Below are positions 1 through 49,602 of a stretch of 49,602 bases of DNA, piece by piece; positions within the stretch are counted from its first letter, which is position 1, and the number at the start of each line of letters is the position of its first letter. The DNA is from an uncultured Bacteriovoracaceae bacterium (GTDB lineage: Bacteria; Bdellovibrionota; Bacteriovoracia; Bacteriovoracales; Bacteriovoracaceae). The DNA is taken from the NCBI GenBank assembly GCA_937930825.1, contig CALHBL010000101.1, forward strand, positions 1 through 49,602, given 5' to 3'. The notes under the pieces are model-generated. The model was not told the origin of the DNA, ran no database searches, and worked only from the letters and a program-made list of their open reading frames with translations. Both the position numbers and the translations under genes were made by a program.

Positions 1-2
1 CT

Positions 3-364
3 AATAATAGCGAGCGCCTTGTAGAATGGTTGCGGGCAAGTCGTGCAGATCATGTTGTGATTATTACCGATGTAGATGAGTACCAGGCGCAGTTTAGGGA
101 GTATCTGGACCTCCGAGGGGCAAAGGTTGAAGGGATTGGCACTGAGCCTATTCATGCTACAGCTCTAATGAATTACTCAAAGAAATTAAGGAAGATCTGT
201 CAATAGATCTTCCTTATTCTAATCTATTGAACCCTCTAGAAATAGAAGAGGCTGAATTTAGTACCACTCAGGATCTAATGGGCATTTATGGTAATAACCT
301 GAACCGCTATAACGTTCTTTATGATACCTTTGAAGGGAAACTAATAAAGAAAAAGATTAAATAA
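3..364 (+). pseudogene. C-terminal remnant of an unrecognised gene, apparently frameshifted
   Basis: Two open frames overlap here. The frame starting at base 3 reads protein-like sequence up to a TAG at 204-206. The frame one base earlier is open from 146 and reads equally protein-like sequence to a TAA at 362-364, but it has no ATG. Joining the end of the first (HATALMN) to the second (NELLKEIKED) near bases 163-172 gives one continuous protein end, so a small deletion (for example 4 bases in an ATGAATGAAT-type repeat) is a plausible cause. The first 150 bases look more GC-rich than the rest of the window. I do not recognise the family. The 5' part lies outside the window. Confidence 0.45.
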
Positions 365-564
365 GAAATCTAAGAGCATGAAAGAAAAGAAAATTGTGTC
401 GAAATCTTAGGCACTCTCTTTTATCTCGATTCCTCGATTCCTCGAAAATAAGGCCCTGTTAAGGCTATTGGCACTACTTAGACAAGATGATTGATGATTT
501 ACACAAAAGACACAAGAACGCCTATTAGTAGGACATTCCCTCCTTTCTTTGATAAGTTTTCAAA

Positions 565-1632
565 ATGTTAAGTCAATTAGTAGAATGGAGTAACGCTAAC
601 TATAGTGATCTTCCGTGGCGTAAGCGCCGTTCAATGTACCACACTCTTGTCTCTGAAATAATGTTACAGCAGACAACGGTTTCCACTGTCATCAAGCATT
701 TTGATAAATTTATAAGTACTTATCCCACCCTAGAAGAGCTGGCCAAATCTACTGAGGAAGAAGTTTGTTCTCACTGGCAAGGGCTAGGTTACTATAGGCG
801 CGCACGTAATTTAAGAAAAGCTGCTCTTTCAATAGTTGAAGACTATGGGGGAGAGTTTCCTTTGGATGAGGCTTCATTAAAAGAAATTCCAGGCATCGGA
901 GATTATACCGCTGCGGCCTTGATGGCCATCGGTGCAAATTCAAAGGCCCTTGCCGTTGATGCTAATATTGAAAGAGTCGTAGCAAGACTCTTTGGTTTAA
1001 AAGATGAGAAGGGTGTTAAACTCCAAAGAAGAATTAGAGAAGGTTTTAGAAAAGAAGAATTCTCTAAACTTGAAAGAAGAGTTAGTTTTCGAGAGCTCAA
1101 TGAAAGTCTTATGGATCTCGGACGAGTTTATTGCCAAGCAAAGAGAGCTGATTGTTTAATTTGTCCTTTAAGAAAATCTTGTTCTTGTGTGAAAGAAAAG
1201 TTGATGCCTCTTGAAATTCCCTTTGTTAAGGAAGAAAAGAAAAAGAAAGAGTCATTCAAGCTTGAGCTTCTAAGAGTCGTTGTCTATTCACGAGGAAAAG
1301 TTCTTGGCTCAGTGAGAGAGGAAGGCCTATGGCTCGGAGGACAAATTGAAGTTCCTACTTTCATCATTAATACAGAAGATAAGAAATTAAAGCAGTATCA
1401 AAAAGTAAAAATTAAGAAAGCCTCTATCACTAATCTGCCCATCGTGAAAACAGCAATTACAAAATATAAGATTACTAACCGAATCTTACATTTATCTAAT
1501 AAGGAATTTAAGCTACTTATGAAGGATTGGGGTATTGATGAGGATTATCAGTATTATATTTTTGATGGCCAGAAGCATCACTTTTCAACTACAACACTTA
1601 AATCACTTAAAAAAATTGGAGTATCAAAATGA
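565..1632 (+). CDS. mutY: A/G-specific adenine glycosylase MutY
   Basis: Base-excision repair enzyme that removes adenine mispaired with 8-oxoguanine. The 355-aa protein is normal length. The glycosylase core holds the catalytic Glu31 in SEIMLQQT, the helix-hairpin-helix PGIGDYTA (109-116) and the catalytic Asp132 in VDANIERV. The [4Fe-4S] loop is complete: Cys190-x6-Cys197-x2-Cys200-x5-Cys206. Residues from about 228 form the weaker C-terminal NUDIX-like domain that recognises 8-oxoG. The chosen ATG has no clear ribosome binding site but starts directly before the conserved core. The stop codon overlaps the next gene in an ATGA arrangement, so the two are probably translated together. Confidence 0.95.
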   Translation: MLSQLVEWSNANYSDLPWRKRRSMYHTLVSEIMLQQTTVSTVIKHFDKFISTYPTLEELAKSTEEEVCSHWQGLGYYRRARNLRKAALSIVEDYGGEFPLDEASLKEIPGIGDYTAAALMAIGANSKALAVDANIERVVARLFGLKDEKGVKLQRRIREGFRKEEFSKLERRVSFRELNESLMDLGRVYCQAKRADCLICPLRKSCSCVKEKLMPLEIPFVKEEKKKKESFKLELLRVVVYSRGKVLGSVREEGLWLGGQIEVPTFIINTEDKKLKQYQKVKIKKASITNLPIVKTAITKYKITNRILHLSNKEFKLLMKDWGIDEDYQYYIFDGQKHHFSTTTLKSLKKIGVSK

Positions 1633-2768
1633 GACTACATTCACTCTTCTTCATTCTTCTTTCTTGTCTGGCTTTTCAGATCAATTCAACTGAAGTTTCA
1701 ATGACGACTTATAACTTAGGCCTTGCTCATACCTTTGTTCCCTTTGCTCCTGAAAGAATAACTCCCTTAGTAAGTAATTTAGAAGCTCATAAGACAGATG
1801 TTCTTTGCTTACAAGAAGTCTGGAAGAAGTCTGATCGGCGTACAATAGAGAAGAGCTTAAAAGACATCTATCCGTATCATTATAAAACACCGGTTAAGAA
1901 TTATAGAGTCGGGGGGCGTCCCACTTGTAAGATCAGCGATATTTTTGGTGAAGGTAAATTTGTAAGCTGCATGCAAAGTAAATGCGGTGAAGCTGAAGGT
2001 GATGACTTCACTGATTGCTTGATTGATAAATGCGGGGAACCTTTAAGTAATTTAAAAGAAACTAACCGGGTTTGTGCCAGTGCCCTTATGGCCCAGGTTG
2101 GAAAGAGCCCTATCGCAAGTATACTCTCTATTATAAATCCATTTGTTCGTGCGGGACAGTTTACTTACAAAGGCTCCAATGGACTGATGCTCTTTTCTAA
2201 GTACCCTATAAAGGAAAGAGAATATATAGACTTCAAAGACATCTCAACTTTAAGTAGAAGAGGTGCCTTGTCTGTCGTACTAGATATTGATGGAAGAGAC
2301 CTTAGGGCCGTTTGTACTCACTTAACTTCTGACCTTTCAAGAACGATTCCGTATACGGGAAAATTTGAAAACTGGGGCTCAGAAAATAAAGAACAATTCT
2401 CTAGATTGTTAGAAGCAACTAATAAAGAGAATTATCCTACTGCCTTATTGGGTGATTTTAATTGCGGCTTTAAAAAAGACTCAACAAATGTCAGTGGAGA
2501 GTTAGAGAGCTCTTGTCAACAAGCGATTGACTTGAACTTTAGTGACTTCCTCTCTGAATCCTTAGACGAGTGTACTTTCTGCAATAATAATTTATTGAAT
2601 GATCTTGATCAGCAGAGCGAGGCGATAGACCATATTTTCCTGAAGGGGCTAACTGCTGTATCCGGCAAGATTCTATTCAAGGATGAGATCTATATCTTAA
2701 GAGATAGAAATGAGCAGAGAACGAATCTATCAGATCACTACGGATTAGAGGTTCGAGCTTCTTTCTAA
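1629..2768 (+). CDS. Secreted endonuclease/exonuclease/phosphatase-family hydrolase
   Basis: The 379-aa protein begins with a signal peptide (about residues 1-20) and is probably exported. It has the full catalytic set of the EEP superfamily (DNase I, sphingomyelinase, inositol phosphatase folds): Asn29, Glu63 in LCLQEVW, His231, the GDFN motif with Asp276 and Asn278, Asp334-His335 in AIDHIF, and Asp369-His370 in LSDHYG. Residues 100-149 form a cysteine-rich insertion (Cys100, 114, 119, 130, 135, 149) likely to be disulphide-bonded, which fits export. The substrate cannot be told from sequence: nucleic acid, phospholipid or phosphoinositide are all possible. Its start overlaps the mutY stop by four bases, but a shared pathway is not implied. 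Confidence 0.85.
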   Translation: MRLHSLFFILLSCLAFQINSTEVSMTTYNLGLAHTFVPFAPERITPLVSNLEAHKTDVLCLQEVWKKSDRRTIEKSLKDIYPYHYKTPVKNYRVGGRPTCKISDIFGEGKFVSCMQSKCGEAEGDDFTDCLIDKCGEPLSNLKETNRVCASALMAQVGKSPIASILSIINPFVRAGQFTYKGSNGLMLFSKYPIKEREYIDFKDISTLSRRGALSVVLDIDGRDLRAVCTHLTSDLSRTIPYTGKFENWGSENKEQFSRLLEATNKENYPTALLGDFNCGFKKDSTNVSGELESSCQQAIDLNFSDFLSESLDECTFCNNNLLNDLDQQSEAIDHIFLKGLTAVSGKILFKDEIYILRDRNEQRTNLSDHYGLEVRASF

Positions 2769-2841
2769 CTTTAGGCGTTGACCTCCTGATTTGACATAGC
2801 TTCTGTATTTACAGAAACTTATGTAATATTCGGAGGTTTTC

Positions 2842-3300
2842 ATGACGACTAGGTTCCTATTAATTCTATCCTTAGTATTTCTAAGCGTTTCTTGTACATC
2901 GATTAATAAGTCTCACTTAAACTCTTCCGTAGGTATTACGATTAGTAGTCCTATGGAAGCTAAGATTGATGTCGATATGACAAAGAAGCTTGTTGGTTAC
3001 GCTAGTGGTGGCTATTTATTTCACCTCTTTAAAGTTGCAGGGGATAATAAGCATGTCGATGGCGTCTCTTATTCCGCATCAGATGAAAATGGATTCTTAA
3101 GTTTCTTCAATGCTTTTAGTAAGTCTAGTGAGGTTCGCTCAGCCGCTGCCTATAATGCTATACGAACCTCGGAAGCTGATATTCTAATAAACCCTCAGTA
3201 TGTTATAGAGGAGAGTAATTGGAATCCCTTCTATAAGCTAATCAAAGTGAAGGTTACAGGCTATCCTGGGAAAGTGATATCGATAAAGAATAGGAACTAG
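2842..3300 (+). CDS. Putative lipoprotein, unknown function
   Basis: A 152-aa protein with a clear lipoprotein signal: a short charged start, a hydrophobic stretch and the lipobox LSVSC with Cys18. A ribosome site (GGAGG) lies 8 bases before the ATG. The remainder has no motif I can name firmly. The C-terminal half, with an alanine-rich helix followed by ADILINPQY, faintly resembles TRL-type bacterial lipoproteins; this is a weak impression. It is separated from the upstream gene by about 70 bases containing a 16-bp palindrome, and from the next gene by only 7 bases, so the latter two are likely one transcript. Confidence 0.75.
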   Translation: MTTRFLLILSLVFLSVSCTSINKSHLNSSVGITISSPMEAKIDVDMTKKLVGYASGGYLFHLFKVAGDNKHVDGVSYSASDENGFLSFFNAFSKSSEVRSAAAYNAIRTSEADILINPQYVIEESNWNPFYKLIKVKVTGYPGKVISIKNRN

Positions 3301-3307
3301 TGTAGAC

Positions 3308-3928
3308 ATGAGTTTTAGCTTGAAAATGGTCTTTCTCGTGAGCTTTTTAGGTTTAGCTACTTTAACAAGAGCAGCTGTACCCATAGATTCAAAGTTTATA
3401 GGTAGAATTCTGGGAGCTTCTGATAGTAAGAAAACAATATTAGTAAATAGAGGCTCAGAGCATGGTCTCGCTAAAATGCAACACGCTAAAATAAGTATTC
3501 CTAGTGGTGTTGTTGCTAGAGCTGTTGTTGTAAAGATTTCCCCATCTCGATCAGTTTGGTCCGTTTATCGTATTCTTAAAAAAGATAAGATTGCACCTCA
3601 ATTAGTGGCGACATTTAAAATATCTTCTCCAGTAACTTTAACTACTGATGAATCAAAGAACCTTGGAAAGCTAGGCCCAAAAATAACTAAGAAGCGCGAA
3701 ACAATTCCAAAAGAGCCAAAATTTGAAAAAAAACAAAGAAGAATCAAGAACCAAATAAAGATGTCTGAGCAAACTGTAAGCCACCTAGACAATATTGATT
3801 ACACTAATCTAAATGAGCCTATTAAAGGGCGACAAGAGTTGGATGTTGATGTTGACTGGAGTGCACTCAATGGAAAAAAAGATACGGTCAAATTTGACGC
3901 AACTCTTGATTATGGCGGATTGCATTAG
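3308..3928 (+). CDS. Secreted protein, unknown, possible FlgT C-terminal-like domain
   Basis: The 206-aa protein has a signal peptide ending near residue 22 (LTRAA). Residues 27-85 (around IGRILGASDSKKTILVNRGS) resemble the small beta domain seen at the C-terminus of FlgT and related envelope proteins, where a glycine-containing turn follows 'valine-asparagine-x-glycine'. That comparison is tentative. The second half is lysine-rich and low in complexity, then ends with two similar short blocks (DVDWSALNG and FDATLDYGG). It lies 7 bases after the preceding lipoprotein gene. Function is unknown; a periplasmic role is inferred from the signal peptide only. Confidence 0.65.
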   Translation: MSFSLKMVFLVSFLGLATLTRAAVPIDSKFIGRILGASDSKKTILVNRGSEHGLAKMQHAKISIPSGVVARAVVVKISPSRSVWSVYRILKKDKIAPQLVATFKISSPVTLTTDESKNLGKLGPKITKKRETIPKEPKFEKKQRRIKNQIKMSEQTVSHLDNIDYTNLNEPIKGRQELDVDVDWSALNGKKDTVKFDATLDYGGLH

Positions 3929-3972
3929 TCTCGTTTCAATACTCCTTCTTTAAGTAAAATAGTGATTGTTAA

Positions 3973-4101
3973 CAATTAAATGACATTCCAAATACAATCG
4001 AATCTGAAGGTTGGGGCACACTAGACTTAGGCATTAACGAAGGTCCTAAGCTTACAAAGGTTTTGTCTCCTAGAGTTCCTCCAAAGCTTCTTTTGCAGTG
4101 A
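3973..4101 (+). pseudogene. Open fragment without start codon, possible gene remnant
   Basis: Between a TAA at 3970-3972 and a TGA at 4099-4101 one frame stays open for about 42 codons and reads protein-like sequence (for example GWGTLDLGINEGPKL). There is no ATG, GTG or TTG at a sensible place and no ribosome site, so it looks like the tail of a decayed gene. Its WGTLDLG-like block recalls the tail of the preceding gene (WSALNG, LDYGG), which could mean a duplicated, broken C-terminus. The rest of 3929-4236 holds only the terminator below. Confidence 0.3.
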
Positions 4102-4104
4102 TTA

Positions 4105-4140
4105 GCCCCAATCGCTTAAGACAAAGCTTGGGGCCTTCTT
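4105..4140 (+). terminator. Hairpin terminator after the 2842-3928 genes
   Basis: GCCCCAA (4105-4111) pairs with TTGGGGC (4128-4134), and GCTT/AAGC inside extends the stem. A short pyrimidine tract (CTTCTT) follows. It sits between the last plus-strand gene and the convergent rnpB, as expected for a terminator; the U tract is weak. Confidence 0.6.
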
Positions 4141-4236
4141 GCCTCTAAATACACCGCTTCTAGAAAGGAATTCAAACAGGGGGTACTATAGAGCTTCAAT
4201 GTTATCCACAGTAGCGTTTGAGAATAGTTGGAAAAA

Positions 4237-4545
4237 ACCGAGAGTGAGTGTAAGCCGGGTTCTGTCGTGAGACATCATTCGTCTAGACCTAGAATTACTC
4301 CTAGGTTCAAGCGCTCTACCCGTCTACAGGAAGTGGCCCCCCCATATGTAGACCTATTTGAGCTTGCACCACGTAGAGTTTACCTGGTTTCACTACGGCC
4401 GAACCGTACATTCTTTCTGTTGCACTTGTCCTCACCTCACGGTGGACGGGAGTTACCCGCTACGCTGCCATATGGTGCCCGGACTTTCCTCCCGCACCAG
4501 CAAATAAATTTACTGATGCCGGCGATGTCCTCTCACTCTCGGTGC
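4237..4545 (-). ncRNA. rnpB: RNase P RNA, compact type A
   Basis: The catalytic RNA of RNase P, which trims the 5' ends of tRNA precursors. On the minus strand it shows the diagnostic GAGGAAAGTCCGGGC near the 5' end, GTGCAACAGAAAG in the middle, the GGTAAAC and CAAATAGG blocks, and ACAGAACCCGGCTTA near the 3' end. Helix P1 is a perfect 12-bp pairing between 4532-4543 and 4237-4248, followed on the minus strand by six Ts that can serve as terminator. At about 309 nt it is short for the type: between GTGAAA and GGTAAAC only three bases remain, so P13 and P14 are absent and P12 is a stub. A TTGACT element (4573-4578) upstream may be the -35 box. Confidence 0.95.
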
Positions 4546-4716
4546 TTCTATGTCGCATACAGTAATATCATTAGTCAATAAATTGGGAATTTGACGAGAA
4601 AATGAATTATACTCTACTGCTTTAAGTCCCTAACTATTTTGCAGCTTAAGGACGAGTAAAAAGGCTTTGTTTTGAGGAAGCTTAGTTACGGTGTACGAAT
4701 TGATGAGGTCTCTATA

Positions 4717-6147
4717 ATGAAAGTAGCACTTAGTTTAATTTCTTCTCTCTTTTATTCACATGGAGTTCTTGCTAATTTATCTGGCTTAACTCAGGACTTT
4801 TTAAAGAATAACGCCGATGTTGCCGTAGCAAAATCTCAAATAGAATTGGCGAAACTCGACTATCAAGCCTTCGACTTACAGAACACCACTAATTTAACGG
4901 CCTCCACTGGTTATAATGACAACTCATTAGAGTCATTTTCAGCTTTTGCTGCCCAGTTTGCTGGAGGTGCATTTAGGCTACCTATTGAGTCAATCACCCA
5001 TACCTTAGGCTTAGAAAAGTCATTCTCTTGGGGTGGTGAACTTGCTTTTGATAACTCCATTCAGACGTTGAAAGCGCAAGGAGCTAAGAGTATTTATGGT
5101 TTTTCCCAAGGGTTAACTTATAGGCAGAGTCTAGGTAGAGACTTTCTTGGGCGTGGCTTTAAGAAACGCCGAGATGAACTTTCTTTGGCCTTAAAATTTA
5201 GTGAATCAAGTTCTGAACAAGCAATTCAAACGAGGTTACTTGAGTTTTCTCGAGGCTACTATGATGTTTCTCTTAATAAAGCCCTTGTGAAGTTAAGGGC
5301 CGATGCGCAGTCGAGGGCCAAGCGCAGGCTTTCCTTAATAAAGGCAAGAGTTCGTGATGGCCTTCGTGAAAAAGTAGATAGAATACAAGCTGAGCTTTCA
5401 TACTTTCAAACTATTGAAAATGTCTCAAGTGCTCAGCAAAACTTAACGTCAGCTTTAGAGCTGATTTCGACAGCTGTTCATAGGAAAGTTGGTAGTGATG
5501 AAATAATTTCTCTCTTGGATAAGAGTTATAAGAGAACGAGTAATCCTGTCGGAAAAATTCAGAATAATACAAACTTGAAAGGGCTTCAAGATCAGCTAAA
5601 TACCACAAAGGCCGGTCTAGAGCGGGCCGACTTTAATCTTATGCCAGAGGTAACCTTTCAGGCACAACTTAGAAATAATAACTTTGACCCACAAGAAGCC
5701 CAATCAATCTCTGGAGGAACTTTTACTGGTGATAATGAAGAGGTTGCCGTTTCACTAAATCTAGTTTGGCCAATAGGTTCTAAGCCTCAGAAAGTTGAGA
5801 AAACCCGTGCGCTAGTTAATTATAATACAACTAAGTTGAGATTAGATAAGTTTGCTCAAGATGCTTTGCAGAGTGAAAAATCCATTCAAGAGCAAATAGC
5901 TATTTTAGATAAGAATACTTTAAGTGCGAAGAGAAGACTTTCTTTAGCAACGCAAGCACTTAGGGAATATAATAGGCTCTATTCAAAAGGGAGGGCCGAC
6001 CTTGATCAACTTATTGCTGCAGAAGAAACACTTATCAATACTGAAGTAAGTTATATTCAGTATCTTGCTCAAAGAGAAAGATTGATTTACGGACTGGCGT
6101 TTCTCTATGGAAACTTGAAGTCCTTTATGCTTTCACAAGGAAGTTAA
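4717..6147 (+). CDS. TolC-family outer membrane efflux protein
   Basis: Outer-membrane channel component of a tripartite exporter. I place the start at the ATG at 4717 rather than an upstream in-frame TTG at 4672, because it has GAGG 7-9 bases before it and begins a clear signal peptide (MKVALSLISS..., cleavage near VLA). The mature part, about 455 aa, has the two-fold repeat of long helices typical of OEP proteins, with alternating coiled-coil and beta stretches; the second repeat ends near RADLDQLIAAEETL, a position where the family usually carries a similar segment. It is three bases from the RND pump gene downstream, so the two are one operon. No adaptor gene lies between or next to them. 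Confidence 0.85.
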   Translation: MKVALSLISSLFYSHGVLANLSGLTQDFLKNNADVAVAKSQIELAKLDYQAFDLQNTTNLTASTGYNDNSLESFSAFAAQFAGGAFRLPIESITHTLGLEKSFSWGGELAFDNSIQTLKAQGAKSIYGFSQGLTYRQSLGRDFLGRGFKKRRDELSLALKFSESSSEQAIQTRLLEFSRGYYDVSLNKALVKLRADAQSRAKRRLSLIKARVRDGLREKVDRIQAELSYFQTIENVSSAQQNLTSALELISTAVHRKVGSDEIISLLDKSYKRTSNPVGKIQNNTNLKGLQDQLNTTKAGLERADFNLMPEVTFQAQLRNNNFDPQEAQSISGGTFTGDNEEVAVSLNLVWPIGSKPQKVEKTRALVNYNTTKLRLDKFAQDALQSEKSIQEQIAILDKNTLSAKRRLSLATQALREYNRLYSKGRADLDQLIAAEETLINTEVSYIQYLAQRERLIYGLAFLYGNLKSFMLSQGS

Positions 6148-6150
6148 TTA

Positions 6151-9100
6151 ATGAAAAAAATGATGGAATTCTTTCTTGAGCGCTCGTTACTAGTAAATCT
6201 TCTTACGGTCATGATTCTACTATTAGGTGGAATTTCTCTTTATGGGCTGCAAAAGGAGACATTCCCGACAGTAGAGTTTGACGTAATCATAGTCAGGACA
6301 GGCTACCCAGGTTCTTCTTCAGAAGATGTTGAAAAATTAATAACAATACCACTTGAAAGAGAGATTAAAACGGTCAATGGAATTAAGGAGTTGAATGCCC
6401 TATCAGCAGAAGGAAGTTCCATTATCTATATGGAAGTTGAACCAGAAGCAAATTTAGATGAAGTTCTCGAAGATGTTAAAAACTCTATTGATGGAGTCCA
6501 GGACCTTCCTGATGATGCTACTGTGCCTACAGTGACTTCGGCGGATAATAAGAGAAGAGGTGTTTTGAAAGTTACTTTAACAGGGAAGAACTATAACCTC
6601 TTAAGAGTTACTTCAAAGAAGCTTCGGGATGAACTTGAGAGGGTAAATGGCATTTCTCTAATCAACCTTGATGGTTATCGAGTTGATGAAATTAGAGTTG
6701 AAATTGACCCTGTCAGAATGAATTCCTTTGAGGTGACTGTTGGAGAAGTCTATCAGGCCATTAGAGAGAGAAACTTAAACCTCTCTGCAGGAACAATTGA
6801 GGATCCTACAGGCGATATAATTGTGAGAACTGTTGCTGAGTTTGATGGACCTTTAGATATAGAAAATGTTGTTATCGTTTCTAATAACTCAGGACGGCGA
6901 GTTCTGGTAAAAGATATTGGAAGTGTTACGCGAGCACCTCAAAAGAGTGGCATCCTTCAGCGCTCAAATGGAGAGCAGGCCATTTTTCTAGATGTAAAGG
7001 CCCGTGAACAAGCCGATATTCTCTCTACAACTGAAAAATTAAAAGAAGTAACAGAAGACTTTTTTAAGTCCAATAGTACTGAGGGAGTAAACTTTCGCTA
7101 TACAGATGACCTTTCCTACTTTGTTAAAAGAAGGCTCTCTGTCTTAAGAGACAACGGAGTCATGGGGATGATTCTTGTCTTTGTTACTCTACTTCTCTTT
7201 CTTAATGGAAGAACTTCTTTCATTACGTCTATGGGAGCGCCGATAGCGTTCATGGTGGCCTTTATTATTATGGATTTAATGGGTCTTTCTATAAATCTAA
7301 TTTCGATGTTTGCTCTCATCTTAGTTCTTGGGATGTTGGTAGATGATTCAATAATAGTGGCTGAATACTACTATCAAAAATTAGAAGAGGGGTTGCCTCC
7401 CCACGAAGCGGCCCGAAAAGCAGCTTTTCAAACCATAAAGCCAGTTACCGCTACAATTGCAACCACAATGGTTGCCTTTGGCTCCCTCTTCTTTATGGGT
7501 GGCATTATGGGGAAGTTCTTGTGGCCTGTACCAGCGGTCGTGATTATTTGTCTGGTTGCATCCTTGCTTGAATGCTTCTTTATCCTTCCTTCACACCTTG
7601 CAGATTTCTGTAAGCTAACTTCTAAAAAGAATAAGAAGCGTTGGTACGACACAATGACTAACTGGTATGGAGTCATTTTAGAAAAAGTTTTAAAAGCACC
7701 GTGGGTAATTCTAGTTAGTTTTGCAGTAATCTTTATTGCTTCTCTTGTAATGGCCAAGTCTATGAAGTTTGAATTATTTCCAGGAGATGATGTGCGTACA
7801 GTCTTCCTCCAGATGAAGGGAAGGGTAGGCGTTTCACTAGATATTACTGATGAAGCAGTAGCGAAAGTAGAAGAAATGACTCTCGCTGAACTTAAGAAAG
7901 AAGAGTTAGATCAGGTTAAGGCACAAGTTGGGGTTCTTAGAGGTGGTAATGGCAATAAAACCGGAAGCCACTACGGCTCACTTATTATTTACTTAACTCC
8001 ACCTGGGGATAGAGACAGAAGCACAGACGAAATACTGACTGCGCTTACTAATAAAGCTAAGAAGCTAACTCCTGACTATGTGATAACGACAACGAAAGTA
8101 CAGGGAGGGCCTCCTAAGGGTGAGGCCGTAGATATTCAACTGACAAGTGACTCTCTACTCGATTTAAAGAAAGCATCTCACACAATTAGAGAGAGATTGG
8201 AGAAGACCGCAGGGGTCATCGCTCCAGAAGTAGATTTTGAAACGGGTAAAGAACAGATCGTTATAAAAGTTAATGAAGCTGAAGCCAAACGCTTAGGCTT
8301 AACCACTCGCCAAATTGCACTGGAAGTAAGGAGAATTCTTTCAGGAGATTCTATAACAGAGATAAGAGAGTCTGAAGAAGATATAGAGGTGAAGCTTTTA
8401 TTTGATGAGGAAGCTAGGTCGAAAGTTGAGAGTTTGATGCTTCTTCACCTCGTTAATAATCAAGGCAGAAGGATTCCTCTAAAGAGGGTTGTTACTCTTG
8501 GGAAGCAACCGGGCGCCTTTGTCATTCGAAGGCTGAATAGAAAGAGAATTATTTCGGTAACCGCGGATATTGATAAGAAAATTACAACTCCAGTAGCAAT
8601 AGCAAAGAGCTTCAAGCCTGTTGTTGAAGAAATTTTGAAAGAAACTCCAAGTGTTAGCTACAGTTTTGGTGGAGAGAATAAAGATACTAAGGAGTCTATG
8701 TTAAGACTTGCAAAGTCTGGAGTAATGGCGCTCGGGGCGATTTTTATCATTCTTGTTATTATGTTTAACTCTCTTATGCATCCAATCGTTGTCATGTCTG
8801 CCATACCGCTAGGGCTCATCGGTGTGATATGGACATTCAAGTTCGCAGGCCAGTCACTTGGTTTCATGGCCTTGATGGGGGTTGTGGCGCTTATTGGTGT
8901 CGTGGTGAATGATTCCATTGTTCTAGTGAGCTTTATCAATGAGAAGAGGGAAGAGTATAAAGACGATCTCCCTAGGGCCGTTTTCGAAGCGTCTAAGTCG
9001 AGGTTTAGAGCAGTTATCTTAACAACAATAACTACTGTCGCTGGCCTAATTCCTATCGCTCATCCAAATATTTCTACGCTCCTTTCTTTCGGCGCCAATA

Positions 9101-9300
9101 CAGATAGTGATCCTTTCATTCAGCCAATGGCCTTAAGCTTTGCCTGGGGTCTATTCTTTGCCTCATTAGTGACACTCTTCTTTGTGCCTTGTAATTATCT
9201 GGTTTTTGAAAGAATAAAAGCGAGAATTTCAAAACTCATGAATAAGGGAGATGGCAATACTAGTAAAGGCAAGAGTATTCGTACTGCTCCTCAGCTTTAA
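6151..9300 (+). CDS. RND-family inner membrane efflux pump (AcrB/HAE1 type)
   Basis: A 1049-aa proton-driven transporter, full length for the family. The first transmembrane helix (about 12-32) is followed by the FPTVEFD segment and the PGSSSEDVE motif at the start of the porter domain. The proton-relay aspartates Asp398-Asp399 sit in TM4 (LGMLVDDSIIVAE); the second set of membrane helices begins near 850 and includes VVNDSIVLVSFINE. The C-terminus ends in a charged tail. Together with the TolC-like gene three bases upstream it should export small hydrophobic compounds or other substrates across both membranes; the substrate is not readable. A membrane-fusion adaptor must come from elsewhere. 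Its stop overlaps the convergent gene's stop. Confidence 0.92.
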   Translation: MKKMMEFFLERSLLVNLLTVMILLLGGISLYGLQKETFPTVEFDVIIVRTGYPGSSSEDVEKLITIPLEREIKTVNGIKELNALSAEGSSIIYMEVEPEANLDEVLEDVKNSIDGVQDLPDDATVPTVTSADNKRRGVLKVTLTGKNYNLLRVTSKKLRDELERVNGISLINLDGYRVDEIRVEIDPVRMNSFEVTVGEVYQAIRERNLNLSAGTIEDPTGDIIVRTVAEFDGPLDIENVVIVSNNSGRRVLVKDIGSVTRAPQKSGILQRSNGEQAIFLDVKAREQADILSTTEKLKEVTEDFFKSNSTEGVNFRYTDDLSYFVKRRLSVLRDNGVMGMILVFVTLLLFLNGRTSFITSMGAPIAFMVAFIIMDLMGLSINLISMFALILVLGMLVDDSIIVAEYYYQKLEEGLPPHEAARKAAFQTIKPVTATIATTMVAFGSLFFMGGIMGKFLWPVPAVVIICLVASLLECFFILPSHLADFCKLTSKKNKKRWYDTMTNWYGVILEKVLKAPWVILVSFAVIFIASLVMAKSMKFELFPGDDVRTVFLQMKGRVGVSLDITDEAVAKVEEMTLAELKKEELDQVKAQVGVLRGGNGNKTGSHYGSLIIYLTPPGDRDRSTDEILTALTNKAKKLTPDYVITTTKVQGGPPKGEAVDIQLTSDSLLDLKKASHTIRERLEKTAGVIAPEVDFETGKEQIVIKVNEAEAKRLGLTTRQIALEVRRILSGDSITEIRESEEDIEVKLLFDEEARSKVESLMLLHLVNNQGRRIPLKRVVTLGKQPGAFVIRRLNRKRIISVTADIDKKITTPVAIAKSFKPVVEEILKETPSVSYSFGGENKDTKESMLRLAKSGVMALGAIFIILVIMFNSLMHPIVVMSAIPLGLIGVIWTFKFAGQSLGFMALMGVVALIGVVVNDSIVLVSFINEKREEYKDDLPRAVFEASKSRFRAVILTTITTVAGLIPIAHPNISTLLSFGANTDSDPFIQPMALSFAWGLFFASLVTLFFVPCNYLVFERIKARISKLMNKGDGNTSKGKSIRTAPQL

Positions 9301-9314
9301 GCTTCAAGAGGAGC
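9286..9314. other. Inverted repeat at the convergent gene ends
   Basis: GCTCCTC (9286-9292) and GAGGAGC (9308-9314) flank the two overlapping stop codons. A hairpin here could limit read-through in both directions, but no T run follows on either strand, so calling it a terminator is uncertain. Confidence 0.35.
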
Positions 9315-10016
9315 AATGAGCCTTTCACATTGACCGCAGAACTCAATGGTCTTAAAGAGTTCCACTAGGCTTGAGGTCTGGGAGTCAAGAATGAAGCGGC
9401 ACATAGAACAGGAGTTGCCCTTAATTTTTGTGATAGGGTTATTGAAGCGGTGCTTTGTCCTAGCGAGCTGAAAAGACTTGAATAGATTCTCAGGAATATT
9501 TTGAGAAACTCTTTCTATTCTTTCATGGTATTTATCAATCTCAAGCTGCTCGACCTTCTGTATGTCATTAACTTCCTTTTTAATGACTTCTAGAGTTTCA
9601 AGTGAGCCTTGAAGAAATTCATCGTGTTCGTTAACAGCTGACTCTATTTCTTCAGAGTTAGTTAGTAAATTAAGAATCTCTTCTTCAAGAGCATCAACCT
9701 GAACTGAGCTCTCTCTAATTTGTTTTTCGAGTGCTTCCATCTGAGTATTTGTAGCTGCGGATGATAAATTGGTCTTAGCTTGCTTCAAGTTACTATCAAG
9801 GGTGAAGAGCTCTTTTTCTTTAGCTGCGGTAGTATCGCTTAGTTCTTCTAGAGATTTTAACAATTCCTCTTTCTCACCAGTCCTTGTAGAGCGCATGCGA
9901 TTGATCTGGTCAAGGCGAAGCTTCTCGGCTTCGATTCTATCCATATGTTTCTTTATAGAGACATCGAGTGACTGGATTTCTCTGAGTAAAGAGTAGCTCT
10001 GTAAATTTATTGTCAT
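9297..10016 (-). CDS. Coiled-coil C4 zinc-ribbon protein (CT398/FlgZ-like family)
   Basis: The protein is almost wholly long antiparallel coiled coil (about residues 5-180) followed by a zinc ribbon with two CxxC pairs, CSMC and CGQC, about 25 residues apart. This matches the CT398/HP0958 family; in Helicobacter HP0958 (FlgZ) aids flagellar and sigma-54 functions, but in most bacteria the role is unknown. I use the second ATG at 10016 (MTINLQ): the sequence around the first ATG (10028) supplies its GAGGA ribosome site, 7 bases ahead. The resulting length, 239 aa, fits the family. It is transcribed alone, converging on the efflux operon. Confidence 0.8.
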   Translation of the reverse strand: MTINLQSYSLLREIQSLDVSIKKHMDRIEAEKLRLDQINRMRSTRTGEKEELLKSLEELSDTTAAKEKELFTLDSNLKQAKTNLSSAATNTQMEALEKQIRESSVQVDALEEEILNLLTNSEEIESAVNEHDEFLQGSLETLEVIKKEVNDIQKVEQLEIDKYHERIERVSQNIPENLFKSFQLARTKHRFNNPITKIKGNSCSMCRFILDSQTSSLVELFKTIEFCGQCERLIAPLEA

Positions 10017-10153
10017 TAGATTCCTCATAAAGAGAGTGTTAATATATCGCTACTGTAAAGGAGTTCAAGTCGCTTGGCCTTGAACCTCAGTACCATTCGG
10101 GTATTTATCCGAGTTCAGGATTTTAGAGCACTAGTTCGTAATGAGGAGAATAG

Positions 10154-11152
10154 ATGAGAGGTAACTCTTTTGGCAAAATGATTTCGATTACTTCTTTTGG
10201 TGAGTCTCATGGTCCTGGGATTGGAGTCGTAGTTGACGGAGTGCCTCCAGGCCTAGACTTCTGCTTGGAAGATATGGCCGCTGAGCTTTTAAGGCGCGCG
10301 CCAGGACAGGTCGCAGGAACGACGGCAAGAAAAGAAAGTGATCTCCCAGAGGTTTTGTCGGGTATTTTTAACAAGAAAACTCTAGGCACGCCCATTGCTG
10401 TTCTTATTAGAAATACCAATCAGAAGAGTGAGGACTATAAGGAATTGGAGTCCCAGTATCGTCCTGGTCATGCGGATGAAACGACAATTCAAAAGTATGG
10501 AGTGCGGGATCACCGGGGTGGGGGCCGCTCCTCTGGACGTGAAACAATCTCTAGAGTTGTAGGCGGCTATTTTGCTGGACTTATGATTCCTAATATTATG
10601 GTTAAGGGCTTCGTGACCAAAATGGGTCCTTTTGAGTTTGATGGTATACCCAAAGACCTGAGTGCCGATTTCTCACCTTACCACTTTCCCAATACCGGCA
10701 AGAATGATGAGATACGAGACTACTTACTTGACCTGAAGAAGAATGGTGAAAGTAGGGGGGGGAAGGTTTGTATCATCGCTCAAAATATGATGGCCGGTTT
10801 AGGTGAGCCAGCTTTTGACAAACTAAAGGCCGACTTAGCCAAAGCTCTGCTCTCTATTGGAGCCGTGGTAAGTTTTAGCTTTGGACTTGGTGAGGAGATG
10901 GCCAATTTAGAGGGGAGTTTAGTTTCTAAAGACAGAGCTAACTTCGGAGGCATTGAGGGGGGGATCTCCAATGGTGACGATCTCTATTTAAAGATTACAT
11001 TTAAACCAACGAGTACAGTTGGCGACAAGGCTAAAGCTGGTCGCCATGACCCCTGCATAATTCCACGGGCAATTCCAGTTGTTGAAGCAATGGTGAAATT
11101 AGTGCTAGCAGATCACTTTTTGAGGCAAAGAGCATATGAAAACTTTAGTTAG
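10154..11152 (+). CDS. aroC: Chorismate synthase
   Basis: Final step of the shikimate pathway: removes phosphate from 5-enolpyruvylshikimate-3-phosphate to give chorismate, using reduced FMN. The 332-aa protein has the FGESHGPGIG signature (His19), RPGHAD with His106, and the DHRGGGRSSGRET signature around 119-131, and ends with the RHDPCIIPRAIPVVEAM block. It is slightly shorter than usual at the C-terminus, after the conserved core. A strong GAGGAG ribosome site precedes the ATG. It is first of three overlapping genes; its end overlaps aroB by 17 bases, so the three enzymes should be made together. Confidence 0.96.
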   Translation: MRGNSFGKMISITSFGESHGPGIGVVVDGVPPGLDFCLEDMAAELLRRAPGQVAGTTARKESDLPEVLSGIFNKKTLGTPIAVLIRNTNQKSEDYKELESQYRPGHADETTIQKYGVRDHRGGGRSSGRETISRVVGGYFAGLMIPNIMVKGFVTKMGPFEFDGIPKDLSADFSPYHFPNTGKNDEIRDYLLDLKKNGESRGGKVCIIAQNMMAGLGEPAFDKLKADLAKALLSIGAVVSFSFGLGEEMANLEGSLVSKDRANFGGIEGGISNGDDLYLKITFKPTSTVGDKAKAGRHDPCIIPRAIPVVEAMVKLVLADHFLRQRAYENFS

Positions 11153-12161
11153 TGAAGAGAATCTTCTCTCTATAAAAGAGAGATTGAAAGAAATTAAAAG
11201 TGATCAGCTCTTGGTAGTCGTAGATAGTAGAGTATGGCATCTCTATTCTAAAGATCTCGAAAACTGCATTAATGACTATCCCAATCTGATTCTCTTAAAA
11301 ACTCCCGAAGGAGAAAAGGCCAAGACTTTCGAGGAATTCGAAATAGGCATTGAATACTTTTTAGAAAAAGGTGTTCATCGAGGCGCTCACCTCATTACTA
11401 TTGGAGGGGGGGCAACGAGTGACTTTGGAGGTTTTATCGCCTCTTCGTTACTTAGAGGTATCTCTTGGTCTGTCATTCCAACAACTCTCTTAAGTATGGT
11501 TGATGCTTCTATCGGCGGCAAGACTGGAATTAATTCAAAGCATGGAAAAAATCTTGTGGGTGCATTCCATCTTCCTGATCATGTCTGGTTAAACAGCTCC
11601 TTTTTAGATACCTTAGCAGAAGTCGAAGTTGATAGTGGGAAAGGCGAGATTATTAAATACGGTTTCTTGTGCTTAAGTATAGCTAGGGCGCTTGAAAAAG
11701 ATTTCTCGCTCAATGAAGTCATAAAATTATGTGCTTTAGAAAAACAAAGAATAGTAAGTGAAGATTTTAAAGAAGCTGGTTCAAGAATAGCACTAAACTT
11801 TGGTCATACCTTTGGGCATGCACTTGAAAAAATTTATAACTTACCCCACGGAATTGCTATTTTTTGGGGAATGGCCTTGATCTTTAAGTTCTTTGACCAA
11901 GGAGAGTTCCTCTCAAAACTGAGATCTTTTGAGAAGGGTGTTGGAGCAAATTTCGGAAATCCGCCTTGGCTGAATAAGACCTTCCCTATTGAAGAGATAA
12001 TGGACTTTGTTAGTAAAGATAAGAAGAAACGAAGTGAGGGATCTCTAGAATTTGTACTCATAGATGAAGTGGGAAAGTCGTCAACCCGCTGCCTCAGTTT
12101 AGAAGACTGCCGAAAGAAATTAGAAGGGATGAGAGATGAGCTTAGATCATTCACATTTTGA
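11136..12161 (+). CDS. aroB: 3-dehydroquinate synthase
   Basis: Second step of the shikimate pathway: cyclises DAHP to 3-dehydroquinate with NAD and a divalent metal. The 341-aa protein carries the NAD-binding GGGATSDFGGF (90-100), the VIPTTLLSMVDASIGGKTGI block (114-132), metal-ligand candidates Glu171 in GEIIKYG and His224/His228 in NFGHTFGHALE, and His238. The usual HGEAV block reads PHGIAI, so the glutamate after His-Gly is replaced by isoleucine; the metal histidine is kept. The gene overlaps aroC (17 bases) and aroA (26 bases). Other shikimate enzymes (aroD, aroE, aroK) are not in this window. Confidence 0.95.
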   Translation: MKTLVSEENLLSIKERLKEIKSDQLLVVVDSRVWHLYSKDLENCINDYPNLILLKTPEGEKAKTFEEFEIGIEYFLEKGVHRGAHLITIGGGATSDFGGFIASSLLRGISWSVIPTTLLSMVDASIGGKTGINSKHGKNLVGAFHLPDHVWLNSSFLDTLAEVEVDSGKGEIIKYGFLCLSIARALEKDFSLNEVIKLCALEKQRIVSEDFKEAGSRIALNFGHTFGHALEKIYNLPHGIAIFWGMALIFKFFDQGEFLSKLRSFEKGVGANFGNPPWLNKTFPIEEIMDFVSKDKKKRSEGSLEFVLIDEVGKSSTRCLSLEDCRKKLEGMRDELRSFTF

Positions 12162-13347
12162 AGTTATAAGAAAACCTTTTATAAAAGAGATAAATATTCC
12201 AAGCTCTAAGAGTTATGCTAATCGGCTGCTTATTTTGGCGGCCATTTCACGTGATGATATTTTAGTAGAGAATCTTCCTCTTTCAACAGATGTATCTCTC
12301 ATGCTGAGCTGCTTAAAGCAAATCGGCCTTATGTTAGAGTACTGCGAAGAGGGAGTTTATATAAAGGGCTCCTTTCCTGAGTGTGAAAAAGAGGGACCTC
12401 ATATTCTAATGACTGGTGATGGTGGCACAACCAATAGATTCTTATGCAGCTTACTTTCTAGAGGAAAGCAGAAATATATTCTTCGAGCAAGTGGCCATAT
12501 GCTAAAACGGCCAATGCTACCCATGCTCAAGGCATTAGAGGAATTAGGTGTAAGGACAACCTATGAGTCTGAGAATGAGTGGATCACAATCCAAGGTCCA
12601 ATTAGTAATCTAAAGCAAGTGAATGTTGATGCAAGTGAGACAACGCAATTCTTAACCTCTGTCAGCCTAGGCCTTGCTGATTTAGATATAAAGGTAGAGC
12701 CCAAGAATTTAAAAGTTTCTCTTCCCTATTGGAAGCTAACTCAGAAACTAAGAGATGACTTTCAGTCAAAGTGCTTAAGTTATTTTAACCCCGTAGACTT
12801 TAGTTCCTTGACCTACCCCTTAGCTCTTGCGGCCGTTGGGGGAGAAGTAACGATCAACAATTGCAGTCAGGTAGATGAGTTGCAGGCCGATAGTGCCTTC
12901 ATTGGGCTTTTGGAAAAAATGGGTGCTCAGGTAAAATGGAGTAAGAAGGGACTTACTGTTAAGCATGATCAACTAAGACCGATAAATTTTGATGGCTCAC
13001 AATGTCCTGATGCCGTTCCAACGATTCTATTTGTTTGCTGTTTTTGTACGGGTGAGAGCAGGATATTCAATCTAGAGGTGCTCACCCATAAAGAGTGTGA
13101 TCGCTTCTTGGAAATGATTAGAATGCTAGAGGCATTTGGAGCTTCTTTAGAAGTAGACAAAGATAATTATGAAATTATCGTAAAGGGCCCTCTTTCTTCT
13201 TGCGAGGCACTAGATTATAATCCTCCCGCTGACCATCGCATGGTTATGGTGGCCTACCTCTTTCAAAGATCATTAGGCGGTGGAAAGCTGACTAATACTC
13301 AACATGTGGCCAAATCTTTTTCAAGCTTCTTTGATGTAATGGAATAA
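12136..13347 (+). CDS. aroA: 3-phosphoshikimate 1-carboxyvinyltransferase (EPSP synthase)
   Basis: Transfers enolpyruvate from PEP to shikimate-3-phosphate, the step before AroC. The 403-aa protein shows the substrate-binding SSKSYANR (23-30, Lys25), GDGGTTNRFL (94-103), the DASETTQFLTS block near 165-175, the catalytic-region CPDAVPTI with Asp292, and the C-terminal DHRMVMV. It is at the short end for the family but all core blocks are present; GDGGTT instead of the common GNAGT(A/T) marks it as a divergent class. It is the last gene of the aroCBA operon; a 25-bp palindrome lies 24 bases past the stop. Confidence 0.94.
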   Translation: MSLDHSHFEVIRKPFIKEINIPSSKSYANRLLILAAISRDDILVENLPLSTDVSLMLSCLKQIGLMLEYCEEGVYIKGSFPECEKEGPHILMTGDGGTTNRFLCSLLSRGKQKYILRASGHMLKRPMLPMLKALEELGVRTTYESENEWITIQGPISNLKQVNVDASETTQFLTSVSLGLADLDIKVEPKNLKVSLPYWKLTQKLRDDFQSKCLSYFNPVDFSSLTYPLALAAVGGEVTINNCSQVDELQADSAFIGLLEKMGAQVKWSKKGLTVKHDQLRPINFDGSQCPDAVPTILFVCCFCTGESRIFNLEVLTHKECDRFLEMIRMLEAFGASLEVDKDNYEIIVKGPLSSCEALDYNPPADHRMVMVAYLFQRSLGGGKLTNTQHVAKSFSSFFDVME

Positions 13348-13370
13348 TAAAGTTATATAGTCCACCTGTA

Positions 13371-13395
13371 TGAGTTTTCAAGTATTGAAAACTCA
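13371..13395. other. Perfect 11-bp inverted repeat after aroA
   Basis: TGAGTTTTCAA and TTGAAAACTCA (13371-13381 and 13385-13395) are separated by three bases. The hairpin would be stable, but no T run follows, so it is either a weak terminator of the aro operon, an RNA-end stabiliser or an operator for the next gene. Confidence 0.5.
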
Positions 13396-13510
13396 GCCAA
13401 AGACTTGTAAGGCCGAATTGCTTTGTAATTTATTCAAAATGAAGTATGGTGTTGGCCATTCTATTAAGAAATCGCTACGCCTGTGAATCATTTAAAGAAA
13501 AGGAAGTTTA

Positions 13511-13837
13511 ATGAAGGTTTTAATAATATTGTGTCTACAATTGCTTATGTTTAATTCACTATATGCTCAAGGTATAGTCCAGACTTGTCCTGAAGGATCT
13601 GTGAAGATGACTACTAATCTTTGGATGGTTGATCCAGCGGACTGGAGTAATGATCCTGTAGGAACGACTGGTTTTTTGGCCCAGTGGTATGACGTTAGAG
13701 TTTATATTGACTATGTTTCTGAAGGAATTGCTTTAAAAGAAGGACCGAAGCAAACATTTTGCTTAAAGTCTGAAAGTTATGATTGTTGGCCAAATGAAGG
13801 TGAATGTGCCGAAAATACAATTGTGAAGTTACTATAA
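13511..13837 (+). CDS. Small secreted protein, unknown function
   Basis: A 108-aa protein starting with a clear signal peptide (MKVLIILCLQLLMFNSLYAQ, cleavage likely after YA). The mature part of about 89 residues has cysteines at CPEG, FCLKS, DCWP and ECAEN, an even set that could form two disulphides, and is rich in tryptophan, tyrosine and acidic residues. A GGAAG ribosome site precedes the ATG. It stands alone between the aro operon and a strong bidirectional terminator. I do not recognise the family. Confidence 0.65.
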   Translation: MKVLIILCLQLLMFNSLYAQGIVQTCPEGSVKMTTNLWMVDPADWSNDPVGTTGFLAQWYDVRVYIDYVSEGIALKEGPKQTFCLKSESYDCWPNEGECAENTIVKLL

Positions 13838-13850
13838 TTAAATTTCAAAG

Positions 13851-13882
13851 AGGGCCCTTTCTTATCGAAAAGGCCCTTTAAG
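13851..13882. terminator. Bidirectional hairpin terminator
   Basis: AGGGCC (13851-13856) pairs with GGCCCT (13872-13877), with TTTC/GAAA extending the stem inside. TTTAAGT follows on the plus strand, and CTTTGAAATTT on the minus strand. It sits exactly between the converging gene 13511-13837 and the minus-strand exporter operon. Confidence 0.7.
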
Positions 13883-13884
13883 TA

Positions 13885-14358
13885 TTAGCTGATATAGGCA
13901 GAAAGCTCTTTCTTACTTTTAAAATCTAGGCTTTGCCAGTCTTCAATCCTAAAAATATCTCCTGCTAAATCTTGAATAGTGATAATTCCACTTTCTAGTA
14001 CTTCAGGCCAATCTTCTAGTTTTGTTTGAAAAACTCTCTCTCCTTGTTCTGTCACAACATGAAATTGCCTTAGTTCAATATCTTCTTCAATTTTTTTAAC
14101 CTGACTAACTTTCAAGACAAATTGAGAAAAATTGAGCTCTTCTTGTATAAGCCGCTGTGAAGTCTCATCAAGTTCATTTATATCTTTAATAAGATAGACT
14201 TCATTATCATCGCTATCTCTTAAGGATAGAAACTCATCAGGCCCAGACCATGGAAAGCATTGCTTTATGGAAACCTCAGTATCAGAACTTTCATGACTCA
14301 CACAAAGAATGCCATTTTTTCCTCTTCTTAGATTCAGCTCATTTTTATTTTTATTCAT
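13885..14358 (-). CDS. DUF1854-family protein, partner of an ABC exporter
   Basis: A 157-aa soluble protein. The ATG at 14358 is preferred over one at 14403 because AAGGAGGAG lies 6 bases before it and it avoids overlapping the ABC gene. The sequence fits DUF1854: an N-terminal strand pair, then FLSLRDSDDNEVYLIKDI, LDETSQRLIQEEL, a core beta domain, and the ending DIFRIEDWQSLD. In annotation pipelines this domain is tied to an ABC transporter next to cyanophycin genes, but no cyanophycin synthetase or cyanophycinase is visible here. It follows the ABC gene by 13 bases and is last in the operon. It could be a regulatory or substrate-handling subunit of the exporter; that is inference. Confidence 0.75.
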   Translation of the reverse strand: MNKNKNELNLRRGKNGILCVSHESSDTEVSIKQCFPWSGPDEFLSLRDSDDNEVYLIKDINELDETSQRLIQEELNFSQFVLKVSQVKKIEEDIELRQFHVVTEQGERVFQTKLEDWPEVLESGIITIQDLAGDIFRIEDWQSLDFKSKKELSAYIS

Positions 14359-14371
14359 AACTCCTCCTTTA

Positions 14372-16708
14372 TTATTGAAGTGTTTGAGTAATAAATCCTT
14401 CACTCATTTCTTGCTGCATTTGGTGAAGTTTCGCATACTCCCCCTTTTTCTCTAGTAGTTCTAGGTGTGTGCCTTGCTCAGTAATACTACCCTTACCAAT
14501 AACGAAGATTCGATCCGCTTTTCTGAGAGTTGATAATCGATGAGCAATGGCAAATACCGTTCTCCCTTGAATGAGCTTATCTAAGGCATCCTGGATATTT
14601 CTCTCTGTCTCTGTATCAACCGCAGATGTTGCTTCATCCAAAATCAAAACTCTTGGATTAGCAAGAACAGCTCTTGCGATACTGACTCTCTGTCTTTCGC
14701 CACCGGATAGAGTATGACCTCGCTCTCCAATAACAGTGTCGTACCCTAAGGGAAGTTTGCCGATGAAGTTATGAGCATTTGCGATCTTCGCAGCTTCAAT
14801 AATCTCGCTGACAGTTGCCGAAGGAGAACTGTAAGAAATATTATCCCTAATACTTCCGTGGAAGAGATATGGCTCTTGTAAAACCATTCCCACCTGTTTT
14901 CTAAAAGGGCCAATGGCAAGATCTCTTAGATCAATTCCATCAATTAGAATTTGACCACCATTGACGTCATAGAACCTAGTGATGAGCTTCGTTATGGTCG
15001 ATTTTCCGCCTCCACTTGAGCCAACAAAGCCTATCATCTCACCTGGTTTTACTTTAAAACTTAAGTCTTGAATGATTGGTCTAATACCGTCATAGCTAAA
15101 GAATACATTCTTAAACTCGATTCTTCCTTCAAGTTTCCCCACATTTAGAGGGAGTTCTCTCTCAGCTATAGTCGCTCTTGTGTCAAAAACTTCAAATATT
15201 CTATAAGCTGAAGAAAGAGCTCTGTTGAGCATTCTCGCTACTTGACCTAAAGTTTCAATCGGCTGCGCAAACATTGTCATATACAGCAAGAAAGAAACAA
15301 AAGTTCCAGCAGTAAGCGTATCACCACTTCCCCTTGGTCCAATAAGTCTTGGCATAGCGAAAATCCATACTGTTGTGACTATAAGTTGGAAAGAAAGCAT
15401 TAGTAATGGCCAGAATTTTGTCCACTCACTATGAATGCCATTGAATTCGCTTGTCACTGACTCATTAGCTCTTTTGAATCTTTTGATCTCCTTTCTTTCT
15501 TGATTAAAGGCCTTAACAACTTGAATGCCTGGAATCGTATCAGATAGTACAGACGTTAAGTTAGACCACTTTCTCCAAGCTTTAAGGAATAGTATCTTCA
15601 TTCGCTCTCCATGAGAGTAAATTGCGAAGAGAAGAAGCGGAACAGGTAAGGCCATTACTAGTCCAAGCTTAAAATCTAGTGCCATAAGAACGGCCGATAA
15701 ACCAAGAAGTGTTAATACAGCAACACCAACCTCAATAACCCCAAAGGCAATAAAGTCCCAAATTCTGTCAGTATCTGAACTCACGCGACTAATGATCGAT
15801 CCTGTCTGCTTTTTAGAAAAGTAATCCATGCTAAGGGACTGAAGGTGTGAATAAAGCTCTTCTCTTAGATCCTTCGCAACTTTCTCTCCTAGAATACTCA
15901 TCTTATTTAAACGAATAAAAATAAAGAGCTCTCTTAGAATATAAGTTAGTGCTAATGCCGCCACCATAGTCCAGCCAATGGAACTTGCTTCTTTTAAAGA
16001 AAGACTACCATTTTGGAAGGGCTGGATAATATCATCCACTAACTTCCCAGAAAGGTAAGCAGGTACAAGACTTACTACTGTAGTTGCGACTGCACCAAGA
16101 GTACCTTGAATGAGCTCTCTTCTATAAGGAGCGAGGTAAGAGAGAAGACGCCAAAGTGTCTGAGAATTTTCAGTCGTGATGCTATTCTGCGCTTCCACGA
16201 TAGGCTTCATTATCGCCTTCTGATACTCCTCGTCAGCATTAAGGCCAGTGACGCTTTCTCTGCTTTTCTCTCTTTCCCAGTTTTCACAGAGGTATTTGAT
16301 GTGACCCATGATTACTTTCTGGCGATGAGTAAACTGAAATTTTGCAAGGGCCTTACTTTTACCAGCGCTCATAAAAACCAAGCTCGTGCAAGAAAGAGAT
16401 CTCACTTCTCTTATGTCAGAAATTTCACTGAGCATAAAAGAGTTTGCAATTGAGAAACTTCGTTCTGTGCTGCCAGTTATCGTTACCACATGAGTATTTG
16501 TTAAAATAAGCCATGAGTTTTCAAGCTTAAGCTGATCATTCAAATCTATTAAAGCGTAGAGAGTAATCTTACCTAGCTCATGTTTTGTAATGAGCTCCTT
16601 TGCTTCTTCGTGCAGTTTTACCTCTTGGTTTAGGTAGCGTTTGATGAAGATCTCTTTTCTTTGGGCTTCTTTTTTACTTCGTTCTAATTTTTGTTCTAAT
16701 GTATTCAT
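14372..16708 (-). CDS. ABC exporter, fused permease-ATPase with N-terminal PH-like domain
   Basis: A 778-aa half-transporter. Residues 1-150 form an extra cytoplasmic domain with a PH/GRAM-like beta pattern (YALIDLNDQLKLENSWLILT). Six membrane helices span about 195-490 (type I exporter fold). The ATPase is complete: Walker A GSSGGGKST (563-571), Q-loop Gln611, signature LSGGE (667-671), Walker B VLILDE (687-692) and switch His722. It should work as a homodimer. There is no C39 peptidase domain. The upstream leader contains tandem AAAAGGATA copies that include the ribosome site. It lies between an 85-aa gene and a DUF1854 gene, a combination known from transporter pairs of unknown cargo. Confidence 0.88.
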   Translation of the reverse strand: MNTLEQKLERSKKEAQRKEIFIKRYLNQEVKLHEEAKELITKHELGKITLYALIDLNDQLKLENSWLILTNTHVVTITGSTERSFSIANSFMLSEISDIREVRSLSCTSLVFMSAGKSKALAKFQFTHRQKVIMGHIKYLCENWEREKSRESVTGLNADEEYQKAIMKPIVEAQNSITTENSQTLWRLLSYLAPYRRELIQGTLGAVATTVVSLVPAYLSGKLVDDIIQPFQNGSLSLKEASSIGWTMVAALALTYILRELFIFIRLNKMSILGEKVAKDLREELYSHLQSLSMDYFSKKQTGSIISRVSSDTDRIWDFIAFGVIEVGVAVLTLLGLSAVLMALDFKLGLVMALPVPLLLFAIYSHGERMKILFLKAWRKWSNLTSVLSDTIPGIQVVKAFNQERKEIKRFKRANESVTSEFNGIHSEWTKFWPLLMLSFQLIVTTVWIFAMPRLIGPRGSGDTLTAGTFVSFLLYMTMFAQPIETLGQVARMLNRALSSAYRIFEVFDTRATIAERELPLNVGKLEGRIEFKNVFFSYDGIRPIIQDLSFKVKPGEMIGFVGSSGGGKSTITKLITRFYDVNGGQILIDGIDLRDLAIGPFRKQVGMVLQEPYLFHGSIRDNISYSSPSATVSEIIEAAKIANAHNFIGKLPLGYDTVIGERGHTLSGGERQRVSIARAVLANPRVLILDEATSAVDTETERNIQDALDKLIQGRTVFAIAHRLSTLRKADRIFVIGKGSITEQGTHLELLEKKGEYAKLHQMQQEMSEGFITQTLQ

Positions 16709-16733
16709 ACTTTATCCTTTTATCCTTTTATCG

Positions 16734-16991
16734 TTATTTTAAATTGGGAGGATGTTGAAAGAGAGAATGCTCTGCTCTTACTTCAACCTCTCTACTTTTT
16801 CCCGGTGCTACGTTCTCGTAGATTCTGGGAGGGTTAACAAAGTACAAGAGTGCATCTTTAAATGCAGATAAGGCCTTTACTGCAAATACAGTGAAGAGCT
16901 TTACTGGCTTCTTAAGACTAAGGCTTGAACCTTGTGCTAATTTTTTAAATTCTTTTTCTAAATTCATATGATTCAGTTGTTCACGGAACAT
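16734..16991 (-). CDS. 85-aa protein of unknown function in the exporter operon
   Basis: Strong ribosome site (AAAGGAGA, 6 bases before the ATG) supports translation. The protein is basic in its first half, with an amphipathic or membrane-interacting stretch around residues 30-52 (LFTVFAVKALSAFKDALLYF), and has a polar C-terminus ending in HPPNLK. No signal peptide, cysteine or known motif. It lies 25 bases before the ABC gene and about 125 bases after the short peptide gene. It may be an accessory protein of the exporter, a second substrate peptide or a protection protein; I cannot decide between these from sequence. Confidence 0.6.
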   Translation of the reverse strand: MFREQLNHMNLEKEFKKLAQGSSLSLKKPVKLFTVFAVKALSAFKDALLYFVNPPRIYENVAPGKSREVEVRAEHSLFQHPPNLK

Positions 16992-17044
16992 AAAAATCTC
17001 CTTTTATGGTTAAATTCTAAGTAAATACGAGAAGGGTGTTAGAG

Positions 17045-17065
17045 AGTTGCTCGTTAAACGCAACT
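17045..17065 (-). other. Hairpin between peptide gene and downstream operon genes
   Basis: AGTTGC and GCAACT (17045-17050 and 17060-17065) can form a 6-bp stem. With no T run it is not a standard terminator, but its place between a short peptide gene and the transport genes would suit partial attenuation or RNA processing that favours the peptide message. Confidence 0.35.
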
Positions 17066-17116
17066 ACTCGCTAATCCAGTCTTGATTTCCTTTTAAATGT
17101 ACTTTTTATAATGTTG

Positions 17117-17233
17117 TTAGCAGTATCTGACTGCTGTGCCGATGGCGAGACCCGTTTTAAAGGGGGCTGAAGTTGAGGTCACAACAACAACGGCAGAAAC
17201 TTGTTCTTCTCTTTTCTGAATGTCGTTAATCAT
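17117..17233 (-). CDS. 38-aa peptide, candidate exported or precursor peptide
   Basis: A short gene found by translating the gap. ATG at 17233-17231 follows a strong AGAGAGG site with 6-base spacing and an excellent promoter, and TAA is at 17117-17119. The first 14 residues are charged (MINDIQKREEQVSA), like a leader; the rest is small and hydrophobic (four valines, then TSTSAPFKTG, a GxxxG-like GLAIGTAV and terminal RYC). There is no Sec signal peptide. Position first in an operon with a dedicated ABC exporter suggests an exported peptide or peptide-natural-product precursor. No modification enzyme is visible nearby. A small membrane peptide regulating the transporter is the main alternative. 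Confidence 0.6.
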   Translation of the reverse strand: MINDIQKREEQVSAVVVVTSTSAPFKTGLAIGTAVRYC

Positions 17234-17269
17234 TGTTACCTCTCTTTTTGAGATTGATACTTGCGGCGT

Positions 17270-17298
17270 AGACTATGGGTGTAATGTTTTCTTGTCAA
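17270..17298 (-). promoter_or_regulatory. Sigma70-type promoter of the peptide-exporter operon
   Basis: On the minus strand TTGACA (17298-17293), a 17-base spacer, then TAGTCT (17275-17270). The -35 box is perfect and the spacing ideal. The start of transcription would fall about 30 bases before the peptide ATG. Confidence 0.7.
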
Positions 17299-17311
17299 CC
17301 AGTTTTATATA

Positions 17312-18298
17312 TTAGGAACACTTTTCCCAAGGCAGAAGAAATTTTTCGAGTTCATCGTGATCCCAGGTTTTTGAATTTTCCCATTCCTTTACTACTTCTA
17401 ATGAGAATTCAATTCCAGAAGATAGAGGAACTCGTGGTTGCCAATTAGAATCGAATTGGAATTTTGAGATATCGGCCCAGCTTTTTTGAGAATGTAGGTG
17501 AGTAGAATTGTCATGAATGCTATTAGATCTTAGGAAGTTAGCAATCTCTTGCAGGCTATGAGGCTTTCCTGACCCAATGTTATAAGCTTCTCCTGATTTT
17601 ACCTCTTCGGATGCTGTGAGAAAGGCATTTGCAACATCAGTGCAGTAAATGAAGTCTACAATCTGATCTTTTTCTCCAATAAAGGTTAAAGGCTTGTCCT
17701 GAAGAGATTGCTTCATCCAAGCTTCAAATCCATTACCGAAAGATTTATGGCTTTTATACCGTGGTCCAAAAGCATTAAAAATTCTTAAAGCAACGGCTTC
17801 AAACTGAAAAATTTCTGCCCAATGAAATACCATTTCTTCTGCTGTTTTCTTAGAAAGGGCAGAAGGACTTAACGGATACTGTGGATCTGTTTCAAGTGTC
17901 GGCGTACTAGAGTCTCCATAGACTTCAAAACTAGAAGCGTAAACGACCTTCTTAACTTGAGCATTCTTACAGGCCTGAAGGACTTTCATAGTACCAATAA
18001 CATTGATATTGAAATATTCAGTAGGGTTATTGAGACTATCTGTAGCACACTCTTTTCCCGCCAAATGAAAAACAGTATCTACTTCTTTGAAAATATCTTC
18101 ATTCTCTTGAAGTTGTGTAATATCTCTTTGAGAATGAGTGAGCCTTGGCGAGTCTTTCCATTGAGAAAGATTCTGCCTCTCTTCTAAGGGGAGAATATCG
18201 AGAGCTATAACATCATGACCAGCTTTAATTAACTTATCAACGAGATGGCTTCCCAAGAAGCCTGCAGCACCTGTAACTAGAGAGCGTTTATTTTCCAT
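17312..18298 (-). CDS. NAD-dependent epimerase/dehydratase, catalytic Tyr replaced
   Basis: A 328-aa extended short-chain dehydrogenase of the nucleotide-sugar epimerase type. The NAD site GAAGFLGSHLV (10-20) and acidic Asp34 are intact, as are the HLAG block (78-81), ASSFEVYG with the active-site Ser (122-123) and LRIFNAFGPR. The catalytic YxxxK, normally SPYALSK in such proteins, reads SPSALSKK: Lys150 is present but Tyr146 is serine (codon TCT). Either the enzyme uses a different mechanism, binds without normal catalysis, or has lost activity. It is on the same strand as the peptide operon but lies upstream of that operon's promoter, and probably forms its own unit. Confidence 0.85.
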   Translation of the reverse strand: MENKRSLVTGAAGFLGSHLVDKLIKAGHDVIALDILPLEERQNLSQWKDSPRLTHSQRDITQLQENEDIFKEVDTVFHLAGKECATDSLNNPTEYFNINVIGTMKVLQACKNAQVKKVVYASSFEVYGDSSTPTLETDPQYPLSPSALSKKTAEEMVFHWAEIFQFEAVALRIFNAFGPRYKSHKSFGNGFEAWMKQSLQDKPLTFIGEKDQIVDFIYCTDVANAFLTASEEVKSGEAYNIGSGKPHSLQEIANFLRSNSIHDNSTHLHSQKSWADISKFQFDSNWQPRVPLSSGIEFSLEVVKEWENSKTWDHDELEKFLLPWEKCS

Positions 18299-18398
18299 TA
18301 TTCTACTTTAAGCAGAGACTAGATCATTGTCCAAGCGGCAAAAAAAGGAAGAGAGACATACTAAAGAGGTATAACACTTGAGGGTTTTTAAGTAATAA

Positions 18399-18428
18399 TG
18401 TGATGGCCAGTTATTACTGACCATCACA
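18399..18428 (-). terminator. Hairpin after the mscS-like gene
   Basis: TGTGATGG and CCATCACA (18399-18406, 18421-18428) pair perfectly, and CAGT/ACTG extends the stem. On the minus strand it follows the mscS stop by 13 bases; the T-rich tail (TTATTACTT) is weak. Confidence 0.6.
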
Positions 18429-18441
18429 AGTAATTTTTAAA

Positions 18442-19260
18442 TTAAGCGTTATGCATGTGAATATCTCTTTGAGGAAAAGGAATTGAGATATTAGCTTTAT
18501 CAAGCTCTTTCTTAACATTTTCAGTCATGTAGAAGTAGACATCCCAATAATGCTCAGGCTTACAATAAGGTCTTACGGCAAAGTCAACAGAACTGTCTCC
18601 AAGTCCTGATACGAAAATATCAGGTCCAAGATGAGTGAGAGCATTTGGGCAGGCCTTAGCAACAGAAGTAAATACTTGCTTCGCTTTGTCGATATCATCT
18701 CCGTAGCCAATTCCAAAAGTGAGGTCAACTCTTCTTTCTTGGTTCACTGAATAGTTCTTAATTGAACCACTAGAGAGCACGCCATTAGGGATATAATGAA
18801 CTACATTATCTGGTGATAGCAAAACAGTAACAAAGGGTTGGATTGATTCAACAACACCAGTTACACCGGCAGTCTCGATAAGGTCACCTTTTTTAATAGG
18901 TTTAAAAATGAGAATAAGAACGCCACCGGCAAAGTTCCCAAGGCTTCCTTGAAGGGCCATACCAATTGCTAAGCCTGCTGCACCGAGAACTGCAATGAAG
19001 GAAGTCGTCTGAACTCCGAGCATGCCTACTACACTGATATAGAGAACTACTTTACCTAGAGTTGTCGCTATTCCAACTAAGTAGGGGCTAAGAGTTTCAT
19101 CAAAATTCATCTTTTTTAAAGTCTTGCTAAGTAAGCTGCCTGCAAGTCCAACAATCCATGAACCAACTATGAGAGTTACTATAGCTAGAATTACTTTAGG
19201 GCCGTAAACCATCGCTAGATCTATGCCTTTATCTATATAGACTTTGGGGTCAAAATTCAT
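18442..19260 (-). CDS. Small-conductance mechanosensitive channel, MscS family
   Basis: Inner-membrane channel that opens under membrane tension to release solutes during osmotic down-shock. The 272-aa protein is the minimal MscS size: three membrane helices (about 20-42, 63-83, 86-118), with the pore helix rich in alternating Gly and Ala (GAAGLAIGMALQGSLGNFAGG) and the kink region leading to FKPIKKGD. The cytoplasmic beta domain (about 125-175) and the alpha/beta vestibule follow. A GGAGAT ribosome site precedes the ATG. It is monocistronic, ending at a hairpin. Confidence 0.93.
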   Translation of the reverse strand: MNFDPKVYIDKGIDLAMVYGPKVILAIVTLIVGSWIVGLAGSLLSKTLKKMNFDETLSPYLVGIATTLGKVVLYISVVGMLGVQTTSFIAVLGAAGLAIGMALQGSLGNFAGGVLILIFKPIKKGDLIETAGVTGVVESIQPFVTVLLSPDNVVHYIPNGVLSSGSIKNYSVNQERRVDLTFGIGYGDDIDKAKQVFTSVAKACPNALTHLGPDIFVSGLGDSSVDFAVRPYCKPEHYWDVYFYMTENVKKELDKANISIPFPQRDIHMHNA

Positions 19261-19407
19261 CTCAATCTCCTTCTTCTAATGTTTAAAACGTAAGTGTTAC
19301 TAAAAAGCTCAGGTTTGTCTAACGGAGGAGCATTTTAGGCTTAAGAATAACGAGGAGTTTCGAAGAAGGGAGGTCACTTTTAACAAAGAACTTACCGATA
19401 AAGAATA

Positions 19408-20799
19408 ATGACAAAAATGATAACTTTATTGATGGTGATTTTATTTAGTATCTCTTGTACCCATAAGCTGGCAAGAGGTACGGCAAGTCTATCTTCTGAG
19501 CATCTGGTATCAAAATATGAGGAAGAGTCAGCTCGCTATGCTCTAAGCTATGAGCCTAAGAGGTTAGGTAGTTTTGAAGATCTTACTAAAATAGAGAATT
19601 CTGAGAAATTTTATTTACTCCTTGGGCAAATTGACTTGGGCAAAGTAAAGCCTATTCGCTCCCGTTTATTAATCCATGGCAAAGACTTTAGAGATCTTAT
19701 AAATTTAGATGGAGTTTCTCAAATTAGTTATGTGCAGTGGAAAGGTCTCGCTAGGGATATCTCGAGAGCTTACGAAGATGGAGATTACGTCTTTAGAAAG
19801 GGTAGCAACTTTTATACTTTGTCAGGCTTGAAGCTGAATATTAAAAATATTGTTAAGAGGGCCTTTCTAAGGGCAGGCAAATATACAGAAGACTTAAACA
19901 AGGAAGACTTTGCCCTGAGTGTTTTTAATAAGAGGTCACTATACCGACTAAGTACTGAAATGAGTCTTCATTTACCAACACTCATCTACATCGAAAACCG
20001 AAGACTAGATCATATAGGACAAGACTTTGTCCGGCAGGTTGGTAAAGGGATTCGGGTTTCACCTACAGAGCTCTTTAATTATAATTATAAGAAAGGCTTG
20101 AGCCTCAATGGACCTTATGAAATTTATCGTACTGAAAAGTATGAAAGCTTTATTGGAGATCATACTCTAGGAAATCCTGAGAAGGCATGTAGAACAAAGT
20201 TTTACTTTAGGTCCTTGTCTGGAAATCGTGAAGCTCATAAGTACATAGAAACTCTAATAGAGCACAAGCCAAAGCTGATGAAGGAATTAAAACTAACAGA
20301 TGGTGTGTATAATGAATTAATGGTGCTCTCTCTTGGTATTCTGGCGGTGGAAAGTAAGATGGGGAGAAGTCTTAAGTACGCATTAAAAGAAAAAGTAAAG
20401 ATTGGAAATCGAAACCTTGGTCAAATGGCGATTAAATATCTTAAGAAGCGTAGAGGAAGAACAGATGATAACTCTAGAGGACTGACTCAGATAAAAGATA
20501 TTAGTCGTTTGCTAAAAAACACAAGTTATAAGTATCTCGCCCAGTCAAATCTTTCTAAACCTGAAAATGCAGCACTAGCAACTCTATTCGTTTTGAAGGA
20601 GAAGCTTGGTCACTTAAATCACTTCAAAAAGCTTCACTCTAATATAACAGACTTCAACTGGGTTGATTATTTATACTACTTCTATCAAGGCTCAAGCCGT
20701 CAAATAACTAAGGGCACGGCAACGCCACCCCTTAATTTAAGAATAAAGAAGATCCTTGAAATTAAAAATAGATCTATTGTATTCATAGACTGTGATTGA
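19408..20799 (+). CDS. Lipoprotein with lytic-transglycosylase-like C-terminal domain
   Basis: A 463-aa protein with lipobox SISC (Cys17). The N-terminal two thirds are unfamiliar. Residues about 300-460 look like the goose-lysozyme/SLT fold: a helix ending in ILAVESKMGRS, whose Glu would be the catalytic acid, then about 35 residues on NSRGLTQIKD, matching the family pattern 'E-S...G' followed by 'S-x-G-L-x-Q-I', and later the alanine-rich helix PENAALATLFVLKEKLG and YYFYQG. It may cleave peptidoglycan glycan strands from the outer membrane side. The fold call rests on motif spacing only. It is transcribed alone. Confidence 0.6.
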   Translation: MTKMITLLMVILFSISCTHKLARGTASLSSEHLVSKYEEESARYALSYEPKRLGSFEDLTKIENSEKFYLLLGQIDLGKVKPIRSRLLIHGKDFRDLINLDGVSQISYVQWKGLARDISRAYEDGDYVFRKGSNFYTLSGLKLNIKNIVKRAFLRAGKYTEDLNKEDFALSVFNKRSLYRLSTEMSLHLPTLIYIENRRLDHIGQDFVRQVGKGIRVSPTELFNYNYKKGLSLNGPYEIYRTEKYESFIGDHTLGNPEKACRTKFYFRSLSGNREAHKYIETLIEHKPKLMKELKLTDGVYNELMVLSLGILAVESKMGRSLKYALKEKVKIGNRNLGQMAIKYLKKRRGRTDDNSRGLTQIKDISRLLKNTSYKYLAQSNLSKPENAALATLFVLKEKLGHLNHFKKLHSNITDFNWVDYLYYFYQGSSRQITKGTATPPLNLRIKKILEIKNRSIVFIDCD

Positions 20800-20833
20800 A
20801 GAGTAGAATAATTAATAGCTATGGGCAGTTCTA

Positions 20834-21802
20834 TTACTCGCAGAAGTTTTCGCCTTCTGGCATATTCAAGAGAAGGAAGTGAGTAATTTCCATAAAATCT
20901 TCTCTCTTTTCATGATAAGAATAAAGAGTGCAGTAAGTTTTTTGCATTAACGGGAGATCATTATCGCCTCTTTTTAATGCCTCTTTCATTAGATGAAGGT
21001 TTAGGCTTAATAACTCCTCCCCTTGTCCAGTAACGCCAGCTAAAATATCGTAGTTTTGAACAAAGCAAATGGCATCATTTAAAGCTTTGTCACTTATGAT
21101 CTCATTTTCTTTGGGCACAACATGTCCTTTTTGAAGAATAGAGTTAGGGCGGGTACCTTCACTTTCAATATGAAGCTTGTTTAAAGGGTCATCGCTTTGA
21201 GCTGTATTTACTGTTATATGCTCACCATACAGCTGAAGACCAAGAAGTCCTTCTTCAGATCCTGGCCATAGGTTCTCCTCATCATCATTACTTTCAGGGT
21301 CCTGAATGGCGTTAATTTCATCGTTTACTAATTCATAATCATCTTCAAGTTGGCTGCACAATTCCTCAATGGCCTCAGGGTCATCTGCAAAATTGCAAGC
21401 ATTTTGCCTGTTAAGATAGCTTTCTTCAAAGGCTTCAAAGATATTCATATCTAATATTGCTTGAGCAAATACTTTTGGATTTTTCTTGGGTGTTGCAGTT
21501 CCAGGGAAGCTTTTGAGCTTTTCATTTTTGAGTCGCTCTTTTAGCTCAATAGATTCTTCGGTATCCATATAGTCTATTGTTTCAGGGGCACTATCGAAGA
21601 CTTTATGGTAGCTATTTATGAAATCGAGAACAGGATGTTCTGGAAACTTTTGTAAGCCGGCCGGTGACTGTTCTTCAGTGTCCATGCTTTCATTCATCAC
21701 TATACCCTCATCCTCAATATGAGTTAAGAGAGTTTCTAGGTCAGAAGCAAGCGCGAAAGTCGGAGGTAAAAAGAAAATAAATGCCATGATTGCTTGATTC
21801 AT
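20834..21802 (-). CDS. Secreted acidic protein, unknown function
   Basis: A 322-aa protein with a signal peptide (cleavage near FALA-SD). The mature protein is strongly acidic, with many Glu and Asp runs (for example DEEN, DDEENLW), and has five or more cysteines, some near the C-terminus. No catalytic motif or repeat is evident. It lies 21 bases after the upstream sensor kinase gene on the same strand, so the pair is probably co-transcribed, but the link in function is not clear. It converges with the lipoprotein gene on the other strand. Confidence 0.65.
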   Translation of the reverse strand: MNQAIMAFIFFLPPTFALASDLETLLTHIEDEGIVMNESMDTEEQSPAGLQKFPEHPVLDFINSYHKVFDSAPETIDYMDTEESIELKERLKNEKLKSFPGTATPKKNPKVFAQAILDMNIFEAFEESYLNRQNACNFADDPEAIEELCSQLEDDYELVNDEINAIQDPESNDDEENLWPGSEEGLLGLQLYGEHITVNTAQSDDPLNKLHIESEGTRPNSILQKGHVVPKENEIISDKALNDAICFVQNYDILAGVTGQGEELLSLNLHLMKEALKRGDNDLPLMQKTYCTLYSYHEKREDFMEITHFLLLNMPEGENFCE

Positions 21803-21823
21803 AGTTAAAATCCAGACAGGTGG

Positions 21824-23014
21824 CTATAAACCACTTTTAATAAAGGGTAGTGAGATTATAAAAGTAGACCCTTTTCCTACTTCGGACTCTATTCGGATAC
21901 TTCCTTCATGGTATGCTATAATTTTCGCGGCTAGAGGAAGACCGTAGCCATTACCTCGTTCCCCCACTGTGCCAGGAGTTGAAGTAGTTTTTGTAGAGTT
22001 AAAGACCGAATCAACTTGCTGCTGAGTCATTCCTACTCCATGATCAGTCACGTGTATCTGGGCTTCATCGTCTGTATAAGACCAAGTAGATTTTATGACA
22101 CCATTAGAATGTGAAAATTTAATAGCATTACTAAGTAAATTTGTTAGGGCCTGTTTTAATCGATCAGGGTCTACATTTAAAGTAAGCTCTTCTCCTGTAC
22201 TTTCAAATGTTATTGATTTGGCCGTTGCTAAGTGCTTAACATTTTCCCAAGAGTCAGTGAGTAGTTTCTTTAAACTTACTTCTGACTTCTTCATCTCAAC
22301 TCTTCGATTTTCAATAGCATCGATATCTAGAATGCTTCGAACCATTTCAAGGCAGCTTGTAGATGATTTTTGAATCATCTCAATATATTCTTTTAAGTCT
22401 TCTGTCATTTCTTCTTCAAGAGCAAGATGTGTAAGGGACATGATTCTACCCAGCGGGCTTTTTAAGTCATGAGATACCATCGCTAGTAATTGATTCACCT
22501 TGGATTTATTAAGTTGCGACTCTAAGAAACGCCCAATGGTTTTTGCCATAATTTCAATGGTATCGAATTGATTGGAGCTGAATCCATCGTCCCTTATTCT
22601 TCTGTCAGTAAAGTTGAGTGTCCCAAAAATACTTCCTTCGACATATATAGGAGCACTTATATAAGACTCAAGCTTCATATTGAGGTAGACAGGGTGAAGG
22701 CACATCTTCTTATCCGCACCAACATGAGCTATGGCAACGGTTTCTTTGCGAGCAAATACTTCTCGGCAGTAAGTATCTTGTAGGGGGAATTCCAGGCCTT
22801 CTTCAAGTCCTTCGAGGGGACTTGAAAAGGATAGGACTGTGTAAGTGCTATTTTCTATCTTACTAACAATCCCCGTTTCTAAATTAAAGAGCTTCTTTCC
22901 CACTGAAAGGTATTCTTGAAAGAGCGTTATCTCATCGTGATAATTCTTTGTAATCACTTGATGTAAGTTCTTAAGTTCCTGTATGTAGTCATTCTCTCTT
23001 TGTAGTTTTCTCAT
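21824..23014 (-). CDS. GAF-domain sensor histidine kinase
   Basis: A 396-aa soluble kinase with no membrane helix. Residues about 20-165 form a GAF domain (APIYVEGSIFGTLNFTDRR), followed by the HisKA dimerisation helix with phospho-His182 in VSHDLKSPLGR, and an HATPase domain with N-box NLLSNAIKFSH, G1 DHGVGMT and G2 GERGNGYGLPLA. The GAF domain has Cys83 and Cys105, but a cofactor cannot be inferred. A receiver-only regulator lies divergently 230 bases away and is a likely partner. No output domain is attached, so the signal presumably passes by phosphotransfer. Confidence 0.9.
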   Translation of the reverse strand: MRKLQRENDYIQELKNLHQVITKNYHDEITLFQEYLSVGKKLFNLETGIVSKIENSTYTVLSFSSPLEGLEEGLEFPLQDTYCREVFARKETVAIAHVGADKKMCLHPVYLNMKLESYISAPIYVEGSIFGTLNFTDRRIRDDGFSSNQFDTIEIMAKTIGRFLESQLNKSKVNQLLAMVSHDLKSPLGRIMSLTHLALEEEMTEDLKEYIEMIQKSSTSCLEMVRSILDIDAIENRRVEMKKSEVSLKKLLTDSWENVKHLATAKSITFESTGEELTLNVDPDRLKQALTNLLSNAIKFSHSNGVIKSTWSYTDDEAQIHVTDHGVGMTQQQVDSVFNSTKTTSTPGTVGERGNGYGLPLAAKIIAYHEGSIRIESEVGKGSTFIISLPFIKSGL

Positions 23015-23245
23015 TGATAGCTACCCCGTGAGACTTGCGCGCTAAGCTTCCAAGCAATAATTATACACATATTATTTATTTTAGCTTTTTTAAAATAAAG
23101 AAGTCATTTGGTCGGGTGCTGCGGGTCTCATTTTCGAGTAATTGCTCAAAGCTTATTTAGCGATTTAAGTTTAGAGAAGAGTTGCCGATAACAAGTTAAG
23201 TAGAAAAATTTTAGCCTAATATGAAACAATCTTGAAGGAGTCATA

Positions 23246-23671
23246 ATGTTTTCATTTATCAGAGATAAGCTAAGTAGAGATGATATTAATGCAAAGCCTC
23301 AAGCTACTAAAAAGAAAGATATTTTACTTATAGATGATGATAGAGAAATCTGGACTATAATGGAGAAGTATGTTGGTAAATCTTGTAACCTCCACTGCTT
23401 TGAGTACCTTGAGTCATGTGAAAGCGTATATAAGAAAACAGCATTACCAGACCTAATCCTTATTGATATTAACTTAGGTCATCAAAATGGTTTTAGAATT
23501 GCGAGAAGGCTAAGGTCATACTTTCCTAAGACAATACCATTAATCTATATCTCCACTGAAAAGAATTACAAGAAACTCTATGAGGAAACTCAAGACATTA
23601 ATTCATTCTTTATTCCAAAGCCATTTGATAGAACATCAATTGCGCTAACTTTGCATGCGTTCTTAGCTTAA
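23246..23671 (+). CDS. Single-domain response regulator
   Basis: A 141-aa protein that is only a receiver domain, preceded by about 24 residues. The acidic pocket is Asp30-Asp31-Asp32 (LLIDDDRE), the phosphoacceptor is Asp74 in LIDINLG, with Ser/Thr at YIST (103-104) and Lys125 in IPKPF. With no DNA-binding or enzymatic domain it must act by protein contact or as a phosphate relay. It is divergent from the GAF kinase gene and about 140 bases before the PAS kinase gene. A GGAG ribosome site precedes the ATG. A 7-bp hairpin (23695-23713) follows the stop. Confidence 0.88.
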   Translation: MFSFIRDKLSRDDINAKPQATKKKDILLIDDDREIWTIMEKYVGKSCNLHCFEYLESCESVYKKTALPDLILIDINLGHQNGFRIARRLRSYFPKTIPLIYISTEKNYKKLYEETQDINSFFIPKPFDRTSIALTLHAFLA

Positions 23672-23832
23672 GTAGGGATTCGGCCTTAGTAGGGGTCTAA
23701 GTTCTTCTTAGACATGGACTTGGCCAACTACTAAGATAAGTATCATAGCTTCAATTATTCTATTTGTAATAATCGATAATTCCTTTAAAATACAAATGTT
23801 TAGGAGAAGTTATGAGCATCATGATGTAAGCG

Positions 23833-26010
23833 GTGGATTTCTGTCCCTCTTCAATTATCGTATTTGATAAGAGTGGAACTATTATTGAAGTAAATAAGAG
23901 CGCCGCTGAAGTCTTTGGGTATTCAAAGCAAGAATTGAGAGGATGTGAGCTTGAAAAACTCCTCTCTCTCTCCTTATTCAATATTTACAAAGAATCAAAT
24001 GACCTTACGCTTGGGGATGGCCGCACTACAACTGCAAAGTGCAAGGACGGCTCCAAGCTTAAGGTTGAAGTTGGAATAAATTTCTTTGAAGGTGAAGAAG
24101 AGCTTTACTGGGTTGCCAATATTGTAGATGTAACCAAAGCCTATAGAATGAGGCATCTTATTGAGCGAACTCAGGAGATTGCTAAAATCGGTAGTTGGCA
24201 GGTTGATCTTAGGAAGAATAAATGTTCTTGGTCAAAAATGACTTATCGAATTCATGAACTCGATGAGGATACAGAAGTTTTACTAGAAGATGGGATTAAC
24301 TTCTACTGCCCAGAGGATCGTCCCGTCATCAAAGAATGTGTCGAAGAATGTATTAGTAACAAAACTCCCTGGGATACTGAGCTTAGAATTGTGACAACTA
24401 AGGGCGAAGAGAGATGGGTCCGAGCAATTGGTAGCGCTATTATTGAAAAGAGCGAGGTCGTCGGACTCGAAGGAACCTTCCAAGATATACATGAAGCAAA
24501 GCAGGTCATTCTTGAAAGAGAGCTGCTGCTAGCTAAACTCCAAAGAACCGAAGACTTGTCTGAGATGGGTCATTGGGAGTGGACCCTAGGCTCAAAGAGT
24601 CTTGAGTGGTCTAAAGGTCTCTATAAACTATCGGGCCTTGATCCTAGTGAAGCCCCTCCTTCAATCGAAGGACATAGGGAGTGGATTCATCCGGAAGATA
24701 GGGATACTTTCTTCAACGCTCTTGATGAGGGAATTAGAAACCAGAAAAGATATGAGGTTAAATTTAGAGCTATTGTCGACGGTAATCTAAAGTATATACG
24801 GATGGAAGGAACACCTTTATTTCAAAATGATAAGCTCGCGAGCTTCTTTGGTACGGCCCAAGACATTACTAAGCAGCTCCTATCTGAAAACGAAGTGAAG
24901 TCTCTTAACAACAGGCTTACTCTAGCTCTTGAAGCCTCGAAAATTGGTACTTTTGAGTGGAATCTAAAAACGAATGATCTCTTATGGGATGATCAAATGT
25001 ATAAGCTCTATGGGAGAAGCAAAGAAGGTTTCGAAGGAGCGTATATTGCTTGGGAGAATGGACTACATCCTGATGACAAAGAGGAGACTGTTGAGTTACT
25101 TGAACGGGCAGTAAAAGGCGAAGCTAAATTTGATACAGAGTTTAGAGTAGTCTGGCCTGATGGGAGAGTACGCTATATAAGAGCGCTTGCTTCTTTGGAC
25201 TATGAAACTGGTGGAGAGGTTGGAAAGGTAATTGGACTGAATTGGGATATTACCCGTGAAAAAGAAAGCGAAGAGAAGCTAGTCAAAACAAATAAGTCTC
25301 TCGAAGTTGCGAATGACGAGTTAATTCAGTTTTCTTACCGCACTTCTCATGATCTAAAAGGCCCTCTCGTTTCTATAAGAGGTCTCGGAGAAGCTGTTTT
25401 AGAAGATATAGATGATGAAGTGCTTGATGAAGCCAGAAGAAATGTTCAAGCAATGATACATCAAGCAAAAACCTTAGAGGTCTTAGTCAGTGATTTACTT
25501 AACCTTGCAAGAGCAGATGCTACAGATGATAAATTAAAACAAGTAAACTTCCAGGAAATTGTTGATGAAGTTATCGCTCTCAATCAAAGTGATGCGAATC
25601 GCAATGGAGTTGAATTATTAAGCTCCATCTCTATAAGCTCAAATTGGAAATCATCAAAGGTAAGAATTCTGCAAATCATCAATAATTTAGTAAGCAATAG
25701 CGTCAAGTATTACGACTCAAAAAAAGCGAATCACTTTGCAAAGATTAGTATTGAGGAAGCTTCTGAAAGAGTGTCGATTGTGGTCGAAGATAATGGTACG
25801 GGCATTGCTTATAAAGAAAAGTCAGAAGTATTTGAAATGTTTAAAAGATTTCATTCAAGAAGCACTGCTGGCTCAGGTCTCGGTATGTACCTGCTCAAGA
25901 AGCATGTTGATGCGTTAGGTGGGGATGTTGATTTTGTGACATCATCCAAGGGAACAATATTTACAGTTAGGATAGGTAAGAATGAAAGAATTTTCAATAC
26001 TTGTAGTTGA
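23833..26010 (+). CDS. Multi-PAS sensor histidine kinase with an early in-frame stop upstream
   Basis: A soluble kinase with four PAS domains (about 1-105, 112-222, 238-348, 362-475), a short coiled coil, the HisKA helix with phospho-His506 (YRTSHDLKGPL), and HATPase motifs NNLVSNSVKYY, EDNGTGI and GSGLGMYLLKKH. The only start in the open frame is GTG 23833. However, ATG 23812 in the same frame has an ideal AGGAG site and would add MSIMM then TAA (23827-23829) then AV before DFCPSS. So the likely original start is cut off by a stop at codon 6; translation may restart at the GTG six bases later. The gene overlaps the next regulator gene by 29 bases. Confidence 0.85.
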   Translation: MDFCPSSIIVFDKSGTIIEVNKSAAEVFGYSKQELRGCELEKLLSLSLFNIYKESNDLTLGDGRTTTAKCKDGSKLKVEVGINFFEGEEELYWVANIVDVTKAYRMRHLIERTQEIAKIGSWQVDLRKNKCSWSKMTYRIHELDEDTEVLLEDGINFYCPEDRPVIKECVEECISNKTPWDTELRIVTTKGEERWVRAIGSAIIEKSEVVGLEGTFQDIHEAKQVILERELLLAKLQRTEDLSEMGHWEWTLGSKSLEWSKGLYKLSGLDPSEAPPSIEGHREWIHPEDRDTFFNALDEGIRNQKRYEVKFRAIVDGNLKYIRMEGTPLFQNDKLASFFGTAQDITKQLLSENEVKSLNNRLTLALEASKIGTFEWNLKTNDLLWDDQMYKLYGRSKEGFEGAYIAWENGLHPDDKEETVELLERAVKGEAKFDTEFRVVWPDGRVRYIRALASLDYETGGEVGKVIGLNWDITREKESEEKLVKTNKSLEVANDELIQFSYRTSHDLKGPLVSIRGLGEAVLEDIDDEVLDEARRNVQAMIHQAKTLEVLVSDLLNLARADATDDKLKQVNFQEIVDEVIALNQSDANRNGVELLSSISISSNWKSSKVRILQIINNLVSNSVKYYDSKKANHFAKISIEEASERVSIVVEDNGTGIAYKEKSEVFEMFKRFHSRSTAGSGLGMYLLKKHVDALGGDVDFVTSSKGTIFTVRIGKNERIFNTCS

Positions 26011-26419
26011 TGACTCATATACTGATAGATACCTTTTAAAAAGGGTTATTCAAAAAACAGATGTCGATACTGAGATTTTTGAAGCAGGAAATGGTCAGGA
26101 AGCTTTAGACTTTTTTTCAGATTATAAAGGTGCCAAGAAAACTCATGGTGAAAAATTCCCTCCCGTTATTATTTTCTTAGATATAAATATGCCTGTGCTT
26201 GATGGCTTTGGTTTCTTAGAAGAGTTTGCTGAATTAAGAAAAACCCGCCCTGAATATGAGTTTAGTGTTTTAATGCTCTATAGCTCTTCTGATAATGAGA
26301 ATGATAAAGAAAAAGCTCTCTCTTACAACTTTGTTAGCGACTTTATTTTAAAAGGTAGTACAGGCCCCAAAGAGCTAAGAAAGAAAATAAAGAAAGTTAT
26401 AGAAACAAAATTTTCTTAA
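25982..26419 (+). CDS. Rcp1-type single-domain response regulator
   Basis: A 145-aa receiver domain with no output region. Acidic pair Asp10-Asp11 (LVVDDSYTD), phosphoacceptor Asp67 in FLDINMPVLDG, Ser101 and Lys124. The long loop before the phosphorylated strand (about residues 50-60) is typical of the Rcp1 class that partners with multi-PAS or phytochrome-like kinases. The 29-base overlap with the upstream kinase gene strongly suggests translation coupling and a kinase-regulator pair. Confidence 0.9.
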   Translation: MKEFSILVVDDSYTDRYLLKRVIQKTDVDTEIFEAGNGQEALDFFSDYKGAKKTHGEKFPPVIIFLDINMPVLDGFGFLEEFAELRKTRPEYEFSVLMLYSSSDNENDKEKALSYNFVSDFILKGSTGPKELRKKIKKVIETKFS

Positions 26420-26471
26420 TAGCCTATTTTATAAACCAAATGGAATACCAAGTTATCCTAGGAGTAAAAGA

Positions 26472-26828
26472 ATGAAGATTCTCTTTCTCGCTCTTTTTCT
26501 AATAAGCTCATGCTCAACTCATAAGAAAGCGGCCAGAAGCGCTGCCTCTATTGAGGATAGGGACAATAAGGACTCATCTTGCCATGAAGTAGGTCTTGAT
26601 TGTTTTGACGAAGGAGCTAAAAAATGTGTAAGCAGAGGACAAGTCAGGGCGATGTCTCCAAGCTTGCTAGAAGATATTAAGGCCAGTATTGGTGGTGGTG
26701 AGGATAAGGAAATAAGAGATAGAATTTATCCTGAACTTGTTAAAAAATTCCTCTATGAGTATGCAAGAGATCCCTCTGTACTCGGTTCAAATAAATCATT
26801 CACGGTTGTTATCTATAAATGTGAATAG
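26472..26828 (+). CDS. Small lipoprotein, unknown function
   Basis: A 118-aa protein with lipobox ISSC (Cys14) after a short hydrophobic start. The mature protein is charged, with Cys residues around SSCHEVGLDCFDEGAKKC and a final YKCE, giving a possible pair of disulphides. A GGAG ribosome site precedes the ATG. It is 52 bases after the response regulator gene and may be the last gene of that transcript; a strong terminator follows. The family is not recognised. Confidence 0.7.
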   Translation: MKILFLALFLISSCSTHKKAARSAASIEDRDNKDSSCHEVGLDCFDEGAKKCVSRGQVRAMSPSLLEDIKASIGGGEDKEIRDRIYPELVKKFLYEYARDPSVLGSNKSFTVVIYKCE

Positions 26829-26887
26829 GTAAGTCTATTTTGCTCGAAGTATTGAATGCAGGTAATTAGAATATAAAGCTTATGATG

Positions 26888-26922
26888 GGCGCCAAAGAAA
26901 CTTTGGCGCCTTCTCTTTTTTC
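26888..26922 (+). terminator. Strong intrinsic terminator
   Basis: GGCGCCAAAG (26888-26897) pairs with CTTTGGCGCC (26901-26910) around a three-base loop, and TTCTCTTTTTT follows. It ends the two-component/lipoprotein transcript. Confidence 0.92.
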
Positions 26923-27028
26923 CACATTCTCTTGCCTGTGCATTCGTGAAAGTAGGCTTGGTTCTAACACCACATTAATTTTTCACCTTAAAATATAATT
27001 AATGGAATCTAGTAGAGAAAACCACTCG

Positions 27029-27080
27029 ATTTCATTCTCCTTCTGTGACAGACCACTTCGCTTCAAATAGCTGCTTGGGC
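27029..27080. repeat. 52-bp direct repeat, copy 1
   Basis: Identical over 52 bases to 27151-27202. It begins ATTTCATTCTCC and ends GCTGCTTGGGC. On the minus strand one frame of the unit reads PKQLFEAKWSVTEGE and a stop, in both copies, which could be the tail of a lost gene. No other copy is in this window. Confidence 0.9.
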
Positions 27081-27150
27081 GGTTCTGCTTTGTAAGGCCG
27101 CGAGGTCATTCAATTTAGATTTTTGTGTTTTAGTGCTTCTGCTCAGGAGA

Positions 27151-27202
27151 ATTTCATTCTCCTTCTGTGACAGACCACTTCGCTTCAAATAGCTGCTTGG
27201 GC
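27151..27202. repeat. 52-bp direct repeat, copy 2
   Basis: Second perfect copy, 122 bases after the first. It is followed by GCAGC-TTTTT-GCTGC, a small hairpin. Confidence 0.9.
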
Positions 27203-27382
27203 AGCTTTTTGCTGCGAGTGGTTCCCGCGATAGTTTATCTGAGCTCAAGGCCTGAGGCCTCCACTCCTTCGCATCACGCTCAGTCGCTCCGGCCCGGGTC
27301 GTCGCTCAATCAGACATCCTGTCTGCTTGCCCGCATAAAAATGCTCCTTATTCAGTCGCTTTTTTACGCGGTCGCTCCTTCC
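27203..27382. other. Gene-free, GC-richer stretch before the tRNA locus
   Basis: No supportable gene. The stretch looks richer in GC than its surroundings and has four GTCGCT motifs at irregular spacing and short palindromes such as AGGCCTGAGGCCT. Open frames across it are atypical and run through the tRNA remnants. It looks like debris of a tRNA-linked element, but nothing identifies the element. Confidence 0.4.
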
Positions 27383-27470
27383 TTCAAATCCAGCATGCCC
27401 CCCCCACAAACAAAAAAACCACCTTGCGGTGGTTTTATGTGTATTTGTGGTGGGGCATGCTGGATTTGAA
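27383..27470. repeat. Inverted repeat built from the tRNA 3' end
   Basis: 27383-27410 carries the sense-strand tRNA 3' end (TTCAAATCCAGCATGCCCC, then extra Cs and ACAAA). 27444-27470 carries its reverse complement, with near-perfect pairing over about 27 bases. The arms flank the terminator hairpin at 27412-27436, so the locus could form one long cruciform. Confidence 0.85.
27412..27436 (-). terminator. Intrinsic terminator of the tRNA transcript
   Basis: On the minus strand AAAACCACC, loop GCAA, GGTGGTTTT followed by further Ts (seven in total). It lies downstream of the tRNA and its partial copy. Confidence 0.88.
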
Positions 27471-27490
27471 CCAGCGACCACCCGGTTATG
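27447..27490 (-). pseudogene. Partial tRNA copy (3' half including the anticodon)
   Basis: 44 bases identical to 27571-27614, that is the 3' half of the adjacent tRNA from the anticodon CAT to the CCA end. Beyond the anticodon the sequence departs abruptly, and a piece of the other half appears inverted at 27528-27540 (AGCCCCCGGCTCA). It cannot fold as a tRNA. Breakpoints in the anticodon are typical of tRNA-targeting integrases, so this may be an attachment-site scar. Confidence 0.85.
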
Positions 27491-27571
27491 CTGGAGCCAA
27501 CCGAAAAGGGCGGGGTCAGTGGGCGTTAGCCCCCGGCTCAAAAGATAATCTAGTAAAATGAAAATAAATGG

Positions 27572-27648
27572 TGGTGGGGCATGCTGGATTTGAACCAGCG
27601 ACCACCCGGTTATGAGCCGGGGGCTCTAACCAACTGAGCTAATGCCCC
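27572..27648 (-). tRNA. tRNA with CAU anticodon (elongator Met or Ile2)
   Basis: 77 bases with CCA encoded. Acceptor stem GGGGCAT/ATGCCCC, D arm TAGCTCAGTTGGTTAGAGC, anticodon stem CCCGG/CCGGG around CTCATAA, T arm GCTGGTTCAAATCCAGC, discriminator A. The anticodon CAT (27612-27614 on the other strand) could be methionine or the lysidine-modified isoleucine tRNA; the variable loop and T arm (GGTCGCTGGTTCAA) look like tRNA-Ile2, but this is not decisive. Confidence 0.97.
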
Positions 27649-27667
27649 ACAATGTTGGTGAACGAAT

Positions 27668-27696
27668 AATTTAACAAAACTCATAGGGGTGGTAAA
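27668..27696 (-). promoter_or_regulatory. Probable tRNA promoter
   Basis: Minus strand TTTACC (27696-27691), 17 bases, TAAATT (27673-27668), placing the start about 12-15 bases before the tRNA 5' end. Confidence 0.55.
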
Positions 27697-27749
27697 GAGG
27701 CCATTGTGTGCCTATAATAAAAACTTTGACTATGGGCAGTGAGATCGTA

Positions 27750-28565
27750 ATGAGAATTCCATATTGGCGCTACTCGGCAACGGGAAATACTTTTTTAATA
27801 TTTGATAATCGTGAAGGTGATTTACACGAGTTTTCTCGTGAGCTCTATGGACAGTGGGCACAAAATCAGAGTGTTGATGGACTCCTATTCTTAGAGCGTC
27901 CTAATAAAGAAGGTCACGATTTTCATATGCGCTACCTCAATGCTGATGGGCAAGAGGCCGAGATGTGTGGCAATGGAGCACGATCCATCATTCACTTTGC
28001 TGGAAGTATTTGCAAGATTAGGCCAAGAGGGAAAGCTTTCACTTTTAGCACTCTATGCGCGACTTATAGCGGTGAAAATAGTGAAGAGAAAGGCTTCCCC
28101 ATAGTGATGAGCGAAGTAGGGGAGTTTGATACGATAGATATTAATGGCCTCTACCCTGCTGCTCAATCTTCATTCTATCTCTTTACAGGAGTTCCTCATT
28201 GTTGCTTTGAAGTCGAAGACCTAGAAGAAATAGATATTATTCTTCATGGAAGAGAAGTACGCCATAACCCTCAATTTAATAAGGGCAGCAATGTTAATTT
28301 TTTTAAAATAAACTCAATCGGTCAAATCCATATGCGCACTTATGAAAGGGGAGTTGAAGCCGAAACTTTGAGCTGTGGAACCGGTGCTACGGCTACTGCT
28401 CTTTGCATTGCTAGAGATCGCTCATGGGAGTCTCCGGTCCAGGTGAGAGTTCCCGGTGGTCTTTTACAGATTAGTTTCACAAAAGATTTCAAAGAAGTAA
28501 CTCTAAGTGGCAAGGTCGATTTCTTAGGAGAATCTCACTTTGACCTTCCACAAGAGAAAGCCTAG
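27750..28565 (+). CDS. dapF: Diaminopimelate epimerase
   Basis: Converts LL- to meso-diaminopimelate for lysine and peptidoglycan synthesis, by a cofactor-free two-cysteine mechanism. I start at ATG 27750 (MRIPYWRYSATGNTF), which matches family N-termini, rather than an upstream GTG at 27708. Both catalytic cysteines are present: Cys73 in EMCGNGARS and Cys209 in LSCGTGATA. The 271-aa length is normal. It is likely monocistronic; its 3' end overlaps the convergent VanZ-like gene by 42 bases. Confidence 0.95.
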   Translation: MRIPYWRYSATGNTFLIFDNREGDLHEFSRELYGQWAQNQSVDGLLFLERPNKEGHDFHMRYLNADGQEAEMCGNGARSIIHFAGSICKIRPRGKAFTFSTLCATYSGENSEEKGFPIVMSEVGEFDTIDINGLYPAAQSSFYLFTGVPHCCFEVEDLEEIDIILHGREVRHNPQFNKGSNVNFFKINSIGQIHMRTYERGVEAETLSCGTGATATALCIARDRSWESPVQVRVPGGLLQISFTKDFKEVTLSGKVDFLGESHFDLPQEKA

Positions 28566-28841
28566 AAGCAACCCACTGGTGTTCGCAAAGATATCAAGTA
28601 ACTCGAAATGACGAGAAAAGTAGGGCTGAATAATCTCTATAAGAATTCCCTGAGCAAATAAGATGAGTGCTGTGCTCTTAAGCTTAAAATGAGCTAGAAG
28701 AAATAAAATAAAGACAAAGGCATAAGCTGTAGCATGGAATATCAGGTCTGACCTTGAAATGGGGCTTGGAATACTGGCCTTAATTGGAATAAGGCACAAT
28801 ATAATTAAAGTTAGATTCACTGATACTGCTAGAGCTTTCAA
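28524..28841 (-). CDS. VanZ-like membrane protein
   Basis: A small membrane protein with three to four helices. The pattern RSDLIFHATAYAFVFILFLL, GILIEIIQPYFSRHFELLDIFANTSGLLLG matches VanZ-like proteins, a family of unknown biochemical role first seen in a teicoplanin resistance cluster. I choose a TTG at 28841 as start (105 aa): AAAAGGAAG lies 5 bases ahead, and an ATG start further upstream (28898 or 29069) would run into the divergent gene's start region. The convergent overlap with dapF is 42 bases. Confidence 0.7.
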   Translation of the reverse strand: MKALAVSVNLTLIILCLIPIKASIPSPISRSDLIFHATAYAFVFILFLLAHFKLKSTALILFAQGILIEIIQPYFSRHFELLDIFANTSGLLLGFLLWKVKVRFS

Positions 28842-28872
28842 TAGCTTCCTTTTGAGCGTAAAATATACTTCT

Positions 28873-29283
28873 ATGAAGTATACGGTTTTTACCCTCATTT
28901 TTCTTAGTTTTTCTGTCCAGGCAAGGCTCTTTTTAGATGTATCGGTCATTAATAAGAAAGGAATTGATATTGGTCTCACTTTAGGCAGTGAGCTGCACTC
29001 AGCAGAAGAAGTACGTGAGAATAAGTCAATCACGTTGACCATGAAGTCTGGAATTAAAGTAGAAATCAATGCTCAGTTCTTAGAAGAAAAACTTGGGCTT
29101 TTAAAAAGCCATGGCCCTAGCCAAGAAATACTAGTAACTGGAAAAATTTATAATAATAAAGGTGTTGTGTTAAAGAATTTTGAAAATGAAGCCTTAAAAG
29201 TTAAACTTGAAGAAATCGTTAACATCACTTACTCCCAAGATTCTCAACTCGTCGAAGTACGAATAAAACCCTATTTAAAATGA
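28873..29283 (+). CDS. Small secreted protein, unknown function
   Basis: The ATG at 28873 begins a good signal peptide (MKYTVFTLIFLSFSVQA, cleavage after QA); the upstream open frame from 28759 lacks these signs. The mature protein of about 119 residues is predicted beta-rich with lysine and glutamate alternation and no cysteine. Its stop overlaps the start of the TlyA-type gene (ATGA), so it is the first gene of a three-gene operon with two enzymes. The family is not recognised. Confidence 0.6.
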   Translation: MKYTVFTLIFLSFSVQARLFLDVSVINKKGIDIGLTLGSELHSAEEVRENKSITLTMKSGIKVEINAQFLEEKLGLLKSHGPSQEILVTGKIYNNKGVVLKNFENEALKVKLEEIVNITYSQDSQLVEVRIKPYLK

Positions 29284-30056
29284 AGAAGAGGATAGATCGA
29301 ATACTCTTTGAAAAAGAGCTTGCTAGCTCACGCACTCAAGCTTCAGACTTGATTAGCGATGGTCATGTTAGTGTTGATGGAGTTAAGATTCTAAAGCCCT
29401 CTTTAAAATTTAGTCTCGATATTCATATTGAAATTAAGAAAGAGCAAATTTTTGTTGGCCGTGGCGCTCATAAGATTGAGGGGGCTTGTGCTGAATTTAA
29501 CCTCTCTTTCAAAAATAAAATCGTTGGTGACATGGGAGCCTCGACTGGTGGCTTTACTGAGTTTGTTCTTCATCTTGGGGCGCAGAAAGTTTATGCAGTA
29601 GATGTCGGGGTAGGACAATTGGCCGAGAAACTTGTGGTTGATGAAAGGGTTGTAAACTGTGAAGGCCTCAATATTAAAGAAGGCCTTCCCTTTGATGATT
29701 GTGATATTTTAGTTGCAGACTTATCTTTTATTTCCCTGAAGAAAGTTATTGGGCCCATGAATAGTGGATTAAAAGTTAATGGAGAGTTTCTCTTCCTTGT
29801 TAAGCCCCAGTTTGAAGTAGGAAAGAAAGGCCTAGGTAAGAAAGGTGTCGTTAAGGATTGCGAATTAATTACTAACTCGGTTTTAGAAGTTGTTGATTTT
29901 TGTCACCATGAAGGGCTAAACGTAACATCATGCTGTGCGTGTCCAATCAAAGGTAAAACGGGCAATCAAGAATTCTTCATTTATGGCCTTAAAGACCCAC
30001 AAGTAAATAGAGTTTTAAAATCTCAAATAGAAGAAATAATAAAGGTGTCCTTATGA
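29280..30056 (+). CDS. tlyA: TlyA-family rRNA 2'-O-methyltransferase
   Basis: The 258-aa protein has an N-terminal S4 RNA-binding domain (about 1-62, RIDRILFEKELASSRTQASDLI) and a FtsJ/RrmJ-type methyltransferase domain with SAM site VGDMGASTGGFTEFVLHLGA and the VADLSFISLKKV block. Mycobacterial TlyA methylates 16S and 23S rRNA; the same job is likely here, though the family is often annotated as hemolysin. The start overlaps the previous stop and the end overlaps the next gene, each by four bases, showing a tightly coupled operon. Confidence 0.9.
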   Translation: MKKRIDRILFEKELASSRTQASDLISDGHVSVDGVKILKPSLKFSLDIHIEIKKEQIFVGRGAHKIEGACAEFNLSFKNKIVGDMGASTGGFTEFVLHLGAQKVYAVDVGVGQLAEKLVVDERVVNCEGLNIKEGLPFDDCDILVADLSFISLKKVIGPMNSGLKVNGEFLFLVKPQFEVGKKGLGKKGVVKDCELITNSVLEVVDFCHHEGLNVTSCCACPIKGKTGNQEFFIYGLKDPQVNRVLKSQIEEIIKVSL

Positions 30057-30595
30057 AGAAAATTTGTGTGTTCTGCGGTTCAAGCTCTGGGGTTGATCCT
30101 GTATTTGTTAAAAAAGCTAGAAAGCTAGGCAACTTAATGGCCAAGAAAGAGCTAGGACTTGTCTATGGGGGGGCTTCAATTGGAGTGATGGGCGCCATTG
30201 CTGACGGGTGTATGGAGAGTGGCGGTAAGGTTTGGGGGGTTATTCCCAAGCAAATCGTCAGTTTAGAAGTTGGTCATCAGGGGTTAGAAAATCTAGAAGT
30301 TGTAGAAGATATGCATACTAGAAAGGCCAGAATGTATGAGCTCTCAGATGCCTTCTTTGCTTTACCTGGGGGGATTGGAACCATGGACGAGCTATGCGAG
30401 GTCATTACTTGGGCGCAGCTGAAATATCATGAGAAACCTTGCTACGTGATCAATATTGATGGCTTTTTTGACCATCTCCTGCGTCATTTTCGTCATATCA
30501 ACCAACAGGGCTTTTTAAGCAATGAGCATCTTGGGCTAGTTAAAGAGTTTCCTACCTATGAAGAGGCAATTTTAGACTTCGAGAGTAATTATTAA
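30053..30595 (+). CDS. LOG-family nucleotide 5'-monophosphate phosphoribohydrolase
   Basis: A 180-aa Rossmann-like enzyme of the LOG/TIGR00730 family, which splits N6-modified or plain purine nucleotide monophosphates into base and ribose-5-phosphate. The start CVFCGSSSGVDP, the VYGGASIGVMG turn and the catalytic motif PGGIGTMDELCEVITWAQL (family PGGxGTxxE) are all intact, as is the MHTRKARMYE block. In bacteria the role is usually nucleotide salvage rather than hormone production. It is the last gene of the 28873-30595 operon. Confidence 0.92.
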   Translation: MKKICVFCGSSSGVDPVFVKKARKLGNLMAKKELGLVYGGASIGVMGAIADGCMESGGKVWGVIPKQIVSLEVGHQGLENLEVVEDMHTRKARMYELSDAFFALPGGIGTMDELCEVITWAQLKYHEKPCYVINIDGFFDHLLRHFRHINQQGFLSNEHLGLVKEFPTYEEAILDFESNY

Positions 30596-30697
30596 ATAAA
30601 TTGTTCTGCGCAAAAAATTGCCAGAATTTACGACATGGCCTATACTCACGGTATTCCAAATTATTGATTTTGTGAGCTTTTTCAGGAGTGCTCCTAT

Positions 30698-31183
30698 ATG
30701 GCCAGGCTTGTTTATTTCCTCGTTTTTATTTTAGGTTTAGTGATGATCATGAACATCACCGGCTATCAGGATCAAAAAATAGATTCAACTAAATTTGATT
30801 TTAAAAAGCTCGCAGAAAAGAATACTGCTAAGGCCGAAGAAATTAAGAAATTAATGGCACCTAAGAAGAAAGTTGTTGTCGTTAAACAGGTTGAAGTTCA
30901 AGGACCACTTGTTGAACTTACTACTGACCAGTTAAAAAAGGGTGCAGCTCTTTATCAAAAGTGTATCGCCTGCCACGGAAAACGCGGTGAAGGGAAGAGA
31001 GGTCAGAAAGCTCCGGCCATTGGTGGACAACACAACTGGTATCTTAATACTCAAATTACAAATATGCAGAGTGGTACTCGAGTTAATAAAGTTATGATGA
31101 CTTATATTCGAAAGTTTTCAGCTGAAGATATTGCAGATGTTTCTGAGTATATCTCTAAGCTTCCTTATATGGGTAGAAAGTAA
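30698..31183 (+). CDS. Membrane-anchored c-type cytochrome
   Basis: A 161-aa protein with an N-terminal membrane helix (about 3-22) that probably stays as an anchor, a lysine-rich linker (about 45-70) and one class I cytochrome c domain. The haem site is CIACHG, with the likely axial methionine in NMQSGTR or MMTYIRKF. Such anchored cytochromes shuttle electrons to terminal oxidases or reductases in the periplasm. The cbb3 operon is 4-13 kb away on the other strand, so a link is plausible but not shown. A GGAG site precedes the start. Confidence 0.85.
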   Translation: MARLVYFLVFILGLVMIMNITGYQDQKIDSTKFDFKKLAEKNTAKAEEIKKLMAPKKKVVVVKQVEVQGPLVELTTDQLKKGAALYQKCIACHGKRGEGKRGQKAPAIGGQHNWYLNTQITNMQSGTRVNKVMMTYIRKFSAEDIADVSEYISKLPYMGRK

Positions 31184-31225
31184 TTCATTAACAGAAGTAC
31201 TTAAGTTCTAATAGCTCCCTCAACT

Positions 31226-32752
31226 CTATTCATTACCGAATTTGTTTTCTATAGCTTTTAGAAGAAGGTCTTGTTCCACTTTCTTTTTCCGGGCTTTTTC
31301 TTCTCTTTGTTGTTGGAGGCGTTCACGCTTTTTGGTAATAGCATCATCTGTAGCAAGTTCAATGAGTCTTTCTATTCGAGCTACAGCAGTTGCGTCACTT
31401 GCATTATCAAGCATAGGCTTGAGTTCAGTGGCAATGCAATCTCTAAGAGAATCATCTTTTTCATCACCTAAACTCTTTTGAATGCAGTCGTTGATTTGTG
31501 CTATTTCCTTATGATCTTCTCCGAAAAGCTCAGGAAACTTTAGACCAGGATACTTCACTATAGCATCAAATATTTCAAGAGGGCCTTTTCCATTAAGAAG
31601 TGAGTTTACAGTGGCACCCGTTGCACCGAATGCTGCTGGATGTTTTCGCGCTAGTGAATAGAGGGGTACTTTACTAAGAATTCCTCCACTGCTTCCGCCT
31701 GAAGTAATTGCATCCTTTACTTTCTTTCCACCTAGATCCTCAGCTAGCTTGAGGAGGGATGAGTTCTTTAGATCGTCATAATTATTACTGACGGTTTTTG
31801 TAAGGTCATTAAACTCTCTTAGTAACTCTTTTCTTCTAAGCCGTTCCATCTCGTCAGTAGGAACCTGACTTTTTAGACTATTGGTAATGTTGTTAAGGTG
31901 ATCATCCACTACGGAGAGCTCTTTTTGAAACATTTCAATCTTCTTAGGGTTATCCTTATTCTTCTTAATTTTCTTATTCAGAGTCAAGGAAAGGTCATAT
32001 AAATCTCGTCCAATAATTGTAAGCCTTCTTCGGTCCATTGCTTGCTCCCGAAATAGATCAGGCAGCTTTCCTTTCTTTCCATTCTTACTGACAATACCGT
32101 TACGAACTCTTTTAAGCTTACCTTGTAATTTCACAAATTGACTATGATTCCTAATTTGTTTGAGATCACCAATATCATCGAAATCAACTAGTCCCTTTCG
32201 TATTGCTAAATATTCAAGATCCAAGGGGTACTTGATAGGTCCTTTTTTTGCTAGCTTTTCTAAGGCAAGAATATTCTTATCCAAGCTCGTCAGCTGAGCT
32301 TTCAAATTGTTTGCATTCTTCGTTACGTTATTAGTTCTACCTACCCATTTATTGAGTGCTTGCTCAGCTTTATTTAAAGAGTCTGTATTTCGCTTATTTT
32401 CACGGAGTCTTAAATTCTTACTTAAGCTTTGAAGAACTGGCCATAGTCCTTCTTCATCTTTCATGAAAGTACTAGAGAGTTCATTGTCATTCCAATTACG
32501 AAACCTTCTCATTAGCTTGCTGACCTTACTATCGTCTTCTTCTAGTATATCTTCAAGGTTACTTACTTTGTCTTTTGAAACATTTTGTTTTGGAATGGCT
32601 TGATTTAAACTTTTCTGGGTTTTTTCTAGAGCAGCAGCTTCTGCTTTATCGTCAAGGAGTCCATCTAGAAGAATGTTGCCGCATTCACTGTCTACTGGCC
32701 CACTTCCATAAACACTGCCGATAATGAGGATAAGAGCAACTAGAGACGACAT
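31226..32752 (-). CDS. Secreted coiled-coil protein, unknown function
   Basis: A 508-aa protein with a signal peptide (MSSLVALILIIGSVYG). It is mostly helical and highly charged, with several coiled-coil stretches, a weakly hydrophobic glycine/alanine segment around 355-395 (SSGGILSKVPLYSLARKHPA) and a very basic, glutamine-rich coiled coil at the end (KKRERLQQQREEKARKKK). It overlaps the end of the upstream 638-aa gene by 13 bases, so the two are translated together and probably work together. No recognisable catalytic domain. Confidence 0.7.
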   Translation of the reverse strand: MSSLVALILIIGSVYGSGPVDSECGNILLDGLLDDKAEAAALEKTQKSLNQAIPKQNVSKDKVSNLEDILEEDDSKVSKLMRRFRNWNDNELSSTFMKDEEGLWPVLQSLSKNLRLRENKRNTDSLNKAEQALNKWVGRTNNVTKNANNLKAQLTSLDKNILALEKLAKKGPIKYPLDLEYLAIRKGLVDFDDIGDLKQIRNHSQFVKLQGKLKRVRNGIVSKNGKKGKLPDLFREQAMDRRRLTIIGRDLYDLSLTLNKKIKKNKDNPKKIEMFQKELSVVDDHLNNITNSLKSQVPTDEMERLRRKELLREFNDLTKTVSNNYDDLKNSSLLKLAEDLGGKKVKDAITSGGSSGGILSKVPLYSLARKHPAAFGATGATVNSLLNGKGPLEIFDAIVKYPGLKFPELFGEDHKEIAQINDCIQKSLGDEKDDSLRDCIATELKPMLDNASDATAVARIERLIELATDDAITKKRERLQQQREEKARKKKVEQDLLLKAIENKFGNE

Positions 32753-34656
32753 TGATTATTAACCTTTTTTAAGAACTTATTCATTATTTGAGAAGATTTC
32801 TCAGGTCCCCAGATGAGCATTTGATTCAGAAAGGCCTTTAACTTTTGTGGTTCGAGATAGCTAAGATGGCCAGTGAAAGCTCCAAGTTTATCTCCTGGAT
32901 TTAGCGCCTGAAGTTTTTTAAAGAGAGCAGAATATTCTGACCGTTTAAGAACTCTAGTGAAGAGATTATTAACCTTACTTAAGTGACTTGCAGTTTTGCC
33001 ATTCTTCAGTATTTTATTCCCAAAGTGAGCAGATTTCACAACCGTATTAAGAGCAGCAATATTGGCAACACTGAAGCCGATAGAGTACGCCATCTCACTT
33101 ACTTTTTCTTGGTATAATGCCGCAGTTTCACTTAAGTCTGCTAGACTTTCTTTGTCACCATTATTAGCTAAAATGGCCCTTTCGTAATTTACTAAGTCTG
33201 TTCTAGCATTGAAGGCAGTCGCACCATGATGAATAGTGGCAGTGGCTCCAATGACAGCTCCTGTAACCGCCAAAGAACCTGACGCAGCAGAGAGAATACC
33301 AACGCCAAAGGCACTGCCAAAGCCAGTAACAACAAGAGCGCCACCAACAACGAGGCCCGCAATCATAATACCAGTATCTATGGCCTCATCATCTTTCTTA
33401 TCTTGGTCATTTTCATTCATTAGAGAACAGATCTTTGCTGTATATTCAGGATAATTGATTAGAATTTGGCCTATGGCCGCGGGGCTTGATTTGATGAGCC
33501 TCTTTATATTATTCTTTGAAAACTTTATTGAGCTTTGTTCTCTACCTTTTTTTCTTTGGTTATTACGATTAGTTTTACGGGTTAAGAGGTCACTGCCAGC
33601 ACGGGCTATGCTGTTCCTTGCTTGTTGTACTGCCAATTCGATATCTTCTCGAGTGACATTCCTATGGTCGGAGTAGCTGTATACTGTTTTGCCATTTTCG
33701 ATATCTTCTTCAATGTCTTTTTCTATGAGCTTTAACCCTCCGATCTTATGGCGTAAGTCTCTTGTAGACATAAGAAGGCCGGGCCCATTAGCCGCGAAAT
33801 TCATATACTCTTGTCTATAGGAGTTGTAGGATTGTCTGAAGTTATCATCAATAATAGGATCATCGCTATTGATGAGTCTGTTGCGAAATCTTCCCTCGCT
33901 AACTCCTATGGCAGGGTCTTTTAGCATCCTATTGAGGTTTCCTACTGTTTGATTGATCTCTGTAACCGCAAAGTCAGTGCCAGTTTGCTTAGTGCCTTTA
34001 TGGAGAGATCTATATTTCTCTTTTAAGTTCTCCACCATCCTTCTATCTTCAGGACTGCAATTGAATTGATTACAGAAGTTAACTTGAGCCTGAGGTCTGC
34101 ACTTAAGAAGAGGGCAATCCTTCTTTTTATTAAGGGAGTCTTCGTAGTGATGGGTTAAATACATATAGCTATTGATGGCATTATCCAGACTTTGAGAGAT
34201 GAGAAGATTATCAATTTCTCGAAAATCAACGGCATCAACGATTTTCTCTAAATCATCAGTAGGGACACCCGTAGTATTGAGGCTATTGAAGAGACTGCAA
34301 TCAATGCGAGAAACTTTTGAATTACCTGCTGTATCCAGATATCTCTTGGCAAGGGCATTATTCTTATTCTTGAGGCACTTAGAAAAAGTATCCTCAATAT
34401 GAAGGTAGTTTTTTACTTTAGCTAGAGGCGTATTTAGCCTTTTGAGCTGTTCATTTGTTAGGTTGGGGTTACTTTTAATAAATAGCTCAGTACCCTTTAT
34501 TGAATTAACTCTAGTCTCTCTGGCCTCAGGTAAGAATGTAGTAATGCTATTTAATGAAGTAACGTAATTGGTAACAGCTTCATCCAAAGAGCTTGCAAAC
34601 GTATGTTCACCTAGAAGTGAGTATATTAATAGAGATAATAGTGTTTTATAAATCAT
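32740..34656 (-). CDS. Secreted protein with a glycine-rich hydrophobic hairpin, unknown function
   Basis: A 638-aa protein with a signal peptide cleaved near TFAS-SLDEA. The first 400 residues are helical and charged, with cysteines clustered around 180-200 (CPLLKC, FCNQFNC). Residues 425-475 form two long hydrophobic, glycine-rich segments (MIAGLVVGGALVVTGFGSAF and an alanine-rich one) separated by a short turn, like a membrane-inserting hairpin. The rest is helical. The pattern recalls pore-forming or phage-like inserted proteins, but no family is recognised. It is the first of two overlapping genes. Confidence 0.7.
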   Translation of the reverse strand: MIYKTLLSLLIYSLLGEHTFASSLDEAVTNYVTSLNSITTFLPEARETRVNSIKGTELFIKSNPNLTNEQLKRLNTPLAKVKNYLHIEDTFSKCLKNKNNALAKRYLDTAGNSKVSRIDCSLFNSLNTTGVPTDDLEKIVDAVDFREIDNLLISQSLDNAINSYMYLTHHYEDSLNKKKDCPLLKCRPQAQVNFCNQFNCSPEDRRMVENLKEKYRSLHKGTKQTGTDFAVTEINQTVGNLNRMLKDPAIGVSEGRFRNRLINSDDPIIDDNFRQSYNSYRQEYMNFAANGPGLLMSTRDLRHKIGGLKLIEKDIEEDIENGKTVYSYSDHRNVTREDIELAVQQARNSIARAGSDLLTRKTNRNNQRKKGREQSSIKFSKNNIKRLIKSSPAAIGQILINYPEYTAKICSLMNENDQDKKDDEAIDTGIMIAGLVVGGALVVTGFGSAFGVGILSAASGSLAVTGAVIGATATIHHGATAFNARTDLVNYERAILANNGDKESLADLSETAALYQEKVSEMAYSIGFSVANIAALNTVVKSAHFGNKILKNGKTASHLSKVNNLFTRVLKRSEYSALFKKLQALNPGDKLGAFTGHLSYLEPQKLKAFLNQMLIWGPEKSSQIMNKFLKKVNNQCRL

Positions 34657-34768
34657 TGCTATCTTTATCGGATAGTTAATTCAAAATAATAAGCTTAAAA
34701 AAAAAGAGTACTTGAGGTTTTCAATTAACTAATTCTAGTCAATTTTTCTCATAATTTATGTCAATTCC

Positions 34769-34797
34769 TTGGCTGGCTATGGACATCGAAGTATAAA
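34769..34797 (+). promoter_or_regulatory. Promoter of the hpf gene
   Basis: TTGGCT (34769-34774), 17 bases, TATAAA (34792-34797). The expected start near 34804 leaves a leader of about 108 bases before the hpf ATG. Confidence 0.55.
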
Positions 34798-34849
34798 TCT
34801 ATATGCTAAAAATTAATTCATACACAACTGCTGCGAAGGAGCTGTGTAT

Positions 34850-34872
34850 ACTCGAACCTATTCGAGTTTTTA
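34850..34872 (+). terminator. Terminator-like hairpin within the hpf leader
   Basis: ACTCGAA (34850-34856), loop CCTA, TTCGAGT (34861-34867), then TTTT. An upstream arm (ACACA...GCT / AGC...TGTGT, about 34822-34847) can also pair. Placed between promoter and gene it may act as an attenuator or mark a short leader RNA. Confidence 0.5.
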
Positions 34873-34911
34873 TCTGAAAAGCTCAATGAGCATGACTATA
34901 GAGGAGTTATT

Positions 34912-35187
34912 ATGAACTTAAGTATTACCGCAAGACACATGGATCACTCAGAAAGCGTTGATGAAATGATCAAGGAAAAGCTTACGACTATTGATAATAA
35001 GCACCTAGGCCCAACCGCAAAAGTTCAGTGGACGAGTTGGGTAGAGCATAAAGAGCACTACGCAACAGCTCATATTCTAGATAGTGGACACGAATTCTTC
35101 GTGAAAGCTGATAGCGATAATATGTACAAAACAATAGACCTCGTAATTAAAAAGCTAGAATCAAGGTTCCAGCATAGCCACAGCTAA
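34912..35187 (+). CDS. hpf: Short ribosome hibernation promoting factor
   Basis: A 91-aa protein of the HPF/RaiA family, which binds the small ribosomal subunit's decoding region in starved cells and stops translation. The fold is shown by the start MNLSITARHMDHSESVDEMIKEKL, the pattern VEHKEHYATAHIL for the second strand pair, and the helix YKTIDLVIKKLESRFQ. No C-terminal dimerisation domain, so it is the short form. GAGGAG lies 6 bases before the ATG. It is monocistronic with a structured leader, which fits stress control. Confidence 0.9.
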   Translation: MNLSITARHMDHSESVDEMIKEKLTTIDNKHLGPTAKVQWTSWVEHKEHYATAHILDSGHEFFVKADSDNMYKTIDLVIKKLESRFQHSHS

Positions 35188-35315
35188 GAAACCCTGAACC
35201 TAGTCTTGTTTGTATTTCTAAAATGAGGCTAGGTTAATTAGTCATAAATTCATCTAAAGACTTGAATACTTTTCACTAGCGGTATTCTTAAGCTCTCTTT
35301 TTTCTTTGTATTGAG

Positions 35316-35438
35316 TTAGTTAAAGGCCGCATTTAGGATAAGCCCAGCGCTGACAAAGGGAAAAACAAAGAGCATACAAAAGATAAAAGCATTAAAGAAG
35401 AATTCATCCCAGCTTTTAATGACAAAAAGTTTTTTCAT
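35316..35438 (-). CDS. 40-aa membrane peptide at the end of the cbb3 operon
   Basis: Found by translating the gap. ATG 35438-35436 lies inside the last codons of the SafE-like gene, overlapping it by 23 bases; TAA is 35316-35318. The peptide has a charged start (MKKLFVIKSWDEFFFN) and one strongly hydrophobic helix (AFIFCMLFVFPFVSAGLI). Small single-helix subunits are common in haem-copper oxidases, and position in the operon suggests one here or an assembly factor. No family is recognised; its length and overlap make it a moderate call. Confidence 0.5.
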   Translation of the reverse strand: MKKLFVIKSWDEFFFNAFIFCMLFVFPFVSAGLILNAAFN

Positions 35439-36111
35439 AAACACCCACAAGCCTATAAGTAATAATAAAGAGGCCCAAAGAAGTCGTAGCAGTTGCGACT
35501 ATCTGAGGCCATCTTTTTTTGATTGGTTGAAGAATTTTAACGATGATACTAGGGGCAACCAAGAGTGCTGGAATTGTCCCCAGGCAAAAGGATGCCATTC
35601 CAATAGCTCCTGTCGTTGGATTTTGAAAGGTTGTAAGAGCAATTAGAACACCATAGAGAAGACCGCAGGGGAGTAGACTTGAGGAAATACCGATTAAGAA
35701 GCTTCTTAAAAGAAGGTTCTTAGTTTTAAAAAATAGTGAGTAAACTTTATTGACACTTTTTTGAAAAAAAAGAGGGCCTCTGAGTTGCAATTTACCGCTA
35801 CGGAATGCTCTCAATCCAAAGATGATAAACCCTAGACCTAGAATAAATGAGGGGATCAACTGGATTAGCGGATCTTGAAAAAATTGAGTAAATGTGGAAC
35901 CAGCAAGACCAGCTATGAAACCAAGAGTTGTATAACTAATGATTCTTCCCATGTGGTAGAAAACTAAAGAGGAATTTTTCGAAGCACAGGTTGAAGCAAA
36001 GGCCCCACACATTCCAATGCAATGGATAGAACCTGAAAATCCTACAAGAAAGGTTATAGCGATAACTCCTAACTTATCAGCTTCTAATAAGCTAGTTGAG
36101 AGGTCCGACAA
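35416..36111 (-). CDS. SafE/UreH-like membrane protein of cytochrome oxidase cluster
   Basis: A 231-aa protein with six membrane helices. The signature SGSIHCIGMCGAFAS (G-x-x-H-C-x-G-M-C-G) belongs to the TauE/SafE-like DUF found beside cbb3 genes (sometimes annotated as sulfite exporter or as cytochrome c biogenesis protein). The two cysteines and the histidine suggest metal handling, probably copper or thiol chemistry for oxidase assembly; that is inference from context. Its start overlaps ccoG by 20 bases. Confidence 0.8.
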   Translation of the reverse strand: MSDLSTSLLEADKLGVIAITFLVGFSGSIHCIGMCGAFASTCASKNSSLVFYHMGRIISYTTLGFIAGLAGSTFTQFFQDPLIQLIPSFILGLGFIIFGLRAFRSGKLQLRGPLFFQKSVNKVYSLFFKTKNLLLRSFLIGISSSLLPCGLLYGVLIALTTFQNPTTGAIGMASFCLGTIPALLVAPSIIVKILQPIKKRWPQIVATATTSLGLFIITYRLVGVYEKTFCH

Positions 36112-37495
36112 GGCTTACCTCCTTCTCTAGCAATTTCTTCCCTTTTATATTTTTAAATATAAGCTTCGCCTTTGCACTACCTGTCGCTAGGAGGTTTTGA
36201 GGAAAACGAAAATGGATCAGAATATCTTTAGAGCTTTTACCACTTATTTTGAAAGGGTTTTTACGTGTGAAAATCTCTATAGATTTATTGTCTTTAATTG
36301 ATAAGGCGATTTCATTTTTGGTCGAACTTTTATAGTCAATTCTTAGCCGGTAGAGGTTAGTTATTATTCTTTTATCATTAATGATCTTCTCTGAATAAGG
36401 TGCTCGTCCCGCCCGTATGAGTGTGGCCTGAAGATCATCTAAGTGCAGAATACTTCTTATAAAGAGACCTAGTACGGTCACAATTGCCAAGCAGTATATA
36501 ACTCTTCTCGTGTCAATTTTCTTTACCTTCTTACCTTCAAGATTTGCTTCGCTATCGTAGCGAATAAGACCTTCTGGCCTCTTAAGCTTTCTCATAATAT
36601 CGTCACAAGCATCTATACAATTTGTGCAAGAAATACATTCAAGTTGAGTGCCTCTTCTAATATCGATACCAGTAGGACAGACTTTTACGCAGTGATAGCA
36701 ATTGATACAGTCGCCTTCTTCTTCGGTTGGAACTGACCCTCGTCTTGGGTCCCCCCTACTCTTATCATAGGCAACTACTAAACTAGACTCATCCATCATT
36801 ACAGACTGAAGTCTTCCGTAAGGACAGGCAATAATACAGAACTGCTCTCGGAACCAACCAAAATCAAAGAGGAGCACACCTGTAACGAAAAGCATAATTG
36901 AAAATAGGCCGATATGCTCACTTGGTGGAGAGAGCGTGATTTTAAAAAGCTCGTGAGTTCCAACAAAGTAACCTAAGAAGGAATGGCTTATATGTAGAGT
37001 AACTAGCGTGAAAAGAAACCACTTGATTCCTTTCTTAGTTATTTTCTCTAAGTTCCAAGGCATTTCCTGAAGCTTCTGCCTTGCTCTGGCCTTACCTTCA
37101 ATCAGTTGTTCAATTCTTCCGTAGATAAGATCGATGAAGACAGTCTGCGGGCATCCCCAGCCACACCATACTCGCCCGAGCACACTTGTGAGAAGCCCCA
37201 TGGTAAAAATGAACCCAAGAATTATAAGAAGAAAGAGGGGGGCATCGTGAGCAAAGAAAGTGGTCCCAAAGAAAGTAAACTCCCTTGCAGGTATATTAAG
37301 CAAGATGATTTGCTTACCCTTAAAGTGAATCCATGGAAGAACGAGGTAGAGAATAACGAGGAAGCTATAGAAATAGGTTCGCCGGTTTCTCCATTTACCC
37401 TTGACGCTTTCAGGATGAATATAGACTCTCTTGCCTTGTTCATCTGTTGTAGCGAGTCTTTCTTCATGAAGTTCGAATTTATTCTTTGTACTCAT
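36092..37495 (-). CDS. ccoG: Cytochrome c oxidase accessory protein CcoG (FixG/RdxA)
   Basis: A 467-aa inner-membrane protein needed for cbb3 assembly, thought to reduce Cu(II) for CcoI. It has membrane helices near 37-57 and 82-105 (WCGWGCPQTVF), further helices near 160-215, then two [4Fe-4S] motifs (CINCYHCVKVCPTG and CISCTNCIDACD), a last helix at about 335 and a C-terminal FixG immunoglobulin-like domain. All cluster cysteines are present. Its ATG shares one base with the ccoP stop (TAATG). No separate ccoH gene is found next to it. Confidence 0.94.
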   Translation of the reverse strand: MSTKNKFELHEERLATTDEQGKRVYIHPESVKGKWRNRRTYFYSFLVILYLVLPWIHFKGKQIILLNIPAREFTFFGTTFFAHDAPLFLLIILGFIFTMGLLTSVLGRVWCGWGCPQTVFIDLIYGRIEQLIEGKARARQKLQEMPWNLEKITKKGIKWFLFTLVTLHISHSFLGYFVGTHELFKITLSPPSEHIGLFSIMLFVTGVLLFDFGWFREQFCIIACPYGRLQSVMMDESSLVVAYDKSRGDPRRGSVPTEEEGDCINCYHCVKVCPTGIDIRRGTQLECISCTNCIDACDDIMRKLKRPEGLIRYDSEANLEGKKVKKIDTRRVIYCLAIVTVLGLFIRSILHLDDLQATLIRAGRAPYSEKIINDKRIITNLYRLRIDYKSSTKNEIALSIKDNKSIEIFTRKNPFKISGKSSKDILIHFRFPQNLLATGSAKAKLIFKNIKGKKLLEKEVSLVGPLN

Positions 37496-38100
37496 TACTT
37501 TATTTCCACTCCCTGAGGTTCTTTTCCATCAGGTGCATTAGTATTATGAACGCTAAGGACGTACTTAACAGCGGCAAAGAGCTCTTCTTTAGAGAGTTCA
37601 TCCGCCCATGCTGGCATTCCATTATCTTCGTTTCCGACTAGGATAAAGCCATATATGTCTCCTGCGGTTACTCTCTTCAAATTGAGCCAATGAGAGTCCG
37701 TAAGGTTAGGTCCAATATCCCCTTTACCTTTTTCCTCATGACAAGAAAGACAATTCTCTTCGTAGACAAGAGCGGCTTGTTGGACGCTCTCTGGTCGTTC
37801 ATTCCAGACCTTGTACGCAGCAGCATCAAAGTTACCTGTTAGCTTTCTTTGCTCTTCTCTCTTTGCTTCTACCTTAGCAAGCTCTTTTTGATACTCTTGG
37901 GCCAATGAAGGGGCACCTGCAAAGTTATAGAGGTAGATATAGAAAACAGCAAAGAAGCCACCAGCAATAAACGTCCATAACCACCAAGAGGGAAGAGGGT
38001 AGTCAAACTCTTCAATTCCATCATAGTTATGATCCATGAGAAGGTTTTTTTCAGCATCATTTAGAATGGTGTTTTTTTGATTGTCATCATGATTATTCAT
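37495..38100 (-). CDS. ccoP: cbb3 oxidase subunit III CcoP, single-haem form
   Basis: A 201-aa subunit that feeds electrons to the catalytic core. The N-terminus has the typical YDGIEEFDYPLPSWWLWTF segment and one membrane helix (about 40-60). Only one haem c motif, CLSCHEEKGKGDIGPNLTD, is present, with the likely axial methionine in NGMPAWADEL. Classic CcoP is about 300 aa with two haem c groups, so this is a reduced form. It overlaps ccoQ by 8 bases and abuts ccoG. Confidence 0.92.
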   Translation of the reverse strand: MNNHDDNQKNTILNDAEKNLLMDHNYDGIEEFDYPLPSWWLWTFIAGGFFAVFYIYLYNFAGAPSLAQEYQKELAKVEAKREEQRKLTGNFDAAAYKVWNERPESVQQAALVYEENCLSCHEEKGKGDIGPNLTDSHWLNLKRVTAGDIYGFILVGNEDNGMPAWADELSKEELFAAVKYVLSVHNTNAPDGKEPQGVEIK

Positions 38101-38266
38101 TCTTTATTCCTTCATCGAAAACGATTGTTCCAATTTCATCATAATGTTTTTTAGAGTTCTTTCTAAAAGTCCAAAAAACTACAAAGGTAAAAAAACTAAG
38201 AAAAATTACAAATGCTACAACTGTAAGATCTGTCCATGCAAAATTACTCAACACTTGAGACTTCAT
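38093..38266 (-). CDS. ccoQ: cbb3 oxidase small subunit CcoQ
   Basis: A 57-aa single-helix protein that stabilises cbb3 oxidase. ATG 38266 is used because GGGAGGTAAGA sits immediately upstream (the frame is open further to 38290, inside ccoNO). One membrane helix (LTVVAFVIFLSFFTFVVFW) is followed by the typical cytoplasmic tail with KKHYDEIGTIVFDEG. It overlaps the end of ccoNO by 23 bases and the start of ccoP by 8. Confidence 0.85.
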   Translation of the reverse strand: MKSQVLSNFAWTDLTVVAFVIFLSFFTFVVFWTFRKNSKKHYDEIGTIVFDEGIKNE

Positions 38267-40406
38267 TCTTACCTCCCATGTCCACGCCAAGTCTTTGAAG
38301 ATAGGCTATGAGTGCTATAATTTCTTTATCTACCATTTTGTTAGGAACGCCATCACTTACAAGTCCTGTCATCATAGAAGTCGCCTGGGCCATGGCATTT
38401 ATTGCGGCCTGATCAATTTCTTGTGAGCTATAAGGCGCACCAAGGGCTTCGAGGATAGTAAGCTTCTTTGGAAGTTGCTTGAACTTAACCTTATTCTTAT
38501 ATAGCCAAGGATAGTTTGGCATTATTGATCCCGGAGTAACATTTCGAGGATCAAGCATATGACGGTAGTGCCACATATCTGAATACTTCTTTCCTACACG
38601 GTGTAGATCAGGTCCAATTCTTCTGGAGCCCCACTGAAAAGGGCGATCATAAACATATTCTGCAGCATTTGAGACACGTCCATAACGTAACTTTTCAGAT
38701 ACAATTGGTCTTACCATTTGAGAGTGGCAGGTATAGCAGCCTTCTCTTACATAGATATCTCTTCCCGCTACCTCTAGTGCTGTGTAGGGCTTAACTCTTG
38801 AGTCCTTAACCACAAACTGATTAGAGACAAGTGAAGGAACAAGCTCAATAACAGTACCAACTAAAATAGCCAAAAAAGCTAGAATAGAGAAAACCAGAGG
38901 AATTCCTTCTAGCTTCCTATGTTTACCACCATGAGTATCAAGTGGATTCATGGAAAGAGGAAGTGCTTTAAACTCTTGCTCCTCTTCTTGTTTCGGTGCA
39001 AGTTTGATTGTTTTATAGAGATTGTAAACAAGGAGTATGAAGCCAAAGAGAACAAGCGTTCCACCAAAGGCCCTAACCCAGTACATCGGTACGATTTTAA
39101 CAACAGTTTCTATGAAGTTTGGATAAACAAGTTTTCCAGTCTCATCTACTGCTTGCCACATCAATCCCTGAGTAATGCCTGCTACCCACATAGATACAAT
39201 ATAAAGAACAAGGCCTATCGTTGCAGACCAGAATTGCATATTCGCCAGTTTATTTGAATAAAGCTTAGTATTCCAAAGCTTGGGAACCATATAATAGAGC
39301 ATTCCAGAGATGATCATGTAGTTCCAGCCGATAGTGCCAGAGTGAACATGACCAACAATCCAATCTGTAAAGTGAGCTAGGGAGTTTACTGATTTTATAG
39401 ATAGGAGTGGGCCTTCAAAAGTCGACATTCCATAGAATGTTACTGAAGTTGCAAGAAATTTTAAAATAGGCTCTTTTCTAACTCGGTCCCAGGCTCCACG
39501 AAGTGTTAGCAAGCCATTGATCATACCACCCCAAGATGGTGCCCATAGGGCAATAGAAAAGGCCATTCCAACTGATTGAACCCACTCTGGTAAAGTTGAG
39601 TAAAGTAAGTGGTGTGGTCCTGCCCAGATATAAACGAAAATGAGTGACCAAAAATGGATTATCGAAAGTCTGTATGAGTAGACGGGACGATTAATTGCTT
39701 TAGGAATGAAGTAGTACATTAAACCTAGAAAAGGAGTCGTTAAAAAGAAGGCCACTGCATTATGACCATACCACCACTGGACCAGAGCATCTTGAACACC
39801 TGCAAAGGCAGAGTAAGACTTCATTAAACTAACAGGAATTGCTAAATTATTTACTACATAAAGAACAGCAACAGTAATAATCGTTGCAATATAGAACCAA
39901 ATAGCGACGTAAATATGCCTCTCTCTTCTCTTTTTAATGGTTAGAAAGAAGTTGACTCCAAAGATGACCCAAACAACTGCAACAAGAATATCAATTGGCC
40001 ATTCAAGTTCTGCATATTCTTTAGCACTTGATATGCCGAGGGGAAGCGTTATAGCTGCAAGAACGATAATAATTTGCCAGCCCCAGAAGTGAATACGCCC
40101 TAAAAGATCACTTCCCATTCTTGTCTTCAGCAATCTCTGCGTCGAGTAATAAACCCCAGCAAAGATAGCATTACCGGTAAAAGCGAATATGGCCGCGTTG
40201 GTGTGTAATGGTCTGAGACGACCAAAAGTAAACCATGGCAGATCTAAGTTCAGTTTCCAGTTTGCTAGTTCAAATGCTATCCAGACTCCTAAAGAGAGGG
40301 CAACGATCCCCCAAATAACAGTCGCAATAACAAAGAGTTTTGTTAGCTTGTCGTCGTAAGAAAAAGACTCTAAATCTTTTTCCTCGTACGCAACATCAGT
40401 GCTCAT
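38244..40406 (-). CDS. ccoNO: Fused cbb3 oxidase subunits I and II, CcoNO
   Basis: One 720-aa protein joins the catalytic haem-copper subunit CcoN (about 1-470) to the monohaem cytochrome CcoO (about 500-720). In CcoN, His68 and His355 are haem ligands, His215, His265 and His266 bind CuB, and His353 is the high-spin haem ligand region (GHVHSGTIGWN). In CcoO a membrane helix (about 503-523) precedes the haem site CYTCHSQMVRP (Cys557, Cys560, His561). The fusion is known from Bacteroidetes and Bdellovibrio relatives. It is the terminal oxidase for low oxygen, reducing O2 to water. The start overlaps the ccoS stop (ATGA). Confidence 0.95.
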   Translation of the reverse strand: MSTDVAYEEKDLESFSYDDKLTKLFVIATVIWGIVALSLGVWIAFELANWKLNLDLPWFTFGRLRPLHTNAAIFAFTGNAIFAGVYYSTQRLLKTRMGSDLLGRIHFWGWQIIIVLAAITLPLGISSAKEYAELEWPIDILVAVVWVIFGVNFFLTIKKRRERHIYVAIWFYIATIITVAVLYVVNNLAIPVSLMKSYSAFAGVQDALVQWWYGHNAVAFFLTTPFLGLMYYFIPKAINRPVYSYRLSIIHFWSLIFVYIWAGPHHLLYSTLPEWVQSVGMAFSIALWAPSWGGMINGLLTLRGAWDRVRKEPILKFLATSVTFYGMSTFEGPLLSIKSVNSLAHFTDWIVGHVHSGTIGWNYMIISGMLYYMVPKLWNTKLYSNKLANMQFWSATIGLVLYIVSMWVAGITQGLMWQAVDETGKLVYPNFIETVVKIVPMYWVRAFGGTLVLFGFILLVYNLYKTIKLAPKQEEEQEFKALPLSMNPLDTHGGKHRKLEGIPLVFSILAFLAILVGTVIELVPSLVSNQFVVKDSRVKPYTALEVAGRDIYVREGCYTCHSQMVRPIVSEKLRYGRVSNAAEYVYDRPFQWGSRRIGPDLHRVGKKYSDMWHYRHMLDPRNVTPGSIMPNYPWLYKNKVKFKQLPKKLTILEALGAPYSSQEIDQAAINAMAQATSMMTGLVSDGVPNKMVDKEIIALIAYLQRLGVDMGGKNEVSSVE

Positions 40407-40573
40407 ACTTCCTTCCTTTTGATATTATTATTATTATCTTCTTCAAATAAAATTCTTTTGCTTGGGGTATCTAGGTCATCAAACTGTCCATTCTTTGTGG
40501 CCCAAATAAAGAGAGCTAAAAAAGATACACCAAGAGCGATGGCAAAGGGGATAAGTATTGTTATGACTTCCAT
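40403..40573 (-). CDS. ccoS: cbb3 oxidase assembly protein CcoS
   Basis: Found by translating the gap between ccoI and ccoNO: ATG 40573-40571, stop TGA 40405-40403. The 56-aa peptide has the CcoS form: one N-terminal helix (ITILIPFAIALGVSFLALFIW) followed by the conserved ATKNGQFDDLDTPSKRILF. CcoS is needed for adding cofactors to cbb3 oxidase. It lies two bases after the ccoI stop and overlaps the ccoNO start by four bases. Confidence 0.93.
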   Translation of the reverse strand: MEVITILIPFAIALGVSFLALFIWATKNGQFDDLDTPSKRILFEEDNNNNIKRKEV

Positions 40574-40575
40574 GA

Positions 40576-42999
40576 CTAGAGAGTTTTCCTATTAATAAAT
40601 AATGACTCTCTTGTGCCCCAGAGGGTTGAAAGGAGAACAGTTAGTGAACTTAAGGGCATAAGTATTGCTGCCTCGAGGGGGCCAAGAATGCCAAAAAGAG
40701 CTAGAGTTGCGCCTAGAATATTATAAACTATTGAAAACACCAAATTACGTTTGATTGTTTTAGAGCCTGCTTTTGCCATGAGTAGTATGTGAGGAATTAG
40801 CTCAATATCGCTACCCTTAAGATAAATTTCGCTTGAGCTTAAGCTAACTTCTAAGGAACCTTTGACAGCAATTGAAGTACTGCTTTTACTGAAGGCTAAA
40901 GTATCATTTACTCCATCCCCAATAAAGAGGGTGTTGGGGTATTGTTCTACCCATTCCCCTTTTTCTTCAGGAGACATACTTGATCGCCAGTTAGTTTTAT
41001 TTAAATTAAGTTGGGCAGCAACCTCTCTAACTTGAGAAGGTTGGTCTCCAGAGGCTATGAAGAGATTGTAATTCTTAGAGTTAAGTTCTTCAAAAAGGCT
41101 TGCTGTATTATCTTTAATTGTATCTTTAAGAAGCATTTCTGTAATCACTTTACCGTCTTCAACAAGTATAATTTTAAGAAATTCATTGTCTGATGGAGAT
41201 GAGCGAATCTCATAGTTAGTGCCGTCTATCGAGGCCGTGACTCCTTTTCCTAGATTTTCGCAAAGGTTAGTACATGGAATATTCTCGAGGGTGGCTGAAG
41301 ATAGTTTAGCCCAGTCAATAAGGGTAAGTGCGACTGGATGACTACTATTTGCCTCCATTGAAAAAATAATGCTCTCTATAGAATAGGGAGCACTAGCTTC
41401 TCTTATTCGTTTAACTCTTGCTACACGGTAATCACCTGTTGTAATAGTCCCAGTTTTATCAAAGAAGATATTCTTAGCTCGAGAGAGTTTTTCTAGTACA
41501 TATTCTGATTTAAGGAGTGCACCCATTTTTGCGCTTAGGTTCATTATTCTTGAATAGGTTAGCGGTGTTGCTAGTCCTAGTGCACAGGGGCAAGTAATTA
41601 TAATGAGTGCAAGGGCCCGATTGATTCCTGACTCTATTTGACCTAGAAATATAAAAGTAAGAATGGTTAATGCACTCGTTGCTAATACAGCTGCAACAAA
41701 GAATTTGCTGATTCGATCTGTAAGAAGTGTGATATTCGCCTTCTTTTTATCGATGCTATCAGCGGCAGCATAGATTTTACCAAGTTTAGTTTCTTCAGCA
41801 CAGCTTATGACTTCAATCTCAATTGCTGAGCCTAGATTAATTGTTCCCATAAAAACCATCATTCCTTTATGATGTTTTTTAGCTTTTGATTCTCCATTTA
41901 AGATTGCTAATGATATTTCACTACTGCCTTTGATAATCTTTCCATCGCAGGGGAGAGAAGATCCTGGAGAGATAAGAATCGTATCTCCTACTCGAATTTG
42001 AGAGGGGTGTATCTCTTCGAGTTGATTTTCAGAGCTTCTTCGAACGATAGAAGAATCTGTTAAAAACGAGTTAAGACCACTTCTTTGATAATTATGCCTT
42101 GAAGCTTTAAGAAGTAGATAGCGAGAAAATAGGATAAGAAAAGTTAGTGTTGCAATCGAGTCAAAGTAGTGTGCTTCAGTTCCAATGATCACATTGTGCA
42201 AGCTGACTATGAACCCTAGGACAATAGCAATACTAAGGGGAGTATCAATATTAATGCTTCCATTAACTATGGCCTTAATAGAGGAAGTATAAAAAGGTTG
42301 TGCACAGTAAGTGACAATTGGAATACAAAATACAAGTGCTATGAAAGAGAATGCAGACCCAATAACTCCCTGGGCTCCTGCATAGAGGCCAACTGCGTAG
42401 AGCATGATATTCATCATGCAGGCAGCAGCAACACCTATACGTAAAAGGTAGCTGCGTTCTTCTTTTTGTTGAAGTTTCTTTATTTCGTCATCACTCCTTA
42501 GGGGAGTCGGAGGATAGCCGAGATTATTTAGTGCTGAAGCAACTTTAGAGAATAATGTGAACTCTTTCTTTAAGGTAATTGTTGCAACAGAATTCTCAAA
42601 ATTTAAGCGAACGCTTTTAATCTCTGGAGTAAACGTCGGAATTTTTTCGATAAGCCAAAGACAAGCAATGCAGTGAACTCCTTCTAGAAAAAAAGAAAGA
42701 GTCGCTTCAGAGTTTAAATTGTAGTGAACGTAGTCTTGAAGAAATAGTGGATCATCAAGGTAAGAGTATTGTTTTTCTTGGATTCTATTAACTGCCTTTC
42801 TAGGCGTATCATCTGCTTTTTGAATATTATAATAATTTTGAAGGTTATGGTTTTTTATAATACTAAAAACAGTTAAGCAGCCTCTACAGCAGAAGTTATC
42901 TCCTTGGTCATTTGTGTAGGGAGTAATGACTGGTAGAGCACAGTGATCACATTGAAGCCCGTAAATGTTAGAAATATCTTGCGATATGGACTGTTCCAA
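40576..42999 (-). CDS. ccoI: Copper-transporting P-type ATPase CcoI (FixI)
   Basis: An 807-aa P1B ATPase supplying copper to cbb3 oxidase. It starts at a TTG (AAGG 9 bases ahead). The N-terminus holds a CDHC and CCRGC metal domain, then an HMA domain with CIAC (110-113). The membrane part has the CPC ion site (Cys470-Pro-Cys472, CPCALGLATP), the phosphorylation motif DKTGT with Asp514, and GDGVNDTLAFS near the C-terminus. It is first of the cco operon; an Fnr-like palindrome lies about 92 bases upstream. Confidence 0.93.
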   Translation of the reverse strand: MEQSISQDISNIYGLQCDHCALPVITPYTNDQGDNFCCRGCLTVFSIIKNHNLQNYYNIQKADDTPRKAVNRIQEKQYSYLDDPLFLQDYVHYNLNSEATLSFFLEGVHCIACLWLIEKIPTFTPEIKSVRLNFENSVATITLKKEFTLFSKVASALNNLGYPPTPLRSDDEIKKLQQKEERSYLLRIGVAAACMMNIMLYAVGLYAGAQGVIGSAFSFIALVFCIPIVTYCAQPFYTSSIKAIVNGSINIDTPLSIAIVLGFIVSLHNVIIGTEAHYFDSIATLTFLILFSRYLLLKASRHNYQRSGLNSFLTDSSIVRRSSENQLEEIHPSQIRVGDTILISPGSSLPCDGKIIKGSSEISLAILNGESKAKKHHKGMMVFMGTINLGSAIEIEVISCAEETKLGKIYAAADSIDKKKANITLLTDRISKFFVAAVLATSALTILTFIFLGQIESGINRALALIIITCPCALGLATPLTYSRIMNLSAKMGALLKSEYVLEKLSRAKNIFFDKTGTITTGDYRVARVKRIREASAPYSIESIIFSMEANSSHPVALTLIDWAKLSSATLENIPCTNLCENLGKGVTASIDGTNYEIRSSPSDNEFLKIILVEDGKVITEMLLKDTIKDNTASLFEELNSKNYNLFIASGDQPSQVREVAAQLNLNKTNWRSSMSPEEKGEWVEQYPNTLFIGDGVNDTLAFSKSSTSIAVKGSLEVSLSSSEIYLKGSDIELIPHILLMAKAGSKTIKRNLVFSIVYNILGATLALFGILGPLEAAILMPLSSLTVLLSTLWGTRESLFINRKTL

Positions 43000-43090
43000 T
43001 CTTTTGCCTTATCTAGTCAATGTAACTCTTTAATAGCAGCCTAAAATGAAGTTATAAGATAATCTTATATAACTTCTGAGTCTAAGAATA

Positions 43091-43102
43091 TGATCTAGAT
43101 CA
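43091..43102. promoter_or_regulatory. Fnr-like binding site upstream of ccoI
   Basis: TGAT-CTAG-ATCA, inside the longer palindrome TATGATCTAGATCATA. It matches the core of the FNR consensus TTGAT-N4-ATCAA. A -10-like TATATA/TATAAG lies at about 43071-43064, so the site would be near -38 to -40, fitting activation of ccoI by the adjacent Fnr-like protein. Confidence 0.6.
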
Positions 43103-43116
43103 TATATTGAATAAAG

Positions 43117-43509
43117 CTATTGACAGGTTATACAGAGGGGAGGCTCAAGCTGTGTAATTAGTTGAGCAAAGTCTTGATCAAGTTTGTCCTTAAAAGTTAG
43201 AAGTTCAAAAATAGAGCTTTTATCTAGAAAATACAGTGTAGTATCTTTTTTTACTTTAGCAGCGTATTGACAGGTCTTGTTTCCTATAAGTTCGACAAGT
43301 CCAAGAGCTGAGCAAGGTGGAATAGAGCTAATCTCCCTTCGATTCTTAGTGAGTATGAGCTCACCTTCTAATAGAATATAGGCAACGATTGGGGTCTGGT
43401 TTTCATAAAATAGGTCGGTGCTAACAGTATAGGTAAAGGGATTGCCGAGTTTCTTTATAAGTTGAAGAGATTTTTTACTCAGTTTTAAAAATTGGGGTTT
43501 TCTATCCAT
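43117..43509 (-). CDS. Cyclic-nucleotide-binding-domain protein without DNA-binding domain
   Basis: A 130-aa protein that matches only the beta-roll of the CRP/FNR superfamily (YILLEGELILTKNRREISSIPP, then GLVELIGN and the strand TTLYFLDKSS). There is no helix-turn-helix: the protein ends after the long helix with CITCQ, a CxxC that could bind metal or form a disulphide. The usual cAMP-phosphate Arg/Glu pair is not obvious. It sits between ccoI and the Fnr-like gene on the same strand. It may sense a signal for the oxidase operon or bind a partner; both are inference. Confidence 0.65.
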   Translation of the reverse strand: MDRKPQFLKLSKKSLQLIKKLGNPFTYTVSTDLFYENQTPIVAYILLEGELILTKNRREISSIPPCSALGLVELIGNKTCQYAAKVKKDTTLYFLDKSSIFELLTFKDKLDQDFAQLITQLEPPLCITCQ

Positions 43510-43587
43510 TTATTAAATATAAGCAAATATTTTAAAAAAAAACCTAATCTAACTCAGTAAATAAAATAAAAAATGAAGGGGGCCTGA

Positions 43588-44304
43588 TTAATAGCTGAGA
43601 TTCGCAAGGTCTATAAGCTTTTCCTCATCTTTAATGTAAAGATATTTACCTTTTTGCTCAATTAGCCCGGCCTCTTTGAATTCACTGATGAAGCGAATTA
43701 TCGTCTCATTTGCTGTCCCAATCATGGTGGCCATTTCTTCTCGAGTTAGTTTTAGATTTATTTTTAACTTATCCTCTGTGTCAATAGTTCCATGGGATTC
43801 CTTAAGAATAAGTAAAAGCTCTGCTAGTCGCTCGCGTACATTCTTTTGATGGAGAGAAGAGAGTTTACTTTCAGCTTTCCCCATATCAGTTGAAAGCTTC
43901 TCAATGATTTGCATGCTTACAGTTGGCTCTTTTTGCATTACTTTTAGAATAAATTTCTTATCAAGAAAGCAGACTTTTGTGTCTTCAAGAGCAGTTGCAG
44001 TGGCCATATAAAATTGGTTAGTGAAAAGACTTCTATGCCCTAGAACATCCCCTGCGCTAGCTATTCTAACGATTGACTCTTTTCCATTTACTCCAACTTT
44101 CGTAACTTTGATGTTGCCTGTACTTATACAGAATAGGCCAAAAGGGTGGTTGCCTTGAACGAAGAGAGTTTGGCCTTTTTTGTATGTATTAGTCACTTTG
44201 TGTCGTGCGACATCTGCGAGGGCAGACTCTTCAACCGAGCAAAAGATTCCTTTCGCTAGAGAGGGACAGTTTGAGCAATTCTGTGATTTCGTTGATTGTA
44301 CCAT
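43588..44304 (-). CDS. CRP/FNR-family regulator, probable oxygen sensor
   Basis: A 238-aa regulator. N-terminal cysteines Cys10, Cys13 and Cys22 (NCSNC...IFC), with Cys59 and Cys112 in the sensor domain, could bind an oxygen-labile [4Fe-4S] cluster as in FNR; spacing differs from E. coli FNR. The beta roll (about 40-120) is followed by the dimer helix and a winged helix-turn-helix with TREEMATMIGTANETIIRFI; the Glu and Arg of the FNR recognition helix are kept but the Ser between them is Ile. Its own gene and ccoI have TGAT-N4-ATCA sites upstream, so it probably controls itself and the oxidase genes. Confidence 0.82.
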   Translation of the reverse strand: MVQSTKSQNCSNCPSLAKGIFCSVEESALADVARHKVTNTYKKGQTLFVQGNHPFGLFCISTGNIKVTKVGVNGKESIVRIASAGDVLGHRSLFTNQFYMATATALEDTKVCFLDKKFILKVMQKEPTVSMQIIEKLSTDMGKAESKLSSLHQKNVRERLAELLLILKESHGTIDTEDKLKINLKLTREEMATMIGTANETIIRFISEFKEAGLIEQKGKYLYIKDEEKLIDLANLSY

Positions 44305-44369
44305 AAGTGCATAACTTTTAACTTTAATTTAATACCTCCGAAATATAGCATATTCGAGTATTTTTTTAC

Positions 44370-44381
44370 TGATATGAATCA
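44370..44381. promoter_or_regulatory. Fnr-like binding site upstream of the regulator gene
   Basis: TGAT-ATGA-ATCA about 66-77 bases before the regulator's ATG. -10-like TATGCT/TATATT sequences follow at 44355-44343. Suggests self-regulation by the Fnr-like protein. Confidence 0.55.
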
Positions 44382-44385
44382 GTTT

Positions 44386-44838
44386 TTACATATCGTTTTG
44401 ATAAAAGCGGAACTTTATCTCTTCAATTCTCTTTGAATTTACTCCAAAGTCTTTCTTTCCAAGCCGAGAAGCGCTTCTAAAGTGAATGATATTATTTTGG
44501 CTGAAGTCGAATTCAACATCATCTACAAACTTAAATACAGAGGAGGTGTATTCGGCATAAATATAATCAGGGCTTTCTTTAATCAGTTGAGCAGAGGATG
44601 TTTTGATTATAATAGAGGATATAAGCTTTTTAGCCTGCTCTTTTGGCATTTTGTATTGGAGGGGCTCTACATAGTGCTCTTTATCTTCAATGTAGTGACT
44701 AGAGAGACAGTTTGGTGTCTGAGGGCACTTTGTAAGTACTTTTCCCTTGGGCCCATCAGTTATACCAATATTGTTAGGCCGTTCAGATTGGCAGGAGTTA
44801 AGTATACTAATAACGGTGAATATATAAAGTAGTTTCAT
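44386..44838 (-). CDS. DUF1499 lipoprotein
   Basis: A 150-aa protein with lipobox LNSC (Cys16). The DUF1499 pattern is clear: CPQTPNCLSSHY near the start of the mature part, then FVDDVEFDFSQNNIIHFRSASRLGKKDFGVNSKRIEEI, where family members have 'DDVEF ... HvRSaSR.G..D.GvN..R'. Its function is unknown. The start overlaps the DUF2288 gene's stop by four bases, so the two are translated together. Confidence 0.88.
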   Translation of the reverse strand: MKLLYIFTVISILNSCQSERPNNIGITDGPKGKVLTKCPQTPNCLSSHYIEDKEHYVEPLQYKMPKEQAKKLISSIIIKTSSAQLIKESPDYIYAEYTSSVFKFVDDVEFDFSQNNIIHFRSASRLGKKDFGVNSKRIEEIKFRFYQNDM

Positions 44839-45128
44839 GCTTGAATCTTCCTTTGAATAAGTACATAAGGCTCAATGATAAGCATATTGAAGAGAACTTC
44901 ATCTGTTTTATTAAATTGTAGGGCCTCTTCTGGTGTTGGGGGATAGAGTAGTCCGTTATCCAGCCACTGTTTTACTTCGGAGAGATTGTCACTGGCCATA
45001 GATTCTCCGACTTCCACTAATTCTAAGTCTTTATCTAAAAGGTAGACCGCACCTTTGGCAAAGTGTTCGGCCAGGGGCGCCCAGCTTGTTTCTAATAAAT
45101 CTGCTTCTAACTTTTCTCTTAAACTCAT
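44835..45128 (-). CDS. DUF2288 family protein
   Basis: A 97-aa cytoplasmic protein that matches DUF2288 along its length: LLETSWAPLAEHFAKGAVYLLDKDLELVEVGESMASDN, then VKQWLDNGLLYPPT and the ending FNMLIIEPYVLIQ. Function unknown in the family. It is first of a two-gene unit with the DUF1499 lipoprotein. The histone terminator lies just upstream, so it must have its own promoter or be reached by read-through. Confidence 0.85.
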   Translation of the reverse strand: MSLREKLEADLLETSWAPLAEHFAKGAVYLLDKDLELVEVGESMASDNLSEVKQWLDNGLLYPPTPEEALQFNKTDEVLFNMLIIEPYVLIQRKIQA

Positions 45129-45151
45129 TTTAATTTACTCTCGGTAATAGA

Positions 45152-45183
45152 TAAAAAAAAAGGCCGGAAATTTCCGACCTCGT
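45152..45183 (-). terminator. Intrinsic terminator of the histone gene
   Basis: Minus strand AGGTCGGAAATTTCCGGCCT hairpin (one mismatch pair) followed by nine Ts and ATC. It lies 17 bases after the histone stop. Confidence 0.9.
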
Positions 45184-45199
45184 TTCTTAAAACTCTTAA

Positions 45200-45385
45200 C
45201 TAGAAGTCTGTTGCTTTAACAGTTTTTCTTCCGTTATTTACACATCTTTCTTGAGCTTCTTTTACAAGCTTGTGAACTCTTTCATTAAGCTTATCAAGTG
45301 CTTCACCAGAAACATTTAATCCTGTTGATTTAAGTGCTTCTTTAGTTTTTGAACCAACAAGTAGCATTTCGATTTCTTTGGCCAT
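45200..45385 (-). CDS. Bacterial histone-fold DNA-binding protein (HBb/Bd0055-like)
   Basis: A 61-aa basic protein with a single histone fold: a short first helix, a central helix SGEALDKLNERVHKLVKEAQ, and the end GRKTVKATDF, which corresponds to the 'RKT(I/V/L)...D' DNA-contact loop and third helix of archaeal histones. The length and pattern match the singlet histone of Bdellovibrio (HBb, Bd0055), which dimerises, bends or coats DNA and is abundant and essential there. AAGGAG lies 6 bases before the ATG. A good promoter and a strong terminator make it a compact single-gene unit, as expected for a highly expressed nucleoid protein. Confidence 0.85.
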   Translation of the reverse strand: MAKEIEMLLVGSKTKEALKSTGLNVSGEALDKLNERVHKLVKEAQERCVNNGRKTVKATDF

Positions 45386-45433
45386 AGTAGTCTCCTTATC
45401 TTTTGTTAATAGGGTTGATTGATTAGTAGAGTT

Positions 45434-45461
45434 ATTCTAGTGGTAAAATATAAGGATTCAA
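45434..45461 (-). promoter_or_regulatory. Promoter of the histone gene
   Basis: Minus strand TTGAAT (45461-45456), 16 bases, TAGAAT (45439-45434). The start would be near 45427, about 42 bases before the ATG. Confidence 0.6.
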
Positions 45462-45824
45462 TGAATAGTGCAGTAGGAAAAGGTTGTCTTTTCAATAAAA
45501 GAGCACTTTTTTAATCTTTTTTCTTATTTTAGCTCCATATGCTTCACTGTGCTGCAATTGCTGCTTTAAGTCTTCGCTCAAATAGGTAGAGTGCAGCAGT
45601 TGCTCTCCAGAACTTACCATGAGGACAAATGGACTCTTTAAAGTCACTTATGAGTGAAAGGTTTTAACTATTTCAGGTTATTCAACCGGAGAGATAAGGA
45701 AAAAATAGTTGCTATAAATTGACCAATATTTGACTTCAAAAAGTAACTTTTGATTTATGATTCTAAGGAAAATTGTAAAAGACATAAGTCTAATAAATAG
45801 CAATGAAAGAAAGGTTTTAATCCC
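45462..45824. other. Gene-free AT-rich stretch between divergent genes
   Basis: 363 bases with no supportable gene on either strand. The left part serves the histone promoter and the right part must contain the promoter of the YceI-like gene (TTGACT near 45732 is a candidate -35 box). Two GTGC/GCAGC-rich words near 45550 and 45590 resemble each other loosely. Nothing else is seen. Confidence 0.4.
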
Positions 45825-46379
45825 ATGAATCGAGAATCTCCAAAACGGTTAAATATGTCAGGTCTACTGTATGCTTTCATTATCTTCTTTGGTGGATCAC
45901 AAATGTGTGCCGCAATGTCAAATAATTCGATTGAGGAACCTAAGAAGGAGATCGAAGTGAATAGTAAGTTTAAGAAGTACGAAGTGAGTGGAGAGTCTGA
46001 GATGACTTGGAGCTCAAAGCCTTTAAGAGAGAAGGGTGAACTAAGTGTTAAAGAAGCTTTCATCTTACTAGAAGGGGGCGATTTAGCAGGAGGTACAATA
46101 AAAATAAATTCTTCTAAATTTGGTAAAGCAAGCCTTGTGATTGTTGATTCTCTCCTAGGAAAGGGCGGAGTTTACAATTGTAAAGGGGTCTTGGAAATGA
46201 ATGGAGAAAAGAAGGAGTTATTCTTTGATGTTAACTTGGTCTCAGTCAAAAAAGGCTTTGAGCTTCACAGTCAGATCGCCTTTGCTCAAGAGGACTTTAA
46301 ACTGAAATTATATGAAAAAAGTAAGAAGGCTTACGATGATGTCATCTTCAATATTAATATTAATGTTTTTGAAAAATAA
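45825..46379 (+). CDS. YceI-like secreted lipid-binding-fold protein
   Basis: A 184-aa protein with a long signal region (hydrophobic stretch GLLYAFIIFFGG, cleavage near CAAM). The mature part matches the YceI-like beta-barrel: YEVSGESEMTWSSKP, a glycine-containing turn LEGGDLAGGTIKIN where the family carries 'l..G.l.g.v.vdl', VYNCKGVLEMNGEKKE and a final strand FNININVF. YceI proteins bind long isoprenoid or amide lipids in the periplasm. The match is at pattern level. Its 3' end overlaps the convergent gene by 20 bases. Confidence 0.65.
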   Translation: MNRESPKRLNMSGLLYAFIIFFGGSQMCAAMSNNSIEEPKKEIEVNSKFKKYEVSGESEMTWSSKPLREKGELSVKEAFILLEGGDLAGGTIKINSSKFGKASLVIVDSLLGKGGVYNCKGVLEMNGEKKELFFDVNLVSVKKGFELHSQIAFAQEDFKLKLYEKSKKAYDDVIFNININVFEK

Positions 46380-46626
46380 TATTTTCTCTATTTAAAAACT
46401 CATCTACAGTTAGGGTCGAGTGAGTTGCCTTTATGAACTCGGCCGCTTTATTTACACAAACCGCATAAGAGTCTTCAGTGGGGTTTCTTAAGAATTCTTG
46501 CGCAGCAATTCCATACTCAGCTTCTTTTAAAGATTTTTCTTTGGCCTTAGGGATGTAAATATTCGCCACTACAAAGAGGCCAATAAGAACAAAGCACATA
46601 CCAAAAACAATAACTCGAATATCCAT
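46360..46626 (-). CDS. Small single-helix membrane protein, unknown
   Basis: An 88-aa protein with one N-terminal helix (VIVFGMCFVLIGLFVVANIYI) and a soluble tail of about 60 residues, rich in Glu, Ala and Lys, with one cysteine. It probably faces the periplasm or cytoplasm as a bitopic protein. No family is recognised. It converges on the YceI-like gene with a 20-base overlap. Its weakly conserved look makes it a moderate call. Confidence 0.5.
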   Translation of the reverse strand: MDIRVIVFGMCFVLIGLFVVANIYIPKAKEKSLKEAEYGIAAQEFLRNPTEDSYAVCVNKAAEFIKATHSTLTVDEFLNRENIIFQKH

Positions 46627-46847
46627 GACAGCAAGTTCTCTAAAAAGCTCCTATTGGTCAAGAGCTTTATCAAATCTAATAGAACTCATTGCTTGAGATT
46701 TGATCTCCCTATGGCCAGCACTCTAATTAATGACTTAAAAAAAGGTGACTCATTTACTCAATTTAAATTCAAGAGGAAAAACCATTTTTCTAACCTTTTT
46801 TCATATTGAAAATTAAATAATCTAGGATTTATGACCGATAATAGATT

Positions 46848-47837
46848 ATGGAAAACAATGAAAATCAATCTTATTCTGAAGTGACTCTGTCTGTGGTTGA
46901 TCCCGAGAAGCCACTCCCAACAGATATCTATTTGAAGGTTAATGAAAAATTTATCAAATTTAAATCGAAAGGTGACCCTATTGGCACTGATAAGTTTGAA
47001 CTCTTTATAAGTAAAGGGGTTAAGAATATCTTCATAATCTCAGATGAAATCATGGATTTCCTGGCGTGGTTAAATAGCTCAAAAGCGGAAGAAGAAGATT
47101 CATTTGCTAAGGAAGCTGGTGAAGAATCAAGAGGCTTTTTTCAGCGTACTCAAAACTTCAAAGAGAAAATCTACGAAGTATACTTTGAAGAAGAACTCAA
47201 TGAGGAAATAGTTGAAGCACTTCAGGATAATGTTTCAGATTTCGTGGAAAATATAAAAGAGAGTCCTATTACAGCACAGGCCATAAGCTTAATGCTGAAT
47301 AAGAATCAAGGCGTTGCAGATCACTCTGTAAATGTAGCAAACTTATCTGTATTCCTTGGAATGGCCTTAGGGCATGGCCATCAATTTGTCCTCGAGAACC
47401 TCTACATGGGTGCCATATTTCATGATTATGGAAAATTAAAGATTGATCCAAAAGTCTTAGAAAGTGATAACAGTAGACTCTACTCTAATGCTATTCAAGA
47501 GCATCCTTTGTCTGGCGTGAAAATGCTTAGAAAAACTCAAGGAATACCCGTACAGGTTTTAACGATAATTGAGCAGCATCATGAGCAATTCAATGGTCAT
47601 GGTTACCCGAAAGGGATGAGCGGTGATGATATTTATGACCTTGCTCAAGTTGTGAGTATGGCCAATGTCTTCGATAATACTCTTACTGAAGGTAAGCAAC
47701 TACCAACTCGAGAAAGAAATAAAAGAGCAATTAAAGTAATTGAGTTTGATAAAGGAAAGCTTTGGAACCCTAAGTACATTCCAAGAGTTATTGAAGCACT
47801 TACTCTCGCTTTTAGTATTAAAAAAGAAGTCGCTTAA
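46848..47837 (+). CDS. HD-GYP domain protein, probable cyclic-di-GMP phosphodiesterase
   Basis: A 329-aa cytoplasmic protein. The N-terminal 140 residues are an unfamiliar charged region. The HD-GYP domain follows: HSVNVANLSVFLG, the metal pair HDYGKLKID, EHPLSGVKML, then HHEQFNGHGYPKG with the GYP motif, and QVVSMANVFDNTL. These are the residues that bind the metal centre and hydrolyse cyclic-di-GMP to GMP. In predatory bacteria cyclic-di-GMP controls the switch between gliding, predation and growth; that role here is inference. It is monocistronic. Confidence 0.88.
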   Translation: MENNENQSYSEVTLSVVDPEKPLPTDIYLKVNEKFIKFKSKGDPIGTDKFELFISKGVKNIFIISDEIMDFLAWLNSSKAEEEDSFAKEAGEESRGFFQRTQNFKEKIYEVYFEEELNEEIVEALQDNVSDFVENIKESPITAQAISLMLNKNQGVADHSVNVANLSVFLGMALGHGHQFVLENLYMGAIFHDYGKLKIDPKVLESDNSRLYSNAIQEHPLSGVKMLRKTQGIPVQVLTIIEQHHEQFNGHGYPKGMSGDDIYDLAQVVSMANVFDNTLTEGKQLPTRERNKRAIKVIEFDKGKLWNPKYIPRVIEALTLAFSIKKEVA

Positions 47838-47979
47838 AACCAAAGTTTTAAAAGAGCACCTTCACAAAAGAACTACGAGTCTTTTTATCTAAGATTTCAT
47901 TAAATTTATCTTTATAAGTAGGATTATTAATTGTAAAAAGAGACTTTACAAAATAACTCTTATTAAATTGGTGGTAAGT

Positions 47980-48606
47980 ATGAAGATTCTTATGATTATG
48001 GCCCTATTCACTCTTAGTAGCTGCTCTACTGTTTACTATAGTGTTTGGGAAAAACTAGGAAAAGAAAAGAGAGATCTCCTTCTCATGCATATGAAAGATG
48101 CAAATGAAGGCCAGGAGGAAATTGAAGAAGAGTTTGCCGATAGTCTCGAAAAAATCAGATCTGAATACAAATATAAGAAAGGCCATTTGGCTGAAGTCTA
48201 TGATGAGCTTCTTGATGATTACAACGATATAAATTCTCAGCAAGAGACCTTTAAAGGACGAGTCACAAAAGTAAATGATGTGGCAGCAGACCTCTTCGCA
48301 GAATGGAAGACTGAGGCAGTGGCCTTAAAGAATGCAAAGTATAAGAAAGATAGTTTTAATAAGTTAAAAGCGACTAAGTCTCGCTTTAACAAAGCTTACC
48401 AGCGGATGAAGAAAGTCGAATCCTCTACAGACCAAGTTTTGAAAAAGCTGCATGATCAAGTTGTTTATATTAAGCACAACCTTAATGCCAAAGTAGTTGG
48501 ACACTTAGAAATGGAAATGAAGGGAATTGAAAGTGAAATGCTAAGCCTTATGGAAATTGTGAAAAGTTCTAAAAAGGAATCTCAGACTTTTATAGACTCT
48601 CTCTAA
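47980..48606 (+). CDS. DUF2959 lipoprotein
   Basis: A 208-aa protein with lipobox LSSC (Cys15) when read from ATG 47980, which has GGTGG ahead; an in-frame TTG at 47968 would lengthen it by four residues. It matches DUF2959: TVYYSVWEKLGKEKRDLL, then helical repeats, RVTKVNDVAADLFAEWKTEA, and the highly typical VVYIKHNLNAKVVGHLEMEM. The mature protein is almost all helix and coiled coil. Function unknown in the family. It is probably anchored in the outer membrane and transcribed alone. Confidence 0.85.
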   Translation: MKILMIMALFTLSSCSTVYYSVWEKLGKEKRDLLLMHMKDANEGQEEIEEEFADSLEKIRSEYKYKKGHLAEVYDELLDDYNDINSQQETFKGRVTKVNDVAADLFAEWKTEAVALKNAKYKKDSFNKLKATKSRFNKAYQRMKKVESSTDQVLKKLHDQVVYIKHNLNAKVVGHLEMEMKGIESEMLSLMEIVKSSKKESQTFIDSL

Positions 48607-48607
48607 A

Positions 48608-49600
48608 TTATTGTTTTGATCTAAGTGATTGGCTCTTTTGAAAAAGCTCTCTATCACTTAGGTTTGAGAAGGCCAGAAAGTCTTGTTCTGGTTTGGGAAG
48701 TCTAAGGGCCTTTGAGAAGGCCTCTTTATTTGCAAAACCTTCTTCTTTTAATTGACTAATTAGGCCCCTAAACTCATTTCCTACAAGCTTCAATAGCCTT
48801 CCTTGTGTGAGGAATTCGATATTAGTAGGGTGGGAAAAGACATCTTGAGAAGAGCAAGAGAGTTGCACCTTAAGACCATTATAGTCGAAGGATGTGATTT
48901 GAACTTCAAGCTTATGCTGGGTTTTTCTAATATTTTTGAAGTGAGGAAAGTCTGAAAATTGATTAGTTATATCTTTGTTATAATTTTCAAATGAACTACA
49001 GCAAAGAATAATATCTAAGCTTGGCTCAGTAGAAATGCCTAGAGGGCAGCTTCCCGTTATTAGTGGTGTGAACTCACGAAATTTTTGAAGAAAGTTTGTT
49101 TGTTCTAGGAAGTGAGTGACCATTAGGTTTTCTTCTATATTGATAATATGTTCAAGGGATCTATGATGAAACTTGATGGCACAATCCCCAAAGTCAACTT
49201 CTAACTCTGGATTTAAAAGCTTGGAGAGACCTTTAGTGGTAAAATCAATTTCTGAATAAGAATTAACTATTTGATCGAAAGGGCAATCAATTACAACTTC
49301 AATATGCTCAAAGCCTCTTTGTGAAACTCGGTTTGCTTTTGGAGCGGGGATTTCAATGAGGTCGATGAAATAGTTTTCAAATACAATGGGCTCAAATAAC
49401 TTGAAAGTGGAGATGGGACGACCACCAACTTCACTCTCAATGAGTAGAGCGCCTCTATTTGAAAAGAGGGTCTTTGTTTCTTTGTAGTGGTTTAAAGAGT
49501 CTGTGCGGAAGCATAGATGATCTATTTCCCAATTCCCAATATCAATTGCTGCTTCTTTAAGTAGGAGAGTAATTTTATTTAAGAATTTAAGAGCAGGGTC
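48608..49600 (-). CDS. YecM-like VOC domain fused to DUF4269 nucleotidyltransferase-like domain, partial
   Basis: An open frame that continues off the right end of the window, giving at least 330 residues; an internal ATG at 49123 could be mistaken for its start. The N-terminal part matches the YecM (VOC-fold) pattern: IDHLCFRTDSLNHY, IESEVGGRPISTFKL, IEIPAPKANRV, GFEHIEVVI. The C-terminal 170 residues match DUF4269, a nucleotidyltransferase-like family: FTPLITGSCPLGISTEPSLDIILCC, where other members have 'GTIPi...gSDLDIi'. The stop is two bases from the DUF2959 gene's stop on the other strand. The fusion links two families of unknown role. Confidence 0.75.
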   Translation of the reverse strand, partial: DPALKFLNKITLLLKEAAIDIGNWEIDHLCFRTDSLNHYKETKTLFSNRGALLIESEVGGRPISTFKLFEPIVFENYFIDLIEIPAPKANRVSQRGFEHIEVVIDCPFDQIVNSYSEIDFTTKGLSKLLNPELEVDFGDCAIKFHHRSLEHIINIEENLMVTHFLEQTNFLQKFREFTPLITGSCPLGISTEPSLDIILCCSSFENYNKDITNQFSDFPHFKNIRKTQHKLEVQITSFDYNGLKVQLSCSSQDVFSHPTNIEFLTQGRLLKLVGNEFRGLISQLKEEGFANKEAFSKALRLPKPEQDFLAFSNLSDRELFQKSQSLRSKQ

Positions 49601-49602
49601 TT

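Follow-up and report, generated by a model that had tools for sequence, protein, structure and literature searches.

The gene at positions 45200..45385 (minus strand, stop codon included) of the window, that is, the whole 49,602-nucleotide stretch of DNA analysed from an uncultured Bacteriovoracaceae bacterium, encodes a face-to-face (FtF)-type α3 singlet histone of 61 amino acids, MAKEIEMLLVGSKTKEALKSTGLNVSGEALDKLNERVHKLVKEAQERCVNNGRKTVKATDF, beginning with ATG. Sequence, fold, interface residues, and position in the histone tree all group this protein with HLp and HTkC, which are tetrameric FtF histones. Very probably, it is a highly expressed histone that, by homology to HLp (PMC12701072) and to HTkC as described in a published survey (PMC11390915), would form tetramers and wrap ~60 bp of DNA as a general chromatin packager. 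The preliminary description of this DNA had placed a singlet bacterial histone exactly at these coordinates and had correctly assigned the DNA to the Bdellovibrionota.

Histone fold and predicted tetramer interface

Relatives of the 61-aa protein were retained from GTDB species genomes at 80 loci, and comparison with five congeneric sequences revealed 3-5 non-synonymous and 17-22 synonymous codon differences, corresponding to a dN/dS of ~0.04-0.06 (NG86 dN ~0.04, dS 0.68-0.99). This is, therefore, not a chance ORF, and the gene is under strong purifying selection. A Shine-Dalgarno sequence, AAGGAG (45392..45397, minus strand), is located 6 nt ahead of the ATG; AGGAG or GGAG precedes nearly all starts of the orthologues.

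The Pfam match to PF00808 was marginal (21.0 vs a cut-off of 21.4), and the score with the NCBIfam archaeal histone model was well under the cut-off, so that family libraries alone could not settle the identity of the protein. The AlphaFold2 model (mean pLDDT 88.1, pTM 0.66) displays a histone fold with helices at 11-19 and 27-50, a single turn of α3 at 58-60, and the chain end at F61. Shortened α2 and α3 truncated to 3-4 residues are the features of an α3 histone. All of the best 50 Foldseek matches listed were histone-fold proteins or complexes containing one. Thus, neither a non-histone fold nor a better match to another family emerged, and the identification as a singlet bacterial histone was borne out. 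The RxTxxxxD motif is represented by R53, T55, and D60, which are invariant in 46 relatives, as are N51 and K54. Two other assignments were dismissed. The DUF1931 pseudodimer (PF09123) consists of two fused folds of ~138 residues, as opposed to the single 61-aa fold found here, and PF09123/DUF1931 had no match in the genome. Designed Pizza proteins among the PDB matches were repeat artefacts with six weak stretches each.

The closest PDB match was HLp of Leptospira perolatii (9QT0/9QT1/9QT2; PMC12701072), with a phmmer E-value of 3.1e-10 (9qt0) vs 3.2e-5 for HBb (8cmp). The profile built from 46 sequences also ranked HLp first (4.4e-21 vs 4.4e-16 for HBb), and so did Foldseek (45% identity over 56 aligned residues, TM 0.84-0.91, 1.1 Å), followed by HBb and HTkC. 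The tetramer interface of HLp is formed by R49, S52, N53, and R55 with T61 and F63 (PMC12701072). These residues map to R47, N50, N51, R53, T59, and F61 in the window protein, five of the six being identical, and the RD clamp (R53-D60) is shared as well. The residues listed for the FtF profile in the survey, R48, N52, R54, T56, and D61 (PMC11390915), are all present as R47, N51, R53, T55, and D60; the first two correspond to the conserved dimer-dimer pair of that profile. The α1 lysine of the FtF profile (K16 in the survey) is represented by K13, next to S12; it corresponds to K15 of HLp and is conserved in >90% of sequences.

Most of the DNA-contacting residues of HLp are also shared. S14, K15, K17, K21, G29, and T57 of HLp are identical here and R59 is replaced by K57, while four contact positions are changed (A13 to G11, T27 to V25, K54 to G52, and T56 to K54). 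The last of these substitutions gives the window protein the lysine that is canonical for an RKT motif, whereas loop L2 of HLp carries RTT. HTkC of Thermococcus kodakarensis (PDB 9F2C), as presented in the survey (PMC11390915), shares the FtF α3 fold (TM 0.85, 40% identity) and the arginine corresponding to R47, but is archaeal and has E at position 51, where the window histone has N. While bacterial FtF histones usually possess a basic N-terminal tail, the 61-aa histone has none, and its net charge is only +3. Together with the four changed contact positions, these features weigh against the tetramer-forming reading.

The preliminary description had likened the protein to HBb (Bd0055) of Bdellovibrio bacteriovorus (PDB 8CMP, 8FVX, 9EZZ; PMC10627809, PMC11317129). 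This likeness holds for the α3 fold (8fvx, TM 0.84, 39% identity by Foldseek), the RKTV motif, the RD clamp, singlet architecture, similar length, the phylum, and high expression, the latter being predicted from codon bias in our case. It does not extend to the residues of the tetramer interface: HBb carries S and D at positions 47 and 51 of the profile alignment, and the survey describes bacterial dimer histones of the HBb group as lacking R48/N52 (PMC11390915). The maximum-likelihood histone tree, limited by its 58 columns, placed the window protein within a 21-member clade (support 98/92), whose sister clade has 20 members; most of these are FtF histones with a lysine tail, from Bacteriovoracia and other groups. 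HBb joined the ZZ and doublet histones (support 95/93). The branch of HLp was long and the root fork was supported by 70/36 only, leaving the placement of HLp unsettled. Membership in the HBb type is ruled out by the presence of R47 and N51, the tree, and the scores, HLp being nearer than HBb in both sequence and fold. The survey, too, reports FtF histones from Bacteriovoracia and dimers from Bdellovibrionia (PMC11390915). An HBb-like dimer, which bends DNA without forming tetramers, is therefore a most improbable reading of this gene. By its lineage and residues, the gene falls into the group of Bacteriovoracia FtF histones covered by the survey.

Transcription unit, expression, and gene neighbourhood

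The scan for sigma-70-like sites upstream of the histone gene found 2 sites vs 3.1 expected by chance and is, taken alone, not significant. The promoter, with the -35 element TTGAAT (45461-45456), a 16-nt spacer, and the -10 element TAGAAT (45439-45434; whole feature 45434..45461, minus strand), was accepted because of its conservation across orthologues. In the alignment of six congeners it forms a conserved island within an otherwise diverged intergenic region. Of the 15 orthologues, 13 carry the pattern TTGANN-N16-TA[A/G]AAT 63-84 nt ahead of the start, the chance rate being 0.2% per region as estimated from dinucleotide shuffles. Just 3' of the gene, an intrinsic terminator (45151..45181, minus strand) is composed of a 9-bp G+C stem, GAGGTCGGAAATTTCCGGCCTT (-13.8 kcal/mol with 5' context), followed by a T tract. 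Most orthologues have equivalent hairpins of similar form and changed sequence. Thus, the histone gene forms a transcription unit by itself, and this arrangement is conserved, in agreement with the earlier proposal of a compact unit with its own promoter and terminator.

Codon usage was compared with that of ribosomal-protein genes and the genes for S12, S7, and EF-G of the same genome, the statistics being drawn from the window and two ribosomal loci. The codon adaptation index (CAI) of the histone gene is 0.809 over its 60 codons. The ribosomal set shows a mean of 0.703 and a maximum of 0.765 (leave-one-out), and the 43 window ORFs of at least 100 aa show a mean of 0.597 and a maximum of 0.719. 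Codon bias above that of ribosomal-protein genes, measured over few codons, supports the high expression suggested earlier, which we regard as probable. Of two further histones of this genome, described below, the tailed FtF paralogue has a similar CAI (0.790) and the ZZ-like histone an ordinary one (0.591). This parallels the situation in B. bacteriovorus, where Bd0055 is abundant and, according to the survey, the ZZ histone is weakly expressed (PMC11390915).

The downstream neighbour, a gene for a DUF2288 protein (44835..45128, minus strand), lies beyond the terminator and outside the unit, and is syntenic in relatives. In six related loci (L004-L009) the order histone, DUF2288, DUF1499, FNR-like regulator, cyclic-nucleotide-binding protein, and CcoI-type ATPase is kept. 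In the window, a cbb3 oxidase block (38244-44304, minus strand) encodes a fused CcoN-CcoO, CcoS, the CcoI-type ATPase, the cyclic-nucleotide-binding protein, and the FNR-like regulator. Given this synteny, the histone fold might serve a role other than packaging, for example in controlling the nearby FNR and cbb3 oxidase genes locally. We consider this extremely unlikely, since the histone DNA-contact residues are kept, the expression signals are very strong, and the terminator sets the histone apart from its neighbours. In addition, the distant orthologues (L011-L017) retain the histone without the whole block, and the synteny is, therefore, probably inherited rather than functional. The gene encoding HLp adjoins smc, which is not the case for the window histone gene.

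On the other side of the gene, a 51-aa ORF (45492-45647, minus strand) is what remains of the C-terminal part of an acyltransferase-like gene (DUF374-like by eye). This gene is located upstream of the histone in L004-L010, and a homologue (49% identity) occurs elsewhere in this genome (G000:C191:645-1121).

Further histones and HU-family proteins

The genome (3.28 Mb, 443 contigs, 88% complete) encodes three α3 histones, so that the 61-aa protein does not stand alone. The first additional histone is a lysine-tailed FtF paralogue of 90 aa (G000:C81:9153-9335; L002) with a net charge of +17 and 54% identity to the 61-aa histone. Its tail, MAKKKATKKKATAKKSSAKKSTAKRSSRK, comprises 29 residues of Lys, Ala, Ser, Thr, and Arg and includes AKKK. 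This gene and its congeneric counterparts possess a conserved upstream element of their own, TTTTTTACTTGCAAA in most of them, which differs from the promoter of the tailless gene. The second is a ZZ-like histone of 151 aa (G000:C249:3397-3576; L003:1243-1698), in which a Cys/His-rich N-terminal region with a weak MYND match (E 0.19) precedes the histone fold. The search for a loss of HU revealed three PF00216 (HU/IHF-family) matches in the genome; the histones have, therefore, not replaced HU here. L. perolatii, by contrast, has one histone and no HU.

The genus is represented by seven genomes, of which six encode the tailless histone and all seven the tailed and ZZ-like histones. Within the family, 120 of 129 genomes contained an α3 histone match. 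Four relatives at least 91% complete (G050, G026, G051, and G033) have the tailless and lack the tailed histone, and others have only the tailed one. The Halobacteriovorax isolate 36_234_T64 encodes at least the tailed type (L046). The pairing of the two FtF types is, consequently, not obligatory. Nevertheless, the pair of tailless and AKKK-tailed FtF paralogues is old and widely kept, and is the point most worth attention. In the parts of the survey's main text consulted, no description of such a pair was found (PMC11390915), and the literature search for histones in Bacteriovorax yielded nothing relevant.

The co-occurrence of both paralogues in six of seven congeners, the ribosomal-type codon bias of both genes, and the conservation of the R/N/R interface in both proteins speak for the tailless histone being mainly a heterotypic partner of the tailed one, forming mixed dimers or tetramers and chromatin units with one to four tails. 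The existence of tailless-only genomes (such as G050) and tailed-only genomes and the different sequences of the two promoters speak against this, and we judge it rather unlikely. The related notion of a two-histone chromatin in Bacteriovoracia is put forward as a speculation of similarly low probability. Here, an old pair of FtF paralogues, one tailless and one with an AKKK-rich tail resembling those of H1/H3, both highly expressed, would form mixed tetramers, the number of tails would tune compaction, and both would act atop HU/IHF and the ZZ-like zinc-finger histone.

Two other kinds of histones were observed. Doublet histones in seven genomes (L128-L134; G009, G041, G052, G015, G027, G030, and G034) consist of two HBb-like α3 folds in one ORF of ~140 aa. 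They cluster with HBb and the ZZ histones in the tree, and six of these seven genomes have no FtF histones. Doublets are apparently common in one genus (g25), where matches share one frame and are spaced by ~200 bp. The doublet may be a lineage-specific fused dimer replacing FtF histones. Singlet α3-like histones were also present on IMG/VR viral contigs (L147:4977-5171, L148:4887-5180, and L150:4887-5165). Unlike the 'phage histones' of the literature, in which RxTxxxD is missing and an additional helix domain is present at the C-terminus, the one from L147 retains the FtF R and N residues.

Proposed chromatin role and significance

The reading we prefer is that of an abundant, tetramer-forming FtF histone. 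Two subunits would form a head-to-tail dimer, and two dimers would close into a torus-like homotetramer, as inferred from HLp and HTkC, in which T59 and the terminal F61 of one dimer meet R47, N51, and R53 of its partner. DNA would be bound without sequence specificity by S12, K13, K15, and K19 of α1 and by G27, K54, T55, and K57 of loops L1/L2. Each tetramer is predicted to wrap ~60 bp; for HLp, wrapping of ~50-60 bp was demonstrated experimentally (PMC12701072). Made abundantly from its own promoter, the protein would package chromatin alongside HU/IHF and work beside the FtF paralogue with the lysine tail and the ZZ-like histone, whose expression is probably low.

The occurrence of FtF histones in Bacteriovoracia is not new, having been reported in the survey (PMC11390915). 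Since the mechanism of HLp is also known, the 61-aa gene adds a member to a known group. The only well-studied histone of the Bdellovibrionota is HBb, a DNA-bending dimer. Through its conserved regulation and codon bias, the gene described here indicates that the sister class probably uses tetrameric wrapping histones instead, that several paralogues are highly expressed, and that HU is retained. Bacteriovoracia, including the cultured Halobacteriovorax and Bacteriovorax, would therefore be well suited to asking how two to three histones share one chromosome.
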